Shown piece by piece: positions 1 through 64,000 of a DNA stretch of 64,000 nt. The stretch comes from Microbispora sp. ZYX-F-249 (GTDB lineage Bacteria > Actinomycetota > Actinomycetes > Streptosporangiales > Streptosporangiaceae). The notes beneath the pieces were generated by a model that was not told where the DNA came from, did no database searches, and saw only the letters and a program-made list of their open reading frames with translations. Each line of letters opens with the position of its first letter. The first letter of the stretch is position 1. The position numbers and the translations under genes were made by a program. The stretch spans positions 62,001 through 126,000 of the forward strand of contig NZ_JBDJAW010000024.1 of NCBI RefSeq assembly GCF_039649665.1, read 5' to 3'.

Positions 1-339
1 GGCCAGTTCGTCGGACAGGATCGCCAGCGCGGCCCGGACCGGCGGCACCGCCGGGTCGGCCAGGACGCCCAGGGACGCCGCCGTGGAGTCCCACAGGTCG
101 AGGATCAGCGACTCCTTGGTGGGGAAGTAGTTGTAGACGGTCTTCTCCGTCACCCCGCACGCCTCGGCGATCTCCGCCACGCGCACCGCGTCGAAACCGC
201 GCTCGAGGAACATCTCGGTCGCCGTGTCGGACAGCCGGCGGCGCATCAGCCGCTTCTTGCGCTCCCGTGGCCGCTCGTCCTCGGGAACGTGCCCGCCGGG
301 GCCGCGCAGCATCGACCAGTCCACTCCGCGGGTACTCAC
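1..339 (-). CDS. TetR/AcrR-family transcriptional regulator, N-terminal part (cut by window edge)
   Basis: Only the first 113 residues are in the window; the ligand-binding C-terminus lies beyond base 1. A GTG start gives MSTRGVDWSM. Residues 54-73 form the TetR helix-turn-helix (VAEIAEACGVTEKTVYNYF), preceded by an Arg/Lys-rich arm (25-35). An in-frame ATG at residue 10 is the alternative start. The gene diverges from an SRPBCC gene, and two copies of a TTTCAGTCACTGAAA-type dyad lie between them. This suggests autoregulation and control of the neighbour. Family assignment is secure; ligand and targets are inferred from context only. Confidence 0.9.
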   Translation of the reverse strand, partial: MSTRGVDWSMLRGPGGHVPEDERPRERKKRLMRRRLSDTATEMFLERGFDAVRVAEIAEACGVTEKTVYNYFPTKESLILDLWDSTAASLGVLADPAVPPVRAALAILSDELA

Positions 340-352
340 GATCCCCAGATTA

Positions 353-401
353 TTACAGTCTCTGAAGTTTTGGGGTACGGTGTTTTTCAGTCACTGAAAA
401 A
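353..401. promoter_or_regulatory. Twin operator-like dyads in the tetR/SRPBCC divergent region
   Basis: Bases 383-401 read TTTTTCAGTCACTGAAAAA, a perfect 9-bp dyad around one central base. Bases 353-368 (TTACAGTCTCTGAAGT) match the core of that site at 13 of 16 positions. The two copies start 32 bp apart, about three helical turns. The layout fits two TetR-type dimers on one DNA face between divergent promoters. Binding by the adjacent regulator is inference. Confidence 0.6.
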
Positions 402-420
402 TCCGCCGAGGAGGCGCGAC

Positions 421-903
421 GTGTCCGAGATCCGCATCGTCTGCGACTACCCGCATGCCGTCGGCAAGGTATGGCGCGCCGTGACCGACCCGGAGCTCAT
501 CCCGCTGTGGACCGCGACCGGCGCCGGTGCGCGGCCCGAGGGCTTCGCCCCGGTCGCCGGCAACCGGTTCCGGTTCGTGGCCAAGCCCAAACCGGGCTGG
601 AACGGCATCGTCGACTGCGAGGTGCTGGAGGTCGAGGAGCCGTCGCTGCTGCGCTACTCCTGGACCGGAGGTGACGGGCAGGGTGACACGACCGAGGTCG
701 TCTACCGGCTGCGACCCTGCGACGGCGGCACCCGCTTCGCCTACGAGCACACCGGCTTCACCGGCGTCGGCGGGGCCTTCATGGCCCGCTTCCTGGGCCG
801 CGTCCGCCGCAAGATGCTCGCCTCCGGCCTGCCCGCCCTCCTGGACGACCTCGACGAACACGGCCGGCTCCGGTCCGGCCGCCTCCCCGGCCCCGGCGCG
901 TGA
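421..903 (+). CDS. SRPBCC / START-like (AHSA1-type) domain protein
   Basis: This encodes about 160 residues starting at GTG 421, with GAGGAGG at 409-415. It is a single helix-grip domain of the polyketide cyclase/AHSA1 superfamily: an N-terminal strand, the helix AVGKVWRAVTDPELIPLW, then GFAPVAGNRFRF and a C-terminal helix with GVGGAFMARFLGRVRR. Such proteins bind hydrophobic ligands or act as chaperone-like factors, so no substrate can be read from sequence. It diverges from a TetR gene with operator-like dyads between them and is probably its target. An in-frame start at 289 would run through the operators and is unlikely. Confidence 0.8.
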   Translation: MSEIRIVCDYPHAVGKVWRAVTDPELIPLWTATGAGARPEGFAPVAGNRFRFVAKPKPGWNGIVDCEVLEVEEPSLLRYSWTGGDGQGDTTEVVYRLRPCDGGTRFAYEHTGFTGVGGAFMARFLGRVRRKMLASGLPALLDDLDEHGRLRSGRLPGPGA

Positions 904-932
904 GGGGCGCCGCGCGGCGTAGAGTCCGGGGC

Positions 933-1994
933 GTGACGCACGCATCTCGCCGCGCGCGGCTGGCCGCGGCACTCCCCGAGCATGACACGGCCGCCGTTCT
1001 GGTGACCTGGCCGGTCAACGTCCGTTACCTGACCGGCCTGTCCAGCTCCAACGCCGCCGTGCTCGTCACCGGGACGGGCGAGGCGGCGCTCGCCACCGAC
1101 TCGCGCTACCTGGAGACGGCCGAGGCCGTGTGCGAGGGCGTGGAGGTGATCGAGGACCGCGACGTGGCGGGGGCCCTGCTCGGCCGCGTGCCGCACACGG
1201 CGCGGGTCGCGGTGGAGGCCGGCCACATGTCGGTGGGACAGTTCGGGCGGCTCGCCGCCGCGCATCCCGGTCTCACGCCGGTGGATGGCCTCGTGGAGGC
1301 CGTCAGAGCCGTGAAGGACGAGGGGGAGATCGCGGCGCTGCGCCGCGCCTGCGCGATCACCGACGAGGCGTTCTCCCTGGTCGTGGAGCGCGTCGTCCCC
1401 GGCGTCACCGAACGGCGGGTCGCCCGGTGGCTGGAGGCCGCCATGGTCGAGCTCGGCGCGGACAAGCCGGCCTTCGACTCCATCGTGGCGAGCGGCCCCA
1501 ACGGCTCGATCCCGCACCACTCGCCCTCCGACCGGCCGATCGAGCGGGGAGACCTGGTGACGATGGACTTCGGCGCCCGCTACGACGGCTACCACGCCGA
1601 CATGACCCGCACGGTCGCCGTGGGCCCGCCGGCGTCGTGGCAGCGCGACCTCTACGACCTCGTACGGCGGGCCCAGCGCGCGGGCCGCCACGCCGTACGG
1701 CCGGGGGCGACGGCGGGCGAGGTGGACGCCGCGGCGCGTGCCGTCATCGCCGAAGCGGGTCAGGCCGAGCGGTTCGGCCACGGGCTGGGCCACGGGGTCG
1801 GCCTGGAGATCCACGAGCTGCCGTTCCTGGGCCCTGGCAGGACCGGTAGACTAGAGGATCGAGTTCCGATCACCGTCGAGCCGGGGGTCTATCTCCCGGG
1901 CAGGGGCGGTGTGCGCATCGAGGACACGCTGATCACGCGTGGTGACGGGCCGGAGCTTCTCACACTGACCACCAAGGAGCTGCTCGTCCTGTAG
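933..1994 (+). CDS. M24-family Xaa-Pro peptidase (aminopeptidase P / prolidase type)
   Basis: This is a 353-residue cytosolic metallopeptidase with the creatinase-like N-terminal domain and the pita-bread catalytic domain. The dinuclear metal ligands are visible: two Asp in [17 protein letters not shown], His in [13 protein letters not shown], Glu in VEPGVYLP and Glu in RIEDT. It would cleave an N-terminal residue before proline, or an Xaa-Pro dipeptide. GTG 933 places the protein start at [14 protein letters not shown] and avoids overlap with the upstream gene. The Shine-Dalgarno is weak. The gene lies 25 nt before efp, an arrangement common in actinobacteria and other bacteria. PepQ versus PepP cannot be separated here. 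Confidence 0.88.
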
Positions 1995-2019
1995 GGCAGC
2001 CGCACGCGGGAGACGCTAC

Positions 2020-2580
2020 GTGGCGACGACGAACGACCTGAAGAACGGACTCGTGCTCAAGCTCGACGATGGGCAGCTGTGGACCGTTGTCGAGTTCCAG
2101 CACGTCAAGCCGGGTAAGGGCGGCGCGTTCGTCCGCACCAAGCTCAAGAACGTGCTGTCCGGGAAGGTCGTCGACAAGACCTTCAACGCCGGCGTGAAGG
2201 TCGACGTGGCGAACGTCGACAAGCGGGACATGCAGTACTCCTACCTCGACGGCGACGACTTCGTCTTCATGGACACCGAGACCTACGACATGGTCAACAT
2301 CCCGCGCTCGGTCGTCGGCACCGCCGCCAACTACATGCTGGAGAACACGACGGCGACCGTCGCCTTCAACGAGGGCAACCCGCTGTACGTCGACCTCCCG
2401 GCGGCCGTCGAGCTGACGATCTCGCACACCGACCCGGGCCTGCAGGGCGACCGCTCCACCGGCGGCACCAAGCCCGCCACGCTGGAGACCGGCGCGGAGA
2501 TCAAGGTCCCGCTCTTCATCACCACCGGCGAGAAGGTCAAGGTCGACACTCGCACCGGCGAGTACCTCGGTCGGGCCTGA
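2020..2580 (+). CDS. efp: Translation elongation factor P
   Basis: The 186-residue length is typical of EF-P. EF-P relieves ribosome stalling at polyproline stretches by binding between the P and E sites. The KOW-like N-terminal domain with the modifiable-loop region [15 protein letters not shown] and the two OB domains are intact, ending EYLGRA. Start is GTG 2020. The stop at 2580 is one base before the nusB start, so efp and nusB are translationally close. The Pro-rich FtsZ linker and PBP tails encoded nearby are plausible clients (inference). Confidence 0.96.
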
Positions 2581-2581
2581 C

Positions 2582-2992
2582 GTGTCGGCTCGGGGGAAGG
2601 CCCGCCGCCGCGCCCTGGACATCCTCTTCGAGGCGGAGGCCCGGCAGGTGAGCCCGCTCGACGTCCTCGCCGAGCGGGTGGAGCGGTCGGACCCTCCGGT
2701 CAACGAGTACACCTCCTTCCTCGTCGAGGGCGTGGTCCGGCACCTGGAGCGCATCGACGAGCTGATCTCGACGTACGCCGAGGGCTGGACGCTGGAGCGC
2801 ATGCCGGCCGTCGACCGCAACGTCCTGCGCGGCGGGACGTACGAGATGCTGTGGTCGGAGGAGGTTCCGGAGGGCGTCGTCATCAGCGAGTGGGTGCACC
2901 TGGCCGCGGAGCTGTCGACCGACGAGTCGCCGCAGTTCGTCAACGGCCTGCTGGCCCGCTTCAAGCAGCTCAAGCCCTCGCTTTCGCTCTGA
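2582..2992 (+). CDS. nusB: Transcription antitermination factor NusB
   Basis: A 136-residue all-helical NusB. It starts MSARGKARRRALDILFEAEA, the conserved Arg-rich RNA-binding first helix. It also carries the family segments MPAVDRNVLRGGTYEML and DESPQFVNGLL. It forms the boxA-binding complex with S10 and NusA/NusG for rRNA antitermination. GTG 2582 follows the efp stop directly. The efp-nusB pairing is common in actinobacteria. Confidence 0.95.
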   Translation: MSARGKARRRALDILFEAEARQVSPLDVLAERVERSDPPVNEYTSFLVEGVVRHLERIDELISTYAEGWTLERMPAVDRNVLRGGTYEMLWSEEVPEGVVISEWVHLAAELSTDESPQFVNGLLARFKQLKPSLSL

Positions 2993-3049
2993 ACCCCACC
3001 GCCCCCGGCACCGCCCGGCGGACCGACAGCCCCGACAGGGAGGCCGCAA

Positions 3050-3772
3050 GTGCGTGACGCCACACGCCGCGCCGTCGTCTGGGAGGCGCTGCGCGCGCTC
3101 CTGGCCGAGCGGACGGCCGCGACCGGGCGCGACACGCTCGACATCGTGGACGCCGGCGGCGGCACCGGCGGGTTCGCCGTGCCGCTGGCGACGCTCGGGC
3201 ACGTCGTGACCGTGGTCGACCCGACGCCCGACTCGCTGGCCGCGCTGGAGCGCCGCGCCGCCGAGACGGGAGTCGGCGTGAAGGGCCTGCAGGGCGACGC
3301 CGCCGATCTGGGCGACCTGCTCGAACCCGGCAGCGCCGACCTGGTGCTGTGCCACAGCGTGCTGGAGTACGTCGAGGATCCGGCGGGCGCGCTGGGCGCG
3401 GTCCACGGCATCCTGCGGCCGGGCGGCGTGGTGAGCGTGCTTGCCGCCAACTCGGTCGCCGCGGCCGTCCACCGCTCGCTGGCCGGTCATTTCGACGAGG
3501 CGCGCCGGGTGCTGTCGGACCCGGCCGGCCGCTGGGGGGACCGCGACCCCACGCCGCGCCGCTTCTCCCGTGAGACGCTGGGGGCGCTGCTGGAGGCGGC
3601 CGGGTTCGCCGTCGGCGACGTCCAGGGCGTGCGGATTTTCGCCGACCTCGTCCCGGGCATGCTCGCCGAGAGCGACCCCGACGGCCTGGTCGCGCTGGAG
3701 CGGGCGGCGGCGGCCCACCCCGTGCTCCGCGACGTCGCCACCCAGATCCACGTCACCGCGTACCGCGAGTAG
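3050..3772 (+). CDS. Class I SAM-dependent methyltransferase
   Basis: 240 residues with a Rossmann-type methyltransferase fold. The glycine-rich SAM loop is DAGGGTGGFAVPLATLGH, followed by an acidic residue at VVDPTP, a DAADLGDLL motif II and the post-motif LVLCHSVLEYVEDP. The C-terminal part (FSRETLGALLEAAGF) resembles SmtA/UbiE-like enzymes. Start GTG 3050 follows AGGGAGG. The substrate cannot be inferred. It lies 57 nt after nusB and its stop codon overlaps the candidate dinB control element, so it may be a conserved tRNA or lipid methyltransferase rather than pathway-specific. Confidence 0.85.
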   Translation: MRDATRRAVVWEALRALLAERTAATGRDTLDIVDAGGGTGGFAVPLATLGHVVTVVDPTPDSLAALERRAAETGVGVKGLQGDAADLGDLLEPGSADLVLCHSVLEYVEDPAGALGAVHGILRPGGVVSVLAANSVAAAVHRSLAGHFDEARRVLSDPAGRWGDRDPTPRRFSRETLGALLEAAGFAVGDVQGVRIFADLVPGMLAESDPDGLVALERAAAAHPVLRDVATQIHVTAYRE

Positions 3773-3808
3773 AAACCATGTTCGGGTAGTGCGGTGCTCG
3801 GGTAGGGT
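3770..3808 (+). promoter_or_regulatory. dinB promoter with SOS-box-like element
   Basis: TAGAAACCATGTTCGG (3770-3785) matches 9 of the 12 fixed positions of the actinobacterial LexA box TCGAAC-N4-GTTCGA and overlaps the methyltransferase stop. A -10-like TAGGGT lies at 3803-3808, six bases before the dinB ATG. A -35-like TTCGGG at 3781-3786 gives a 16-bp spacer. That geometry implies a leaderless dinB mRNA. LexA control is inferred and the left half-site is imperfect. Confidence 0.4.
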
Positions 3809-3814
3809 GACCTC

Positions 3815-5059
3815 ATGTCCCGGAACCAGCTGCTGCCTCGGGATCCCTCGCCTCCGCCGGACGGGCCGGTCGACGACAGCGGCTGCCCGATCCTGCACGT
3901 GGACATGGACGCCTTCTACGCCAGCGTCGAGCTGCTCGACCGCCCGGAGCTGCGGGGCGCCCCGGTCATCGTCGGCGCCACGGGCGCGCGCGGCGTCGTG
4001 CTCAGCGCCACCTACGAGGCGCGCCGGTTCGGGGTCCACTCGGCGATGCCGATGACGCGGGCCCGGCGCATCTGCCCGCAGGCCACGGTCATCCCGCCTC
4101 GCCACGCCAAGTACGCCGAGGTGTCCCGGGGCGTCATGGAGATCTTCCAGTCGATCACCCCCGAGGTGGAGCCGATCGCCTCCGACGAGGCGTTCCTCGA
4201 CGTCGGCGGGGCCCGCCGCAGACTGGGCAGCCCCGCGGCCATCGCCCGGCTGATCCGCGCCCAGGTCGCCGAGCGGTACGGCATCACCTGTTCGGTGGGG
4301 GTGGCGAGCACGAAGTTCGTGGCCAAGCTCGCCTCGCGCCAGTGCAAGCCCGACGGCCTGCTCGTGGTCCCGGCCGGCAGGGTCGTGGAGTTCCTGCACC
4401 CGCTGCCCGTGGCCGCCCTGTGGGGGGTGGGGGAGCGCACCGAGCAGGCCCTCGTACGGCTCGGCATCCGCACCGTGGGGGATCTGGCCCAGGTGCCGGT
4501 GGCGACGCTCCAGCGTGAGTTCGGCGCCGTCGGCGCGCACCTGGCGGCCCTGGCCTGGGGACGCGACGAGCGACGGGTGGTGCCGCACGCGCCCGACAAG
4601 AGCATCGGCAACGAGGAGACGTTCCCGCACGACGTCGACGACCCGGAGACGATCAGGCGCGAGCTGCTGCGACTGTCGGAACGGGTCGCCGCGCGGCTGC
4701 GGGCCGGCGGGCACGTGGGCCGCACGGTCAGCGTCAAACTCCGCCGATCCGACTTCACGACCATCACCAGGTCGCGTACGCTGCGCGAGGCGACCGACGT
4801 CGCGAAGGAGATTTTCGACACATCATGCGAGCTCTACGAGGCTGCGGGGCTGGAGCGGGTACGACTGCGACTGGTCGGCGTACGCGTGGAGAACCTGGTC
4901 CCGGCCGCCGCGGCGACCCGCCAGATAAGCCTGGGAGAGCGGGAGACCGGCTGGCGGGAGGCCGAACAGGCCATGGACCGGGCGGCCCGCAGGTTCGGCC
5001 CGGACGCGGTGAAACCGGCGTCGCTTGTTCGCCGTCCATTTGGTCCAATAGGTCCATGA
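3815..5059 (+). CDS. dinB: DNA polymerase IV (Y-family translesion polymerase)
   Basis: 414 residues. The palm begins HVDMDAFYASVE, with the first catalytic Asp pair. The second acidic site is SDEAFLDVGG, followed by the helix-hairpin-helix thumb (GVGERTEQALVRLGIRTVGDLA) and the little finger (SIGNEETFPHDVDDPETI). The ATG at 3815 sits about seven bases after a TAGGGT -10-like hexamer with no Shine-Dalgarno, so translation is probably leaderless. The C-terminus has no obvious extended beta-clamp motif. Function: error-prone lesion bypass. Confidence 0.95.
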   Translation: MSRNQLLPRDPSPPPDGPVDDSGCPILHVDMDAFYASVELLDRPELRGAPVIVGATGARGVVLSATYEARRFGVHSAMPMTRARRICPQATVIPPRHAKYAEVSRGVMEIFQSITPEVEPIASDEAFLDVGGARRRLGSPAAIARLIRAQVAERYGITCSVGVASTKFVAKLASRQCKPDGLLVVPAGRVVEFLHPLPVAALWGVGERTEQALVRLGIRTVGDLAQVPVATLQREFGAVGAHLAALAWGRDERRVVPHAPDKSIGNEETFPHDVDDPETIRRELLRLSERVAARLRAGGHVGRTVSVKLRRSDFTTITRSRTLREATDVAKEIFDTSCELYEAAGLERVRLRLVGVRVENLVPAAAATRQISLGERETGWREAEQAMDRAARRFGPDAVKPASLVRRPFGPIGP

Positions 5060-5206
5060 CGTCACCTCCGGTTTGGACCGCGTTGGACGTTTTCTTTCGC
5101 CTACGTCTGAGGCCTCGTATTCTGGGGATAACCGACCGCGAGGTTCGGACACCCCGTGTCGTCCGTTGCCGTCTTCCCCTGAATGGGGCCGTCCTTGGGA
5201 GGCGCC

Positions 5207-5587
5207 GTGCCGCTGTCTGAGCACGAGCAGCGCTTGCTCGACCAGATCGAGCAGGCCCTCTATGCCGAGGACCCGAAGTGGGCGAACACCGTACGGATCA
5301 GCAATCCGCGTAGCCACTACAAGCGCCGCCTGGTGAAGGCCTCCATAGGCTTCGCACTCGGCGTGGTCCTGCTGATGGTCGGCGTCGTCGCGGCCCAGAT
5401 CTGGCTCGGTGCCGCCGGCTTCGTGGTCATGCTGGCCACCTGTCTGTGGGGCCTGTCGAGCTGGAAACGCATGAGCGGGTTCGGTGACTCCCCGCCGTCC
5501 CGCGAGCGCGGCCGCCGCCCCCAGCAGCGGCAGAGCTTCATGGAGCGCATGGAAGAGCGCTGGCGCCGCCGCCACGACGAGCACTGA
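5207..5587 (+). CDS. DUF3040-domain membrane protein
   Basis: 126 residues. The start at GTG 5207 with GGGAGG at 5197-5202 gives MPLSEHEQRLLDQIEQALYA, the conserved opening of the actinobacterial DUF3040 family. Two adjacent transmembrane helices follow (about 50-70 and 74-92), then an Arg/Gln-rich cytosolic tail ending RRRHDEH. Function is unknown. Its position between dinB and the dcw region recurs in actinobacteria to my knowledge. A perfect hairpin terminator follows at once. Confidence 0.85.
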   Translation: MPLSEHEQRLLDQIEQALYAEDPKWANTVRISNPRSHYKRRLVKASIGFALGVVLLMVGVVAAQIWLGAAGFVVMLATCLWGLSSWKRMSGFGDSPPSRERGRRPQQRQSFMERMEERWRRRHDEH

Positions 5588-5607
5588 TCCCCATCTGAGC
5601 CACCGCC

Positions 5608-5632
5608 GGTGGGCCCGCGAAGCGGGCCCACC
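5608..5632 (+). terminator. Hairpin terminator after the DUF3040 gene
   Basis: GGTGGGCCCGC and GCGGGCCCACC form a perfect 11-bp stem closed by the loop GAA, 20 bases after the stop codon. There is no U-tract, which is usual for actinobacterial terminators. Confidence 0.75.
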
Positions 5633-5703
5633 GAGTCGTCTGCGGCGAGTAATCCTCTCCCCGGCGCGGACCGGCTGCCCCGTCACCCGGGCGCGGCCGT
5701 GCG

Positions 5704-5803
5704 CCGGAGTGACAGGGCAGCCGGAGTGACAGGGCAGCCGGAGTGCCGGGCCGGCCGGGTCACAGAACAACCGCGTGCCGGACCGGCCGGAGTGACAGCT
5801 CAG
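5704..5803. repeat. Degenerate 17-bp tandem repeat between convergent genes
   Basis: CCGGAGTGACAGGGCAG occurs as two identical adjacent copies (5704-5720, 5721-5737), a diverged copy at 5738-5754 and a further 15/17 copy at 5787-5803. The last copy overlaps the stop codon of the minus-strand transglutaminase gene. The array sits between the DUF3040 terminator and the 3' end of that gene. It may be neutral slippage or a transcript-end structure. Confidence 0.6.
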
Positions 5804-8259
5804 CGTCGGGTGCCGGTCAGAGTCCGGTCCTGTCCGGACCCGGCGGGACGCCCGGGCGTCGTGGCGGTCCCGTGTCCCGGCGATGTCCCCTTGGCCGGCC
5901 CGGGCCCCGTCCGCCGGAGCCCCGTCCGCCAGAGCCGGGGCCGCAGTCCCTCCAGCCGGTCGAACACGTCGAGCACGCTCTCGCCGGCCGCCCGCAGCCG
6001 CAGCAGGACGGACATCGGGACCAGCGTGGCGCCCAGCCGCCGCCATCGTGAGGTCTTCGACGCCAGATCGCGCCTGATGCGGCGCAGGTCCGCGGGGACG
6101 GGGCCCGACGCCGACGGCGCGGGGGCGTACCTGAGCCGTTCCTCCGAGGTGACGACGCGGGCGAGCGACTCGGCGGCCTGCGGCCCGGGGGAGTACCGCT
6201 CGGAGATGCGGCGGCCGAGCGCGCGCGGCGTCTCGCTCGGCTCCCCGGCCATGCCGAGGTCGGTGAGGATGTCGCGCAGCTCCGCCCAGGCGGCGTGGCC
6301 TCCCGTGGCCGGCCGCGTCAGCCGGCGCAGCCGCCGGCGGCGCACCAGGAGCCGTGCGGCGGCGGGCAGCAACAGCAGGGCGAGCGCGGCGGCGGCGCCG
6401 ATGCCGAACGTGACCGCCGCGGGCGTGCCCGGGTCGGCCGCGATGGGCGTGCCGTCGAGGTCGCGGTCGAGCTGGCGCGGGTTGGGCCGGGCGGGTCCCG
6501 CGCTCTGACCGGTGTCCTCGTCGTCCGACGACGGCCCCTCGGACGCGCCCGCACTGGGCTCGGCCGTCGGCGTGACGGGCAGCGAATACGCCGGCACCTG
6601 GGCCGTGCCCTGACCGCCCGCCCCCGCGGGGGTGGGCTCGAACCGCAGCCAGCCGATGCCGTCGAAGAACAGCTCGGGCCAGGCGTGCGCGTCATGGGTG
6701 CGGACCGTCCACACGTCACCGATTTTGGTGCCGCCCGTGTAGCCGATCGACACCCGTGCCGGAATGCCGAGCAGGCGCGCCATCACGGCCATCGCCCCGG
6801 CGAACTGCTCGCAGTAGCCCCTGCGGTCGCGCAGCAGGAAGCGGGACAGGGCCTGGGCGCCCGATCCGGACGCGCGCAGGTCGTAGGTGAAACGGCCGTT
6901 CCGGGTGAACCACTCCTGGAGCTCGACCGCGCTCTCGTACGGCGTGGCGGCGTCGGCGGTGACCCGCCGCGCGAGCGCCTCCACCCGGGGATCGAGCCCG
7001 TCGGGCAGCTGCAGGTAGCGGTCGCTGTCGGGCAGCGTCACCGCCGTGCGCAGCTCCGTCGTGGTGGGCTCGGGCTCCTCGGTCACCACCCGATACTCCA
7101 GCCCGGCCGCCTCGTCCTCGGTGGAGAAGACCATCAGCGAGGCCCGGTCGGCGCGCCAGTCTCCGTCCGCCTCGACCTGCCGGGCCGGATACGGCAACGG
7201 CAGGAAGTTGAGCTCGTCGATGTCCTCGCTCATCGCGACCCGCATCTCGGCCCGCTTCAGCGTCACCCCGGGACGCAGGCCGGGAGCGGGCGGCAGCGGC
7301 CCCTCGGACACGCGGTCCTCCGGGCGCCCGCGCAGCGGGGCCAGCGTCCACTTCGTCCCGTCGAAGATGTCGAGGGAGTAGATCCTCAGGTAACGCGGCA
7401 CGTCGTCGCTGCTGGTGTAGGTGAGCACGGTGCCGTTGCCCTGCTGCCTGAGCTGGCCGCCGAGCTTGGCGATGGCGTCGGGGATGCCGATGTTGCCGCC
7501 GCCTCCGCCGAGGCCGTTGCCCACGCCGAAGCCGAACAGCGGGTCGGGGGTGAGCGCGGGCAGCACCGCGGGCACCAGGATCGCCAGCGCGATCGCCGTG
7601 ACGCCGATGCGCTTGCCCGACAGGGCGAGCCGCTCGGTGTCGGGGGCGGCGCCGCGCGCCGAGCCGGCGGAACGGCGCACCACCACGGTGCGGCCCCAGC
7701 GGCTCAGGCGGTCCCGCCCGTCGGCGACGAGCAGGCCGATGTAACCGAACGCCGCGACGACGAACGCGGGCCACCCGATCGGCTCCGTCATCACCGCGGC
7801 GGGCACGGTGAACAGGGCGAGCAGTGGCAGCCCGGCGAGCGCCGCCCGGCGCAGCCGCACCGCGAAGACGTCCACGAGGAGGGCGATCAGCGCCACGCCC
7901 GCCGTGGTGAGCAGCGTGATGCCGGGCTGGACCGGCACCGGGGCGGCGAACCGCTGGATGTCGTCGAACCCGGAGCCGAGCAGCTCGCCGAGCAGGACGA
8001 CCGAGTCCCTGGTGGGGACGGCCCGCAGCCACGCCTCCTCCGGAGCGAAGACGGCCGTCAGATAGAACAGGACCGCGACGGGCGTCACCGCCGGCGCCAC
8101 CCATGGACGGGCGCCCAGGCGGGAGGCCGCCGCCCCGGCCAGGGTGGTGACGAGGACCGCCCCCACGCAGGACCAGAACCAGGACCCGCCCTCGAAGAGG
8201 GGGTAGAGCGTGACCGTGACGGCCGCCGTGGCCAGCCCCGCCGCAACCGGCAGTTTCAT
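5800..8259 (-). CDS. TgpA-type membrane transglutaminase-like protein (DUF3488 + transglutaminase core)
   Basis: 819 residues. A cluster of about five to six N-terminal transmembrane helices (roughly 1-230) is followed by an extracytoplasmic transglutaminase-like domain. The Cys of GYCEQFAGAMA and the His of THDAHAWPELFF are visible. After a TM helix (about 635-655) comes a cytosolic DUF4129-like tail. The last about 45 residues are Pro/Arg/Thr-rich and overlap the repeat array, so the C-terminus may have drifted. It is the last gene of a MoxR-DUF58-transglutaminase operon, a widespread module thought to act in envelope protein processing or complex assembly. ATG 8259 is preceded by AGAAGGA. 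Confidence 0.9.
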   Translation of the reverse strand: MKLPVAAGLATAAVTVTLYPLFEGGSWFWSCVGAVLVTTLAGAAASRLGARPWVAPAVTPVAVLFYLTAVFAPEEAWLRAVPTRDSVVLLGELLGSGFDDIQRFAAPVPVQPGITLLTTAGVALIALLVDVFAVRLRRAALAGLPLLALFTVPAAVMTEPIGWPAFVVAAFGYIGLLVADGRDRLSRWGRTVVVRRSAGSARGAAPDTERLALSGKRIGVTAIALAILVPAVLPALTPDPLFGFGVGNGLGGGGGNIGIPDAIAKLGGQLRQQGNGTVLTYTSSDDVPRYLRIYSLDIFDGTKWTLAPLRGRPEDRVSEGPLPPAPGLRPGVTLKRAEMRVAMSEDIDELNFLPLPYPARQVEADGDWRADRASLMVFSTEDEAAGLEYRVVTEEPEPTTTELRTAVTLPDSDRYLQLPDGLDPRVEALARRVTADAATPYESAVELQEWFTRNGRFTYDLRASGSGAQALSRFLLRDRRGYCEQFAGAMAVMARLLGIPARVSIGYTGGTKIGDVWTVRTHDAHAWPELFFDGIGWLRFEPTPAGAGGQGTAQVPAYSLPVTPTAEPSAGASEGPSSDDEDTGQSAGPARPNPRQLDRDLDGTPIAADPGTPAAVTFGIGAAAALALLLLPAAARLLVRRRRLRRLTRPATGGHAAWAELRDILTDLGMAGEPSETPRALGRRISERYSPGPQAAESLARVVTSEERLRYAPAPSASGPVPADLRRIRRDLASKTSRWRRLGATLVPMSVLLRLRAAGESVLDVFDRLEGLRPRLWRTGLRRTGPGPAKGTSPGHGTATTPGRPAGSGQDRTLTGTRR

Positions 8260-8293
8260 TCCTTCTACCTTCCGTCCCGCCGGACCGGCCGGT

Positions 8294-9565
8294 TCAGGCC
8301 GCGCTCCGCTTGCTGCCGGCCTCCGGCCACACGCCGGCCAGCGAGGCGCCGGCGGGCAGGTCGAGCACCCGCCATCCGCCGCCGGTCAGCACGGACCGCG
8401 CGGTCCGCGCGTTCTCGGCGGCGGCGTCGTCCCAGGAGGCCCCGTTCCCGGAGGCCCCGTTCCCGGAGGCGCGGTCCCAGGAGGCGAGGTCGAGCAGGAC
8501 CGCGACGGCGGTCACGCCCGAGTGCCTGAGCTGGGCGAGGGTCCGGGCCTCCTCGGGGTCGAGCGCGCCGAGGACCGCGATGATCAGTCCCTCCCCGCCG
8601 CCCTGGCGCAGCGCGCCGACGCCGTGCTCCAGCGACCGCGCCGTGCTCTGGCGGACGACGGCGAGCGTGTCGAGCAGGGACCACGACTGGCCGCTGTCCA
8701 CCACATGCCGCGCGCCCTGGTCGGTGACCAGGCGTAAGGCGAGTCCCTCGGCGGACAGGTGCACGCCGATGGACGCGGCGGCCGAGACCGCCACCTCGAA
8801 CGACGAGCGCGGCCCCTCGCCCCGGTGCGCGTGCCTGCGGGTGTCGAGCAGCAGCGCGCCCCGGCTCTGCCACTCCTGCTCCTCGCGCCTGACCATCAGC
8901 TCGCCGCGCCGCGCTGTCGAGCGCCAGTGGACCCGGCGCAGGTCGTCGCCCTGGCGGTACTCGCGGGGCGCCACGTCGTCGTCGCCCGCCGCGGCGACCG
9001 ACCGCGTACGGCTGTCGCCGCCGCCGCTGTACTCGCCCGCCAGGCGTACCGGCGGCAGCGGCACCACCTCGGGGGTGACCACGAGCGTGTCGGTGACGGT
9101 GAACGAGCGGGTCAGCTCGACCAGCCCGAACGGGTCGGCGATCCGCACGGAAAGCGGTCCGATCGGGAAGCGCCCGCGTAGGTCCGAGCCCACCTTGTAG
9201 TCGATCTCCCGGATGCCGCGCGGCTCCATCCGGTCGAGGACGAACCTCGGCCGGGTGCCCAGCGCGTACTGCAGGGTGTCCTCGACCAGCAGCAGCCCGG
9301 TGGGCAGCCGGGTGACGTTCTCCAGGCGCAGTGTGACCGTGCTCTCCTCGCCGGTCTGCACCCGCGCCGGGCTCAGCCGCCGGGCGGAGGCGAGCCGGTA
9401 TCGCGTACGCGCCACGACCATCGAGGCGAGCAGCGGCATCGCGATGATCAGCACGGCCACGCGGAGCAGGTCCTGCTCCCCGAGCACGAGGGCGCACAGC
9501 AGGGCCGCCACGCCGGATGCGAGGAACGACCGTCCCCGCGGAGTCAGAGCCTTCAGCCCGGTCAT
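8294..9565 (-). CDS. DUF58-domain membrane protein
   Basis: 423 residues. Two closely spaced N-terminal transmembrane segments (about 13-50) are followed by a periplasmic or cytosolic beta-rich segment. The DUF58 signature follows (PREYRQGDDLRRVHWRSTAR, then RRGELMVRREEQ), ahead of a von Willebrand A-like fold. Start ATG 9565 follows GGAGGG. Near residue 370, ASGNGASGNGAS reflects a short in-frame DNA repeat (GGAGGCCCCGTTCCC units, about 8435-8470). It sits between moxR and the transglutaminase gene and probably acts with them; partners are known only by association. Confidence 0.88.
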   Translation of the reverse strand: MTGLKALTPRGRSFLASGVAALLCALVLGEQDLLRVAVLIIAMPLLASMVVARTRYRLASARRLSPARVQTGEESTVTLRLENVTRLPTGLLLVEDTLQYALGTRPRFVLDRMEPRGIREIDYKVGSDLRGRFPIGPLSVRIADPFGLVELTRSFTVTDTLVVTPEVVPLPPVRLAGEYSGGGDSRTRSVAAAGDDDVAPREYRQGDDLRRVHWRSTARRGELMVRREEQEWQSRGALLLDTRRHAHRGEGPRSSFEVAVSAAASIGVHLSAEGLALRLVTDQGARHVVDSGQSWSLLDTLAVVRQSTARSLEHGVGALRQGGGEGLIIAVLGALDPEEARTLAQLRHSGVTAVAVLLDLASWDRASGNGASGNGASWDDAAAENARTARSVLTGGGWRVLDLPAGASLAGVWPEAGSKRSAA

Positions 9566-9627
9566 GGGCCCTCCGTCACTTGCTCACTGTCACTGCGCCG
9601 GACACGCGCCCGGCTCACTTGCGTCCG

Positions 9628-10608
9628 CTACTTGGCGTCGGGGACGGGAACGCGGCGCACCAGTTCGCCGACGATCTGCTCCGCGTGGCGGCGCTGGCCC
9701 TGCGCCTCCAGGCTCGGCAGCAGGCGGTGCGCCAGCACGGGGACGGCCAGGTCCTGCAGGTCGTCGGGGATCACGTAGTCGCGACCGGCCAGCGCGGCGT
9801 GGGCCCGCGCGCCGCGCACCAGATGAAGGGTGGCCCGCGGGGAGGCGCCCAGCCGCAGCTCGGGGGAGTGCCTGGTCGCCGCCACCAGGTCGACCGCGTA
9901 ACGCTTGACCGGCTGCGAGACGTAGACCGCGCGGACGGCCCGGATCAGCGCGGCGACCTCGGCCGTGGTCGCGACCGGTTCCATCTTGTCCAGCGGCTGG
10001 GAGGCGCCGTGCACGTCGAGCATCTCCAGCTCGGCGGCCGTCTCCGGGTACCCCATGGCGATCTTCGCGGTGAAGCGGTCGCGCTGCGCCTCGGGGAGGG
10101 GATAGGTGCCCTCCATCTCGATGGGGTTCTGCGTCGCGATGACCATGAAGGGCGACTCCAGCGCGTACGTCGCGCCGTCGACCGTGACCTGGTGCTCCTC
10201 CATGCACTCGAGGAGGGCGGACTGCGTCTTGGGGGAGGCGCGGTTGATCTCGTCGCCCACGACGATGTTGGCGAAGATGGGCCCGGGCTTGAACTCGAAC
10301 TCCCGTGTCTGCTGGTTGTACGCGCTGACCCCGGTGATGTCGCTCGGCAGCAGGTCGGGGGTGAACTGCACGCGCTTGACCGGGCAGTCGATCGAACGCG
10401 CCAAGGCCTTGGCGAGCATCGTCTTGCCCACGCCGGGCACGTCCTCGATGAGCAGGTGGCCCTCCGCCAGGAGCACGGTGAGAGTAAGGCGGACGACGTC
10501 GCTCTTGCCCTCGATCACTGATTCGATCGCGTTGCGGATCCGGTGGGCGGTGTCGACCAGATCCTCGAGCCGGGCTGCCGCATCGGTGACGTCGGGAGTT
10601 ACTGCCAC
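9628..10608 (-). CDS. MoxR-family AAA+ ATPase
   Basis: 326 residues from GTG 10608, with GGAGG four bases upstream. This gives VAVTPDVTDAAARLEDLVDT, a normal MoxR start; longer in-frame starts up to 10968 read through non-conserved DNA. Walker A is EDVPGVGKTMLAKALA and Walker B is IVVGDEINRASPKTQSALLE. Sensor and arginine-finger regions (VIATQNPIEMEGTYPLPEAQ) are present. MoxR ATPases act as chaperones for metal or complex insertion, usually with DUF58/VWA partners, and both are encoded downstream here. Confidence 0.93.
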   Translation of the reverse strand: MAVTPDVTDAAARLEDLVDTAHRIRNAIESVIEGKSDVVRLTLTVLLAEGHLLIEDVPGVGKTMLAKALARSIDCPVKRVQFTPDLLPSDITGVSAYNQQTREFEFKPGPIFANIVVGDEINRASPKTQSALLECMEEHQVTVDGATYALESPFMVIATQNPIEMEGTYPLPEAQRDRFTAKIAMGYPETAAELEMLDVHGASQPLDKMEPVATTAEVAALIRAVRAVYVSQPVKRYAVDLVAATRHSPELRLGASPRATLHLVRGARAHAALAGRDYVIPDDLQDLAVPVLAHRLLPSLEAQGQRRHAEQIVGELVRRVPVPDAK

Positions 10609-11024
10609 CAGGCCTCCATGAGGGTGCGTCCCCGAGAATGGGGCGTTAAACGTTCCTTTTCCATTCTGTGCACTGACCCTATGTCCCCTGTGCTTGTAGG
10701 GCGACTTTGTCCGGAAATCCGGGTGAACTGCCCACAGTGTTGTGGCCTCTCTTCGCGGTCGCGTTCCGCGCTCGTCCGAATCCCGTGACATCCACGACAT
10801 CCCGCGACATCTCGGGACACGGGAACCCCGGGCGGTCCCCGTGCGCTCCACTTCCCTCCACCGGCCCCCGGCCCGGCACCGGGAACCCCGTACGCGCCGG
10901 GGTTTCCGGTGGTGCCGACACGCCCGTGCGGGGGCCGGGGGGCGCCGCCGCGCCCCACTCCGACCCACCCCATTTCACCTGCGAAAACGCCGCGCATTTT
11001 GAATGCGGACACGCTCAGAATCAG
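10609..11024. other. Long divergent intergenic region between moxR and mraZ
   Basis: There is no convincing gene in about 415 bases. Bases 10781-10824 hold three GACATC copies (10787, 10796, 10806) enclosed by the inverted arms TCCCGTG and CACGGGA. The remainder is C/G-rich low-complexity sequence. The moxR promoter must lie on the minus strand here, but I cannot place it with confidence. Confidence 0.4.
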
Positions 11025-11070
11025 TTGACGGTGGGGAGAAGTGGAGTATGGTGGTGCGCAGTGGAGGGCA
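11025..11070 (+). promoter_or_regulatory. mraZ (dcw operon) promoter with four MraZ boxes
   Basis: TTGACG (11025-11030) and TATGGT (11047-11052) are spaced 16 bp. Overlaying them are four direct GTGG repeats exactly 10 bp apart (11031, 11041, 11051, 11061; each GTGG plus six bases). MraZ is an AbrB-like ring protein known to bind G-rich (TGGG-type) direct repeats with 10-bp period upstream of its own gene in E. coli and other bacteria. The arrangement strongly predicts autoregulation of the dcw operon. Confidence 0.82.
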
Positions 11071-11116
11071 GGGGCTATAGCGCTGGGCGCTCCACAAGGC
11101 ACAGGAGGTGGGTCCG

Positions 11117-11548
11117 GTGTTCCTCGGCACCCACCACCCGCGCCTCGACGACAAAGGACGGCTGTTCCTGCCGGCGAAGTATCGCGAGGAGCTGGCGGAG
11201 GGTCTGGTGATCACCAAAGGCCAGGAGCGCTGCCTCTACGTCTTCCCCGTAGAGGAGTTCCAGCGCATCACCGAGGCCCTGCGTACCGCTCCGGTTACGG
11301 CGAAGGCGGTCCGCGACTACAGCCGTGTCTTCTTCGCCAGTGCGTCCGACGAGGTGCCGGACAAGCAGGGGCGCATCACGATTCCCCAGACGCTGCGGCG
11401 CTACGCCGGGCTGGAACGTGACTGCGTCGTGATCGGCGCCAACACGCGACTGGAGATCTGGGACGCCCAGGCATGGGACACCTACCTGGAAGCCCAGGAG
11501 CAGGCCTTCTCCGACCTGTCGGAGGAGGTGTTGCCCGGGATTCTGTAG
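11117..11548 (+). CDS. mraZ: MraZ transcriptional regulator of the dcw cluster
   Basis: 143 residues, with GTG 11117 eight bases after AGGAGG. It starts [19 protein letters not shown], the canonical N-terminus. Two SpoVT/AbrB swapped-hairpin domains carry the DxxGR motif (DDKGRLFLP and DKQGRITIP). The GTG at 11108 would put the start codon inside the Shine-Dalgarno region. MraZ forms octamer or dodecamer rings on DNA. Four GTGG repeats upstream are its likely operator. A second function in the nucleoid is known for some homologues. Confidence 0.96.
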
Positions 11549-11790
11549 ACCGGTCCTTTCTTTTTCGATCGATTGACCCGTCGGTGACGTTCGGCGAGGT
11601 CTCCACCCGCTCCCAAGTGGCAGCTGATGCACCTTCCCCGGTGTCAGACGCCACGGCCGGCGACGCGGATGGGGACCTGGCCGGACGGGTCGGTTCCCAG
11701 GGAACCGGCATGGGTGGGGGTCCGTTGGGTAGTCACCGGCGGCACAGCCGCGAATCCGCGAGTACTGCGGCGTAATGGGGGTTGGAAGCG
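11549..11790 (+). other. mraZ-rsmH intergenic leader (candidate structured 5' region)
   Basis: These 242 bases carry no gene, in a cluster whose genes otherwise nearly touch. A very tight perfect dyad lies at 11691-11707 (CGGTTCCC, one base, GGGAACCG). A T-rich stretch follows the mraZ stop, with TTGACC at 11573-11578 but no good -10. A structured actinobacterial mraW RNA motif upstream of mraW/rsmH genes is described. I could not confirm that motif by eye, but the position fits. Confidence 0.35.
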
Positions 11791-12756
11791 TTGTCGCACG
11801 AGCCCGGTCAGCCGGGTGGTCACGTTCCGGTCATGCTCGATCGCGTGCTGGAGTTGCTCGCTCCGGCGTTGTCCGGACCGGAGCCGGTGGTCGTGGACGC
11901 CAACCTCGGTCTCGGCGGGCACGCCGAGGCGCTGCTGGCCGCCCACCCCTCCCTCCACCTCGTCGGCATCGACCGCGACCCCACCGCCATCGAGCGTTCC
12001 ACCGCCCGGCTCGCGCCGTACGCCGACCGGGTCACTCTGGTGCGCGCCGTCTCCGACGAACTGGCCGACGTGCTCCACGACGCCGGTCGGCCCCGCGTGG
12101 ACGCCGCGCTGTTCGACCTCGGCGTGTCCTCCCCTCAGCTCGACGAGGCCGAGCGCGGTTTCGCCTACTCCTACGACGCCCCCCTCGACATGCGGATGGA
12201 CCGCGAGCAGGAGCTCACCGCCGAGCGTGTGGTGAACACCTACTCCGCCGCGGACCTGACCCGCATCCTGCGCGACTACGGCGAGGAGCGTTTCGCGGCA
12301 CGCGTCGCGAGCCTCATCGTCAAGGAGCGCGCCAAGGACCCCATCACCAGCACGAAACGGCTTGCCGACCTGGTCCGCGCGGCGATACCCGCCGCGACGA
12401 GGCGGACCGGGGGCAACCCGGCGAAGAGAACGTTCCAGGCGCTGCGCATCGAGGTGAACGGGGAGCTGTCGGCGCTCGAGCGCGCGCTCCCCGCCGCGCT
12501 CGACGCGCTGACGCTGGGCGGGCGCGTGGTCGTGCTCGCCTACCACTCCCTGGAGGACCGGCTCACCAAGCAGGTCCTCGCGGCGCGAACCAAGGACACC
12601 AGCCCTCTCGGGCTGCCGGTCCCCCTGGAGGCTCACCAGCCCCGGTTCCGCCTTCTGACGAGGGGAGCGGAGCTCCCGGACGACGAGGAGGTGGCCCGCA
12701 ACCCGCGGGCGGCCTCGGCCCGCTTGCGGGCGGCAGAGAGGATCCGCGAGGGATGA
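11791..12756 (+). CDS. rsmH: 16S rRNA (cytosine1402-N4)-methyltransferase RsmH (MraW)
   Basis: About 321 residues. The methyltransferase fold starts [13 protein letters not shown], with the SAM loop [14 protein letters not shown]. It also has [35 protein letters not shown] and the C-terminal HSLEDR. It methylates N4 of C1402 in 16S rRNA, fine-tuning the P site. Two TTG starts are possible (11782 and 11791). I chose 11791 because GGGGG at 11777-11781 is then suitably spaced. ATGA overlap with the next gene couples their translation. Confidence 0.94.
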
Positions 12757-13631
12757 GGACAGAGCAGGAGAGCAGGAGGGCGGCGGGCCGCACGGCCGCA
12801 CCACCCCGCGTGCCGGGCCGGACCGCCGCGACGGCGGACGAGGCCGTCACCACTCCGAAGGAGCGCCGCGTCCGCCCCGGCGCGCCCACGCCCGGTGACG
12901 ACCGCCGGCGCGAGGCCGTCCCGGCCCCCCGCGTAGGCGGTACGGAGAGTCGTCGCCGTGAGGCCGCCCCGGCCTCCCGCCAGGGCGCGGACGGCAGGCG
13001 CCGGCGTGAGGCGGCTCCGGCCGCCGGGCCGGGCGGCGCACCGGCGGCGTCCACCGGGTCCGTCGCGTCCCCGAAGCGCGACGGCTCCCGGACGCGTACG
13101 GCCACCCGCGCCGCCTCCGGCACGGCCGCTCCCCGCACGGCCGCTTCGCGCGCAGCCGCGTCCCGCACGGTCACCCGTCCCGCGCCGCCCGGTGAGACCC
13201 ACGGCCGCACCGAGGTCGCGCCCGCTCCGCGCCGCGTCCGGCGCGGCGGTGCGGAAACCCGGCCGGCGACGTCGGCGCGTGCCACAATGGCGCGGCGGGC
13301 GTTCCGGCGGCCGCCGCGTGCGCCGTTCGTGCTGCTCGTCGTGGGTCTCATGTGCGGCGGCCTGGTGACCCTCCTGCTGCTCAACACGGTCCTCGCGCAG
13401 GACTCGTTCCGGCTTACCGACCTGCGGTCGAGCATCGACGAACTGCACGAGCAGGCCGCGGAGCAGGAGAACCAGCTCCGCCGGTGGACGCAGCCGGACG
13501 TGGTGGACGAGCAGGGCAGGGCGCAGGGCCTCGAGGAGGACAAGACCGCGCCGAAGTTCCTCGACCCCGGCGGCACGGGCACGGGCGGCACGGCGCAGGA
13601 GCAGGCCCAGAAGGAGGGCACGGACCGGTGA
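12753..13631 (+). CDS. FtsL-like bitopic division protein with long basic N-terminus
   Basis: 292 residues. The first about 190 are Arg/Ala/Pro-rich and disordered, one TM helix follows ([20 protein letters not shown]), and then a short coiled-coil ([20 protein letters not shown]) and a variable tail. Topology and position between rsmH and ftsI are those of FtsL, the partner of FtsB/FtsQ in activating FtsW-FtsI. The cytosolic tail is several-fold longer than in E. coli FtsL (121 residues in total). Start ATG 12753 overlaps the rsmH stop (ATGA), and the end overlaps the ftsI GTG. Confidence 0.8.
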
Positions 13632-16111
13632 GAGACAGCGGCCGGAACCCGGGTCCCGGCCGCGGGGGTCCCAGCGGGCGAGGCGGTGGCCAGGGCCCGG
13701 GCGGTGACAGGCGGAGCCCGGGCTCCCCGGGGCGGCCGTCCCGGCAGGACGGGCCGCCGAGGCCGGGCCGTCCCGGCCGGCCGGCCGACCCCGGGCGCGA
13801 CGAGGCGACGGGCGGCCCGGTACGGCGCGGCCGGAACGGCGGCGCCCCGGAAGGCGGCGGCAGGCAGGGCGGCGCAGGACAGGGCGGCCGGACGGACGGC
13901 GCACGCACGCCGCGAAGGGGCGAGCCCGGCGTGCCCGGCGGCGGCCCGCGCCGCGCCGGCACGCAGCATCCCGGCGGAGGCGAAGGGCGTCCGCGAGGCG
14001 GGCGCGCGAGCGGACCGGGCGAGGCCGGCGGCAGGCCGCGCGGCGCCGCCGCATCGGGCGACGACAAGCGGTCCGCGACGGGGTCGGGGCAGCCGCGGCC
14101 GGGCGCGTTCGGCGCCCCCGGCCGACCGGGCGCCAACGGCAAGCCCGCTGCCGCGGGAAAGCCCACTGCCGTGGGACGGCCCGGTGTCGCCGGCAAGCCC
14201 GGTGTCGCCGGCAGGCCCGGCGTTTCCGGTAACGGCGCTCCCGGACACAGCGCTCCCTCGACCGGTGCGCCCGGCAGGGCCGGCACGGGCCGTCCCCGTC
14301 CCGGCGGCGCCCCGTCCGGCCCGCAGCGCCCGAATCCGCAGCGTCCCGCGGGACCGCCGGGCCCGCCGCGTCCGCCCGCCGTGCTCCGGCTGGGCAACCC
14401 CGCCCGCCGGCTGAGGGCGGCGCTGGTGGTGATGGCGATCGTGCTGTCGCTGTTCGCCGGACGGCTGGTCCAGCTGCAGGGCTTCGACTCCAAGGTGCTC
14501 CAGGCGAAGGCCGCCCAGCAGCGCGTGCAGCCGGAGACGCTGCCCGCGCGCCGCGGCTCGATCACCGACGCCGGGGGACACGACCTCGCCGTGACGGTCG
14601 AGGCCAGGGAGGTCTACGTCGACCCCAAGGACGTCGACCCGGCCAAGCGCGACCTGGTCGCCACCACACTGGCACGGGAGCTGAACAAGCCCAAGGAGGA
14701 GATCGCCGCCGCGCTGGCCAAGACCGAGCAGCGGTACATCCCGCTGGCCCGCGACGTCGAGCCGCCGCGGGCCAAGCGCATCATGGGCTTCGAGCTCAAG
14801 GGCGTCGGCGTCAAGGAGACCTACCGCCGTCTCTACCCCGGCAACTCGCTCGCGGGCGGCCTGCTCGGCTTCGTCGGCGTCGACGGCAGGGGCCTGGAGG
14901 GCCTGGAGAGCGCGTACGACGACATCCTGGCGGGCAAGGACGGCAAGCAGAGCATCGAGCTCGGCGCCAACCGGCAGCGCATCCCGATGACGCGCAGCCA
15001 GCGCGAGGCGCCGGTGCCGGGGCGCGACGTGCGCCTGACCATCGACAGGGACATCCAGTGGGCCGCGGAGGAGTCGCTGGCCCGGCAGGTCCGCCAGACG
15101 GGGGCGCGCAGCGGCAGCGTGATCGTCATGGACGTGCGGACCGGTCAGATCCTGGCCATGGCGAACGCGCCCCAGGCCAACCTCAACAGCTGGCAGTCCG
15201 CGCCGGCGGAGGACCGCGCCAATCGCGCCGCGTCGGAGATCTTCGAGCCGGGCAGCACCAACAAGGTCATCACGGCGGCGGCGGCGATGGAGGCCGGCGT
15301 GGTGGACCCCGACACCGCCTTCCGCGTGCCCGACCACATCCAGTGCGCCGACCGGCAGCTCAGGGACTCCCACCCGCACGCACCCGAACTGCTGACGTTC
15401 ACCGGGATCCTCGCCGAGTCGAGCAACGTCGGCACGATCATGGTAGCGGACAAGATCTCCAGCCAGCGGCTGTACGACATGTTCCGGTCGTTCGGATTCG
15501 GCGCGCGCAGCGGGGCCGGGATCCCGGGCGAGCAGGCCGGCCTGCTGCCGCAGTGGCAGACGTGGTCGGGCAGCCAGCGCTGTACCATCGCCTACGGTCA
15601 GGGCATCTCGGTCACCGCGCTGCAGATGGCCGGCGTCTACCAGACGATCGCCAACGGCGGAGTGCGGGTGACCCCCTCGATCGTCGCGGGCACGACCGAC
15701 GCGCACGGGGCGTTCGTCCCCAGCCCGGCCGCCAAGGGCACCCGCGTCATCAGCGAGACGACCGCCCGGCGGATCGCGCTGATGCTGGAGGCCGCGGTGG
15801 GCCACGAGGGCACGGGGGAGGAGGCCTCGATCGAGGGCTACCGTGTCGCGGGCAAGACCGGCACCGCCATGCGGTACGACGAGAAGTGCGCGGGATACTG
15901 CGGGTACACCGCCACGTTCGTCGGCTTCACCCCCGCGGACCAGCCCCGGCTGATGGCCCTGGCGGTCATCCAGGATCCGAAGAAAGGCCACTACGGCGGC
16001 GCCATCGCCGCCCCGGTGTTCAAGGACGTCATGACTTTCGCGTTGAAGAGCAGGAAGATCCCCCCTACGGGTACGAAGGCGCCCGAGATGCTCCTTCGCC
16101 CGGCGGAGTGA
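13628..16111 (+). CDS. ftsI: Class B penicillin-binding protein FtsI (PBP3) with collagen-like N-terminus
   Basis: 827 residues, against about 590 in E. coli FtsI. Residues 1-260 are Gly/Pro/Arg-rich and collagen-like (repeated GxPG, for example [16 protein letters not shown]). The TM helix (about 264-284, [20 protein letters not shown]) precedes the pedestal domain. The transpeptidase domain has the SxxK motif STNK (Ser543), SxN (S598-S-N600) and KTGT (Lys743). It crosslinks septal peptidoglycan with FtsW. GTG 13628 overlaps the ftsL-like stop (GTGA). Two Cys (KCAGYCGY) after KTGT could form a disulfide. Confidence 0.95.
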
Positions 16112-16118
16112 CCGGCGA

Positions 16119-17762
16119 GTGACGGGAGCCGGAGTGGCCGGGACGAGCGACGGAGGGGGGTACGCTCTCGCCGTGCGTTCCCCGTCGTCCATGCGTCCCG
16201 AGGCCGTCCAGGCCCGCCCGCTGTCCGCGCTGGCGTCCCTGCTCGGCACGTCGTCGGCCGTCCCGTCGCCCGGCGCGCGTGCGGTCCGCGGCACGGTCAC
16301 CGGCATCACCCTCGACTCGCGCCGGGTGCGGCGCGGCGACCTCTACGTGGCCGCGCCGGGCAACGCCCGGCACGGCGCGGAGTTCGCCGCGGACGCGCTT
16401 GCGGCGGGCGCGACGGCGATCCTGACCGACCCCGACGGCCGCGACCGTGCCGCCGCCACCGGACTGCCGGTGCTCGTCGTGCCCGATCCGCGGGCGGTGC
16501 TGGGGCAGGTCGCCGCCTGGGTGTACGGCAGACCGGCGGCCGGCGTCACGCTCATCGGCGTCACGGGCACCAGCGGCAAGTCCACCACGACGTTCCTGCT
16601 GGAGGCGGGGCTGCGGGCGGCGGGCCACCGCACCGGCCTGGTCGGCGGTGTGGAGATCCGCGCCGGCGACGTGCGTTTCACCCCCGAGCTCACCACCCCC
16701 GAGGCGACCGACCTGCAGGGGCTGTTCGCGCTGATGCGCGAGCGGGGCGTGAGCGCCGCGGCCATGGAGGTCTCCAGCCACGCCCTGGCCCTCGGCCGGG
16801 TCGACGGCCTCTTCTACGACGTGTCGATCTTCACGAACCTGTCGCAGGACCACCTGGACTTCCACCGGGACCTGGACGACTACTTCGCGGCCAAGGCCCG
16901 CCTGTTCACCCCGGAGTTCAGCCGGGCGGGCGTGGTGAACATCGACGACGCCCACGGACGCGAGCTGGCCGCCACGGCCAAGATCCCGATCACCACGTTC
17001 TCCGCCACCGGGGCGCCGGAGGCCGACTGGCGCGCCGAGGACGTGCGCCTCGGCGCCGCGGGCAGCCGGTTCCGCCTGGTCGGTCCGGGCGGGGTCGAGG
17101 CCGAGGTGTCGGTGGCCCTGCCCGGCCCGTTCAACGTGGCCAACACCCTCGGCGCGCTGGTGGCCCTGGTCGAGGCGGGGGTCCCGCTGCAGGCCGCGGT
17201 GACCGGCGTCCGCGACTTCTCCGGCGTGCCGGGACGGATGGAGCGGGTGCCGGGCGCGGACGACGTGCAGGTGATCGTCGACTACGCGCACAAGCCGGGC
17301 GCGGTGGAGTCGGTCCTGCGCTCGCTGCGCGCGGTGCTCGGTGACGGGCCCGGCGGCCGCCTGGTCATCGTGCTGGGCTGCGGCGGCGACCGCGACCGCG
17401 GCAAGCGCCCGATGATGGGCGAGGCCGCCGTCCGCCTCGCGGACCTGGCCGTGTTCACCAGCGACAACCCTCGTACGGAGGACCCGCTCGCGATCCTCGC
17501 CGCGATGCTGGAGGGCGCGCTGCGGGTACCCATCGAGGAGCGGGGCCACGTCATCGTGGAGCCGGACCGGGCGGCCGCCATCCGCCTGGCGATCTGCGGT
17601 GCCGCGCCCGGAGATGTGGTAGTTGTGGCCGGCAAGGGACACGAGCAGGGGCAGTATGCCGGGGGCCGGGTCGTCCCCTTCGACGACCGCGAGGTGGCCG
17701 CCGCGGCCATCGCGGAACGGAGCCTGGCACGGCGGGCGGCGCGGGAGGCCGCCGATGCGTGA
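16119..17762 (+). CDS. murE: UDP-MurNAc-L-Ala-D-Glu ligase, meso-diaminopimelate adding (MurE)
   Basis: Up to 547 residues. The ATP loop is GVTGTSGKSTTTFLLEAG. The central domain holds MEVSSHALALGRVDG and FTNLSQDHLDFH, the C-terminal ligase domain VDYAHKPGAVESVLRSL and SDNPRTEDP. DNPR is the hallmark of enzymes adding meso-DAP rather than lysine, so the wall is meso-DAP type. The start is uncertain: GTG 16119, GTG 16134 (GGGAG five bases upstream, best ribosome site) and GTG 16173 are all possible. It lies seven bases after ftsI in the dcw operon. Confidence 0.95.
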   Translation: MTGAGVAGTSDGGGYALAVRSPSSMRPEAVQARPLSALASLLGTSSAVPSPGARAVRGTVTGITLDSRRVRRGDLYVAAPGNARHGAEFAADALAAGATAILTDPDGRDRAAATGLPVLVVPDPRAVLGQVAAWVYGRPAAGVTLIGVTGTSGKSTTTFLLEAGLRAAGHRTGLVGGVEIRAGDVRFTPELTTPEATDLQGLFALMRERGVSAAAMEVSSHALALGRVDGLFYDVSIFTNLSQDHLDFHRDLDDYFAAKARLFTPEFSRAGVVNIDDAHGRELAATAKIPITTFSATGAPEADWRAEDVRLGAAGSRFRLVGPGGVEAEVSVALPGPFNVANTLGALVALVEAGVPLQAAVTGVRDFSGVPGRMERVPGADDVQVIVDYAHKPGAVESVLRSLRAVLGDGPGGRLVIVLGCGGDRDRGKRPMMGEAAVRLADLAVFTSDNPRTEDPLAILAAMLEGALRVPIEERGHVIVEPDRAAAIRLAICGAAPGDVVVVAGKGHEQGQYAGGRVVPFDDREVAAAAIAERSLARRAAREAADA

Positions 17763-17825
17763 GCCGATGCCGGGCCGTGCCCTGGCGGCCGAGTTAGCGA
17801 CGCGAAAGAGAGCAGGAAAGACACC

Positions 17826-19193
17826 ATGATCCCGTTGCCGCTGGCCCGGGTCGCCGAGATCACGTCCGGAGCGCTGAACGCGGCGGCCGACCCCTCGGCC
17901 GTCGTCCGGGGACCCGTCGTGATCGACTCGCGGGCGGCCGGACCGGGTTCGCTGTTCGTGGCGATCAAGGGCGAGCGGGCCGACGGGCACGACTTCGCCC
18001 GGCAGGCCCACGACGCCGGCGCCGTCGCCGTCCTCGCCACCCGGCCCGTCGAGGCGCCGGCCGTGATCGTCGACGACCCGCTCGCGGCCCTGGCCTCGCT
18101 GGCCACGGCCGTGGTGGCGGAGCTGCCCGCCGCGACCGTGGTCGGCGTGACCGGGTCCGCGGGCAAGACCACGACCAAGGACCTGATGGCCGGCCTCACC
18201 GCGCGGCTCGGCCCCACCATCGCCCCCGTCGGCTCGTTCAACAACGAGATCGGCCACCCGCTGACCGTGCTGAAGGCCGACGAGGCCACCCGGTTCCTGG
18301 TCCTGGAGCTGAGCGCCCGCAACGTCGGTCACATCGCCTACCTGGCGAGGATCGCCCCGCCCCGCATCGGCGTGGTGCTCAACGTCGGCGCCGCGCACCT
18401 CGGCGTGTTCGGCGGCAAGGAGGCGATCGCCCGGGCCAAGGGCGAGCTGGTCGAGGCGCTGCCCGCCGACGGGGTCGCCGTGCTCAACGCCGACGACCCG
18501 CTGGTGCGCGCGATGGCCGGCCGTACGCGCGCGCGGGTGACCTACTTCGGGCGCTCGCCCGAGGCGCACGTGCGGGCGGAGGACGAGGCGCTGGACGCGA
18601 CCGGCCGCGCCTCGTTCACGCTGCGCACCCCGTCCGGCGCCGCGCCGGTCCGGCTGCGCCTGCACGGCGCGCACCTCGTGTCCAACGCCCTCGCCGCGGC
18701 GGCGGCCGCCCACGAGCTGGGGCTGCCGGTGGCGGACATCGCCGAGGAGCTGTCGGCGGCCGAGCCGCGCAGCCGGTGGCGCATGGAGGTCACCGAGCGG
18801 CCCGACGGCGTGACCGTGATCAACGACGCCTACAACGCCAGCCCCGACTCCGTACGGGCCGCCATCGGCAGCCTCGCGGTCATCGGCGAGGGGCGGCGGC
18901 GGTTCGCGGTGATCGCCGCGATGCGCGAGCTGGGCGAGCACGGCCCGGCGCTGAACGAGGAGTTCGGGCGGCTGGCCGCGGACGTGGGACTGGAGGCGCT
19001 GGTCGTCGTGGGGGAGGACGCCGAGCCCGTGCTCGCCGGCGCGCCCGCCGCGATCTACGCGCCCGACGTCGCGACGGCGGCCAGGGAACTGTCGGACCGG
19101 CTCGCGCCGGGCGACGTGGTGCTGGTGAAGGGGCCGCGTGCGGCCGGGCTCGAGCGGGTCGCCGAGGCGATCCTCGGAGGTGACGCCCGGTGA
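17826..19193 (+). CDS. murF: UDP-MurNAc-tripeptide D-alanyl-D-alanine ligase (MurF)
   Basis: 455 residues from ATG 17826. The ATP loop is [18 protein letters not shown]. Other Mur-ligase segments are [44 protein letters not shown] and [16 protein letters not shown]. It adds D-Ala-D-Ala to the UDP-tripeptide in the cytosol. An AGCAGGAAAG ribosome site lies upstream. The 3' end overlaps mraY by four bases (GTGA). A spacer of about 60 nt after murE is the largest within this part of the operon. Confidence 0.96.
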
Positions 19194-20266
19194 GGAACAT
19201 CCTCATCGCGGGGGCGATCTCGCTGATTCTGTCCATGGTCGGCACGCCGCTGGCCATCCGGCTGTTCGCCCGCAGGGGCTACGGCCAGAACATCCGTGAG
19301 GAGGGGCCGTCGGGGCACTACGACAAGAAGGGCACCCCGACGATGGGCGGCACGGTGATCGTCATCGCGTCGCTGATCGGCTACTTCGTCGCCCACGGGG
19401 TGACCGTCTTCGCGGAGGTCGGCGACCCCCCGACGGCCTCGGCCCTGATGGTGCTGTTCCTGATGACCGGCCTCGGCGCGGTCGGCTTCCTCGACGACTT
19501 CATCAAGATCTACAAGCAGCGGAGCCTCGGCCTGCGCAGCGGCGCCAAGGCCGGCGGGCAGCTCGTCGTCGGCGTGATCTTCGCGGTGCTCGTCCTGCGG
19601 TTCCCCAACGCCTACGCCGTCACCCCGGCCACCACGCACGTGTCGTTCCTGCGGGACATCGGGCCGTCCATCGGCCTGATCGGCTTCATGATCTGGGTCG
19701 TGTTCTTCATCGTGGGCTTCTCCAACGCGGTGAACCTGACCGACGGCCTCGACGGCCTGGCCTCCGGCGCCACCTGCCTGGTCCTCGCGGCGTACGTGCT
19801 GATCGGCAACTGGCAGCTGCGCAACAGCTGCACGACGGTCGGCTTCGGGCCCAACTGCTACTGGGTGCGAGATCCGCTCGACCTGGCGGTGGTCGCGGCG
19901 GCGGTGCTGGGCGCCTGTCTGGGCTTCCTGTGGTGGAACGCCCCGCCCGCCAAGATCTTCATGGGTGACACCGGATCGCTGGCCCTCGGCGGCGTGATCG
20001 CCGGCCTGGCCTTCACCACCCGGACCCAGCTCCTGCTCGTCATCCTGGGCGGCCTGTTCGCGATCATCACGATGTCGGTGATCATCCAGGTCGGGTCCTT
20101 CAAACTGACCCGCAAACGCGTCTTCCGGATGGCGCCCCTCCAGCACCACTTCGAGCTGTCGGGCTGGGCCGAGACGACGATCGTGGTGCGCTTCTGGCTG
20201 ATCGCCGCGCTGTGCGTCGCCGCCGGTCTCGGACTGTTCTACCTCGAATGGATGCCGAAACAGTGA
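19190..20266 (+). CDS. mraY: Phospho-MurNAc-pentapeptide transferase (MraY)
   Basis: 358 residues with ten predicted TM helices. The enzyme transfers phospho-MurNAc-pentapeptide to undecaprenyl phosphate to make lipid I. Family motifs: [16 protein letters not shown], the Asp pair in [15 protein letters not shown], the catalytic loop [17 protein letters not shown], and [12 protein letters not shown] followed by the His-rich [16 protein letters not shown] 19190 overlaps the murF stop, with GGAGG eight bases upstream. Confidence 0.97.
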
Positions 20267-21624
20267 ACGTCGTCGTCGCCGGCCTCGGCGTGTCGGGCGC
20301 CGCCGCGGCGCGGGCGCTGGCCGCCCGCGGCGAGCGCGTGATCGTGCTGGAGGCCGCGGACGGCGAGCGGCAGCGCGCGACGGCCGCCGAGCTCGCCGCG
20401 CTGGGCGTGGAGGTGCGCTTCGGCGAGCCCGCCCTGCCCGCCGGCGCCTCGCTCCTGGTCACCTCGCCGGGCTGGCGGCCCGCCACCCCGCTGCTCGTCG
20501 CCGCCGCGGACGCGGGCGTCGAGGTCATCGGGGAGGTCGAGCTGGCCTGGCGGCTGCGGGAGGAGCCGGCCGCCCCCTGGCTCGCGCTGACCGGCACCAA
20601 CGGCAAGACCACCGCCGTCCGCATGCTCGCCTCCATGCTGTCCGCCGCCGGGCACAAGGCCCTGGCCGTGGGCAACGTCGGGGTGCCCATCGTGGAGGCC
20701 GTGGACGGGCCGTACGACGTGCTGGCCGTGGAGCTGTCGAGCTTCCAGCTCCACTGGTCCTCGACCCCGGCCCCGCTCGCGGCGGCCGTGCTCAACGTCG
20801 CGCCGGACCACATCGACTGGCACGGCTCGATGGAGGAGTACGCCGCGGCCAAGGCGCGCGTCTTCGCGCACGCCGGGACCGTGGTCTACAACGCCGACGA
20901 CCCGTGGTCGTCCCGCCTGGCCGAGCCGTACGCCTCGCGGGTGGGCTTCACGCTCGCCGTGCCCAGGCCCGGGCAGCTGGGAGTCGTGGAGGACCTGCTC
21001 GTCGACCGGGCCTTCGTGGCCGACCCGGCGACCACGGCGGAGGAGCTGGCCTGCCTCGCCGACGTGCGGCCGTTCGCCCCGCACAACGTCGCCAACGCGC
21101 TCGCCGCGGCCGCCCTGGCCCGCGCGTACGGCGTGCCGCCCGAGGCCGTACGCCGCGGCCTGCGGGAGTTCACCCCCGACCCGCACCGGATCGCGCACGT
21201 CGCCCGGGTCGGCGAGGTCGACTACGTGGACGATTCCAAGGCGACGAACCCGCACGCGGCCGCCGCGTCGCTGGCCGCCTACGAGTCGGTCGTGTGGATC
21301 GCGGGCGGGCAGCTCAAGGGCGCCGACGTCGACGAGCTCGTACGGCAGGCCGCGCCCCGGCTGCGCGGCGCCGTGCTGCTGGGGGCCGACCGGGACGCGA
21401 TCCGCCGGGCATTGGCGCGACACGCCGCGAATGTCCCCGTCGTGGACGTGCCTGGGCAAGACACTGGGGTCATGGACCGCGTCGTCGCCGAAGCCGCCCG
21501 GCTCGCCACCCCGGGCGACACCGTGCTGCTCGCCCCCGCCGGGGCCTCGCTGGACATGTTCACCTCGTACGGAGCGCGTGGGGAGGCCTTCGCCCGAGCC
21601 GTGCAGCGGCTGGCGGACCGGTGA
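20263..21624 (+). CDS. murD: UDP-MurNAc-L-alanine:D-glutamate ligase (MurD)
   Basis: About 453 residues. It has an N-terminal Rossmann domain ([20 protein letters not shown]), ATP loop [49 protein letters not shown], and the C-terminal [19 protein letters not shown]. It adds D-Glu to UDP-MurNAc-L-Ala. I chose GTG 20263, whose GTGA overlaps the mraY stop like other junctions here; ATG 20248 (15 nt earlier, adding MDAET) is equally possible. The 3' end overlaps ftsW by four bases. Confidence 0.95.
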
Positions 21625-23090
21625 CGGGCCCCGCGGCCGGCCCCGCCGGCGCCGCGCCCGCGCGGAAGACCGAGCGCCAGGGGCCCGAGCGCCAAGGGTC
21701 CGAGCGTCAGGGGCCCGAGCCCATCGGCTGGGCCGCCGCCCAGCTCGCCGCGCTGCGCGAGCTGCTCGGCCGCCCGCTGACGTCCTACCACCTCGTGCTC
21801 GGCTGCAGCGCGCTGCTGCTGGCGCTCGGCCTGATGATGGTGCTGTCGGCGTCGAGCATCGAGGCGCTGCAGCGGACCGGCGACCCGTTCTACTGGTTCC
21901 TCAAGCAGGTCACGTCCGTGGCGATCGGGCTCCCCCTGATGTGGGTCTGCTCCCGGCTGCCGCAGCGGTTCTTCCGCCTGGCCGGCTATCCGCTGATGGG
22001 CCTGTCGATCCTCGGCCTCCTGATGGTCATCTTCCTCGGCCAGGAGCTGCTGGGCGCCCAGCGGTGGATCGTCATCGGCCCGTTCTCGGTCCAGCCGTCC
22101 GAGCCGGCGAAGCTGGCCCTGGTGCTGTGGGGGGCCGACCTGCTCGCGGCGCGGGCGCGCGCCGGGCGCATCGAGTGGCGCCAGCTGCTGATCCCGCTGA
22201 TGCCGGGCGTGGCCCTGCTGGCCGTCCTGGTCATGCTGGGGCGCGACCTCGGCACCACGCTCGTGCTCATGATGATCTTCCTCGCGCTGCTGTGGGTGGT
22301 CGGCGCGCCGGTGCGGCTGTTCGGCGGGATCCTCGCGCTGCTCGTGCTGGCGACCGCAACTATGATCATCGTCGAGCCGTACCGGCTCGGCCGTCTCACC
22401 GGCTTCATGCACGTGTGGGAGACCGCGCAGGACGAGGGGTTCCAGTCCGCCCAGGGACTGATGGCGATCGGCTCGGGCGGCTGGTTCGGCCTCGGGCTCG
22501 GCGCGGGCCGGCAGAAGTGGAACTACGTCCCGCACGCGGAGAGCGACTTCATCTTCTCCATCCTGGGCGAGGAGCTCGGGCTGATGGGGACGCTCGTGGT
22601 GGTCGCGCTGTTCGGCCTGCTCGGCTACGCCGGGCTGCGCATCGCCATGCGGACGAAGGATCCCTTCGTCCGGCTGTCGGCCGCCGCCACCACCGCCTGG
22701 ATCGCCGGGCAGGCCGTCGTCAACATCGGCGCCGTCATCGGGGTCTTCCCGGTCACCGGCATCCCGCTGCCCCTGGTGTCGTACGGCGGATCGGCGCTGC
22801 TGCCGACGCTCGCGGCGCTCGGCATGCTGCTGTCGTTCGCCAAACAGGAGCCCGGGGCGGCCGAGGCGCTGGCGGCTCGTGGCCCGGGACCGGCCGCGCG
22901 GGCTCTAAGCTGGCTTGGCCTGAACGGCCGCGCCAGGCGGCGGCCCGCGGCCTCGCGGGCACCGGCCCGGCAGCAGGCGGCGCAGAAAGCGCGGCCGCGG
23001 ACGGCACGGAACGGAACGACGCGGGAACGGACGCGGGACAACTCGCGAGAACATCCGCGAGAACATCCGCGAGAACAGGGAGTGACATGA
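21621..23090 (+). CDS. ftsW: SEDS peptidoglycan glycosyltransferase FtsW
   Basis: 489 residues. The SEDS core has ten TM helices, with MVLSASSIEAL in TM1, GAQRWIVIGPFSVQPSEPAK, LGRDLGTTLV and the C-terminal IGVFPVTGIPLPLVSYGGSA. It polymerises lipid II at the septum with FtsI. The N-terminal tail holds three ERQG(P/S) repeats. The C-terminus is a long basic tail (about 70 residues) ending in REHPREHPREQ, encoded by perfect 12-bp repeats (GAGAACATCCGC). Both tails look disordered. The gene overlaps murD (GTGA) and murG (ATGA). Confidence 0.95.
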   Translation: MTGPAAGPAGAAPARKTERQGPERQGSERQGPEPIGWAAAQLAALRELLGRPLTSYHLVLGCSALLLALGLMMVLSASSIEALQRTGDPFYWFLKQVTSVAIGLPLMWVCSRLPQRFFRLAGYPLMGLSILGLLMVIFLGQELLGAQRWIVIGPFSVQPSEPAKLALVLWGADLLAARARAGRIEWRQLLIPLMPGVALLAVLVMLGRDLGTTLVLMMIFLALLWVVGAPVRLFGGILALLVLATATMIIVEPYRLGRLTGFMHVWETAQDEGFQSAQGLMAIGSGGWFGLGLGAGRQKWNYVPHAESDFIFSILGEELGLMGTLVVVALFGLLGYAGLRIAMRTKDPFVRLSAAATTAWIAGQAVVNIGAVIGVFPVTGIPLPLVSYGGSALLPTLAALGMLLSFAKQEPGAAEALAARGPGPAARALSWLGLNGRARRRPAASRAPARQQAAQKARPRTARNGTTRERTRDNSREHPREHPREQGVT

Positions 23091-24166
23091 GGGTGGTCCT
23101 CGCCGGCGGCGGGACGGCCGGCCATATCGAGCCGGCGCTCGCGCTGGCCGACGCGCTTCGCCGGCTCGACCCGGGGATCGGCATCACCTGCCTCGGCACC
23201 GAGCGCGGTCTGGAGACCCGCCTGGTGCCCGCCCGGGGTTACGAGCTCGAACTCGTGCCCGCGGTGCCGCTGCCCCGCTCGCTCAGCCCTCAGCTCCTCA
23301 CCGTGCCCGGCCGCCTCGCCGGGGCCATCGGCAGCGCCGCGGGCATCCTCGACAGGGTCGGGGCGGACGTCCTCGTCGGCTTCGGCGGGTACGTCGCCAC
23401 GCCCGGCTACCTCGGCGCCCGGCGGCGCGGGGTGCCGATCGTGGTCCACGAGGCCAACCCCCGGCCCGGCCTGGCCAACCGGCTCGGCGCCCGTCTCACC
23501 GAGCACGTCTTCACCGGCCACCCGGAGGCCGCGCTCCCCAACGCCGAGTACATCGGCATCCCGCTGCGCCGCGAGATCAGCATGATGGACCGGCTGTCGA
23601 TGGGCGACAAGGCGCGGTCGTACTTCGGGCTGGAGTCCGACCGGGTGACGCTGCTGGTGTTCGGCGGCTCGCAGGGCGCCCGCTCCATCAACCAGGCGGC
23701 GCTGGAGGCCGCGCCCTACCTGCGGGCGGCCGGCGTCCAGGTGCTGCACGTGATCGGGCCCAAGAACACCGTCGAGGTGGAGCCCCCGCCGGGCGACCCG
23801 CAGTACGTGATCCTGCCGTACGTCGACCGGATGGACCTCGCCTACGCCGCCGCCGACCTCGTGCTGTCCCGCGCGGGCGCCATGACGTGCGCCGAGCTCA
23901 CCGCAGTGGGGCTGCCCGCGGCGTTCGTGCCGCTGCCGCACGGCAACGGCGAGCAGCGCCTCAACGCCGAGCCCATCGTGCGGGGCGGAGGCGGCCTGAT
24001 GGTCGACGACGCGAACCTGTCGGCCGCCTGGATCGTCCAGACGCTGCTGCCGATCCTGAACGACCCCGAGCGCGTGGTCGCGATGTCCGAGGCCGCGTCG
24101 CGGATGGGCCGCAAGGACGCCGACACGGCGCTCGCCCGCAAGGTGCTGGAGATCGCTCACCGATGA
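23087..24166 (+). CDS. murG: UDP-GlcNAc:undecaprenyl-PP-MurNAc-pentapeptide GlcNAc transferase (MurG)
   Basis: 359 residues, GT-B fold, membrane-associated in the cytosol; it makes lipid II. Motifs: the N-terminal glycine loop GGGTAGHIEPALALADAL, GFGGYVATPGYLGAR, VVHEANPRPGLANRLGAR, FGGSQGARSINQAAL, and the sugar-nucleotide site SRAGAMTCAELTAVGLPA followed by PLPHGNGEQRLNA. ATG 23087 overlaps the ftsW stop, with AGGGAG just before it. Its stop overlaps the murC ATG. Confidence 0.96.
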   Translation: MRVVLAGGGTAGHIEPALALADALRRLDPGIGITCLGTERGLETRLVPARGYELELVPAVPLPRSLSPQLLTVPGRLAGAIGSAAGILDRVGADVLVGFGGYVATPGYLGARRRGVPIVVHEANPRPGLANRLGARLTEHVFTGHPEAALPNAEYIGIPLRREISMMDRLSMGDKARSYFGLESDRVTLLVFGGSQGARSINQAALEAAPYLRAAGVQVLHVIGPKNTVEVEPPPGDPQYVILPYVDRMDLAYAAADLVLSRAGAMTCAELTAVGLPAAFVPLPHGNGEQRLNAEPIVRGGGGLMVDDANLSAAWIVQTLLPILNDPERVVAMSEAASRMGRKDADTALARKVLEIAHR

Positions 24167-25587
24167 GTCTCGTGAAGCTCGTGGATCCCGTGCCCGCGGC
24201 CGACCTGGGGCGGGTGCACTTCATCGGCATCGGCGGCGCCGGGATGTCGGGCATCGCCCGGATCCTGCTCAAGCGGGGCGTGCCGGTGTCGGGCAGCGAC
24301 GCGCGGCCCTCGGAGCTGCTGACCGAGCTGCGTGAGCTGGGCGCGGTCATCCACGTCGGCCACGCCGCCTCGCACATCAAGAACGTGGACACGGTCGTGG
24401 TGTCCACCGCGATCCGCGACTCCAACCCCGAGCTGGGGGAGGCGCTGCGGCAGGACCTGCGGGTGATCCCGCGCGCCGCCGCGCTGGCGTCGGTCATGAC
24501 CGGCCGCACCGGCATCGCCGTGGCCGGCACGCACGGCAAGACCACGACCACCTCGATGCTGACGGTGGCGTTGCAGAAGTGCGGGGAGGACCCGTCGTAC
24601 TGCGTCGGCGGGCAGCTCGTGACGACCGGGCTCGGTGCCGACGACGGCGCGGGCGAGGTGTTCGTGGCGGAGGCCGACGAGAGCGACGGCTCGTTCCTCA
24701 TGCTCGCGCCGGGCATCGCGGTGGTGACGAACGTCGAGGCCGACCACCTCGACAACTACGGCGACCCCCAGGCCGTCCACGACAGCTTCGCCCGCTTCGT
24801 CGAGCGGATCGGGTCGCTGCTCGTGGTCTGCGCCGACGACCCGGGCGCCGCCGCCCTCGTGCCGGTCGCGCGCGAGCGCGGCCTCACCGTCGTGACGTAC
24901 GGCGAGAGCCAGGGCGCCGACCTGCGCACGACCGACGTGGTGCCGCGCGGCCTCGGCGTGGAGTTCGCCGTCGAGCTGGGCCCCGCCGCGCCCGGGGGAC
25001 CGGGACGCGGCGAGGTGCGCCTCGCCGTGCCCGGCCGGCACAACGCGCTCAACGCCACCGCGGTGATCGCCGTGGCCCTCCACCTCGGCCTGCGCTTCGA
25101 CGACGTGAAGGAGGGCCTGGCCGCCTTCGGCGGGGCCAAGCGGCGGTTCGAGTCGAAGGGCGAGGCCGGGGGCGTGACGGTCTACGACAGCTACGCCCAC
25201 CACCCGACCGAGCTGACCGCCGACCTGCGCGCCGCCCGCGACGTCGTGACCGGCGACGGCCGGGTCATCGCGGTCTTCCAGCCGCACCTGTACTCGCGGA
25301 CGCGGTTCTTCGCCGACGAGTTCGGCGCGGCGCTCGGCCTCGCCGACGAGGTGGTCGTGCTCGACGTGTACGGCGCGCGCGAGGACCCCGAGCCGGGGGT
25401 CTCCGGCGCCCTCGTCGCGGGGAAGGTCCCGCTGCCCGCCGAGCGGGTCGTCTACGCGCCCGACCGGCAGGCCGTGCCCGCGCTCGTCGCCGGCCGGGCC
25501 CGGGCCGGCGACATCGTGCTCACCATGGGCGCGGGAGACGTGACGGAGCTCGGCCCGAGGATCGTCGCGGAGCTGTCCGCCCAGTGA
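24163..25587 (+). CDS. murC: UDP-N-acetylmuramate:L-alanine ligase (MurC)
   Basis: 474 residues. Start ATG 24163 in ATGA with murG. N-terminal domain FIGIGGAGMSGIARILLKRG; ATP loop AGTHGKTTTTSMLTVAL; EADESDGSFLML; NVEADHLDNYGDPQ; and C-terminal YDSYAHHPTEL and FQPHLYSRTRFF. It is the first amino-acid-adding ligase of the pathway. No ddl gene follows, unlike in E. coli, so D-Ala-D-Ala must come from elsewhere on the chromosome. Confidence 0.96.
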   Translation: MSLVKLVDPVPAADLGRVHFIGIGGAGMSGIARILLKRGVPVSGSDARPSELLTELRELGAVIHVGHAASHIKNVDTVVVSTAIRDSNPELGEALRQDLRVIPRAAALASVMTGRTGIAVAGTHGKTTTTSMLTVALQKCGEDPSYCVGGQLVTTGLGADDGAGEVFVAEADESDGSFLMLAPGIAVVTNVEADHLDNYGDPQAVHDSFARFVERIGSLLVVCADDPGAAALVPVARERGLTVVTYGESQGADLRTTDVVPRGLGVEFAVELGPAAPGGPGRGEVRLAVPGRHNALNATAVIAVALHLGLRFDDVKEGLAAFGGAKRRFESKGEAGGVTVYDSYAHHPTELTADLRAARDVVTGDGRVIAVFQPHLYSRTRFFADEFGAALGLADEVVVLDVYGAREDPEPGVSGALVAGKVPLPAERVVYAPDRQAVPALVAGRARAGDIVLTMGAGDVTELGPRIVAELSAQ

Positions 25588-25630
25588 TCCGGGGCGTGAT
25601 CCGGGACGCGAGCCGGAGCGTGGGGGACCG

Positions 25631-26302
25631 GTGAGGCGGGCCGTCCGGCGTTCGGCCCTCGCCACCCTGCTGACCGGCGGGGTGGTGGGCGTCGCCACGT
25701 GGGTCGTGTTCTTCTCGCCCGTCCTCGGCGTGCGGGAGGTCGAGATCACCGGCAACAGCCGGATCCCCGCCGAGCAGCTGCGCCAGGCCGCGGGGGTGCG
25801 CACCGGCACCCCGCTCGCCACCGTGGACCTCGCCGAGGTCGAACGGCGGCTGCGGGCGATGCGGGCGGTCGAGTCGGCCGCGGTCGACCGCGGCTGGCCC
25901 GGGACGCTGCGCGTCAGCGTGGTCGAGCGCGTCCCCGCCGCCGCCGTGCCCATGGGCCCGACGACCGCGGTGATCGACCGGTACGGCGTCGTGCTGCAGC
26001 AGGTCACCGTGGCCCCGCCCCGGCTGCCGGTGCTGCGCGTCCAGCGGGCGGCCGCGGACGATCCCGCCACCAGGGCCGGGCTCACCGTGCTGCGGGCGCT
26101 GCCCGAGCGCGTGCTGGAGCGCCTGCGGGAGCTGCGCGTCCCGTCGCCCCGGTCGATCACGCTCAAGCTCACGGACGGCCGTACGGTGATCTGGGGGGAC
26201 GCGGGGCGCTCGGCGCAGAAGGGACGTGTCCTGCTCGCCGCGCTCGCCAAGCCGGGCACCAGCTACGATGTCAGCTCGCCGCAGGTGGTGACGGTCAGGT
26301 GA
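25631..26302 (+). CDS. ftsQ: Division protein FtsQ (DivIB)
   Basis: 223 residues from GTG 25631. A short cytosolic arm (RRAVRRS), one TM helix (about 10-27), a POTRA domain (LGVREVEITGNSRIPAEQL) and the FtsQ beta domain (PTTAVIDRYGVVLQQV, IKLTDGRTVIWG-like) follow in order. It recruits FtsL/FtsB and restrains FtsWI. The 43-nt gap from murC contains short imperfect repeats (GTGATCCGGG-like). The stop codon falls within the palindrome GTGAGAAATCTCAC. It is shorter at the N-terminus than FtsL and FtsI here. Confidence 0.92.
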   Translation: MRRAVRRSALATLLTGGVVGVATWVVFFSPVLGVREVEITGNSRIPAEQLRQAAGVRTGTPLATVDLAEVERRLRAMRAVESAAVDRGWPGTLRVSVVERVPAAAVPMGPTTAVIDRYGVVLQQVTVAPPRLPVLRVQRAAADDPATRAGLTVLRALPERVLERLRELRVPSPRSITLKLTDGRTVIWGDAGRSAQKGRVLLAALAKPGTSYDVSSPQVVTVR

Positions 26303-26312
26303 GAAATCTCAC
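26299..26312. promoter_or_regulatory. Perfect palindrome at the ftsQ stop
   Basis: GTGAGAAATCTCAC is two perfect 6-bp arms around AA. It includes the ftsQ TGA and lies about 100 bp upstream of the ftsZ promoter. It could be a regulator site or a short RNA stem at the operon joint. The role is inferred from symmetry only. Confidence 0.35.
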
Positions 26313-26407
26313 GGGCCGGGAACGCATGATCCGAATCCGGCTCAGGACGGGGCATCGTGCGAATGGGACAGCCCGCGACACGCCGGACGGCCTTGCGGCG
26401 CGGTTAG

Positions 26408-26437
26408 TTGACCCTGGGGGACGCGCAACCCTACTGT
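26408..26437 (+). promoter_or_regulatory. Candidate ftsZ promoter
   Basis: TTGACC (26408-26413) and TACTGT (26432-26437) are spaced 18 bp. A consensus -35 TTGACA at 26455-26460 lies further downstream but lacks a clear -10. Dedicated ftsZ promoters in the ftsQ-ftsZ gap are known from Streptomyces. Confidence 0.5.
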
Positions 26438-26461
26438 CCGTATCAATCCTCAGGTTGACAT

Positions 26462-26492
26462 AACTCTAAATCTCAACTTGAGGGTGAGAGTT
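26462..26492. promoter_or_regulatory. Inverted repeat in the ftsZ 5' leader
   Basis: Arms AACTCT...CTCAA (26462-26476) and TTGAG...AGAGTT (26478-26492) mirror each other around C26477; only the four-base middle block of each arm is mismatched. It follows TTGACA directly. It could be an operator or a leader hairpin 58 bases before the ftsZ start. Confidence 0.55.
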
Positions 26493-26550
26493 CAGAAGAC
26501 ACGCGGGCCATGCCCGCATGAAACGCAAACGAGCGGAAAGGCCCCTCGTC

Positions 26551-28005
26551 GTGGCAGCACCGCAGAACTACCTCGCGGTCATCAAGGTCGTCGGCATCGG
26601 CGGCGGCGGAGTGAACGCCGTCAACCGGATGATCGAAGAGGGACTCAAGGGCGTCGAGTTCATCGCCATAAACACTGACGCCCAGGCGCTGCTGATGAGT
26701 GACGCCGACGTGAAGCTCGACGTGGGGCGCGAGCTCACCCGGGGCCTCGGCGCGGGCGCCAACCCGGAGGTGGGCCGCAAGGCCGCCGAGGACCACCGGG
26801 AGGAGATCGAGGAGGTCCTCAAGGGCGCCGACATGGTCTTCGTGACCGCGGGCGAGGGCGGCGGCACCGGAACCGGCGGCGCGCCGGTGGTGGCCAGCAT
26901 CGCCCGTTCGCTCGGCGCCCTCACGATAGGCGTGGTCACCCGGCCCTTCAGCTTCGAGGGCAAGCGCCGGGCCATGCAGGCCGAGGCCGGCATCGAGACC
27001 CTCCGCGAGGAGGTCGACACGCTGATCGTCATTCCGAACGACCGGCTGCTGTCGATCTCCGACCGCCAGGTGAGCGTGCTCGACGCGTTCAAGGCCGCCG
27101 ACCAGGTGCTGCTGTCCGGTGTGCAGGGCATCACCGACCTCATCACCACGCCCGGTCTGATCAACCTGGACTTCGCCGACGTGAAGTCGGTCATGTCCGG
27201 CGCGGGCTCGGCCCTCATGGGCATCGGCCACGCCAGGGGCGACGACCGGTCGGTCGCCGCCGCCGAGATGGCGGTCTCCAGCCCGCTGCTGGAGGCGAGC
27301 ATCGACGGCGCCCACGGCGTGCTGCTGTCCATCGCGGGCGGCTCCGACCTGGGCCTGTTCGAGATCAACGAGGCGGCCCAGCTCGTCAGCAACGCCGCCG
27401 CGCCCGACGCCAACATCATCTTCGGCACGGTCATCGACGACGCCCTCGGCGACGAGGTGCGCGTCACGGTCATCGCGGCCGGGTTCGACGAGCCCGCGCC
27501 GGCCAAGCCGGCGGCCGCGCCGCTGTCGCGGCCCCAGCAGTCGTCCCGGCCCGCGCAGGCCGCGCCGGCGGCCCGTCCCGCGTCCGCCCCGGCCAAGCCG
27601 GAGCCCGCGCAGCCGCCCGTGCGGCCGGTCGGCGGCACGGTGGGCGCGGCGCAGCCCGCCCCCGCGCAGGCGCAGCCCGCGAACGCCGCGCCGCCGGTGA
27701 CCCAGCTTCCGGTGAACGCGCATTCGGCCCCCCCGGCGCCGCCGGCGCAGCCCGTGAGCCAGCCGGTCCAGCAGGCGGCGGCCGCGCCGCAGGCCCAGCA
27801 GGCCGACCCGGTCACGCCGTTCCCGCGCGACGCGCAGGCCGACGGCGGACGCGACCAGGGCGCCACCGGGCCGCTGTCGATCCCGCGCCCCGCTCCCGAG
27901 CCGCCGACCCCGATCACCTCCAGGACCACCCAGCCGGGTCCCCGGCGTCCGGTCGTGTTCGAGGAGCAGGAGGAGGAGCTCGACGTGCCGGACTTCCTCA
28001 AGTGA
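26551..28005 (+). CDS. ftsZ: Cell division GTPase FtsZ
   Basis: 484 residues. Start GTG 26551 with GGAAAGG at 26534-26540 gives (M)[19 protein letters not shown], the standard actinobacterial N-terminus; ATG 26518 is in frame but less likely. The tubulin signature is [16 protein letters not shown], with the T7 loop [11 protein letters not shown]. The core ends near residue 318. A Pro/Ala/Gln-rich linker of about 150 residues follows, then the C-terminal peptide LDVPDFLK, which binds SepF. It polymerises into the Z-ring. Its own promoter region lies in the 248-nt gap after ftsQ. Confidence 0.98.
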
Positions 28006-28038
28006 CCCTGCACGTCCGTACGGCCGGGGGCGCTGTCC

Positions 28039-28737
28039 GTGGGTGACCGGCGCGAGGAGCTGGCCGCGGCCCTGGCCGAGGTGGAGCGGCGTGTCGAGGA
28101 CGCCTGCCGGGCCGCGGGCCGGTCGCGGTCGGATATCACCCTGATCGCGGTGACGAAGACGTACCCGGCCTCCGACGTGCGGCTGCTCGCGGAGCTGGGC
28201 GTGTCGCACGTCGGCGAGAACCGCGACCAGGAGGCGGCGGCCAAGGCGGCCGAGTGCGCCGGTCTCGGCCTCACCTGGCACTTCATCGGCCAGCTGCAGT
28301 CCAACAAGGCCCGCTCGGTCGTCTCCTACGCCCACATGGTCCACTCGGTGGACCGCTCCCGCCTGGTGGACGCGCTCAGCCGCGAGGCCGTGCGCGCGGG
28401 GCGCGAGGTGGACTGCCTCGTCCAGGTCGGGCTGGGCGAGGGGGCGGGACGGGGCGGCGCCGCGCCGGAGGAGGTGCCGGCGCTCGCCGGGCTCGTCGCC
28501 AAGGCGGAGGGGCTGCGCCTGCGGGGGGTCATGGCGGTCGCGCCGCTGGGGGAGGACCCGGCCGCCGCGTTCGCCCGGCTGCGCGCCGTCGCCGGGCGCG
28601 TGCGCGAGGAGCATCCCGCCGCGGACGTGATATCGGCCGGAATGAGTGGAGACATCCCTCAGGCTGTGATGAATGGCGCGACACACCTGCGAGTCGGTAC
28701 GGCGTTGCTCGGCCGCAGAAAGCCCTTCGTCAGGTAA
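28039..28737 (+). CDS. YggS-family pyridoxal-phosphate homeostasis protein (YlmE)
   Basis: 232 residues, a single alanine-racemase-type TIM barrel. The PLP lysine is in LIAVTKTYP. Other family segments are GENRDQEAAAKA, WHFIGQLQSNKAR, and the phosphate-binding SAGMSGDIPQAVMNGATHLRVGTALLG. It binds and buffers PLP and has no known catalysis. GTG 28039 lies 33 nt after ftsZ. The ylmD/pgeF gene often found at this junction in actinobacteria is missing. Confidence 0.93.
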   Translation: MGDRREELAAALAEVERRVEDACRAAGRSRSDITLIAVTKTYPASDVRLLAELGVSHVGENRDQEAAAKAAECAGLGLTWHFIGQLQSNKARSVVSYAHMVHSVDRSRLVDALSREAVRAGREVDCLVQVGLGEGAGRGGAAPEEVPALAGLVAKAEGLRLRGVMAVAPLGEDPAAAFARLRAVAGRVREEHPAADVISAGMSGDIPQAVMNGATHLRVGTALLGRRKPFVR

Positions 28738-28871
28738 TGTCCCCCAAGTGGACCATGGTGTCCGCGCTCAGGTAGAGGTCGATCAGCGGTGAGCTCAAAG
28801 GGGGGTACGGCTACCGCCCTGGCCTTCCGAAGGGACCTTGAAGGCACCAGTAACGCGGAGGACGACGAGCG

Positions 28872-29399
28872 ATGGCCGGCGCGATGCGCAAGATGGCGGT
28901 CTACCTCGGTCTCGTGGAGGACGACCGCTACGAAGACAGGTACGCGGCAGAGTACGGCACCGACGAGGAGTACGGCGACGAGGAGTACGACTCGCCGCGG
29001 CGCGGCTTCACCGCCCCCTCGGGTGCGCACTCCGGGCCCCTGGAGCGCGAGGACGACACCGAGACGGCCGTCCCCGCTCCGCGTCCCCCCACGACCGTGC
29101 TGGAGCGCCGTACGACCGATCTGGCGCGAATCACCACCCTGCATCCCCGCACGTACAACGAGGCGCGGACGATCGGCGAGCACTTCCGCGAGGGCACGCC
29201 GGTCATCATGAACCTGACAGAAATGGTCGACAGCGACGCCAAGCGCCTTGTCGATTTCGCGGCAGGTCTCGTCTTTGGCCTACACGGCAGCATCGAACGT
29301 GTTACCAACAAGGTGTTCCTGTTGTCCCCCGCCAACGTTGAGGTGACCGCCGAGGACAAGGCCAGAATCGCGGAACGCGGCTTCTTCAACCAGAGCTAG
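28872..29399 (+). CDS. sepF: SepF, membrane-anchored Z-ring assembly protein
   Basis: 175 residues. Start ATG 28872 with GGAGG at 28857-28861. The N-terminal amphipathic helix is [18 protein letters not shown], the membrane anchor. An acidic, Tyr-rich linker follows, then the SepF core from about residue 85 ([40 protein letters not shown]). SepF binds the FtsZ C-terminal peptide; actinobacteria lack FtsA and ZipA, so it is the main tether. Confidence 0.95.
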
Positions 29400-29482
29400 A
29401 GTTCCATACATGAACAGTGACCGGCTTAGCGGTGCCCGTGCGGCCCGAGGACGGCTGGACCGAGGGGAGGCGGGGCTCGACT

Positions 29483-29770
29483 GTGGGGATCATTAGCGAG
29501 ATCTTGGTCATCGCCCTGACCCTCTTCCTGGTTCTGCTGATCGGCAGAATGATCATAGATACGGTGCAGGCGTTCGCCCGCGCCTGGCGGCCCACCGGGG
29601 TCGTCCTGGTGCTGGCGGAGGTCGTTTACACAGTGACCGACCCGCCTCTCAAGTTCCTCCGCCGTTTCATTCCGCCCCTCAGGTTGGGTACGGTGGCCTT
29701 TGACCTGAGCTTCACAGTGCTGTTCATTGTGGTTTTGGTCTTGATCCAAGTCGTGAACGCGCTTCGTTGA
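29483..29770 (+). CDS. YggT-family membrane protein (YlmG)
   Basis: 95 residues. Start GTG 29483 is chosen because it gives the usual length and begins just before TM helix 1 (IISEILVIALTLFLVLLIGR). The second TM helix is FDLSFTVLFIVVLVLIQVV. Between them lies the family motif TDPPLKFLRRFIPPL. Homologues are linked to division and membrane organisation. It lies between sepF and divIVA, as in other actinobacteria. Confidence 0.88.
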   Translation: MGIISEILVIALTLFLVLLIGRMIIDTVQAFARAWRPTGVVLVLAEVVYTVTDPPLKFLRRFIPPLRLGTVAFDLSFTVLFIVVLVLIQVVNALR

Positions 29771-29819
29771 TCGGGTACCGTCCGACCGGACAGACTCCAA
29801 GCGCGCCAAGGAGACCCAA

Positions 29820-30683
29820 ATGCCGTTGACGCCCGCCGATGTGCGGAACAAGCAGTTCAGTACCACCCGGCTGAGGCCGGGGTACGACGAGGAGGAGGTC
29901 GACGCGTTCCTCGACGAGGTCGAGGCCGAGTTGGACCGTCTCATCCAGGAGAACGAGGAACTCCGCGCGAAGCTGGCCGAGTGCCTCAGGGGCAAGGTCC
30001 CCGGGGGCATGGGCATGCCCGGCTCCATGCAGATGGCTCCCGCTCCGGTGGCCGAGCCGAAGCCCGAGATGATGGCCCCCCAGCCGGAGCCGATCAAGCC
30101 TCCGGAGCCGGCCCGTCCCGAGCCGGTGCCCGTCGGCATGGGCCTGCCGCCCGCCGAGGACAACATGGACACCGCGGCCCGCGTGCTCGCCCTCGCCCAG
30201 CAGACGGCCGACCAGGCGATCGCCGACGCCCGTCGCGAGGCGGACGAGACCGTGACCCGCGCCCGGCGCGAGGCCGACGACATCCTCGGCAAGGCCCGCC
30301 GTCAGGCCGAGCAGATCATCGGCGACGCCCGCGCCCGCGCCGAGACGCTCGAGCGCGACGCGCAGGAGCGGCACCGTCAGGCCATGGGCACCCTGGTGCA
30401 GACCCGCGACGAGCTGGAGCGCAAGGTCGAGGAACTGCGCAGCTTCGAACGCGAGTACCGCAGCCGCCTCAAGCTCTACCTGGAGAACCAGCTCGCGGAG
30501 CTGAACGTCGCCGGTGAGGGCAGCGGAGGCTTCCCGATCGTGGGCGCCGCCCCGGCCATGGCCCACGCCGTCGCCCCCGGTCCCCAGCAGATGGGCGCCG
30601 CCCCCAACCCGTTCGGCCAGGAGCCCTCGCAGCACTCCGGCGCCTTCCCCGGTCCCGACGGCCCCCACAACGACCGCCGGTAA
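29820..30683 (+). CDS. divIVA: DivIVA / Wag31 polar growth scaffold
   Basis: 287 residues. It starts MPLTPADVRNKQFSTTRLRP, the membrane-curvature-sensing N-terminus, followed by the first coiled-coil (GYDEEEVDAFLDEVEAELDR). A Pro/Met-rich linker (about 60-120) is followed by a long second coiled-coil rich in Ala/Arg/Glu (about 120-225) and a flexible tail. It assembles at poles and branch sites to direct tip growth. The ribosome site AAGGAG (29808-29813) is strong. Confidence 0.96.
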   Translation: MPLTPADVRNKQFSTTRLRPGYDEEEVDAFLDEVEAELDRLIQENEELRAKLAECLRGKVPGGMGMPGSMQMAPAPVAEPKPEMMAPQPEPIKPPEPARPEPVPVGMGLPPAEDNMDTAARVLALAQQTADQAIADARREADETVTRARREADDILGKARRQAEQIIGDARARAETLERDAQERHRQAMGTLVQTRDELERKVEELRSFEREYRSRLKLYLENQLAELNVAGEGSGGFPIVGAAPAMAHAVAPGPQQMGAAPNPFGQEPSQHSGAFPGPDGPHNDRR

Positions 30684-30729
30684 GCAGTGGCGGGTCCTCG
30701 CAGGGACCCGATAGCTCGGAGAACCCCCC

Positions 30730-32394
30730 GTGATCCTCATCAGCGCCGCACTGGTCCTCGCCGCAATCGTCCTGCTCATCGCGGGCGTCGTGCTGGGGAC
30801 ACCCCCTCTCGTGATGTGGTCGATCGTCGTCAGCGTGCTGTCGGCGGTCTGCCTGCTGATCGGGGCACTGCTGAGGCGCCACGAGCTGTTCCCGGCCGGC
30901 GGGCGTGCCGCCGAGGGAACGGCTCCCACCCCCCCGGGTTCGTCCGTGCCCCAGCTCGCGCACGTCGGTGCCGTGAGCGGGGCGTACGGCGGAGCCCTCG
31001 CCGGGGCGCCGGCGCATCCGGTGGCGACGCCCATGGTTGCGGCACCGCCGGTCACGCATCACGGGGCACTGCCCCCCCAGACCTTCCCGTCCCCGCCGCC
31101 CCAGCGGACGGGACCGATCGCGCGGCCCCCGGCCGCCTCGGGGCGCGGCCTCGCCCCCGACGCGATCGTCCTCGTGATTCCCGGGCGCAAGCGCTTCCAC
31201 CTGGCCACCTGCCGTCAGCTCGTCGGGCGGGAGACCGAGGAGCTGACCCACGAGGAGGCCCGCGAGGAGGGCTTCACCCCCTGCACCACCTGCCTCCCCG
31301 AAGCCTCGGCCCGTATGGCCGAGCCGGAGGAGGCCGCGCCGCGCGGCGATTCGATCCGCGGCGATTCGATCGGCGACGAGAGCCTGCGCGCCGAAGCGGC
31401 TCCCACGACCACCATGCCTGCGGCCGGGAGCACCGGCACGACCGGCGGCGAACCGACCCGTCCCACGCCCGCTGACCCGGAGCCGCCCTTAGCGCGGCTT
31501 CCTCAGCCCGGCGTCCCGGGGCCGCGCCTGCCCGAGTCGCCCGCCCCCGAGCCGTCCGTTCCGCCCGCGCAGGCCGATGACACGCAGGCCGGGGACACGC
31601 CGTCCGGTGACGAAGCGCGTGAAGAGTCCTCCGAGACGCCTCGAAAGGCGCCCGGCGGTCCGGAGGCCGAAACGGCCGACGCGGCCGACGCGGCCGACGC
31701 CGGCGCCGAGGACGACGGGCACACGCCGGTCGACTGGTTCGGCCGCGGCGGGGCGCAGCCGTCCGATGCCGACGCAGACGCTGCGGTGCCGGAGCGCGCC
31801 GCACCGTCCGAGCCGCCGTCCGGATCCTCCGCGTCGTCCCGGCCATCCGCCACGTCATGGTCCGCACCGGCCTGGTCTCCGCCGGCAGCGGGATCGGCGT
31901 CGGGCCCGACGGACGACGAGACGGACGAGTCGATCACCGACACCGCCGAGCACGACTGGTTCCGGCCCGGCCGGGTCTCCCGGCCGTGGGACCCCGCGCG
32001 GTCCAAGGCGGCCGAGGCGGCGGAGGACGCACCGTCGTCCGGGGACGGCGACCCCGGGGACGACGCGGCAGGGGAGAAGACGCCCCAAGAGACTCCGGCC
32101 TCTTCGCGGACGGCCGGCTCCTCCCCTGCGGACGACGAGCAGGCTCGTGACACCCAGACCTCCCGCAAGCAGGGCGACCCCGATGCGGACGCGAACGCGT
32201 CCCCGGCGGACGCCCCCACGTCCCCGCCCGCGGGGACCGGAGAGCCGGTGGAGCCGGCAGAGATCCGCGAATCCGGGCGCGCCGGATTCGCGGCCTCGGC
32301 CGGCTCCACCTCCGGCGGCCGGAAGACCGGCGAGAGGGCCGGTGCGGACTCCTCATCCGACGAGCCCGGCGCCGATGAGGCGGGCCGCGGCTAG
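30730..32394 (+). CDS. Membrane protein with a His/Cys metal-site motif, function unknown
   Basis: 554 residues from GTG 30730 (GGAG eight bases upstream). Two TM helices (about 4-22 and 30-48) are followed by a Pro/Ala linker. A compact segment (about 145-195) carries H157-x3-C161-x23-C185-x2-C188, embedded in RKRFHLATCRQL and EEGFTPCTTCLPE. This resembles the small Ada-like or nuclease-associated zinc sites (HxxxC...GxxPCxxC). The last about 360 residues are acidic, Ser/Pro/Asp-rich and disordered. It follows divIVA by 46 nt and may be co-transcribed. A role at the pole is only a guess. Confidence 0.75.
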   Translation: MILISAALVLAAIVLLIAGVVLGTPPLVMWSIVVSVLSAVCLLIGALLRRHELFPAGGRAAEGTAPTPPGSSVPQLAHVGAVSGAYGGALAGAPAHPVATPMVAAPPVTHHGALPPQTFPSPPPQRTGPIARPPAASGRGLAPDAIVLVIPGRKRFHLATCRQLVGRETEELTHEEAREEGFTPCTTCLPEASARMAEPEEAAPRGDSIRGDSIGDESLRAEAAPTTTMPAAGSTGTTGGEPTRPTPADPEPPLARLPQPGVPGPRLPESPAPEPSVPPAQADDTQAGDTPSGDEAREESSETPRKAPGGPEAETADAADAADAGAEDDGHTPVDWFGRGGAQPSDADADAAVPERAAPSEPPSGSSASSRPSATSWSAPAWSPPAAGSASGPTDDETDESITDTAEHDWFRPGRVSRPWDPARSKAAEAAEDAPSSGDGDPGDDAAGEKTPQETPASSRTAGSSPADDEQARDTQTSRKQGDPDADANASPADAPTSPPAGTGEPVEPAEIRESGRAGFAASAGSTSGGRKTGERAGADSSSDEPGADEAGRG

Positions 32395-32550
32395 AAGGCC
32401 GGTCACCGAGGACGACCAGGCCGCGCCCGGCACGTCCCCGCCCTGCCGCGCCGGGTCGGCCCGGCCGCCGTGAACTCCGGCCGTGTGCGATGCGCTCGCG
32501 CAGCCGCCCGCCTCGGTGAGGCGAACCTTGAGCGCAGGGTCCCGTGTCGC

Positions 32551-32591
32551 GTCACCGGGGCCGTATGGACGTATGGACCGGCCCCGGTGAC
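32551..32591. terminator. Large hairpin between convergent genes
   Basis: GTCACCGGGGCCG and CGGCCCCGGTGAC form a perfect 13-bp stem. The 15-base loop contains TATGGAC twice. It lies between the divIVA-side genes (plus) and ileS (minus), so it can stop transcription from both sides. About 215 bases here hold no gene. Confidence 0.75.
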
Positions 32592-32609
32592 GTCGGGCGA
32601 CAGCCCGGC

Positions 32610-35600
32610 TCAGGCCTTGCGGAGGCGGAAGGACAGGCCGAGGTCGGCGTCCTCGTGGACCGGCAGGTCCTCGTCCGGGGCGCCTTCCGCGATCCGGGAG
32701 GCGAGCACCTCGTCGGCCACGGCGCCGGCGGCTCCGCGCAGCGCCTCGGCCAGCTCACCCTCGGCCGACCACCACAGGTCGATGCGGTCGGTGATGGACA
32801 GCCCGGTCGACTTGCGGGCCTCCTGGACGAGCCGGATCACGTCGCGGACCAGACCCGCCCGGCGCAGTTCGTCGGTGATCGCCAGGTCCAGGGCCACGGT
32901 CTCGCCGGTGCCGGTGTCCACCGCGCCGGTCTCCACAGCCCAGCCCGACTTGGGCTGCTCGGTCACGATCACGTCGTCCGCGCCCAGCTCCACCGTGCCC
33001 AGCTCGCCGGCCTCGACCGTCGCGGTCCCGCCCGAGCGCAGGGCCCGGGCCAGCGCCGCGGGGTCGGCCGCCGACACGGCGGAGGCGACGAGCTTGGTCT
33101 GCGAGCCGAACCGCTTGCCGAGGCTGCGGAAGTTGGGCTTGACCGTGAACGTCACCAGGTCGGCGGAGAAGCCGGACAGGTCCTCCAGCCGCTGGACGTT
33201 GAGCTCGTCGGCGATCAGCTCGCGCAGCTCGCCGGGGAGCGCGGCCCAGCCGGGGGCGCCGACCAGCGCCCGGCCGAGCGGCTGGCGGGTCTTGACCGAC
33301 GAGGACGCGCGGGCCGAACGGCCCAGCTCGACCAGGCGGCGCACCAGCGCCATCCGCTCCGACAGCTCGGGGTCGAGCAGCGCGGTGTTCACCTCGGGCC
33401 AGGCGGCCAGGTGCACCGAGGCCGGGGCGTCCGGGTCGCGCAGCACGTCCCACAGGTAGTCGGTGAGGAACGGCACGAGCGGGGCCATGAGACGGGTGAC
33501 GGTCTCCAGGCACTCGTACAGCGTCGCGAAGGCCGACGCCTCACCGGACCAGAAGCGGCGGCGCGAGCGGCGGACGTACCAGTTGGACAGGTCGTCCAGG
33601 AACTCGGTGAGCCGCCGCCCGGCCCGGGCGGTGTCGAACTCCTCCATCGACGCGGTGACCTCGGCCACCGTGCGGTGCAGCTCCGCCAGCGCCCACCGGT
33701 CGATCAGCGGCCGCTCGGCGTACGCCGGGGCGTCGGCCATCCGGGCCGGCGACCACGACTCGGCGTTGGCGTAGAGCGCGAAGAACGACGCGGTGTTCCA
33801 GTAGGTCAGCAGGACCTTCCGGACGATCTCCTCCAGCGCGGCGTGGCCGATCCTGCGCGGGGCCCAGGGGGACCCGGAGGTGGCCATGTACCAGCGCAGG
33901 GCGTCGGCGCCGTGCTGGTCCATCAGCGGCATCGGCCGCAGCACGTTGCCCAGGTGCTTGCTCATCTTGCGGCCGTCCTCGGCGAGGATCAGGCCGAGGC
34001 AGAGCACGTTCTCGTACGACGACCGGCCGAACACCAGCGTGCCGACGGTCATCATCGAGTAGAACCAGCCACGGGTCTGGTCGATCGCCTCGCAGATGAA
34101 CTGGCCGGGGAAGGAGCTCTCGAAGACCTCCTTGTTGACCAGCGGCGCGCCCCACTGGGCGAACGGCATGGCGCCCGAGTCGTACCAGACGTCGATCACG
34201 TCGGGCACGCGCCGGGCCTCCGCCTGACACGACGGGCAGGGGAAGGTCACGTCGTCGACGTACGGGCGGTGCGGGTCGAGTCCGGTCAGGTCGCGGCCCG
34301 CCAGCTCGCCCAGCTCCTCCAGCGAGCCGACGCAGGTGACGTGGTCCTCGTCCCGGGAGCAGACCCACAGCGGCAGCGGCGTGCCCCAGTAGCGGGACCG
34401 CGACAGCGCCCAGTCGACGTTGTTGCGGAGCCACTCGCCGTACCGGCCGTGCTTGATGGTCTCGGGGAACCAGTTGGTGCGCTCGTTCTCCGCGAGGAGC
34501 CGGTCCTTGATCTCCGTGGTCCTGATGTACCAGGACGGCAGCGCGTAGTAGAGGAGCGGGGTGTGGCAGCGCCAGCAGTGCGGGTAGCTGTGCTCGAAGT
34601 GCTCGCCGCGGAACAGCAGGCCGCGCTCGCGGAGGTTGTCCGTCAGCGGCTCGTCGGCGTCCTTGAAGAACAGGCCGCCGACGAACGGCACGTCCGGCAG
34701 GAAGCGACCGTCCGGGCCGATCGGGTTCACCACCGGCAGGCCGTAGCGCTTGCAGACCGTCATGTCGTCGGCGCCGAAGGCGGGGGCCTGGTGGACCAGG
34801 CCGGTGCCGTCCTCGACCGTGACGTACGTGCCGAGCACGACGTAGTGGGCGTCCTCGATGTCCACCAGGTCGAAGGGGCGCCGGTAGGCGGTGTGCTCCA
34901 GCTCGGAGCCCTTGTAGGTGGCCAGCACCTCGGCGTCCTCGCCGAGGACCCGCCGCAGCAGCGGCTCGGCCACCACGAGCACCTCGTCGCCGCGCCGGGC
35001 CGCGACGTACGTCACGTCGGGGTGCACGGCGACCGCGGTGTTGGACACCAGGGTCCAGGGCGTGGTGGTCCAGATCAGCAGCGAGGCGCCCAGCTCGGCC
35101 AGGGGGCCGGACACGACGGGCATCCGCACGTACACCGACGGGCTGGAGACGGTCTCGTAGCCGCCGGGCTGGCCGAGCTCGTGGTCGGACAGGCCCGTGC
35201 CGCAACGGGGGCAGTACGGCGTGATGCGGTGGTCGCGGAACAGCAGGCCCTTGTCCCAGACGACCTTGAGCGACCACCAGACGGCCTCGACGTACTGGGG
35301 GTCCATCGTGCGGTAGGCCTGGGACATGTCGACCCAGTAGCCCATCCGCTCGGTCATCTCCTCGAACGCGTCCACGTGCCGCAGCACCGACTCGCGGCAG
35401 CGCGCGTTGAACTCGGCGATGCCGTACGACTCGATCTCGGGCTTGCCGGACAGGCCGAGTTCCTTCTCGACGGCGACCTCGACGGGCAGGCCGTGGCAGT
35501 CCCAGCCGGCCTTGCGGGGGACGTGGTAGCCGCGCATCGACTTGTAGCGGGGGAAGACGTCCTTGAAGACGCGGGCTTCGACGTGGTGCACGCCGGGCAT

Positions 35601-35768
35601 GCCGTTGGCGGTGGGCGGGCCCTCGTAGAACACCCAGGACGGGCCGCCGGCGTTCTGCTCCAGCGAGCGCTCGAAGACCTTCCCGTCCCGCCAGCGTTCG
35701 AGGACCTCGTGCTCGAGGGCCGGCAGGTCGACCTGCGCGGGAAGTGAGCGGAAATGGTGGGAAGACAT
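32610..35768 (-). CDS. ileS: Isoleucyl-tRNA synthetase (type 2, eukaryote-like)
   Basis: 1052 residues, cytosolic; it charges tRNA-Ile. Class I signature 1 is the variant GMPGVHHVEARVFKD, as in mycobacterial IleRS. KMSKH is in DGRKMSKHLGNVL. The editing domain (LLIWTTTPWTLVSNTAVAV), zinc-like CPRCG and CPSC knuckles and the anticodon-binding C-terminus are present. Type 2 enzymes are typically mupirocin-insensitive (family knowledge). Start ATG 35768 gives MSSHHFRSLPAQVDLPALE. Upstream lies a T-box leader; the GGAGG at 35781-35785 is 12 bases from the start. Confidence 0.96.
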   Translation of the reverse strand: MSSHHFRSLPAQVDLPALEHEVLERWRDGKVFERSLEQNAGGPSWVFYEGPPTANGMPGVHHVEARVFKDVFPRYKSMRGYHVPRKAGWDCHGLPVEVAVEKELGLSGKPEIESYGIAEFNARCRESVLRHVDAFEEMTERMGYWVDMSQAYRTMDPQYVEAVWWSLKVVWDKGLLFRDHRITPYCPRCGTGLSDHELGQPGGYETVSSPSVYVRMPVVSGPLAELGASLLIWTTTPWTLVSNTAVAVHPDVTYVAARRGDEVLVVAEPLLRRVLGEDAEVLATYKGSELEHTAYRRPFDLVDIEDAHYVVLGTYVTVEDGTGLVHQAPAFGADDMTVCKRYGLPVVNPIGPDGRFLPDVPFVGGLFFKDADEPLTDNLRERGLLFRGEHFEHSYPHCWRCHTPLLYYALPSWYIRTTEIKDRLLAENERTNWFPETIKHGRYGEWLRNNVDWALSRSRYWGTPLPLWVCSRDEDHVTCVGSLEELGELAGRDLTGLDPHRPYVDDVTFPCPSCQAEARRVPDVIDVWYDSGAMPFAQWGAPLVNKEVFESSFPGQFICEAIDQTRGWFYSMMTVGTLVFGRSSYENVLCLGLILAEDGRKMSKHLGNVLRPMPLMDQHGADALRWYMATSGSPWAPRRIGHAALEEIVRKVLLTYWNTASFFALYANAESWSPARMADAPAYAERPLIDRWALAELHRTVAEVTASMEEFDTARAGRRLTEFLDDLSNWYVRRSRRRFWSGEASAFATLYECLETVTRLMAPLVPFLTDYLWDVLRDPDAPASVHLAAWPEVNTALLDPELSERMALVRRLVELGRSARASSSVKTRQPLGRALVGAPGWAALPGELRELIADELNVQRLEDLSGFSADLVTFTVKPNFRSLGKRFGSQTKLVASAVSAADPAALARALRSGGTATVEAGELGTVELGADDVIVTEQPKSGWAVETGAVDTGTGETVALDLAITDELRRAGLVRDVIRLVQEARKSTGLSITDRIDLWWSAEGELAEALRGAAGAVADEVLASRIAEGAPDEDLPVHEDADLGLSFRLRKA

Positions 35769-35780
35769 CGTCGGGCGGAA

Positions 35781-36000
35781 CCTCCACGCGGTGGCTGTGA
35801 CAGCGCTGCTGACATGGCGTGAAGGGACGAAGCCGGGTGCGGCTCCGCGGTACCACCCTTCTTGACGCCCGGCCGGTGGCGGACGCCCTCTCGTTTTGTC
35901 TCCGCTGCCGGTTCTACTCGGCCGGGACGGCCTTTCCTCCGGCGGCTCCGGGGTGATCTTCCCTCCGTGGCCCGCCCCGGGCTCACACCGTCCCCGGGTC
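35781..36000 (-). promoter_or_regulatory. T-box riboswitch leader of ileS (translational type)
   Basis: Read on the minus strand, the canonical T-box AAGGGTGGTACCGCG lies at 35846-35860. Upstream, a short Stem I is formed by CCGGGG (35975-35980) and CCCCGG (35948-35953). An ATC isoleucine specifier (35955-35957) sits at the 3' side of its loop. There is no U-tract terminator; the GGAGG ribosome site follows at 35781-35785. This matches the ultrashort-Stem-I translational ileS T-boxes known in actinobacteria. Uncharged tRNA-Ile would expose the ribosome site. Confidence 0.92.
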
Positions 36001-36251
36001 GCTGAGCGGGCGGATGCGGAGGTACTCGTCCCCATCAACGCCTTGCAGACTACGACGATAACGCAACCCGGCCGCGAGGGCTTCCCGATATACGGCCGGC
36101 GATCCGGGTGAGACCCGGCTCGTCGCGGGAATACGGGGGAGGACGCCGGTGGCACCACTCGCGACAAAGAGATCGAAATAGAGGGCGACGAGGAGGAGCT
36201 GGCTGAATGCGCCATCCGGGTACGGGTGGGGTAAAAGCCTCGGCGAGTCCG

Positions 36252-36280
36252 TTGCCGATCCGTTATCGGCGACTTATTCT
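36252..36280 (+). promoter_or_regulatory. Promoter of the dksA-lspA-rluD genes with palindromic spacer
   Basis: TTGCCG (36252-36257) and TATTCT (36275-36280) are spaced 17 bp. Between them the dyad GCCGAT-CCGTT-ATCGGC (36254-36270) fills the spacer, a position typical of repressor operators. Bases 36001-36251, between this promoter and the T-box, show nothing clear. Confidence 0.6.
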
Positions 36281-36302
36281 GCCCGGACCGGCCCGATGTG
36301 CG

Positions 36303-36322
36303 CCCTGCCCCCGAGGGCAGGG
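36303..36322 (+). promoter_or_regulatory. 5'-UTR hairpin before the dksA-like gene
   Basis: CCCTGCCC and GGGCAGGG form a perfect 8-bp stem around CCGA, about 35 bases before the start codon. It may stabilise or tune the leader RNA. Confidence 0.45.
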
Positions 36323-36357
36323 GCTCGAAGGGTTCCTGGGCGAAGGGGAGGCCCGCA

Positions 36358-36753
36358 ATGACGACGCGCACGGCGAGAACCGCCATCGGTGAGGACGTCT
36401 GGTCCGAGGAGGAGCTCGCCGAGGTCCGGGAGCGGCTGCGGCACGAGATCGAGGAGTTGCGCGCCGACATCGCCAGGGCGGAGGAACAGCTCGCGTCCGG
36501 TGACGTGAGCCAGGGCGCGGGGGACGATCCGGCCGATGCCGGGGCCAAGACGTATGAGCGTGAGCGTGAGATCGCCCTTACCCTGAATGCGCGCGACCTG
36601 CTCGCGCAGAACGAGCGGGCGATCGCCCGCGTCGAGGCAGGGACTTACGGAGAGTGCGAATCGTGCCACAAGCCGATCGGCAAGGAGCGCCTGAGGGCAT
36701 TCCCGAGAGCGACGCTGTGCGTAGCGTGCAAGCAGCGGGAGGAGCGTCGCTGA
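36358..36753 (+). CDS. TraR/DksA C4-type zinc-finger protein
   Basis: 131 residues. ATG 36358 has GGGGAGG seven bases upstream. A helical hairpin (EELAEVRERLRHEIEELRAD onward) with acidic residues is followed by a C-terminal zinc finger [25 protein letters not shown] (C-x2-C...C-x2-C). DksA-type proteins bind the RNA polymerase secondary channel; actinobacterial members of this family are variably studied. The coiled-coil tip lacks an obvious DxxDxA signature, so ppGpp-synergy should not be assumed. It is followed by lspA, which starts within it. Confidence 0.9.
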   Translation: MTTRTARTAIGEDVWSEEELAEVRERLRHEIEELRADIARAEEQLASGDVSQGAGDDPADAGAKTYEREREIALTLNARDLLAQNERAIARVEAGTYGECESCHKPIGKERLRAFPRATLCVACKQREERR

Positions 36754-37337
36754 GCGGCTCCGGCCCCGCGAGGCCCGACCGGGCGCGGAGGATCGCCCTC
36801 CTCGCCCTCCTGGCTTCGGTCGTCTACGTGCTCGACCAGGTCAGCAAGTTCCTGGTCGTGGAGTTCCTGGAGCACGAGGAGCCGCTCACCGTCGTTCCCG
36901 GCGCGCTGGTGCTGACCGTGATCCGCAACCCCGGCGCCGCCTTCAGCATCGGCACCGGCATGACGATCGTGTTCACGGTGATCGCACTGGCCGTGGTCGT
37001 CGCCATCGTGCGTACGGCGCGGCAGTTGCGCAGCCTGCCCTGGGCGATCACGCTCGGCCTGCTGCTGGGCGGCGCGGTCGGCAACCTGACCGACCGCGTC
37101 TTCCGGTCGCCGGCGCCGCTCCAGGGGCACGTGGTCGACTTCATCCAGGTGTTCCCCGTCACCCGGTTCCCGGTGTTCAACGTCGCCGACTCGGCCATCG
37201 TGTGCGGCGGCGTGCTCGCCGTGTTCCTCGCCTGGCGCGGCTACCAGATCGACGGCACCCGCCAGACGGACGAGCAGGCCGAGGACCGTGCCGACGAGCA
37301 GGCCGGCGAGCGGGCGGGGGAGCGGGCCGATGGGTGA
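36717..37337 (+). CDS. lspA: Prolipoprotein signal peptidase II (LspA)
   Basis: About 206 residues, four TM helices, aspartic protease of the inner membrane that removes lipoprotein signal peptides. Motifs: [36 protein letters not shown] (first catalytic Asp), HVVDFIQV and [12 protein letters not shown] (second Asp). The start is uncertain. GTG 36717 or 36729 would overlap the dksA-like gene by 25-37 nt. A CTG at 36750, six bases after GGAGGAG, would give a near end-to-end junction. The C-terminus is an Asp/Glu/Arg repeat tail ([20 protein letters not shown]). Confidence 0.94.
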
Positions 37338-38259
37338 CCAGCGCAGTCTGCCCGTCCCGGACGGCCTGGAGGGCGAGCGTCTCGACGCCGCCCTGGCCCG
37401 GCTGTTCGGCTTCTCCCGCACCCGCGCGGCCGAACTGATCGCCTCGGGGGACGTGCTGGTCGACGGCGCCGTCCCGGCCAAGTCCGACCGCGTCCACGCC
37501 GGGGCCTGGCTGGACGTCACGATCCCGCCGCCGCCCGCGGCGCCGATGCCCGTGGCCGAGCCCGTCCCGGGCATGACGATCCTGCACGAGGACGACGACA
37601 TCGTCGTCGTGAGCAAGCCGATCGGCGTCGCGGCGCACCCGACCGTCGGCTGGACCGGCCCCACCGTGATCGGCGGCCTGCTCGGCGCCGGCCACCGGGT
37701 GTCCACGAGCGGCGCGGCCGAGCGCCAGGGCATCGTCCACCGGCTCGACGCCAACACCACCGGCGTGATGGTCGTCGCCAAGAGCGAGCGGGCCTACGCC
37801 CACCTCAAGCGGGCGTTCAAGGAGCGCACGGTCGACAAGCGCTACCACGCGCTCGTCCAGGGGCACATGGACCCGCTGCGCGGCACCGTGGACGCGCCGA
37901 TCGACCGGCATCCGTCGGGCGACGGGCGCTTCGCGGTGGTGGCCGGGGGCAAGGACTCGGTCACGCACTACGACACGATCGAGGCGTTCCGGGCGGCGTC
38001 GCTGCTCGACATCAAGCTGGAGACCGGCAGGACCCACCAGATCCGGGTCCACATGGCCGCGCTCCGGCATCCCTGCGTGGGCGACCTGCTGTACGGCGCC
38101 GATCCCACCCTCGCCGCCCGTCTCGGCGTGAGCCGGCAGTGGCTGCACGCCGTCTCGCTGTCGTTCGAGCACCCCGCGACGGGGGAGTGGATGACCTTCA
38201 CGAGCGACTACCCCGCCGACCTGGCCCGCGCGCTGGAGATCCTCGCGGACGAGGGCTGA
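37330..38259 (+). CDS. rluD: RluD-type 23S rRNA pseudouridine synthase
   Basis: 309 residues. An S4-like N-terminal RNA-binding domain ([20 protein letters not shown]) is followed by the pseudouridine synthase domain with the catalytic Asp in [27 protein letters not shown] and [14 protein letters not shown] complete the family motifs. It modifies helix 69 of 23S rRNA in known homologues. ATG 37330 has GGGGGAG six bases upstream and overlaps lspA by eight bases. It converges on a kinase gene with only nine bases between. Confidence 0.93.
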
Positions 38260-38268
38260 CGGGGTCCG

Positions 38269-39837
38269 TCACGCCCCCCAGTCGTTCTCCGGCTGGGTGT
38301 AGCCGTCGGGGATGTCAGCGGTGTCCTCGTCCGTGGTGGCCGTGTGGCCCTCGCCTTTTCCCGGGCCTCCACTCTTGCCCTGGGTCGGCGCGACGGATCC
38401 GCCGCCCTTCCCGGACTTGGGTGTGGAGGGCTGCCCCTTGCCGGACCCGTTGCCGGGGTGGTTCGCCTGGCCGGAGCCCTTGTCGGGCTTGGACGCGGCT
38501 CCGTCGGGCTTTCCCTTGGGCTTCGCACCGCCGTTCCCGGCGGCGGAGTTCCCGGTGGGCCCGTTTCCGGGTCCACCGCGGTGGTCCGGGCGTTGCCCGC
38601 TCCCGGGGTTGGCCACCGGCTGGGTGGCCGCCTTCCGCTCCGCCCCGCTGCTCTCTGTCCGCCTGCCGCTCTTGGCGGCCTCGGGAGTCTTGGTCGTGAA
38701 GACCGTCACCGTGGGCGTGCTCACCACGGTGGTTCCCCGGGGGTCGGCCGGAGGCCGGGCGGTGGCGAACGCGACGGCGCCCGCCGCCAGGCCGACGAGC
38801 GCGACGAGGGCCCCCGAGCCCGCCGCCAGCGCCCACGGGCTGCGGCGTCCGTTCACCGGCACGTGAGCGGGGACCGGGGTCGGCGCCGGGGTGATCCCGG
38901 GGAGGGGCGCGGGCGTGGGCGCGGGAGTCGGCGCGGTGCCCTCGAACCCGGGCATCAGCCGGGCGAACCTGGGCGGCTGCCGCGGGCGCGGCACGACCGG
39001 GCCGGTCACCTGGCCGGTGGCCACGGCGTGCAGGTGCTGCGCGGCGTAGTCCGCGCTCATCCTGCGGTCCGGGTCCTTGACCAGCAGACCCTCGATGACC
39101 GGCGCGAGCGGGCCGGCGTTGTGCATCGGGCCGGCCTCCTCGTACATGACCGCGGCCAGCGTCGCCAGCGCATGGCCGCGGTTGAACGGCGAGCGCCCCT
39201 CGACCGCCAGGAACAGCGTCACCCCGAGCGACCACAGGTCCGACGCCCGCTGCGCCTGCCGGCCCGCGGCCCGCTCCGGGGCGATGAACGCCGGGGTGCC
39301 GATCAGCATGCCGGTGCGGGTGACGGGCGAGTCGTCCTCCATCGCGGCGATGCCGAAGTCCGTCAGCACGACTCTGCCGTCGTCGGCGAGCAGCACGTTG
39401 TCGGGCTTGACGTCCCGGTGCAGCACCCCGTTGGCGTGGGCGACGCGCAGCGCGGCCAGCACCTGCGACCCGATCTCCGCCACCCGCCGGGGCGGCAGGG
39501 GGCCCTCGTCGCGGATGACCGACCCCAGCGTCCGGGACGGGATAAGTTCGAGGACGATCCAGGGGTAGCCGTTCTCCTCGAAGGCGTCGTACACTGCCGC
39601 GACGCTCGGATGGCTCAGCCGCCCGGCGGCTCTGGCCTCGCGGAAGGTCCTGATGGTGAAGACCTCCCGCTCCGGGCCGGTGAGCTCGGCCGACGCGAGC
39701 AGCTCCTTGACGGCGACCTCACGTTCGAGCACCTGGTCGACGGCTCGCCACACGGTGCCCATGCCGCCCCGCCCCAGCGGCTCGATCAGGCGATAGCGTC
39801 CTGCCACGACACGTTCGGAGGTCTGCGCTTCAGCCAT
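38269..39837 (-). CDS. Transmembrane Ser/Thr protein kinase (PknB-like, no PASTA)
   Basis: 522 residues. The kinase domain (about 10-275) has the glycine loop EPLGRGGMGTVWRAVD, VAVKELL, the catalytic loop HRDVKPDNVLL, DFGIA and APERAAG. One TM helix (about 333-360) is followed by an extracytoplasmic Gly/Pro/Lys/Ser-rich tail with no recognisable domain. Autophosphorylation-loop Thr residues (TRTGMLIGT) are present. ATG 39837 (MAEAQTSERVVAGRY) is likely; an upstream ATG at 39870 is possible. Neither has a good ribosome site. It is one of three kinases in 16 kb. Confidence 0.92.
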   Translation of the reverse strand: MAEAQTSERVVAGRYRLIEPLGRGGMGTVWRAVDQVLEREVAVKELLASAELTGPEREVFTIRTFREARAAGRLSHPSVAAVYDAFEENGYPWIVLELIPSRTLGSVIRDEGPLPPRRVAEIGSQVLAALRVAHANGVLHRDVKPDNVLLADDGRVVLTDFGIAAMEDDSPVTRTGMLIGTPAFIAPERAAGRQAQRASDLWSLGVTLFLAVEGRSPFNRGHALATLAAVMYEEAGPMHNAGPLAPVIEGLLVKDPDRRMSADYAAQHLHAVATGQVTGPVVPRPRQPPRFARLMPGFEGTAPTPAPTPAPLPGITPAPTPVPAHVPVNGRRSPWALAAGSGALVALVGLAAGAVAFATARPPADPRGTTVVSTPTVTVFTTKTPEAAKSGRRTESSGAERKAATQPVANPGSGQRPDHRGGPGNGPTGNSAAGNGGAKPKGKPDGAASKPDKGSGQANHPGNGSGKGQPSTPKSGKGGGSVAPTQGKSGGPGKGEGHTATTDEDTADIPDGYTQPENDWGA

Positions 39838-39930
39838 GATTGTCGCGCTACCCCACTTGGGCGAACGCATGCGACATCATTGCTCTTCAGGGGCGAAATC
39901 GCCCTTGACCTGCGGATCTTAACCGAATCG

Positions 39931-41724
39931 TTATTTCGGCCTGAAGGTGCGCTCGAAGACGCGGAAATAGGACAAACCGGAAGTCCATCGGGAGTCGGCG
40001 ACCTGCCAGTAGAGGGCGACGCAGCGGCCGTCGTCGAGCCGGAAGGCGCGGTCGAGCACCCGTACCCGGCCGGCGTCGGTCCTGTGCGTGAACTCCCAGT
40101 CCGCGGCGGGCACACCGAGGTATTCCGTGGACGTGACGCCGATGCGCTCGTAGTCGCGCAGGTACCCCTTCTTGGTCGAGGCCGACTCCACCGTGCGCAC
40201 CGCGGCCATCGGGTCGTCGGTCTCCCACGGGGTCAGGTCCACCTGCAGGTAGTCGCGCCCGCTCGGGTGGTGGAAGCGCACCCGGGTGGCCTCCCTGAGG
40301 TACGGGACCCAGCCGGAGGGCAGGGCGATCGAGAAGCCGAGCCGGTCGTGGTGAACCTTCCAACCGGCGGGCAGTGTGGCGGCCGTCGGCGTGGGGGATT
40401 TCGGGGACGGCTCCGCGGAGGGCTCATCCGACGGTGTCTCCGACTGCCGGGGGTCCTCGGCGGGCTCGGCGTCGTCGCCGGAGGCGGAGTCCGCGGTGGA
40501 GTCTGAGGTGGAGTCCGCGGTGGAGTCCGAGGTGGAATCCGGGCCAGAGGTGGGGCGGTAGCCCGTCGGCGTGAGGTCCTCGGCCGCGGTCCCGCCGCCG
40601 TTCAGCTTGCTGTAGCCGTACCAGCCGCCCGCGGCGAGGGCCACGAGCAGCAGCGGTAACAGGACGAGCAGGGTCACTCTGAGAGCGGAGCCGCGCCTCG
40701 CAGGGCGCGCGCCCGGTGCGGTGTGCGCGCCGTACGGATGGGCGCCGTACGGCGGAGGGGCGCCGGTCGGCGCGCCGTTCCAGGGGCCGGACTGCCCCGG
40801 GTGGCCCGGCGTGGACGGCGAACTGTTCCAGGGGCCGCCGTAGGGCTGCCCGGTCGGCGCGCCGTTCCAGGGGCCGGGCTCGGGCCCCGGTCCCGCGGGG
40901 ACGGCCTCCTGCCCGGCCGACAGGGCCGCGTTGAGCAGGGCGGCGGCCTCGGCCGCGCCGATGCGCCGGGCCGGGTCCTTGCGCAGCAGGCCCTCGAGCG
41001 CCGGCGTCAGGGCGCCCGCCCGCAGGGGCGGGGCCGGGTCGTCGTGCAGGATGGCCGCCATCGTGGCCACGGGGGAGTTGCGGTCGAACGGGGTCCTGCC
41101 CTCGACCGCCGCGTACAGCGTGGCGCCGAGGGACCACAGGTCGGACTCGGGGGTCGCGGGGTGGCCGTTCAGCCGCTCCGGCGGCATGAACGCGGGGGTG
41201 CCGGTGATGCCGCCGGTCATGGTCAGCCCGGCCTCCTCCGGCATCGTCGCGATGCCGAAGTCGGTCAGCACCACCCGGGTCTCCCCGTTGAGCAGCACGT
41301 TCTCCGGCTTGACGTCCCGGTGCAGCACGCCCGCGGCGTGCGCGGTGCACAGCGCGTCGAGCACCTGCAGGCCGATCGCGGCGACCCGGGCGGGTGGGAG
41401 CGGGCCCTGGTCGCGCAGCACCTGGCCCAGCGACCGCGACTGCACCAGCTGCATCACGATCCAGGGGCGGCCGTCCTCCTCGATCACGTCGTGGACGACG
41501 ACGACGTTCGGGTGGTCGATGCGGCCGGCCGCCCGCGCCTCGCGGATGGTGCGCCGGTTGAAGGTCTGCCTGTCCTCTTCCGAGGTGGGGTGGTAGAGCA
41601 CCTCTTTCACGGCCACCGTACGGTCGAGCAGGTCGTCGTGGGCACGCCAGACGACGCCCATGCCCCCGCGGCCGATCGGTTCGAGCAGGTGGTACCTGCC
41701 CGCCACCCGACGCTCCTCGTCCAC
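39931..41724 (-). CDS. Transmembrane Ser/Thr protein kinase with secreted sensor-like domain
   Basis: 597 residues. GTG 41724 follows GGAGGAGG by five bases. Kinase domain: EPIGRGGMGVVWRAHD, VAVKEVLY, HRDVKPENVLL, DFGIA, MPPERLNG. A linker repeats WNGAPTG three times or nearly so; the TM helix is at about 350-372. After a STSDSTAD repeat comes a C-terminal extracytoplasmic domain (about 460-597: GFSIALPSGWVPYLREATRV...). That domain is also present in the kinase at 51682-53787 but not in the one at 38269. Ligand unknown. Confidence 0.92.
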   Translation of the reverse strand: MDEERRVAGRYHLLEPIGRGGMGVVWRAHDDLLDRTVAVKEVLYHPTSEEDRQTFNRRTIREARAAGRIDHPNVVVVHDVIEEDGRPWIVMQLVQSRSLGQVLRDQGPLPPARVAAIGLQVLDALCTAHAAGVLHRDVKPENVLLNGETRVVLTDFGIATMPEEAGLTMTGGITGTPAFMPPERLNGHPATPESDLWSLGATLYAAVEGRTPFDRNSPVATMAAILHDDPAPPLRAGALTPALEGLLRKDPARRIGAAEAAALLNAALSAGQEAVPAGPGPEPGPWNGAPTGQPYGGPWNSSPSTPGHPGQSGPWNGAPTGAPPPYGAHPYGAHTAPGARPARRGSALRVTLLVLLPLLLVALAAGGWYGYSKLNGGGTAAEDLTPTGYRPTSGPDSTSDSTADSTSDSTADSASGDDAEPAEDPRQSETPSDEPSAEPSPKSPTPTAATLPAGWKVHHDRLGFSIALPSGWVPYLREATRVRFHHPSGRDYLQVDLTPWETDDPMAAVRTVESASTKKGYLRDYERIGVTSTEYLGVPAADWEFTHRTDAGRVRVLDRAFRLDDGRCVALYWQVADSRWTSGLSYFRVFERTFRPK

Positions 41725-41949
41725 CCTGTCCTCCTCCAAATCTTCTGAATGGTCCCACAGGCCGGAGCGTGGCCGTCCGCCCCGAACCCGGCGAGACCGG
41801 AAGAAGTGCGCGGTGAACGACGGGCGAACCCGATGCCCACTTGTTATCGGACGTTATATAAGGAGGATTCGGTCAGGTGGTGGCGCGACGACATGCGGAA
41901 ACGTGACTGCTCACACTTTCCGTCGCGCTGCGGTTATATTTCGCGCCTC

Positions 41950-41978
41950 TTGTCCGGTTTATTCCCTCCTAATACTGT
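41950..41978 (+). promoter_or_regulatory. Promoter of the secreted M14 peptidase gene
   Basis: TTGTCC (41950-41955) and TACTGT (41973-41978) are spaced 17 bp, giving a leader of about 65 nt. The divergent region 41725-42049 is unusually AT-rich for this genome (GTTATATAAGG at about 41854, GGTTATATTTC at about 41932). It should also hold the kinase promoter on the minus strand, which I cannot fix. Confidence 0.55.
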
Positions 41979-42049
41979 CCGCAGTGACTTTGTCGTTTCC
42001 CGGACGGGGTGCTCCCCCGAGACATCCCCGTCCCCCGCCTGGAGGCGAG

Positions 42050-44878
42050 ATGCGGTTACGCACGACCTTGTGCGGAAGATCCCCCTACGGCATCGCGCTC
42101 GGCGCCGCGGTCCTGGTGTCGGCCGCGCTCACGCTGACGCCGGCGTCCCCCGCGCAGGCCGGCCCGGCCGGTAAGGCACCCGCGCGGTGCAGTACCGACC
42201 CGGACGCCCACCTGGCCGGAGTGCCCGATCCGGCGCAGTTCTTCGGTTTCCCGCTGGGCAAGGGGCAGCCCCGGGTGCTCACGACCGAAGAGATCAAGAA
42301 GTACGTGGACGCCGTGGCAGGCGCCTCGGACCGCGTGGTCACGGGCACGGTGGCGCACAGCGTCACCGGCCAGGAGCTGCCGTACGCCATCGTGTCCGAC
42401 TCCCGCAACATGGTCCCGGGTCAGCTCAAGAAGATCGCGGACCGGATCCGCTCGCTGCGCGACCCGAGGTCGCTGAAGGCGGACAAGGCGGCGCGCATCG
42501 CCGCCGACTCGCCCGCCATCGTGTGGATCGCCGGGAACGTCCACGGCGGCGAGAAGAGCGGCGCCGACGCCGCCCTCAAGACGCTGTACGAGCTGGCCGG
42601 CGGCCTGTCCTGCGACGTCGCCAAGCGCAACGACAACCTGGTCACGGTCATCATGCCGACCCAGAACCCGGACGGCCGCGACGCGAGCCGCAGGACGAAC
42701 GAGTACGGCTTCGACCTCAACCGGGACTGGTTCGCCCGCACCCAGCCGGAGACCGACGGCAAGATCGAGATGCTCCGGCGGTTCCCGCCGCAGGTCTTCG
42801 TCGACGCGCACGAGATGGGCGGACGGCAGTACTTCTTCCCGCCCAACGCCGACCCGATCCACCACGAGATCCCCGACCAGCCGGTGGACTGGATCAACCG
42901 CATCGGCGCGGCGAACGCCGCGGGATTCGGCTACAACGGCGCATGCGGCGGCGCGGTCACCACCGAGTGCTACTTCAACTACGCGACCTACGACCTGTTC
43001 TACATGGGCTACGGCGACAGCGTCCCGGCCGCCGGTTTCGGCGCCGCCGGGATGACGTTCGAGAAGGGCAGCTCGTCGGCGGTCGAGGACCGGGTGCAGC
43101 AGCAGTTCAACACCCAGTGGGCGACGACCGGCTGGGCCGCCGACAACCGGCGCGAGATCCTGGACGGCTACTACTCGATCTGGCGCACCGCGCTCGCCGA
43201 GGGGGCCGCGGGCGCCCTGGAGCCGAACGAGGTCGTCCAGCCGTCCAACACGGTCCGGTTCCCGGTGCCCGACGTGACGGTCCGGTCCTACTTCCTGCTG
43301 CCCGACCGGCAGCTCGGCGACGTGCGCCGGCTGGTCGAGCGGCTGCGCCGCATGGACGTCGAGGTCTACCGGGTGCGCAAGCCCGTGAAGGTGCCCTCCG
43401 CGCGGGTCTTCGGCGGCCGGACCGCCGCCGACGTGACGGTCCCCGAGGGGGCCTACTGGATTCCGATGGACCAGCCGCAGAAGCACTGGATCCAGGCGGT
43501 CATGGGAGAGGACCCCTACGTTCCGTTCCCCTACTTTTACGACGTCTCCTCGTGGAGCAACCCCCTGCTCGCGGGCGTGAACGCCATGTCCACCGGCGAC
43601 GCGCTGTCGCCGAAGGCCGACCTCGTCAAGGACGTCGACGGCGGCGTGGCCTCCGCCGCGCCACGGGGCGGGTCGTACTCCTACCCGATGGACTCGGCCG
43701 CCGCCGCCGAACTGACCTTCCGGCTGCTCGGCGCGGGCGTGCCGCTCACGCGTGACGCCGGTAGCGGAGTCGTCGGCCTGCCCGCCGCGGCGATGAACCG
43801 CGGCGAGCTGGACAAGCTCGCCCGCTCGCTGGGCGTGACGGTCGAGGGCCGCGCCGCCCCGGCCTCCGGCGCCGCGCTGCGCACGCCCGACGTCGGCCTG
43901 TTCGCCGGCACCGGCGTCTCCACCGCCTCCGGGTCGTACGGCGAGGCCCGCTACGTGCTCGGCGACCGCTGGGGCCTCGACCTCAAGCCGGTGACCACGG
44001 CCGACGTCAACGGCAACACCCCGGCCTTCACCGAGCGGACCGTCCTGCTCGTCCCGGACGGCAGCAGCTCCAACGGCGGGCTGACCGCGCAGGGCCTGGC
44101 CAACCTCAGGCAGTGGGTGGCCGCGGGCGGCACGTACGTCGGGCTGCGCAACGAGGGCACCCGGGTCGCCAGGTCCGCCGGCCTCACCTCCACGACCGAG
44201 AAGGCCAAGCCGACCGGCTACCAGGTCATCGGCTCGCACTTCCGGGTGGACGTGACCCAGGGCAGCCCGGTGTCACTCGGCCGGCCGGCGGAGGACTTCC
44301 AGTTCAACAACGGCGACCCGATCCTCAGCCCCAGCCAGACCGGGGTGAACGTGCTCACCTACCCCTCCGACGACACGTTCTGGTCCAACGGCTACACGGT
44401 GGGCGCCGAGGCGCTCAAGGGCACCGTCTCCCTGGTCGACGAGCCGACCGGCGCCGGACACGCCGTGCTGTTCGCCTACAACCCGCTGTTCAGGGCGTAC
44501 AACGAGAACGGCATCCACCTGCTCGCCAACGCGCTGCTGTATCCGGCGGGCGCGCCGCAGACGTCGCCGCAGGCCAAGCAGCGCACCGCCCCGGTCCCGG
44601 ACCCGCTGCGCGTCGCCGCGGCGGCGGCGGAGGAGCCGCCGAACCTCGGCGGGGAGTGGCGGCCGATCGTCATCCAGGTGGCCGACGCCGACCTCGCACG
44701 CACCCGCGCGGTCGTCGAGCGCTACACGGACACGGCGCTGACCGCGTCCGCGGACGGCTCGTCCTACGTCACGATCCCGAACCCCGACGGCCTGTCCGCC
44801 GACGAGCACCCGTTCGTCCGCGACCTGGTCCGCGACCTCGGTGCGGCGGGCATCCCGCTCCGCTCCGTCGTCGCCTGA
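42050..44878 (+). CDS. Secreted M14-family zinc carboxypeptidase-like protein
   Basis: 942 residues. Signal peptide with cleavage near SPAQA-GPAG (about residue 40). The M14 catalytic domain has the zinc motif NVHGGEKSG (HxxE), the substrate-binding DLNRDWFARTQ and the third ligand in FVDAHEMGG. A long C-terminal half (about 480-942) has a glutamine-amidotransferase-like segment (GGTYVGLRNEGTR, GHAVLFAYNPLFR) and ends in a VVEGR-type variable tail. Related large secreted M14 enzymes occur across actinobacteria; the substrate is not known. GGAGG is four bases before the ATG. Confidence 0.9.
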   Translation: MRLRTTLCGRSPYGIALGAAVLVSAALTLTPASPAQAGPAGKAPARCSTDPDAHLAGVPDPAQFFGFPLGKGQPRVLTTEEIKKYVDAVAGASDRVVTGTVAHSVTGQELPYAIVSDSRNMVPGQLKKIADRIRSLRDPRSLKADKAARIAADSPAIVWIAGNVHGGEKSGADAALKTLYELAGGLSCDVAKRNDNLVTVIMPTQNPDGRDASRRTNEYGFDLNRDWFARTQPETDGKIEMLRRFPPQVFVDAHEMGGRQYFFPPNADPIHHEIPDQPVDWINRIGAANAAGFGYNGACGGAVTTECYFNYATYDLFYMGYGDSVPAAGFGAAGMTFEKGSSSAVEDRVQQQFNTQWATTGWAADNRREILDGYYSIWRTALAEGAAGALEPNEVVQPSNTVRFPVPDVTVRSYFLLPDRQLGDVRRLVERLRRMDVEVYRVRKPVKVPSARVFGGRTAADVTVPEGAYWIPMDQPQKHWIQAVMGEDPYVPFPYFYDVSSWSNPLLAGVNAMSTGDALSPKADLVKDVDGGVASAAPRGGSYSYPMDSAAAAELTFRLLGAGVPLTRDAGSGVVGLPAAAMNRGELDKLARSLGVTVEGRAAPASGAALRTPDVGLFAGTGVSTASGSYGEARYVLGDRWGLDLKPVTTADVNGNTPAFTERTVLLVPDGSSSNGGLTAQGLANLRQWVAAGGTYVGLRNEGTRVARSAGLTSTTEKAKPTGYQVIGSHFRVDVTQGSPVSLGRPAEDFQFNNGDPILSPSQTGVNVLTYPSDDTFWSNGYTVGAEALKGTVSLVDEPTGAGHAVLFAYNPLFRAYNENGIHLLANALLYPAGAPQTSPQAKQRTAPVPDPLRVAAAAAEEPPNLGGEWRPIVIQVADADLARTRAVVERYTDTALTASADGSSYVTIPNPDGLSADEHPFVRDLVRDLGAAGIPLRSVVA

Positions 44879-44909
44879 CCCCCGCCCGACTCCATTGAAA
44901 GGAACTCAC

Positions 44910-46340
44910 ATGCCATCGTCCCGTTCGCGCCGGGCGGCGCGGATCGGCGGCGCCGCGCTCGCGGCCGCGCTGCTCACCGCGACCCAGGCGACCACGGCGC
45001 TCGCGGCGCCCGGGAACCCCGGGGAGCCGCGCTACTCCGCGGGCGCCCCCTCGCTCGGCGACCCGTACTTCCCGGACCAGGGCAACGGCGGCTACGACGT
45101 GCGGCACTACGACGTCACGTTCTCCTACGACCCCGCCACCAAGGTCATGGACGCCACGACGGTGATCACCGCGGTCGCCACCCAGGACCTCGACCAGTTC
45201 GACCTGGACTTCCGCGGCCCGGAGATCACGTCGCTGAAGGTCGGCAAGCACCCGGCCGGCTACCGGCGGGACGGGCAGGAGCTCGTCGTCACCCCGCGGC
45301 CGAAGCTCAAGACCGGGGAGACCTTCACGGTCACGGTGACGTACGCCGGGACGCCGCCGGTCGTCACCGATCCGGACGGCTCGATCGAGGGCTGGGTGCC
45401 GACCGACGACGGCGTCTTCGTGCCGGGCGAGCCGCAGGGCGCGCCGGCGTGGCTGCCCTCCAACGACAGTCCCGCCGACAAGGCGACGTTCACCTTCCGG
45501 GCGACGGTCCCCGAGGGCGTCACGGTGGTCGGCAACGGCCGCCTGGTGTCCAGGACGACCGCGAACGGCAGGACGACGTTCGTGTGGGACTCGGCCGAGC
45601 CGATGGCGACCTATCTCGCCACGGTGACCCTGGGGAACTTCGTCGTGACCGAGACGACCACGCCGAGCGGCATCCCGGTCTACACGGCCGTGGACCCGCG
45701 CCTGGTGACCCAGTCGGCCGCGGCCGTCGCCCGGATTCCCGACATCCTTGAGTACTTCTCCTCGATCTTCGGGCCGTACCCCTTCAACCAGGCGGGCGCC
45801 ATCATCGACCGCGCGCCGGACGTCGGCTACGCCCTGGAGAGCCAGACCAAGCCGATCTTCTCCAGCGCGCCCGGCGTCGGCACGATGGCGCACGAGCTCG
45901 CGCACCAGTGGTACGGCGACAGCGTGAGCGTCGGCAAGTGGTCCGACATCTGGCTGAACGAGGGCTTCGCGACGTACGCGACCTGGCTGTGGACCGAGCA
46001 CAGCGGGGGCGCCACCGCCCAGCAGACGTTCAACAGCGCGAGCAACTACGGCCGGGCGGCGACCTCGTCGTTCTGGCAGGTCGTCACGGCCGACCCCGGC
46101 CCCGAGGACATGTTCGGCAACGTGCCGTACAACCGGGGCGCGATGACGCTGCACGCGCTGCGCGGCAAGATCGGCGACGCCGCGTTCTTCACGCTGATCA
46201 AGGACTGGGCCGCCGAGCACCGGTACGGCAACACGAGCACCGCCGACTTCGTCGCGGCGGCGGAGAAGGTCTCGGGCATGGACCTGAAGGCGTTCTTCGA
46301 CGTGTGGCTGTTCCAGAAGGGCAAGCCCGCCTCCTGGTGA
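44910..46340 (+). CDS. Secreted M1-family zinc metallopeptidase
   Basis: 476 residues from ATG 44910 (GAAAGGAA upstream). The signal peptide ends near TTALAAPGNP. The N-terminal beta-saddle domain (HYDVTFSYDPATKVMDATTV) leads into the catalytic domain with HELAHQW and, downstream, the third ligand Glu in WLNEGFATYATWL. The GAMEN substrate motif is replaced by DVGYALESQTKP, as in short secreted M1 enzymes. The usual C-terminal HEAT-like domain is absent. It follows the M14 gene by 31 nt, so the two are probably co-expressed for extracellular peptide breakdown. Confidence 0.92.
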   Translation: MPSSRSRRAARIGGAALAAALLTATQATTALAAPGNPGEPRYSAGAPSLGDPYFPDQGNGGYDVRHYDVTFSYDPATKVMDATTVITAVATQDLDQFDLDFRGPEITSLKVGKHPAGYRRDGQELVVTPRPKLKTGETFTVTVTYAGTPPVVTDPDGSIEGWVPTDDGVFVPGEPQGAPAWLPSNDSPADKATFTFRATVPEGVTVVGNGRLVSRTTANGRTTFVWDSAEPMATYLATVTLGNFVVTETTTPSGIPVYTAVDPRLVTQSAAAVARIPDILEYFSSIFGPYPFNQAGAIIDRAPDVGYALESQTKPIFSSAPGVGTMAHELAHQWYGDSVSVGKWSDIWLNEGFATYATWLWTEHSGGATAQQTFNSASNYGRAATSSFWQVVTADPGPEDMFGNVPYNRGAMTLHALRGKIGDAAFFTLIKDWAAEHRYGNTSTADFVAAAEKVSGMDLKAFFDVWLFQKGKPASW

Positions 46341-46346
46341 CCCCTC

Positions 46347-46378
46347 ACCGGCGGCTCCCGTCCGCGGGAGCCGCCGGT
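46347..46378. terminator. Bidirectional terminator between convergent genes
   Basis: ACCGGCGGCTCCCG and CGGGAGCCGCCGGT make a perfect 14-bp stem with loop TCCG. It starts seven bases after the M1 peptidase stop and overlaps the response-regulator stop. Confidence 0.85.
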
Positions 46379-47013
46379 CACGCGCGCAGGTGCAGGGCGA
46401 GCTGAATGCGGTCGCGCAGGCCCAGCTTGCGCAGCACGCTGGACACGTGGTTCTTGACGGTCCCCTCGGTGATGAACAGCCGCGCCGCGATCTCCCTGTT
46501 GGCGGCCCCGGCGGCGACCATCCGCGCCACCTCCACCTCGCGGGCGGACAGCAGCTCCTGCCCGCGGAAGGCGACCGGGCTCACCGGCAGGTGCCGCAGC
46601 TCGGCGACCAGGCGGGCCGCCACCGGGCTGCCCAGCACGGTCTCCCCGCGGCTCACCCGGTGCACGGCCGCGACCAGCTCCTCCGGCGAGCAGTCCTTCA
46701 GCAGGTAGCCGGTCGCGCCGCCGCGCAGTGCGCCGAAGATGTACTCGTCCTCGTCGAACGTGCTGAGCACGACGACCGCCACCTCCGGGTGCTCGGCGGC
46801 CAGGCGGCCGATCAGCTCCACGCCGTTCATGCCCGGCATGCGCATGTCCACCAGCGCGACGTGCGGGCGGCGTTCGGCGACCACCCGCAGCGCCTCGTGC
46901 CCGTCGGCCGCCTCGCCCACGACCTCGATGCCGTCCTCGACCTCGAGCAGCTTGCGCAGCCCCTCGCGCAGCAGCGCCTGGTCGTCCACCAGCACGACCC
47001 TGACCGGCGTCAT
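46378..47013 (-). CDS. NarL/LuxR-family response regulator
   Basis: 211 residues. The receiver domain has the acidic pair in VLVDDQALLREGL, phospho-acceptor Asp in VALVDMRMPGMNGVEL, and Lys in GYLLKDCSPEELV. The C-terminal LuxR helix-turn-helix is LLSAREVEVARMVAAGAANR...EGTVKNHVSSVLRKLGLRDR. ATG 47013 has GGAGG seven bases upstream and overlaps the stop of the sensor kinase (ATGA), so the two are translationally coupled. Target genes are unknown; the adjacent peptidase genes are convergent, not downstream. Confidence 0.95.
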   Translation of the reverse strand: MTPVRVVLVDDQALLREGLRKLLEVEDGIEVVGEAADGHEALRVVAERRPHVALVDMRMPGMNGVELIGRLAAEHPEVAVVVLSTFDEDEYIFGALRGGATGYLLKDCSPEELVAAVHRVSRGETVLGSPVAARLVAELRHLPVSPVAFRGQELLSAREVEVARMVAAGAANREIAARLFITEGTVKNHVSSVLRKLGLRDRIQLALHLRA

Positions 47014-48161
47014 GCCCGCACCTCCGACAACGGCAGCTCCGCGCGCAACTCGAACCCGCCGCCCGGCCGGTTGGCGCCGGCCAGCGTGCCGCCCAGGGCC
47101 CTGGCCCGCTCCGCCAGCGACGTCAGCCCGAAACCGCCGGCGGGCCGGTCGTCCCTGCCCTTCCCGTCGTCGCTGACCATGAGCACGACGCGGTCGTCGC
47201 CGAAGGCGAGCGTGCCGCGCACGTGCTCCGCCTTCGCGTGCCGCAGCGCGTTGGTGAGCCCCTCCTGCAGCACCCGGTAGAGGACGAGCTCGGTGTCGGG
47301 CTCCAGCCGCCGCTCCTCGCCCCGCACCTCGAAGCTCACGCTGATCCCGGTGCCGTCGAACGACGCCGCGAGCCGTTCGAGCGCGGCGCTGCCGACGCGG
47401 CCGTCCAGCGCGAGCGGCCGCAGCGCGCGCACCCAGCGCCGCGCGTCGGTCAGCGCCTCCACGGTGAGCTCCTTGGCCTGGCGGACCTCCCCCCAGGCGG
47501 CCTCGGGGCGTCGCTCGCGGAATCGCTCGGCGTTCTCCAGGCCCATCTTGATGACCGTGAGGTGGTGGCCGACCGAGTCGTGCATCTCCGCCGCCATCCG
47601 CGCCCGTTCCTCGGCGACGGCCAGCTCCCTGATGCGTTCCAGCAACCCCTGGGCCTCCTCGCGCCTGCGCCGCGCCTCCAGCGTGGACGCCGCCATGCCG
47701 AGGCCGACCGCCGCGAACACCGCCATCGTGGCGGCCTGGGCGAAACCTTCGGTGACCGTTCTGCCCTCGAGCAGGGGCACGACCGCGCACAGGGCCGTGA
47801 CGCAGGACAGGAGAGCGGTCGCGACGCGCATGCCGTACACGAAGGCGAGGTTGGCCATCGCGATGAGGACCAGGGGCATGTGCGTCTCCACGGACCCCGT
47901 GACCCCCAGCGCGAGCGTCGCCGCCAGGAACAGCGGCGCCACCCAGCGGCGGCGCGCCGCCCGCTGCCACGGCAGCGCCGGCCAGAGCGCCGCGACCAGC
48001 ACGACGTTGGCGGCGAACAGCACGTACTCCGGCATGCCGCTGCCCCGGCCGGTCGCGACCGCCTCCGCGAGGCCGATGGTCAGCAGGGCCGTCATCGCCC
48101 AGAACGCGACGTTCAACAGGGACGGCCGGTCGGCGTCCCGCAACCAGTCGAAACGCGCCAT
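47010..48161 (-). CDS. NarL-type sensor histidine kinase
   Basis: 383 residues. Four to six TM helices (about 15-165) without a distinct sensory domain. HisKA_3 dimerisation helix with phospho-acceptor His in ARMAAEMHDSVGHHLTVIK. HATPase segment LVLYRVLQEGLTNALRHAKA and VSDDGKG...GFGLTSLAERARALGG. Intramembrane-sensing kinases of this sort respond to envelope stress in several cases (family knowledge); the signal here is unknown. Overlaps its cognate regulator by four bases. Confidence 0.94.
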   Translation of the reverse strand: MARFDWLRDADRPSLLNVAFWAMTALLTIGLAEAVATGRGSGMPEYVLFAANVVLVAALWPALPWQRAARRRWVAPLFLAATLALGVTGSVETHMPLVLIAMANLAFVYGMRVATALLSCVTALCAVVPLLEGRTVTEGFAQAATMAVFAAVGLGMAASTLEARRRREEAQGLLERIRELAVAEERARMAAEMHDSVGHHLTVIKMGLENAERFRERRPEAAWGEVRQAKELTVEALTDARRWVRALRPLALDGRVGSAALERLAASFDGTGISVSFEVRGEERRLEPDTELVLYRVLQEGLTNALRHAKAEHVRGTLAFGDDRVVLMVSDDGKGRDDRPAGGFGLTSLAERARALGGTLAGANRPGGGFELRAELPLSEVRA

Positions 48162-48266
48162 GACCCGACCCTAGATCTCCGCGACGCGGATGTGACCGGC
48201 CGCCGGGAAATCCATGACCGTGGTCATGGCCGCGTCCCAGGCGCCGCCGGACGCGCGGGGCGGTTC

Positions 48267-49067
48267 CTAGAAGATGGGCTCCGGCTGGGGGACGACGGCG
48301 CCCCGGACGGCGTCGCAGTCCCGGCGGAGCACGGCGACGTGGAGTTCGCGCAGCTCGGCCGATGGGTCGAGGCCGAGCCGGTCGCCGAGCACGGCCGTGG
48401 CGCGTCCCCAGGCGGAGATCGCCCCGGCCACATCCCCGCCCAGGTAGTAGGCGCGCATGAGGTGCGCCCAGCTGGTCTCCCGGAAGGGGGCGTCGCCCAG
48501 CACCTCCAGGATCTCGGGGATGAGATCGGTCGTGTGGCCCAGGCCCAGGCGGGCCTCCACCAGGCGCTCGCGCACCGTCAGGTGCAGCTCGGCGAAGGCG
48601 GTGAACCGCGACCGCAGCAGTTCCGAGGCGGTGCAGTCCTGCCCGATCGGCCCCTGCCACAGATCGAGGGCCGCGCCGAGCGCCTCCTCGGCCGCGCCGG
48701 GTCGCCGGGCGCGCAGCCGGGCGAAGCCCTCCATGGCGAGCCGCCTGAACATGACCGCGTCCACCTCCTCGGGCACGGCGAGCAGCCGGTAGCCGCCCTC
48801 GCCGCCGCCTCCCCGGAGAGTGACCAGGCGGTCGCGCAGCCCGAGGACCGCCAGCCGGGTACGCAGCCGGGCGACGTGCAGTCTCAGGTTCTTGCGGGCC
48901 GAGCCGGGCGGGTCCTCCCACAGGCATCTCATCAGTTGCTCCACAGGGACCGAGCGTCCCTCTTCGAGCAGCAGCGCGGCGAGCAGCCCCCTCACCGGGG
49001 CCGATCCGATGGCCAGGGACGCGTCGTCGTCGCCGACCTGAACACGTCCCAGCAGGCGGAAAAGCAT
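48267..49067 (-). CDS. SARP-family regulator (winged helix + BTAD domain)
   Basis: 266 residues from ATG 49067, GAAAGG eight bases upstream. The OmpR-like winged helix (LLGRVQVGDDDASLAIGSAP, MRCLWEDPPGSARKNLRLHV) is followed by the bacterial transcriptional activation domain (ALDLWQGPIGQDCTASEL, LVEARLGLGHTTDLIPEI, GDRLGLDPSAELRELHVAVL). It lacks the NTPase part of AfsR. SARPs usually drive secondary-metabolite genes, but no biosynthetic cluster is in this window. The recognition-helix region is shorter and less basic than in classic SARPs. Confidence 0.88.
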   Translation of the reverse strand: MLFRLLGRVQVGDDDASLAIGSAPVRGLLAALLLEEGRSVPVEQLMRCLWEDPPGSARKNLRLHVARLRTRLAVLGLRDRLVTLRGGGGEGGYRLLAVPEEVDAVMFRRLAMEGFARLRARRPGAAEEALGAALDLWQGPIGQDCTASELLRSRFTAFAELHLTVRERLVEARLGLGHTTDLIPEILEVLGDAPFRETSWAHLMRAYYLGGDVAGAISAWGRATAVLGDRLGLDPSAELRELHVAVLRRDCDAVRGAVVPQPEPIF

Positions 49068-49288
49068 GTCGTGGCCTTTCTCGGGCACTCGATTCTGCGG
49101 CCTCAGGAAGGGGGCCGGAACATCGCGCGGCGAAGTGGAAGGGCCGGGACGGCCGGCGCGCGTCGCTCCCAGCGCGTCCACGTTGACGGGCCTGGCCGTT
49201 GTTCTCATCCTGCCCGATGTACGAGACGGGCGAGGATAGCCAGTTGTCCGGCATTAACAGTCTTTAGTGGACAGGTGCGCGCGCCGCG

Positions 49289-50704
49289 TCAGCAGGGGCA
49301 GGGCACCGTGTGGTCCAGGCAGCGGGTGATCCTCGCGAGTGTGCGGGACAGCACCGCCTCGGACAGGTGGTTGTGGCTGACCAGAAAACCGTTCCGGGGC
49401 CGTACCAGGCCGCTCCACTCGTACCGCGCGGTGGTCGGCGTCACGATCCCCCGCCGTTCGAGCGTCAGGGCGATCCGGCCGGCGGGCAGGCCGGGACGCA
49501 GCTCGACGTGCACGTGCGACCCCGAGCGGGTGCCGTTCAGCCGCTCCACGGCCGGGTGGTCCGCCAGGGCCTCCACCACGAGCTGCCGCTTGGCCTGGTA
49601 CGCGTGACGCAGCCGGTCGACGCGGGCCCGGGTCTCGGCCGAACCGAGCATCTCGGCCACGGCGCGCTGCGCCACCGCGACCGTGCCCGACTGACGCAGC
49701 GACAGGTGCTCGGCCAGCTGCCGCAGCCGGCGCCCGCGGGCGAGGATGTAGCCGGTGCACACCACGTCCGGGAGCAGCCGGCACAGGCAGCCCACGTAGA
49801 CGACGTCGTCGGTGCGGTCCCGGCTCAGGTCCCACAGCGACTGCGGCCGGATCGCCTCGGTGAAGTCGTGGTCCCGGTCGTCCTCCACGATCAGCGCGCC
49901 ACGGGTGACGGCCAGCTCGACCAGTGCGCGCCGCCGTGACAGGGACAGCTCCACCCCCAGCGGCATCTGATGGGAGGGGCGCACCACGACCGCCCCCACG
50001 CCGCGGGGGACGGCGTCCACCAGCGCTCCCTCGGCGTCCACCGGCACGGGCACGGTGACGACGTCGTGCTGGCGCAGCAGCCGGATCACCGTGGGCAGGC
50101 AGGGGTCCTCGACCGCCGCGACGGTGCCCGGCTGCATCGCGACCGCCGCCACCAGGTCCAGCGACTGGCGGGCCCCGGTGGTGATCAGCACGTTCCCCGG
50201 ATCGGCGTCCAGGCCGCGTACCGCCCGCAGGTGCGCGGCCACCGCGCGGCGCAGCACCTCCTCGCCGGGCCCCTCCACCATGTCGGGGATCCGGTGCGCC
50301 GCCCGGCGCCACGCGGCCCGCCACACCGGCACCGGGAAGTCCTCCCCGGACGGCTGGTCGGGGGACAGGTCGACGAGCGTCCCGTGGGCCCGGTCCGCGG
50401 GCGGCTTCCCCCGATGCGGCTCCCCGGTGGCCTTCTCCGGCCGGGCCCGCCTGACGTAGGTCCCCGACCTACGCCTGCTCTCGATCAGGTCCTCGGCTTC
50501 GAGAGTGCGGTAGGCCTCCTGCACCACCGGCCGGGACACCCGCAGCAGCTCGGCGAGGGTCCGGCTGGACGGCAGGCGCGTGTCCGGCGGCAGGCGGCCG
50601 TCCTGGACGGCCTGCCTCAGCTGCCTGGCCAATTGGGCCGCCATCGACTCGGCAGAACCGCGTGCCAGCTCGACATAGATCGACAGAGTCGTCGACGTCC
50701 GCAT
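49289..50704 (-). CDS. MocR/GntR-type regulator with degenerate aminotransferase domain
   Basis: 471 residues. N-terminal GntR winged helix (about 15-80: LPPDTRLPSSRTLAELLRVS, VQEAYRTLEAEDLI) fused to a fold-type-I aminotransferase domain. Recognisable segments are TTGARQSLDLVAAVAMQPG, VRPSHQMPLGVELSLSRRRA and LIVEDDRDHDF. The region that holds the PLP lysine (normally YIGTFSKTL) reads YVGCLCRLLPD, with Arg309 in place of Lys. The usual Tyr of VEDDYDSEF is Arg. ATG 50704 is chosen by AAGGGG four bases upstream. It probably works without a PLP Schiff base. Confidence 0.88.
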   Translation of the reverse strand: MRTSTTLSIYVELARGSAESMAAQLARQLRQAVQDGRLPPDTRLPSSRTLAELLRVSRPVVQEAYRTLEAEDLIESRRRSGTYVRRARPEKATGEPHRGKPPADRAHGTLVDLSPDQPSGEDFPVPVWRAAWRRAAHRIPDMVEGPGEEVLRRAVAAHLRAVRGLDADPGNVLITTGARQSLDLVAAVAMQPGTVAAVEDPCLPTVIRLLRQHDVVTVPVPVDAEGALVDAVPRGVGAVVVRPSHQMPLGVELSLSRRRALVELAVTRGALIVEDDRDHDFTEAIRPQSLWDLSRDRTDDVVYVGCLCRLLPDVVCTGYILARGRRLRQLAEHLSLRQSGTVAVAQRAVAEMLGSAETRARVDRLRHAYQAKRQLVVEALADHPAVERLNGTRSGSHVHVELRPGLPAGRIALTLERRGIVTPTTARYEWSGLVRPRNGFLVSHNHLSEAVLSRTLARITRCLDHTVPCPC

Positions 50705-50840
50705 CATGCCCCTTCGCCCGTCCTGCATCGTGTACCAGGGGAAGGCAATCTCAGACGACTTTCAGTTGGCTTACAGAAGCGTTGCAAAACGCGGCGGGCC
50801 TTGAACGCGCGGACGCTCGGGAGCGGCCCCCGCACCGGGC

Positions 50841-50871
50841 TTGAACCTGCCGCGACGGGAGGTCGTAGCGT
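50841..50871 (+). promoter_or_regulatory. MerR-type 19-bp-spacer promoter with operator dyad
   Basis: TTGAAC (50841-50846) and TAGCGT (50866-50871) are spaced 19 bp, the overlong spacer typical of MerR-regulated promoters. ACCT (50845-50848) and AGGT (50860-50863) form a dyad centred in the spacer. The predicted transcription start falls at about 50878-50879, on the GTG of the MerR gene, so the mRNA would be leaderless. Confidence 0.6.
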
Positions 50872-50878
50872 TGCGGGC

Positions 50879-51652
50879 GTGATCGGGGCGAACGACGCCG
50901 GACGGCGGTGGTCCATCGGCGAACTGGCGCGCGCGACCGGGACGACGGTGCGCGCGCTGTACCACTACGACGAGATCGGGCTGCTGACCGCGAGCGAACG
51001 CACGCCCTCGGGACATCGCCGGTACACCGAGTGCGACCTGCGCCGGCTGTACCGGGTGCGGGCGCTGCGCGCGCTCGGCCTGTCTCTGGAGGAGGTCGCG
51101 GCCGTCCTGGCGGGCGCCGCGGACGACCCGGAGTCGCTGCGCCACCTGCTGGCGGCGCAGCTGCGCCGGCTGAACGAGGACGCGGAGCGGATCGAGGCGC
51201 TCCGGGGCCGGGTCGGCGAGATGCTCGGCCGGCTGGACGGCTCGTCCGCCCCCGATCCCGGCTGGTTCATGACGACCTTGGAGATGATGTCGGTGTACGA
51301 GAGCTACTTCACGCGGCAGCAGCGGGAGCAACTGGCCGAGCGCAGGGACGCGCTGGGCGCCGAGGCGGTGGAGGCGGCCAAGCGCGAGTGGACGGGGCTC
51401 GTCGAGGAGGGGCTGCGGCTCATCGAGAGCGGCGTTCCCGCGGACGACCCGCGCGCCGGGGACCTCGTACGCCGCTGGGACGCGCTGGCGGGCGGGTTGC
51501 ACCCCGCAGGACCGGCCGGCGCGGAGACCAAGGCGGCCGCCCGGAGGCTCTGGCAGGACAACGGCGCGGAGATCGGCCGGAGCCTGCCCTGGCCGGCGGA
51601 GCGGATGACCGGGCTGGTCTCCTACCTGGAGCAGGCCCGCCAGGCCGGCTGA
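50879..51652 (+). CDS. MerR-family regulator with TipAS-like effector domain
   Basis: 257 residues. The N-terminal MerR winged helix is RWSIGELARATGTTVRALYH, with SGHRRYTECDLRRLYRVRAL and a dimerisation coiled-coil (LRRLNEDAERIEALRGRVGE). A C-terminal helical domain (about 135-257: YESYFTRQQREQLAERRDAL) resembles the TipAL antibiotic-binding domain. GTG 50879 has no spaced ribosome site and coincides with the predicted transcription start. It diverges from the MocR-like gene; no exporter or target gene is adjacent, so autoregulation is the only predicted target. Confidence 0.88.
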   Translation: MIGANDAGRRWSIGELARATGTTVRALYHYDEIGLLTASERTPSGHRRYTECDLRRLYRVRALRALGLSLEEVAAVLAGAADDPESLRHLLAAQLRRLNEDAERIEALRGRVGEMLGRLDGSSAPDPGWFMTTLEMMSVYESYFTRQQREQLAERRDALGAEAVEAAKREWTGLVEEGLRLIESGVPADDPRAGDLVRRWDALAGGLHPAGPAGAETKAAARRLWQDNGAEIGRSLPWPAERMTGLVSYLEQARQAG

Positions 51653-51656
51653 GGTC

Positions 51657-51681
51657 CGGGGACCGAGGCGCCCGGTCCCCG
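51657..51681. terminator. Bidirectional hairpin between the MerR gene and a kinase gene
   Basis: CGGGGACCG and CGGTCCCCG pair in a perfect 9-bp stem around a 7-base loop. It lies between two convergent stop codons 29 nt apart. Confidence 0.75.
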
Positions 51682-53787
51682 CTACTTCTTGGCCGGCTTG
51701 AAGGTCGCGGCCATGGTCTCGAAGAGCTTCTTCTTCTTTTTCCAGTCCTTGTCCTGGGTCTTGTAGAGCAGCGCGTAGCCGTTGTTCTTGTCGGTGACGA
51801 AGCCGCGGTCGATCACCCGGGACCGGTAGCGGCTGTCGCCGAAGGTGAACTCCCAGTCGGCCGCGGTCTTCCAGTAGTCCTTGACCTCTCTGATGGCGAT
51901 GAGTTTGTAGCCGGGGAAGTTCCGGCTCATGCCCGGCACGTCGCGCTGCCAGACCTTCAGCGCGTCCGACTCGGGGCTGGAGGTGTGGTGCACCTCCAGG
52001 TAGGTGTGCGAGTCCCCGCGGAAGCGCACCTCGCCGTTGCCCCTGCCGTCGACGCGCCATCCCTTCGGCAGCGCGATGGAGAACCCGCTCGAGTGCTTGT
52101 ACTTGTGCCAGCCGTCGGGGACGTCCCCGGGGCCGGGGCCGTCGTCGTCGCTCGGGGAAGGCTCGGGAGAGGCCGACTCCGACGGATCGTCCGAGGAGGA
52201 CGCCGACGGCTCGGCCGAGGGCGCCGTCGCGGAGGGCTTGCCGGTGGTTGTCCCGGTCGACGGGTCCGACCCCGCTGCGGGCTTTCTCTCCGGGTCGTCC
52301 CCGGCTGCTTGTAGCCCGAAATAGCCCGCGACGCCCGCGATGAGCAGCAGTGCGGGGATGAGGACGAGCGCGACCTTGAGCATGCCGCCCCGCGATCCGG
52401 GCTCGACCGGGGAGGTGGACGCGGCGTGCCACACCGCCCCGCCCTGGGTCGGCGTCGCGGGCGGCTCCTGCCGCAGCCCGGCGAGCGGGCCGCCGGCGTC
52501 GGCGATCCCGGCCGCCTCGGCCGAGCCCTCCGGCGTCTCACGGTCCTTCTTCGCGGCCGCACCGCCGACCGCACCGCCGACCGTGCCGGAGGTGACGGCG
52601 GGGGCGACCTTGGTGGTGCCGGCCTCGCCGTCCCCGCCGGCCTTGGCGTCCCCGCCGGCCTTGGCGTCCTTGCTGTCTCTGACGTCCTTTTCGCCCGCCG
52701 CCGGGTCGCCTTCGTCCGAGGGCGTCGTACGGCCGGGCGGGGCGGCCTGCGCGCCGGTCTCCGGCATGGGCGCCGGGACGTCCTCCTTCTTGGGGGTGCC
52801 GGGAACGTCCTGGACGACGGGGATGGGTGAGGTGATCTCGCCGGGACCCGCCGCCGCGTCGCGGGGCTCCGCGGGCTCCGGCGGCGGGGAGGAGGACACG
52901 GGCGGGTACGGCGCCGCGCCCCGGGGCGCCTTGCCCGCGGCCGGGCCGGCGGGCCGGGACGGCGGCGGGGCCAGGTCCCTCGACGCCCGCTTGAGCAGGC
53001 GGGTCAGCTCCTCGTAACCGGGCCGGTCGGCGGGCTCCTTGGCGAGCATCCGCAGCAGCACGGGACCGAGCGCGCCCGCGCGCCGCGGCGGGGCCGGGTC
53101 CTCGTTCAGCACGGCGTGCATGGTGGCCATCGCCATACCGCGGTCGTGCGGCGGCTTGCCCTCGACCGCGGTGTAGAGCGTGGCGCCCAGCGACCACAGG
53201 TCCGACTCGCGCTGCGCGGCCTCCCCGCGGAGCCGTTCCGGGGCGATGAAGGCGGGGGTGCCGACGAGGCCGGTGCGGGTCATGGTGGAGTCGGCTTCGA
53301 GCCGGGCGATGCCGAAGTCGGTCAGGACCACCCGGCCGTCGTCGGTGAGCAGCACGTTCTCGGGCTTGACGTCGCGGTGCAGCACGCCCTGCCGGTGCGC
53401 GGCGCGCAGCGCGTCCAGGATCTGCAGCCCGATCTCGACGGTCCGCTCGGGGGACAGCGGGCCGTCCTCCCTGATCACCTGCCCGAGCGAGCGGGACGGC
53501 ACCAGCTGCATGATGATCCAGGGCCGGTCGTCCTCCTCGATCACGTCGTGGACGACCACCACGTTCGGGTGGGTGAGGCGCCCGGCGGCCCGGGCCTCGC
53601 GCATGGTCCGGCGGTTGAGGTCGCTGAGCTCGTCGCCCATGGCGCTGTCGTAGCGGACCTCCTTCACCGCGACCGCGCGGTCCAGCAACTCGTCGTGGGC
53701 GCGCCAGACGACGCCCATGCCACCCCGGCCGATCGGCTCCACCAACTGGTACCGGCCTCCGACGAGCCGGCCTTCCGCACGCGACAC
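51682..53787 (-). CDS. Transmembrane Ser/Thr protein kinase with secreted sensor-like domain
   Basis: 701 residues; GTG 53787 with AGGAAGGGG upstream. Kinase domain: EPIGRGGMGVVWRAHDELL, VAVKEVRY, HRDVKPENVLL, DFGIARLE, APERLRG. The juxtamembrane linker of about 180 residues is Pro/Ala/Gly-rich, with DAKAGGDAKAGGDGEAG repeats. TM helix near 465-485, then a Ser/Asp/Pro stalk. The C-terminal domain (about 560-701: GFSIALPKGWRVDGRGNGEV) is the one also found in the kinase at 39931-41724. The two are paralogues, probably from a duplication. No PASTA repeats, so muropeptide sensing is not indicated. Confidence 0.92.
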   Translation of the reverse strand: MSRAEGRLVGGRYQLVEPIGRGGMGVVWRAHDELLDRAVAVKEVRYDSAMGDELSDLNRRTMREARAAGRLTHPNVVVVHDVIEEDDRPWIIMQLVPSRSLGQVIREDGPLSPERTVEIGLQILDALRAAHRQGVLHRDVKPENVLLTDDGRVVLTDFGIARLEADSTMTRTGLVGTPAFIAPERLRGEAAQRESDLWSLGATLYTAVEGKPPHDRGMAMATMHAVLNEDPAPPRRAGALGPVLLRMLAKEPADRPGYEELTRLLKRASRDLAPPPSRPAGPAAGKAPRGAAPYPPVSSSPPPEPAEPRDAAAGPGEITSPIPVVQDVPGTPKKEDVPAPMPETGAQAAPPGRTTPSDEGDPAAGEKDVRDSKDAKAGGDAKAGGDGEAGTTKVAPAVTSGTVGGAVGGAAAKKDRETPEGSAEAAGIADAGGPLAGLRQEPPATPTQGGAVWHAASTSPVEPGSRGGMLKVALVLIPALLLIAGVAGYFGLQAAGDDPERKPAAGSDPSTGTTTGKPSATAPSAEPSASSSDDPSESASPEPSPSDDDGPGPGDVPDGWHKYKHSSGFSIALPKGWRVDGRGNGEVRFRGDSHTYLEVHHTSSPESDALKVWQRDVPGMSRNFPGYKLIAIREVKDYWKTAADWEFTFGDSRYRSRVIDRGFVTDKNNGYALLYKTQDKDWKKKKKLFETMAATFKPAKK

Positions 53788-53881
53788 TCGAACCCCTTCC
53801 TGGACCCATGAATCGTCCCACGGATGGCAAAGGGATCAACCGCGTCTATCGCCGACGATCCCGAAATCCGAGACAGATCGG

Positions 53882-53910
53882 TTCGAGTCGTGGCCCGTCG
53901 CTGCTAAGGT
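53882..53910 (+). promoter_or_regulatory. Promoter of the leader-peptide/DAHPS-CM unit
   Basis: TTCGAG (53882-53887) and TAAGGT (53905-53910) are spaced 17 bp. The predicted start of transcription is about 53917, directly before the leader peptide ATG at 53918. AAGG at 53906-53909 would serve as a ribosome site if a longer transcript exists. The -35 is weak. Confidence 0.45.
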
Positions 53911-53917
53911 CCTAGTT

Positions 53918-53971
53918 ATGGGTACGTACAGCTCGTTTACGAGGCCGGCTTCGGCAAGGCCGGTCGCGTGA
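53918..53971 (+). CDS. Candidate regulatory leader peptide (17 residues)
   Basis: The open frame encodes MGTYSSFTRPASARPVA and ends at TGA 53969-53971. Its ATG lies about seven bases after a -10-like hexamer. The coding bases contain the stem CTCGT-TT-ACGAG and GCCGGCTT followed by AAGGCCGG. The frame is followed by a U-tracted terminator 108 bases before the next gene. It holds one Tyr and one Phe, which would suit an aromatic-pathway gene, but there is no codon run. That it is translated is inference from position and structure. Confidence 0.55.
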   Translation: MGTYSSFTRPASARPVA

Positions 53972-54004
53972 CGGTGAGCTAGCGACCATCCGGAGCCGGC
54001 TTGA

Positions 54005-54033
54005 GGCAGGGACGCCAGCGTCTCTGCCTTTTT
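54005..54033 (+). terminator. Intrinsic terminator (attenuator) before the DAHPS-CM gene
   Basis: GGCAGGGACGC and GCGTCTCTGCC form an 11-bp stem with one G-U-type position, followed by TTTTT at 54029-54033. This is the only hairpin with a U-tract I found in the window. GCCGGCTT occurs at 53944 and again at 53995, just overlapping its 5' flank. AAGGCCGG (53956) can pair with either copy, a classic switch. Confidence 0.75.
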
Positions 54034-54078
54034 CGTTTCGCACGTCCGGTTCTCGCAGCGGCCACGGAGGAGCCCCAC

Positions 54079-55017
54079 ATGTCGAAGGCAGCCCAACTCG
54101 ACCGCGACGCCGTACGGATCGGCGATCTCGTGATCGGCGACGGGCTACCCGTGGTGGTCGTCGGCGGTCAGGACGCCCGCTGGCTGCGCCTGCGCGGCGA
54201 CGGCGGCCCGCCCGCCGACGGGGTGGTCGCCGAGGCCAGGGCGAGTTGGGCGGGCCCGCTGCTGGTGGAGCCCGCCTCGGCCGCCGACCTGCCCGCCGTG
54301 GCCCGGCACGCCGACGGAGTGGTGATCGGCGCCGCCTCGGCGTGCGATCCCGTCCTCGTCCGCGCCGCGGCCCGGCTCGGGCTGCCCGTCGTCCTGCAGC
54401 GGGGCGTCGTGGGCGGGCGGACGGCGACACTGGAGGAGTGGCTGACCGCGGTGGACGACTGCGCCGCCGAGGGCAACGAGGCGATCGTGCTCTGCGAGAG
54501 CGGCGGGCGCGCGGAGCCGGAGGACGCCGCGCCCGACCTGGGGCTCATGCGTGCGGCGCGGGAGCGGACCGGCCGCCCCGTGCTCGCCGGGCTGGGCGGG
54601 GACGGCGCGCTGGCGGGCGCGGCGGTGGCGGCGGGGGCGGACGGCCTGCTGGTCGGCCCGGGCGCGTCCGCGCGGGTTCTCGCGACGGCCCGCGAGGCGG
54701 CGACCGTCGTGGCGGCGGTCGTGCGGCCGGAGGCGCCCGAGACCCTCGACGCGGCCCGGGGCGCGATCGACCGCGTGGACGCGGCCCTCGCCACGCTCCT
54801 CGAACGCCGCGCCGGACTGGCCGGGCGGATCCAGCGACTCAAGCCCGTCGGCGGTTTCCGGGGCCGGGACATGGAGCGCGAGCGCCGCCTCGTCGAGGCC
54901 ATGGCCCGCCGCGCCCCCAGCCTCGGCGCCGGGCTGCTCGCCCCGATCATGAACGCCGTGATCGAGGCCGGACTGCGCCTGTCGGAGGAGACGCGGAACG
55001 GCGAGGAACGGAGATAA
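54079..55017 (+). CDS. Degenerate DAHP synthase domain fused to chorismate mutase
   Basis: 312 residues; ATG 54079, GGAGGAG six bases upstream. Residues about 1-218 resemble class I DAHP synthase (LPVVLQRG, TLEEWLTAVDDCAAEGNEAI, VLCESGG). The KRG lysine is Gln107, and the metal-binding His of the DPSHG loop is missing (GLGGDGALAG at about 170). The metal Cys139 remains. Residues 224-305 are an AroQ-class chorismate mutase with plausible Arg/Lys active-site residues (LLERRAGLAGRIQRLK, DMERERR). The chorismate mutase half probably works and the DAHPS half probably does not. It follows the leader/attenuator; dnaE is downstream. Confidence 0.8.
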   Translation: MSKAAQLDRDAVRIGDLVIGDGLPVVVVGGQDARWLRLRGDGGPPADGVVAEARASWAGPLLVEPASAADLPAVARHADGVVIGAASACDPVLVRAAARLGLPVVLQRGVVGGRTATLEEWLTAVDDCAAEGNEAIVLCESGGRAEPEDAAPDLGLMRAARERTGRPVLAGLGGDGALAGAAVAAGADGLLVGPGASARVLATAREAATVVAAVVRPEAPETLDAARGAIDRVDAALATLLERRAGLAGRIQRLKPVGGFRGRDMERERRLVEAMARRAPSLGAGLLAPIMNAVIEAGLRLSEETRNGEERR

Positions 55018-55096
55018 ACTCTGCTTCACCTGAGTCCCACTGGTTCGCGATCACGGCGTAGGCTCTGGTCCGCGGTCCGGTGACGATGGGGGTCTC

Positions 55097-58000
55097 ATGG
55101 GTGATTCGTTTGTGCATCTGCACGTCCACACCGAGTACTCGATGCTCGACGGAGCGGCGCGGCTGAAGCAGATGTTCAAACTCGTGGGCGAGCTGGAGAT
55201 GCCCGCGATCGCGATCACCGACCACGGCAACATGCACGGCGCCTACGACTTCTACAAGCAGGCGACCGCCGCCGGGGTGAAGCCCATCCTCGGCATCGAG
55301 GCGTACGTCGCGCCCGAGTCGCGCATGCACAAGAAGCCGGTGCTGTGGGGCGAGCCGCACCAGAAGAGCGACGACGTCTCGGCGGGTGGCTACTACACCC
55401 ACATGACGATCTGGGCGCGGAACAAGGCTGGGCTGCAGAACCTGATGAAGCTCAGCTCGCGTGCCTACACCGAGGGCTTCGTCCGCAAGTGGGCCCGGAT
55501 GGACGCCGACATCCTCGCCGAGCACGCCGAGGGCCTGATGGCCACCACCGGCTGCCCCTCCGGCGAGGTGCAGACCCGCCTGCGGCTCGGCCAGTACGAC
55601 CAGGCGCTCAAGGCCGCGGCGAAGTACCAGGAGATCTTCGGGAAGGACAACTACTTCCTGGAGATCATGGACCACGGTCTCGACATCGAGCGGCGGGTCC
55701 GCGACGGCCTCATCCGGATCAGCCGGGAGCTGGACATCCCCCCGGTCGTCACCAACGACTCCCACTACACGTACGAGTCCGACGCCGCCGGCCACGACGC
55801 CCTCCTGTGCATCCAGACGGGCAAGCAGCTCAGCGACCCCGACCGGTTCCGGTTCGACGGCAGCGGCTACTACGTCAAGTCCGCCGACGAGATGCGGGCG
55901 GTCGATTCCTCCGACATCTGGCAGGAGGGCTGCCGCAACACGCTGCTGGTGGCCGAGAAGGTCGACCCCGAGGGCTTCTTCCCGTACCACAACCTGATGC
56001 CGACCTACCCGATCCCCGAGGGGATGACGGAGGAGGAGTACTTCCGGCAGCAGGTCTGGGAGGGCATGAAGCGGCGCTTCCCGGGCGGCGTGGACGAGGA
56101 GCACCGCGCCTGGGTCGAGAACGAGATCGGCGTCATCCTCCAGATGGGCTTCCCGAGCTACTTCCTCGTGGTCGCCGACTTCATCATGTGGGCGAAGAAC
56201 AACGGCATCCGGGTCGGCCCCGGCCGTGGTTCCGCCGCCGGCTCGCTGGTCGCGTACGCGCTGGGCATCACCGACCTCGACCCGATCCCGCACGGCCTGA
56301 TCTTCGAGCGGTTCCTCAACCCCGAGCGCGTCTCGATGCCCGACATCGACATCGACTTCGACGAGCGCCGGCGCGCCGATGTGATCCGCTACGTGACCGA
56401 GAAGTGGGGCGCCGACAAGGTCGCCATGATCGCCACGTTCGGCACCATCAAGGCGAAGGCGGCCGTGAAGGACGCCGGCCGCGTCCTCGGCTACCCGTAC
56501 GCGCTGGGCGACCGCATCTCCAAGGCGTTCCCCCCGGCCGTGATGGGCAAGGACATCCCGCTGTCGGGCATCTTCGACGCCGACCACCCGCGCTACAACG
56601 AGGCGGGCGAGCTGCGCAAGCTGTACGACGAGGACGTCGACGTCAAGGCGACGATCGACCTCGGGCGCGGCCTGGAGGGCCTGATCCGGCAGACCGGCGT
56701 GCACGCCGCGGGCGTCATCATGTCCGCCGAGCCGCTGACCGACCACATCCCGATCATGCGCCGCGACTCCGACGGCGCGATCATCACGCAGTTCGACTAC
56801 CCGACCTGCGAAACGCTCGGCCTGCTGAAGATGGACTTCCTGGGCCTGCGCAACCTCACGATCATCGACGACTGCCTGAAGATGATCGAGGCCAACACCG
56901 GAAACAAGATCGAGCTGCTCGACCTCCCGCTCGACGACACCAGGACGTACGAGCTGCTGGCCAAGGGCGACACGCTCGGCATCTTCCAGCTGGACGGCGG
57001 CGGCATGCGCACGCTGCTGCGGCTGATGAAGCCCGACAACTTCGAGGACATCTCCGCGGCCCTCGCGCTCTACCGGCCCGGCCCGATGGGCGCCAACTCG
57101 CACACGAACTACGCGCTGCGAAAGAACGGCCAGCAGGAGATCACCCCGATCCACCCCGAGCTGGAGGAGCCGCTCAAGGACATCCTCAGCACGACCTACG
57201 GCCTGATCGTCTATCAGGAGCAGGTCATGGCCATCGCGCAGAAGGTGGCCAACTACACGCTCGGCGGCGCCGACCTGCTCCGCCGCGCGATGGGCAAGAA
57301 GAAGAAGTCCGAACTGGACAAGCAGTTCGAGTTCTTCGAGAAGGGCATGAAGGAGAACGGCTTCTCCGCCGCGGCCATCAAGGCCCTGTGGGACATCCTT
57401 CTCCCGTTCTCCGACTACGCGTTCAACAAGGCCCACACCGCCGGATACGGCCTGGTGTCGTACTGGACCGCCTACCTCAAGGCCAACTACCCGGCCGAGT
57501 ACATGGCGGCCCTGCTGACCAGCGTCAAGGACGACAAGGACAAGTCGGCCCTCTACCTCAACGAGTGCCGCCGCATGGGCATCAAGGTGCTCCCGCCGGA
57601 CGTCAACGACTCCGACTTCGACTTCACCCCGCGCGGCACCGACATCCGGTTCGGCCTGTCGGCCATCCGCAACGTCGGCGCGAACGTCGTGGACGGGATC
57701 ATCGCGGCGCGCAAGGAGAAGGGCAGGTTCACCGATTTCAAGGACTTCCTGCGCAAGGTCCCCGCGATCGTCTGCAACAAGCGGGTCATCGAGTCGCTGA
57801 TCAAGTCGGGCGCGTACGACTCGTTCGGGCACGTGCGCAAGGGCCTGCTCATGGTGCACGAGCAGGCGGTGGACGCGATCATCGACATCAAGAAGAACGA
57901 GGCCATCGGCCAGGACTCGCTGTTCGGCGCCATCGACGGCGCGGAGGACCAGACCTTCGACGTGCAGATCCCGCCGGGGGAGTGGGACAAGACGACGCTG

Positions 58001-58618
58001 CTGCAGTTCGAGCGGGAGATGCTCGGCCTGTACGTCTCCGACCACCCGTTGTTCGGCGTCGAGCACATCCTGTCGGCGGGCGCCGACTGCTCGATCGCCG
58101 CGCTGCAGGACGACAGCCGCCCCGACGGGCAGGTCGTCACGGTGGGCGGCATCCTGTCGGGCCTGCAGCGCAAGGTGACCAAGAAGGGCGACACCTGGGT
58201 CCTCACGATGCTGGAGGACCTGGAGGGCTCGATCGAGGTCATGATCTTCCCGTCGGCCTACCAGCTCTGCGCGACCGTGCTCGCCGAGGACGCGATCGTC
58301 TTCGTCAAGGGCAGGATCGACAAGCGGGAGGACGTCGCGAAGATCATCGCGATGGAGGTGACCGCGCCGGACCTCACGGCCGAGTCGGGCGGGCCGCTGG
58401 TGGTGAGCATGCCGATCAACCGTTGCACGCCGCCCGTCGTCGGCCGGCTCAAGGAGGTGCTCACCACCCATCCGGGGACCACGGAGGTCCACCTCCAGGT
58501 GCACAACGGGCCGCGCACGACGGTCATGCGGCTGGACGACCGGCTCCGCGTGACCCCCTCGCCGGCCCTGATGGGCGACCTCAAGCAGCTGCTCGGGCCG
58601 GCCTGCCTGGCCGGTTGA
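55097..58618 (+). CDS. dnaE: DNA polymerase III alpha subunit (replicative polymerase)
   Basis: 1173 residues, the normal DnaE1 length. PHP domain ([32 protein letters not shown]). Polymerase palm with [18 protein letters not shown] and the catalytic Asp cluster [12 protein letters not shown]. Then [15 protein letters not shown], the beta-binding and HhH regions ([20 protein letters not shown]), and the OB domain ([20 protein letters not shown]). ATG 55097 follows ATGGGGGTCTC with weak Shine-Dalgarno complementarity. It is followed by a bidirectional terminator. Confidence 0.98.
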
Positions 58619-58641
58619 CCGGCCGCCCGGACGACGTGACG

Positions 58642-58666
58642 ACGCGGGCCGCACGGCGGCCCGCGT
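58642..58666. terminator. Bidirectional terminator between dnaE and the PBP gene
   Basis: ACGCGGGCCGC and GCGGCCCGCGT form a perfect 11-bp stem with loop ACG. It abuts the PBP stop codon. Confidence 0.8.
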
Positions 58667-60895
58667 TCAGCGGCCGGAGGCCGCGGTGTGTGTTCCGGTC
58701 CCCGCCGCGGGGCGCTCGGCCTCCCGCTCTCGCTTCTTCTCCTCCTTCTCCTTCTTCTCCTTCTCCCTTTCCTTCTTGCGCTGCTTCTCCAGCGCCTCCT
58801 TCAGCCCCGGCGTGAACCCGCCGCCGAACCGGGCCATGTCGGGCGGGACGAAGCCGTACACGGGGGTGCCCCGCAGCGCGGCCCGCATCGAGTCCACCCA
58901 GATCGGGCCGGGCAGCGAGGCGCCCTGCACCGCGCCGTAGTAGCGGCCGCCGATGGTGACGCCGGTGAGCGGATAGCGGTAGGAACCGCGGATGTCGCCC
59001 ACGCTCACGGCGGCCGCGAGGCCCGGCGTGTACCCGGCGAACCAGGCCGAGGTGTAGCCGTTGTTGGTGCCCGTCTTGCCCGCGGCGGGCCGCCCGATGG
59101 ACTGGCCGCGCATCGTGCCCTGGGTGAAGACCCCCGTGAGCACGTGGCTCACCGCGTCGGCGACCGCGGGCTCGATCGCGCTCACGCACGCCGGCGGGAT
59201 GTCGGTGCGGGTGCCGTCGCGCTCCACCACGGCGGTGATGGCCAGCGGACGGCAGTAGCGGCCGCGGGCGGCCAGCGCGGCGTACGCCGCCGCCACGGTG
59301 GTGGGGTCCATCTCGTTGGCCCCCAGCGTGAACGTCGGCACCTCGTGCAGCGGCGTGCCGTCCGCCCGCCTGATGCCCAGTGACCTGGCCGTCTGCACGA
59401 CGTCGCACAGGCCGACCTCACGCTCCAGCCGCATGTAGAAGATGTTCACCGACTGCCAGGTGCCCATCTCCAGGCTGTACGGCCCCCCGCCGCCCTCGCC
59501 GCCCGCGTTGTGGATGACCGTCTTCGGGTCGTTGACGGCCCTGCCCGAGCAGTCGCGGTAGCCGTACGACGGGACGTAGGAACCGGGGATCGTGAAGCCG
59601 TCCCCGAACCGCATCCCCTGCTTGAGCGCGGTGGTCAGCGTGAACACCTTGAACGTGGAGCCCGCCTGCAGGCCGAGCCCGCCGCCGTGCGCGATGTCGG
59701 CCGCCAGGTTGTAGGTGGTGGCGGGCCCGAGGTCGCGGTCGTGCGGGTTGCGCCCGTACCGCTTGCTCACCGCCATCGCCCGGATGTGCCCGGTGCCCGG
59801 CTCGATCATGGTCTCCGACGCCACCTGGTTGTCGCGCGGCCTGACCCGCGCGGCGATGGCACGCGCCGCGGCCCGCTGCGCGACCGGGTCGATGGTCGTC
59901 CAGATGGTCAGCCCGCCCCGCTGCAGGCGCCGTTCCCGGTCGGCCCTGGTGTACCCGAACGCGGGGTTGCTCAGCACCTCGCGTTCCACGTACACGCAGA
60001 AGAAGGGATGGGCGCTGCCGGCGCAGCCGCCGGGCTCGGGCCGCAGGCGCAGCCCCAGCGGCTCGGCCGCGGCGGCGCGCGCCGTGTTCCCGTCGATCAC
60101 CCCGAGCTCGGCCATCCGGCCCAGGACCAGGTCGCGCCGGTCCCGCAGCCGGTCCCTGTGCTCGTCGCCGAGGGAGGGATCGGTGTCGTACGGCGTGCGG
60201 ACGGCGCCGGCGAGCGTCGCGGCCTGCGTGAGCGTCAGGTCGGCGGCGTCGACGCCGAAGAACCGCTTGGCCGCGGCCTGGACGCCGAACGCCCCCGCGC
60301 CGAAGTAGGCGATGTTGAGGTAACGCTCGAGGATCTGGTCCTTGGTGTACTTGCGCTCCAGCGCCAGCGCGTACCGCAGCTCGTCGAGTTTGCGGCGGAA
60401 CGAGCGCACGAGGGCCTGCGCCCGCTCGTCCTCCGACTCGGCCTGGTTCAGCATGATGTTCTTGACGAGCTGCTGGCTGATGGACGAGCCGCCCTGCCGG
60501 ATCCCGCCGGCCCGGGTGTTGGTGACGAAGGCGCGCAGCGTGCCCTTGAGGTCGAGGCCGCCGTGCTCGTAGAACCGGGCGTCCTCGATGGACACGATGG
60601 CCCGGCGCATCACCGGGGCGACCGCGCTCAGCGGCACCGACTGCCGGTTCTGGTAGTAGAACTGCGCGATCTGACGCCCGTTGCGGTCGAGCAGCCGGGT
60701 CACCTCGGGCAGCGGCTCCTCGCGCAGCGGCGCGGGCAGGTACGTGAGCGTGGACGCGGCGCCCCTGGCCGCCAGGCCGGCTCCGCCCACGAAGGGCATC
60801 GCCAGCCCGGCGACCAGGGTGCCCCCGGCTGTGCCGCACAGGCCCAGCGCGAGGACGGCGCGCCCGACGGTGACGCCGAGAGAACAAGAGGTCAC
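58667..60895 (-). CDS. Class A penicillin-binding protein (transglycosylase + transpeptidase)
   Basis: 742 residues. Short N-terminus, TM helix (about 10-35), then GT51 transglycosylase: EDARFYEHGGLDLKG with the catalytic Glu, GGSSISQQLVKN, ERKYTKDQILERYLNIAYFG. The transpeptidase domain has SxxK in AGSTFKVFTL, SxN in WQSVNIFYMRLE and KTGT in PAAGKTGTNNGYTSAW. A highly charged Lys/Glu/Arg tail (about 700-730, QRKKEREKEKKEKEEKKRER) follows and would be extracellular. Start GTG 60895 without a clear ribosome site. It builds and crosslinks glycan in elongation or sporulation. Confidence 0.94.
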   Translation of the reverse strand: MTSCSLGVTVGRAVLALGLCGTAGGTLVAGLAMPFVGGAGLAARGAASTLTYLPAPLREEPLPEVTRLLDRNGRQIAQFYYQNRQSVPLSAVAPVMRRAIVSIEDARFYEHGGLDLKGTLRAFVTNTRAGGIRQGGSSISQQLVKNIMLNQAESEDERAQALVRSFRRKLDELRYALALERKYTKDQILERYLNIAYFGAGAFGVQAAAKRFFGVDAADLTLTQAATLAGAVRTPYDTDPSLGDEHRDRLRDRRDLVLGRMAELGVIDGNTARAAAAEPLGLRLRPEPGGCAGSAHPFFCVYVEREVLSNPAFGYTRADRERRLQRGGLTIWTTIDPVAQRAAARAIAARVRPRDNQVASETMIEPGTGHIRAMAVSKRYGRNPHDRDLGPATTYNLAADIAHGGGLGLQAGSTFKVFTLTTALKQGMRFGDGFTIPGSYVPSYGYRDCSGRAVNDPKTVIHNAGGEGGGGPYSLEMGTWQSVNIFYMRLEREVGLCDVVQTARSLGIRRADGTPLHEVPTFTLGANEMDPTTVAAAYAALAARGRYCRPLAITAVVERDGTRTDIPPACVSAIEPAVADAVSHVLTGVFTQGTMRGQSIGRPAAGKTGTNNGYTSAWFAGYTPGLAAAVSVGDIRGSYRYPLTGVTIGGRYYGAVQGASLPGPIWVDSMRAALRGTPVYGFVPPDMARFGGGFTPGLKEALEKQRKKEREKEKKEKEEKKREREAERPAAGTGTHTAASGR

Positions 60896-60947
60896 GGGAT
60901 ATCAGTGCGACCTCTGGCGTTTGTCCAAACCCGGGAGCCCTGAAGCT

Positions 60948-62252
60948 TTACGTGATCCTGTTGATCTTCAACCCGAGGGAGGTGAACTGTTCGAACGGTC
61001 TGTGGTAGCCGCGTTCGATGTGGTTGACGCCCCGCAGGGTCGAGGTGCCCTCGGCGACGGCGGCGGCCAGCACCGCGGAGAACCCGGCGCGGATGTCGGG
61101 GAGCGTGACGTCGGCCCCGCGCAGGTTGGAGACTCCGCGTACGACCGCCGAGTGCTTGGCGTTGGTGTCGTGATAACGGCACGCCGGGCCGCCCAGGCAC
61201 TGGGCGAACACCTCGATCTCGCACCCCATCTTCTGCAGCGCGGGCACGTACACGAGCCGGTTCTCGAACACCGTCTCGTGCAGCACCGACATGCCCTCGG
61301 CACGGGTGAACAGCACCATCAGCGGCGTCTGCCAGTCCGTCATGAAACCGGGGTGGGTGTCGGTCTGCACCGCCGCCGCGCGCAGGCCGTCCGGGGCCGA
61401 GGCGCACAGCCAGTCGTCGGTGATCTCGAACCGCGCGCCCATCCTCGCCAGCGTGGTGATGGCGGTGACGAGCCGGTCCTGGTGGCAGCCGTGCACGCGC
61501 ACCTCGCCACCCGTCACCAGGCCCGCCACGAGGTACGAGAACGCCTCGATGCGGTCGCCGGCCAGCCAGGTGGAGGCGCCGTGCAGCTTCTCGACGCCCT
61601 CGATGACGATGCGCCGGTCCGGGCTCAGCTCGATCATCGCGCCCATGCGCTGGAGGAACAACGCCAGCTCCACCACCTCGGGCTCCATCGCCGCGCCCTT
61701 GATGACGGTCTTGCCCTCCGCGAGCACCGCCGTCATGAGGATCGTCTCGGTGGCGCCCACGCTGGGGTAGGGGAGCGTGATGCGGTTGCCGCGCAGCCGC
61801 GTCGCCTTGGCGGTGATGCCGTTGTCGCCGACCTCGATCTCCGCGCCCATCGACCGCAGCGCCTCGACGTGGAAGTTGACCGGCCGCCTGCCGATGGGGT
61901 CGCCGCCGACGAGGGGGACGAACGCCTCGCCCGCCAGGTGCAGCAGCGGGCCGAGCATCAGGATCGGGATGCGGTTGAGCCCGGTGTACTCCTCCGGCAC
62001 GCGCGGCCGGATCTCGTTGCCCCGCTCGATGGTGATCTCGCCCGGGGTGATCTCCACATGGATGCCGAGGGCTTCGAGCATGGCGGCGGTCAGCCCCACC
62101 TCGCCGACCTCGGGGGCGTTGTGCAGCGTGCTCGGACCCGTCCCGAGCATCGCCGCCACCATGTGCTTGGAGACCGCGTTCTTCGATCCCCGGACCTCCA
62201 CGTCCCCCCGCAACGGGCCGGACGGGTCGATCTGCCATACCTCTTCGCTCAC
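60948..62252 (-). CDS. murA: MurA-family UDP-GlcNAc 1-carboxyvinyltransferase (Asp-118 type)
   Basis: 434 residues; GTG 62252 with AAGGAGG four bases upstream gives (M)SEEVWQIDPSGPLRGDVEV. EPSP-synthase-like fold with GSKNAVSKHMVAAML, PSVGATETILMTAVLAEG, DIRAGFSAVLAAAVAEG and HIERGYHRPFEQF. The active-site loop reads GGDPIGRRP, so Asp118 stands where Cys115 of E. coli MurA reacts with fosfomycin; this predicts resistance. The protein is divergent from mycobacterial MurA, so it may be the second paralogue known in several actinomycetes rather than the housekeeping copy. A palindrome lies in its promoter. Confidence 0.88.
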   Translation of the reverse strand: MSEEVWQIDPSGPLRGDVEVRGSKNAVSKHMVAAMLGTGPSTLHNAPEVGEVGLTAAMLEALGIHVEITPGEITIERGNEIRPRVPEEYTGLNRIPILMLGPLLHLAGEAFVPLVGGDPIGRRPVNFHVEALRSMGAEIEVGDNGITAKATRLRGNRITLPYPSVGATETILMTAVLAEGKTVIKGAAMEPEVVELALFLQRMGAMIELSPDRRIVIEGVEKLHGASTWLAGDRIEAFSYLVAGLVTGGEVRVHGCHQDRLVTAITTLARMGARFEITDDWLCASAPDGLRAAAVQTDTHPGFMTDWQTPLMVLFTRAEGMSVLHETVFENRLVYVPALQKMGCEIEVFAQCLGGPACRYHDTNAKHSAVVRGVSNLRGADVTLPDIRAGFSAVLAAAVAEGTSTLRGVNHIERGYHRPFEQFTSLGLKINRIT

Positions 62253-62311
62253 TCGGCCTCCTTGGCCCACACCGATGCCGTGCGTCCCCTGCACCCGGCT
62301 TCAGCAAGAGT

Positions 62312-62329
62312 AACGGGATCGGTCCCGTT
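62312..62329. promoter_or_regulatory. Operator-like palindrome shared by murA and its divergent neighbour
   Basis: AACGGGA-TCGG-TCCCGTT has two perfect 7-bp arms. It fits into the 17-bp spacer between an ATGGTA (-35-like, minus strand 62335-62330) and TACTCT (-10-like, 62312-62307) for murA. It also covers the -35 region of the leaderless promoter facing right. The regulator is not encoded nearby. Confidence 0.55.
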
Positions 62330-62340
62330 TACCATGTGGG

Positions 62341-62346
62341 TACTAT
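62341..62346 (+). promoter_or_regulatory. -10 element of a leaderless promoter
   Basis: TACTAT lies seven bases before the GTG at 62354, the distance expected for a transcript starting on the start codon. The -35 region is within the palindrome at 62312-62329. Confidence 0.45.
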
Positions 62347-62353
62347 CTGGACG

Positions 62354-62839
62354 GTGCGGCATCTGAGGGGCAATCTGGCTACGACCGTCGTGACCGTCCT
62401 CGTGCTCGCCGTCCTCGGCGTGGTCGCCGGATACGTGTGGTCGGCGCTCGCCCCCGCCACGCGGTACGTGCTCGTCGACGGGACACCGCACCTGGCCGAC
62501 CCGGAGACACAGTCCCTCATCGAGGCCGACGGCTGGTTCGCCGCCGTCACCGGCGGGTTCGGCCTGGTCTGCGCGGTCGCGGGGTACGTGCTGTCGCGCC
62601 ACCGGCCGGTCGAGGTGCTCGTGGGGCTCGCGGCCGGCGGGCTGCTCGCCGGGTACGTCGCGATGCTGGTCGGCGGCACGGCCAAGGGCGTGGTCCAGGC
62701 GGCGGGACCGGGCGGCTACACCACCACGACCTCGCTGGACCTGACCGCGTACGGCGTGCTGTTCGCCTGGCCGCTCGTCGCCACCACGGTCTTCTGGGTC
62801 ATCGAGTTCGCCGTGACGTACAACCAGCGCGCCCGCTGA
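62354..62839 (+). CDS. Small four-helix membrane protein (DUF2567-like)
   Basis: 161 residues. TM helices at about 9-29 (LATTVVTVLVLAVLGVVAGY), 64-82, 89-108 and 132-152. The first extracytoplasmic loop contains LVDGTPHLADPETQSLIEAD. This pattern matches the actinobacterial DUF2567 family, whose function is unknown. GTG 62354 is preferred because it follows TACTAT by seven bases; GTG 62336 would add six residues. It diverges from murA and converges with an amidase gene 10 nt away. Confidence 0.72.
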   Translation: MRHLRGNLATTVVTVLVLAVLGVVAGYVWSALAPATRYVLVDGTPHLADPETQSLIEADGWFAAVTGGFGLVCAVAGYVLSRHRPVEVLVGLAAGGLLAGYVAMLVGGTAKGVVQAAGPGGYTTTTSLDLTAYGVLFAWPLVATTVFWVIEFAVTYNQRAR

Positions 62840-62849
62840 ATCCGGCTGC

Positions 62850-64000
62850 TTAGGCCCTGCCGAGGTCCGGCTCGGTCCGCCAGAGGCCGGTCGCCTGCTC
62901 GAAGGCGTGCCCGAGACGCAGGACGTCCATGTCGGCCCACGGCCTGCCCACGATCTGCAGGCCGACCGGAAGGCCCTCGGGCGTGAACCCGCACGGCACC
63001 GACATCGCGGGCGCGTGCAGCACGCTGACCCAGTAGCACGAGCGCATCCACGCCAGGTAGTCGGGCATCTCCACCCCCGCCACCTCCGTGACGTACGGCT
63101 GCTCGACCGGGAACGGCGGCACCTGGCTGACGGGCGCCACGAGGAAGTCGTACCGGCCGAAGAACTCCCGCATGCGATGGAACAGCCCGGTGCGCAGCCG
63201 CTCGGCCCGGGCGAGGTCGGCCCCGGTGACCTTCCGCCCCTGCTCCACGTTCCAGGCCACGTTGGGGCCCACCTCGGGGAGGTCGCCGAAACTGAGCGCG
63301 TAGTACCACGACCGGTAGACGCGGAACGCCTCCTCGGCGTCGGACAGGTCCAGGTCCACCCGCTCGACCTTGGCGCCCAGCCCGGCCAGCGTCTCGGCCG
63401 CCCGCGCCGTCGCCGCGGCCGTCCGCGGGTCGACCGGGAGGCCGCCCAGGTCGGGGCTGAAGGCGACGCGGACGCCGGCGAGGTCCATGTCGGCGAGGTG
63501 CGGGTCCAGCGGCGCCGCGAACGCCGCGCCGTCCTCGCGGATGGAGAACGGCGAGACCGGGTCGAACCCGGCGACGGCCGACATGAACAGCGCCAGGTCG
63601 GCGGCCGTACGGGCCATCGGGCCCGGCACGCTCAGCGTGAACCAGGCCGCCGTGGCCGACTTCGCCGGCACCCGCCCCGGGGTGGGCCGCAGGCCCGCCA
63701 CGTTGCAGAACGACGCGGGGTTGCGCAGCGACCCGCCCATGTCGGAGCCGTCGGCGAGCGGCACCATCCGGCACGCCAGCGCCGCCGCGGCGCCGCCGCT
63801 GCTGCCGCCCGCGCTCTTCGACAGGTCGTAGGGGTTGCGCGTCGCCCCGAACACCTCGTTGACCGTGTGCGAGCCGGTGCCGAACTCCGGGGTGTTCGTC
63901 TTGCCGAGCGCGATCCCGCCCGCCTCGCGGATGCGCCGCACCAGCGGGTCGTCCTCGGCGGGCACGTGGTTCGCGAAGGCCGGCGAGCCGTACGTGGTCC
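62850..64000 (-). CDS. Amidase-signature family enzyme (5' end beyond window)
   Basis: At least 383 residues, missing the N-terminus, which lies past base 64000; the frame stays open to the edge (TTYGSPAFANHVPAEDD). The catalytic triad is visible: Lys in LGKTNTPEFGT, cis-Ser in SAGGSSGGAAAALA and nucleophile Ser in GSDMGGSLRNPASF. The C-terminal part has SCYWVSVLHAPAMSVPCGF and GLPVGLQIVG. Such enzymes hydrolyse amides in the cytosol. The GatA role is possible but the neighbours do not include gatB or gatC, so a general amidase is likelier. Confidence 0.93.
   Translation of the reverse strand, partial: TTYGSPAFANHVPAEDDPLVRRIREAGGIALGKTNTPEFGTGSHTVNEVFGATRNPYDLSKSAGGSSGGAAAALACRMVPLADGSDMGGSLRNPASFCNVAGLRPTPGRVPAKSATAAWFTLSVPGPMARTAADLALFMSAVAGFDPVSPFSIREDGAAFAAPLDPHLADMDLAGVRVAFSPDLGGLPVDPRTAAATARAAETLAGLGAKVERVDLDLSDAEEAFRVYRSWYYALSFGDLPEVGPNVAWNVEQGRKVTGADLARAERLRTGLFHRMREFFGRYDFLVAPVSQVPPFPVEQPYVTEVAGVEMPDYLAWMRSCYWVSVLHAPAMSVPCGFTPEGLPVGLQIVGRPWADMDVLRLGHAFEQATGLWRTEPDLGRA

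Follow-up and report, generated by a model that had tools for sequence, protein, structure and literature searches.

What does the short stretch ahead of a chorismate mutase gene in Microbispora sp. ZYX-F-249 respond to, and how does it act on the gene behind it? The first-pass annotation of the window (by which we mean the whole 64,000-nt stretch of DNA analysed) had read a leader peptide and an intrinsic terminator here, and had named either ribosome-mediated or small-molecule-mediated attenuation as the likely function. Nothing was found in favour of a small-molecule signal. The best-supported reading is ribosome-mediated attenuation of an aromatic-pathway gene: a conserved start, frame and stop position of the leader ORF, its aromatic codons, the pairing of two segments (A and C), the terminator and a clamp make an attenuator sensing charged aromatic tRNAs the best explanation of the window element, with a probability of about 0.8.

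Organization of the leader in the window

The region consists of the following elements, listed in 5' to 3' order.

Upstream of the leader: divergent kinase-like gene (named by eye from its translation)
53882-53887, + strand: possible weak -35 element TTCGAG (by eye)
53905-53910, + strand: -10 box TAAGGT, 7 nt from the leader ATG (sequence reading and TANNNT conservation)
53918-53971, + strand: leader peptide ORF of 17 codons, ATG to TGA, MGTYSSFTRPASARPVA (frame and stop position conserved)
53927-53938, + strand: sensor codons Tyr4 (TAC), Ser, Ser, Phe7 (TTT) (codon comparison across leaders)
53944-53954, + strand: segment A, GCCGGCTTCGG, pairs with C (covariation, z -4.6, cognate/swapped test)
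53956-53965, + strand: segment B, AAGGCCGGTC, local partner of A (fold of the window; weak as a conserved pairing)
53962-53987, + strand: region IN, holds the stop codon (clamp with the sensor-codon stretch, z -2.0; helix counts)
53990-54000, + strand: segment C, CCGGAGCCGGC, partner of A, or of A-prime after readthrough (covariation and z tests)
54003-54033, + strand: intrinsic terminator T, arms 54003-54014 and 54019-54030 (scan, covariation, T fraction)
54029-54033, + strand: U tract T5 (sequence reading)
54046-54053, + strand: A-prime, CCGGTTCT, complements part of C and lies between terminator and gene
54066-54072, + strand: Shine-Dalgarno sequence GGAGGAG of the gene (by eye)
54079-55017, + strand: gene for a 312-aa chorismate mutase whose N-terminal domain is DAHPS-like but degenerate (Pfam, paralogue comparison)
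From 55097, downstream of the chorismate mutase gene: dnaE-like gene (named by eye from its translation)

The letters and coordinates given by the first-pass annotation for the frame, its single Tyr and Phe codons, the repeats and the T5 tract proved correct: GCCGGCTT is present at 53944 and at 53995, and AAGGCCGG at 53956. Leucine is absent from the peptide, and the TTT codon starts 8 nt ahead of the start of segment A. Judged from the TAAGGT box, transcription would start at the leader ATG or right beside it, giving a leaderless transcript, as had been suspected; a sigma-70 consensus scan found no promoter here, the TAAGGT box included. Below A:C, region IN closes as GGTCGC/GCGACC. Between A and C (53969-53982), stop codons occur in two frames, also in Microbispora relatives, which means that frame changes after the sensor still lead to a halt before C.

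The terminator hairpin (54003-54030; 12 pairs, 7 of them G-C) was recovered by a terminator scan. Note that the surrounding 4 kb contain two terminator-like sites vs 0.7 (sd 1.0) in shuffled sequences, so that a single site alone is not beyond chance there. It is conservation, in the form of T-tract enrichment and arm covariation, that makes this terminator more than a chance occurrence: all 10 modelled pairs of its helix have changes on both sides in a broad model-fitted alignment, and T makes up 0.79 of the 9 nt behind the hairpin in the window's family (41 leaders) vs 0.14 in surrounding DNA, with 0.52-0.61 in other families. Folding of 53918-54040 gives -60.4 kcal/mol (z -3.24), a value that 2 of 200 shuffles equalled.

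The downstream gene

The gene behind the leader had been taken for a DAHPS-chorismate mutase fusion, a name in which the DAHPS half needs a correction. Pfam recognizes CM_2 in the protein (1.2e-9), and its match to DAHP_synth_1 (2.4e-7) is partial, covering positions 92-171 of 270; with the NCBIfam models for DAHPS and the DAHPS/CM fusion the scores are far under the cut-off (e.g. 61.8 vs 279 bits). The stretches GPCAVE, KPRTSP, DPSH and DVHPHPE, which hold metal and substrate ligands, are all present in the genuine paralogue L242 of the same genome and all absent from the DAHPS-like part of the window protein. A bifunctional enzyme is therefore unlikely, and the DAHPS-like part could be a pseudoenzyme domain with a regulatory role towards the chorismate mutase. 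As nearest named relative we found Microbispora sp. H13382, at 93% protein identity. Elsewhere in the window, Rfam places an mraW RNA (RF01746, 52.4 bits, + strand, 11581-11698).

Conservation and distribution of the element

A protein search of 60 genomes yielded 25 top-listed loci (L001-L025) with the fusion or parts of it. The leader is present in 24 of these, and the remaining one (L010) is cut by a contig end. In the alignment of these leaders made without structure (A1; alignments A2 to A4 were fitted to a model), 7 of 22 RNAalifold pairs have a change on both sides. With a structure composed of A:C, an inner helix and the terminator, 95.8% of the cells in A1 pair, a value that drops to 33-45% in slid controls, and 10 double-sided pair changes are counted vs 3.6 in shuffles (0 of 500 as high). 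Furthermore, the 13 distinct A/C pairs in A1 bind better as cognates than when swapped (mean -21.8 vs -18.0 kcal/mol; the cognate beats the swapped mean in 12 of 13). The check proposed by the first-pass annotation, an alignment of the regions upstream of orthologous genes, came out with the sensor part of the peptide conserved and with covarying stems (A:C and the terminator).

Of 394 genomes in the class, a covariance model (R1) matched 60 at E <= 0.01. A second one (R2), trained on 56 leaders from several families, none of them Corynebacterium-like, matched 115 of 298 genomes of one actinobacterial order at E <= 0.001 and 5 of 246 genomes drawn from the phylum, all five from the window's class; none of the genomes of genus f20 g42 in that draw matched R2. 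Note that both models match their own training sequences by construction. Altogether, the relatives detected by covariance models span at least seven families within a single actinobacterial class. Rfam has no family that reaches its gathering score on the leader, three chance-level matches (E 0.95-3.8) lying far lower.

Of 54 named loci that encode a relative of the window protein, 46 possess the element at E <= 1e-6. Five of the eight others are cut by a contig end (L096, L125, L127, L128, L131), L133 encodes a different protein from another phylum, and L095 and L122 carry, by eye, interrupted and decayed copies, respectively; in L095 (Streptosporangium amethystogenes, around 2180-2460), the part resembling the small ORF and the part with C and the terminator appear by eye to be split by extra sequence. 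Wherever the gene behind an examined element locus could be classified (by motif, eye or Pfam), it encodes chorismate mutase or class I DAHP synthase. The chorismate mutases are fused as in the window or stand alone (e.g., L047, L049), and Pfam analysis of ten downstream proteins gave five with CM_2 (two with a DAHPS part) and five with DAHP_synth_1 alone. In thirteen genomes of f21 (L074-L077, L223-L238) the element occurs twice, once ahead of a DAHP synthase gene and once as a copy of chorismate mutase type; the terminator varies among these second copies and seems to be lost in that of L077.

The leader ORF and its sensor codons

Eighty-nine terminator-bearing leaders made up the main set (89 of 103 alignment rows; the 14 dropped rows were second matches, mostly on the opposite strand, to loci already present). 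A TANNNT box lies 6-8 nt upstream of an in-frame start codon in 89 of 89 leaders, compared with 105 of 7887 (1.3%) ATG or GTG codons in the same loci, and an out-of-frame start with this spacing was found in one leader of the 89. Locating the sensor in this set required a TTT codon, which all 89 had. Reading on from the sensor Phe in the frame of the ORF, all 89 leaders have their first stop codon between A and C, compared with 26 and 38 in the other two frames. By this sequence evidence, the leader ORF is predicted to be translated. The peptides have 16-26 residues with the sensor Phe at codon 7-12, and the reading frame after the sensor varies between species, which indicates that the sensor part and the RNA are kept rather than the whole peptide.

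The sensor was defined as the five codons ending with the last Phe. For the codon count, 12 of the 15 Corynebacterium-like loci discussed below were added (L207 duplicates L191; L219 and L221 are without F-Y-F codons), and the gene class was set by hand for 15 chorismate mutase leaders (9 in f1, 3 in f3, 3 in f21) and one DAHPS leader (L200), with L019, L074 and L200 checked by Pfam. An aromatic codon besides the last Phe is present in 84 of 84 DAHPS leaders and in 42 of 48 chorismate mutase leaders. Tyr occurs in 83 and 37 of them, respectively, and Trp in 74 of 84 DAHPS leaders vs 0 of 48 chorismate mutase leaders (28 of 34 vs 0 of 33 when distinct sensor windows are counted), a contrast confounded by shared ancestry, since 41 of the 48 chorismate mutase leaders come from one family. 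For the last Phe, 130 of 132 leaders use TTT, compared with 6 TTT to 375 TTC in the downstream genes. Tyr is encoded by TAT in 82 of 90 cases in DAHPS leaders and in 17 of 38 in chorismate mutase leaders (6 TAT to 246 TAC in the downstream genes); the window has TAC. This split of the sensors fits the pathway, in which DAHP synthase leads to all three aromatic amino acids and chorismate mutase to Phe and Tyr. A strict rule by which Trp marks a DAHP synthase leader is weakened by the 13 two-copy genomes, where the DAHPS sensor is also without Trp (9 of the 13 second-copy leaders lack a motif-detected gene, mostly because the flank is short, and were called chorismate mutase type by likeness to the other four). 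Seven of the 12 Corynebacterium-like leaders are without Trp as well. That the sensor codons lean to the branch point served by the gene behind the leader is suggested tentatively.

Pairings across the leaders

All 36 pairs among nine segments were compared with shuffled sequences in the 89 leaders. Only four had a mean z under -1: A:C (-4.6), the terminator (-4.3), the sensor stretch with IN (-2.0) and C with the region downstream of the terminator (-2.0). The positions of A, C and T come from a structure-fitted alignment, which favours A:C and T but not the other two, and the shuffles ignore shared ancestry, so all z values are guides rather than probabilities. Shuffles that keep dinucleotides gave the same picture (A:C -3.4, C:downstream -2.0, sensor:terminator arm 0.5). 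It had been proposed that AAGGCCGG pairs with either copy of GCCGGCTT to give alternative structures. The conserved pairing is a different one, A (53944-53954) with C (53990-54000): mean z is -0.8 for A:B and -0.3 for B:C, and the pair count on a MAFFT alignment revealed no covariation for A:B. In the window itself, the complementarity of C and A-prime is weak as read by eye.

The overlap of antiterminator and terminator arms expected of an attenuator is absent. In the 89 leaders, the 5' arm of T has no partner but its own 3' arm (z with S 0.58, A 0.45, B -0.13, IN 0.62, C 0.33), by which pairings of this arm with A, B, IN or C were ruled out. A candidate antiterminator between the sensor codons and the terminator arm appears in single free folds, yet it does no better than shuffles over the 89 leaders. 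A classical antiterminator that shares a terminator arm is hence not supported, and the element is filed as a variant rather than a classical attenuator.

Distances within the leader are narrowly kept. C ends 1-8 nt (median 3) before the terminator, the UUU codon starts 8 nt before A at the median and at both quartiles, and the leader stop codon follows A by 20 nt and precedes C by 16 nt (medians). Assuming that a ribosome covers 13 nt on the upstream side and 15 nt on the downstream side of the first P-site base, we calculated the predicted occupancy of A:C: 0.76 in the free RNA, 0.96 and 0.95 with a stall three and two codons before UUU, respectively, and 0.38 with a stall at UUU, where the start of A is masked. 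With the ribosome at the stop codon it is 0.82 in a fold model that cannot treat the ribosome as a steric block; judging from its size, a ribosome sitting there between A and C should forbid A:C.

Leaders without a terminator

The terminator is missing in 31 leaders of two groups, 23 in f48 and 8 in f6 (31 of 33 candidates were used; L186 has no TGGTTT, and for L197 no gene start was found). Here C pairs directly with A-prime in a hairpin, and the Shine-Dalgarno sequence lies inside a hairpin that in most leaders closes just before the start codon. One of the sequence readings behind this description took in 30 of the 31. Mean z is -3.2 for A:C, -3.1 for C:A-prime, -2.4 for A-prime:B-prime and -2.4 for B-prime:S, the share of leaders with p < 0.05 being 0.90, 0.97, 0.74 and 0.68, respectively (n=31); the use of motifs to locate C and A-prime favours C:A-prime. 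The sensor:IN clamp has a mean z of -1.6 (25 of 31 leaders). In such a chain, A:C would leave A-prime to B-prime and thereby keep the Shine-Dalgarno sequence free, and C:A-prime would free B-prime to close it; from this chain of helices we take A:C to be the ON state. Among terminator-bearing leaders, GGTGCC/GGCGCC between terminator and gene in L061-L069 (f6 g28) may, by eye, pair either with an upstream GGGC(A/G/C)CC or with a GGCACC next to the Shine-Dalgarno sequence, a choice that could act as a second switch.

Corynebacterium-like leaders

The aroR-aroF attenuator of Corynebacterium glutamicum was reportedly described by Neshat et al. 2014. A DAHPS search of 61 genomes of one Corynebacterium-like genus gave 15 with a match, and 14 of these 15 loci have the same layout as the window (L221 was left out, as no leader was seen). 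Thirteen leaders have R-F-Y-F, and L219 has Y-Y; the TANNNT-spaced start is present in 13 of 14, and C is close to the terminator. A:C has a z of -4.7 with compensatory changes, the terminator -3.6 and sensor:IN -2.1. The first two values profit from the way the segments were located, C as the sequence that best complements A and the terminator through a motif; L215 received one stretch as both terminator arms. In these leaders, neither a complement of C after the terminator (z 0.26) nor a partner for the terminator 5' arm was found, T3 leaning weakly to B (-0.99) and A (-0.85). With R2, nine of the 15 loci are matched at E <= 0.0065 (best 39.7 bits), and L215, L216, L218 and L221 are missed, as are L212 and L214, the two closest to C. 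glutamicum, so that the model fails as proof of membership for the C. glutamicum-like leaders.

In the parts of two papers available to us, the C. glutamicum aroR leader peptide contains Phe-Tyr-Phe, lies upstream of aroF and mediates a ribosome-dependent response that is enhanced under Phe limitation (PMC4046766, PMC11802643), and a further excerpt reports that C. glutamicum aro genes and leader peptides rise under total starvation (PMC6892785). Cloning primers in PMC7356990 bear the flank of the aroR leader, which reads GTGTGTTAAGGT; by eye, the flank is as in L212. Given the layout shared by the Corynebacterium-like leaders, the attenuator of C. glutamicum aroR is very likely related to the window element, even though R2 misses the leaders nearest to it.

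Proposed mechanism and alternatives

We propose that the leaderless ORF begins at the first base of the transcript and that its aromatic codons, just ahead of A, act as the sensor. With charged aromatic tRNAs, the ribosome would run to the stop codon and sit between A and C, A:C would be blocked, and RNA polymerase would stop at T. With uncharged aromatic tRNAs, the ribosome would halt on the aromatic codons and keep the clamp open, leaving A free; A:C could then close directly beside T, and transcription would continue into the chorismate mutase gene. The A:C helix abutting the terminator may hinder closure of T in the polymerase exit channel. In readthrough RNA, C:A-prime would provide a second layer, which in lineages without the terminator becomes Shine-Dalgarno control. 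The direction of the switch, the steric action of A:C and any activity of the element in the window organism are inferred. The conserved in-frame starts, stops, codons and pairings, together with the C. glutamicum aroR precedent, favour ribosome-mediated attenuation; classical antitermination is not supported, as T is without a competing partner. Several observations sit awkwardly with the attenuation reading: a stall at UUU lowers predicted A:C to 0.38, which is difficult for Phe sensing at that codon, the fold model leaves A:C at 0.82 with the ribosome at the stop, the window peptide offers only one Tyr (the common TAC) and one Phe, DAHPS sensors without Trp occur in the 13 two-copy genomes, R2 misses L212 and L214, and aroF in C. 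glutamicum is unaffected by Tyr availability according to the part of a review available to us (PMC4046766, PMC11802643).

The same parts could be wired otherwise. T might be constitutive and the ribosome control translation only, with A:C, C:A-prime and the hairpins before the gene setting access to the Shine-Dalgarno sequence in the readthrough message. The T 5' arm without an alternative partner would then need no explanation, C has a conserved complement downstream of T (z -2.0), the lineages without T keep the chain with the Shine-Dalgarno sequence in a hairpin (B-prime:S z -2.4), and the accessible part of one paper terms aroR a translational regulatory leader peptide. We nevertheless regard this as rather doubtful, for no hairpin over the Shine-Dalgarno sequence of the window was noticed by eye, and the Corynebacterium-like leaders are without the complement after T (C:post z 0.26), yet transcription of the aroF operon is reported to change in C. 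glutamicum in the available part of a review. Less probable still is a switch of reversed sense, similar to erm, in which A:C beside T would favour termination, and polymerase would pass once a ribosome stalled at UUU occludes the 5' end of A and thereby prevents A:C. It would make sense of the near-invariant UUU 8 nt before A, of the halving of predicted A:C by masking there and of the nearness of A:C to T, where stacking could aid termination; stalls at the Tyr and Trp codons would raise A:C, however, and in leaders without T the chain opens the Shine-Dalgarno sequence only with A:C formed, if B-prime:S is the closed state.

Two further explanations do away with the ribosome as sensor. A riboswitch for a small aromatic-pathway compound, with an incidental ORF, would account for a strong and conserved fold, but it leaves unexplained why start, frame and stop position are conserved beyond chance and why the codons follow the pathway; no Rfam family was found at gathering score either, and we consider it very improbable. 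The terminator could also end an independent small RNA or small-protein unit, leaving the downstream gene uncontrolled, as might be imagined for a leaderless frame with its own terminator. Every classifiable element locus precedes a chorismate mutase or class I DAHP synthase gene, though, and the peptide changes frame between species after the sensor, so that the whole product is not conserved; this is the least credible explanation of all.

Beyond ribosome-mediated attenuation in the window, the leaders may represent a widespread actinobacterial attenuator without a competing antiterminator, in which the stalled ribosome lets A:C form, A:C abuts the 5' foot of T within a few nucleotides and so prevents its closing in RNA polymerase, one chassis serves two outputs (termination in most of the lineages examined, a hairpin around the Shine-Dalgarno sequence in others) and the sensors track the branch point. 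We put this joint reading forward as a possibility that may well turn out otherwise. The element itself would mean RNA-level control of both the DAHP synthase entry and the chorismate mutase branch to Phe and Tyr in several actinobacterial families, and would raise the question of how a helix without bases in common with a terminator controls that terminator.

Comparison with known systems

Erm-type translational attenuators possess a chain of mutually exclusive helices that reaches the Shine-Dalgarno sequence, like the class without terminator; their signal is a drug-stalled ribosome, whereas in the window family it would be uncharged tRNA. The E. coli pheL-pheA leader contains a run of Phe codons and a competing antiterminator, unlike the window family. 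What the two share is that, in the accessible part of the source, a Phe-sensing leader peptide controls a chorismate mutase gene (PMC11802643). The actinobacterial trp, leuS and ilv attenuators resemble the window element in that a leader peptide with regulatory codons, often leaderless, is followed by an intrinsic terminator, as far as the available parts of the papers describe them (PMC1262725, PMC8079986), whereas the window family shows no overlap of antiterminator and terminator arms. The LEU element before leuA in Actinobacteria combines a leader peptide with competing helices reaching the Shine-Dalgarno sequence, like the class without terminator; its description in the portion seen includes a run of leucine codons and a pseudoknot (PMC1262725), whereas the window peptide has no leucine and the gene is not leuA. 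In the same portion, this 2005 survey reports no conserved RNA structure before actinobacterial Phe or Tyr operons, the type of control proposed here (PMC1262725), and the eight leader peptides of the S. lividans reannotation include, in the part available, none for Phe or Tyr (PMC8079986). Our literature search, which had most subscription journals outside its range, found no description of the element outside Corynebacterium.

This leaves aroR. It shares with the window a leader peptide with aromatic codons, and the Corynebacterium-like leaders share A:C, the terminator and the clamp. Support for a complement of C downstream of the terminator comes from the window's family and not from the Corynebacterium-like leaders. 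Furthermore, aroR has F-Y-F before a class I DAHP synthase gene, whereas the window has Y-x-x-F before chorismate mutase; DAHP synthase, though not the target in the window, is the target in other families of the element. The claim for aroR and the window is therefore one of a common RNA family rather than of the same target, and it would link the lone C. glutamicum case to leaders in many genomes.
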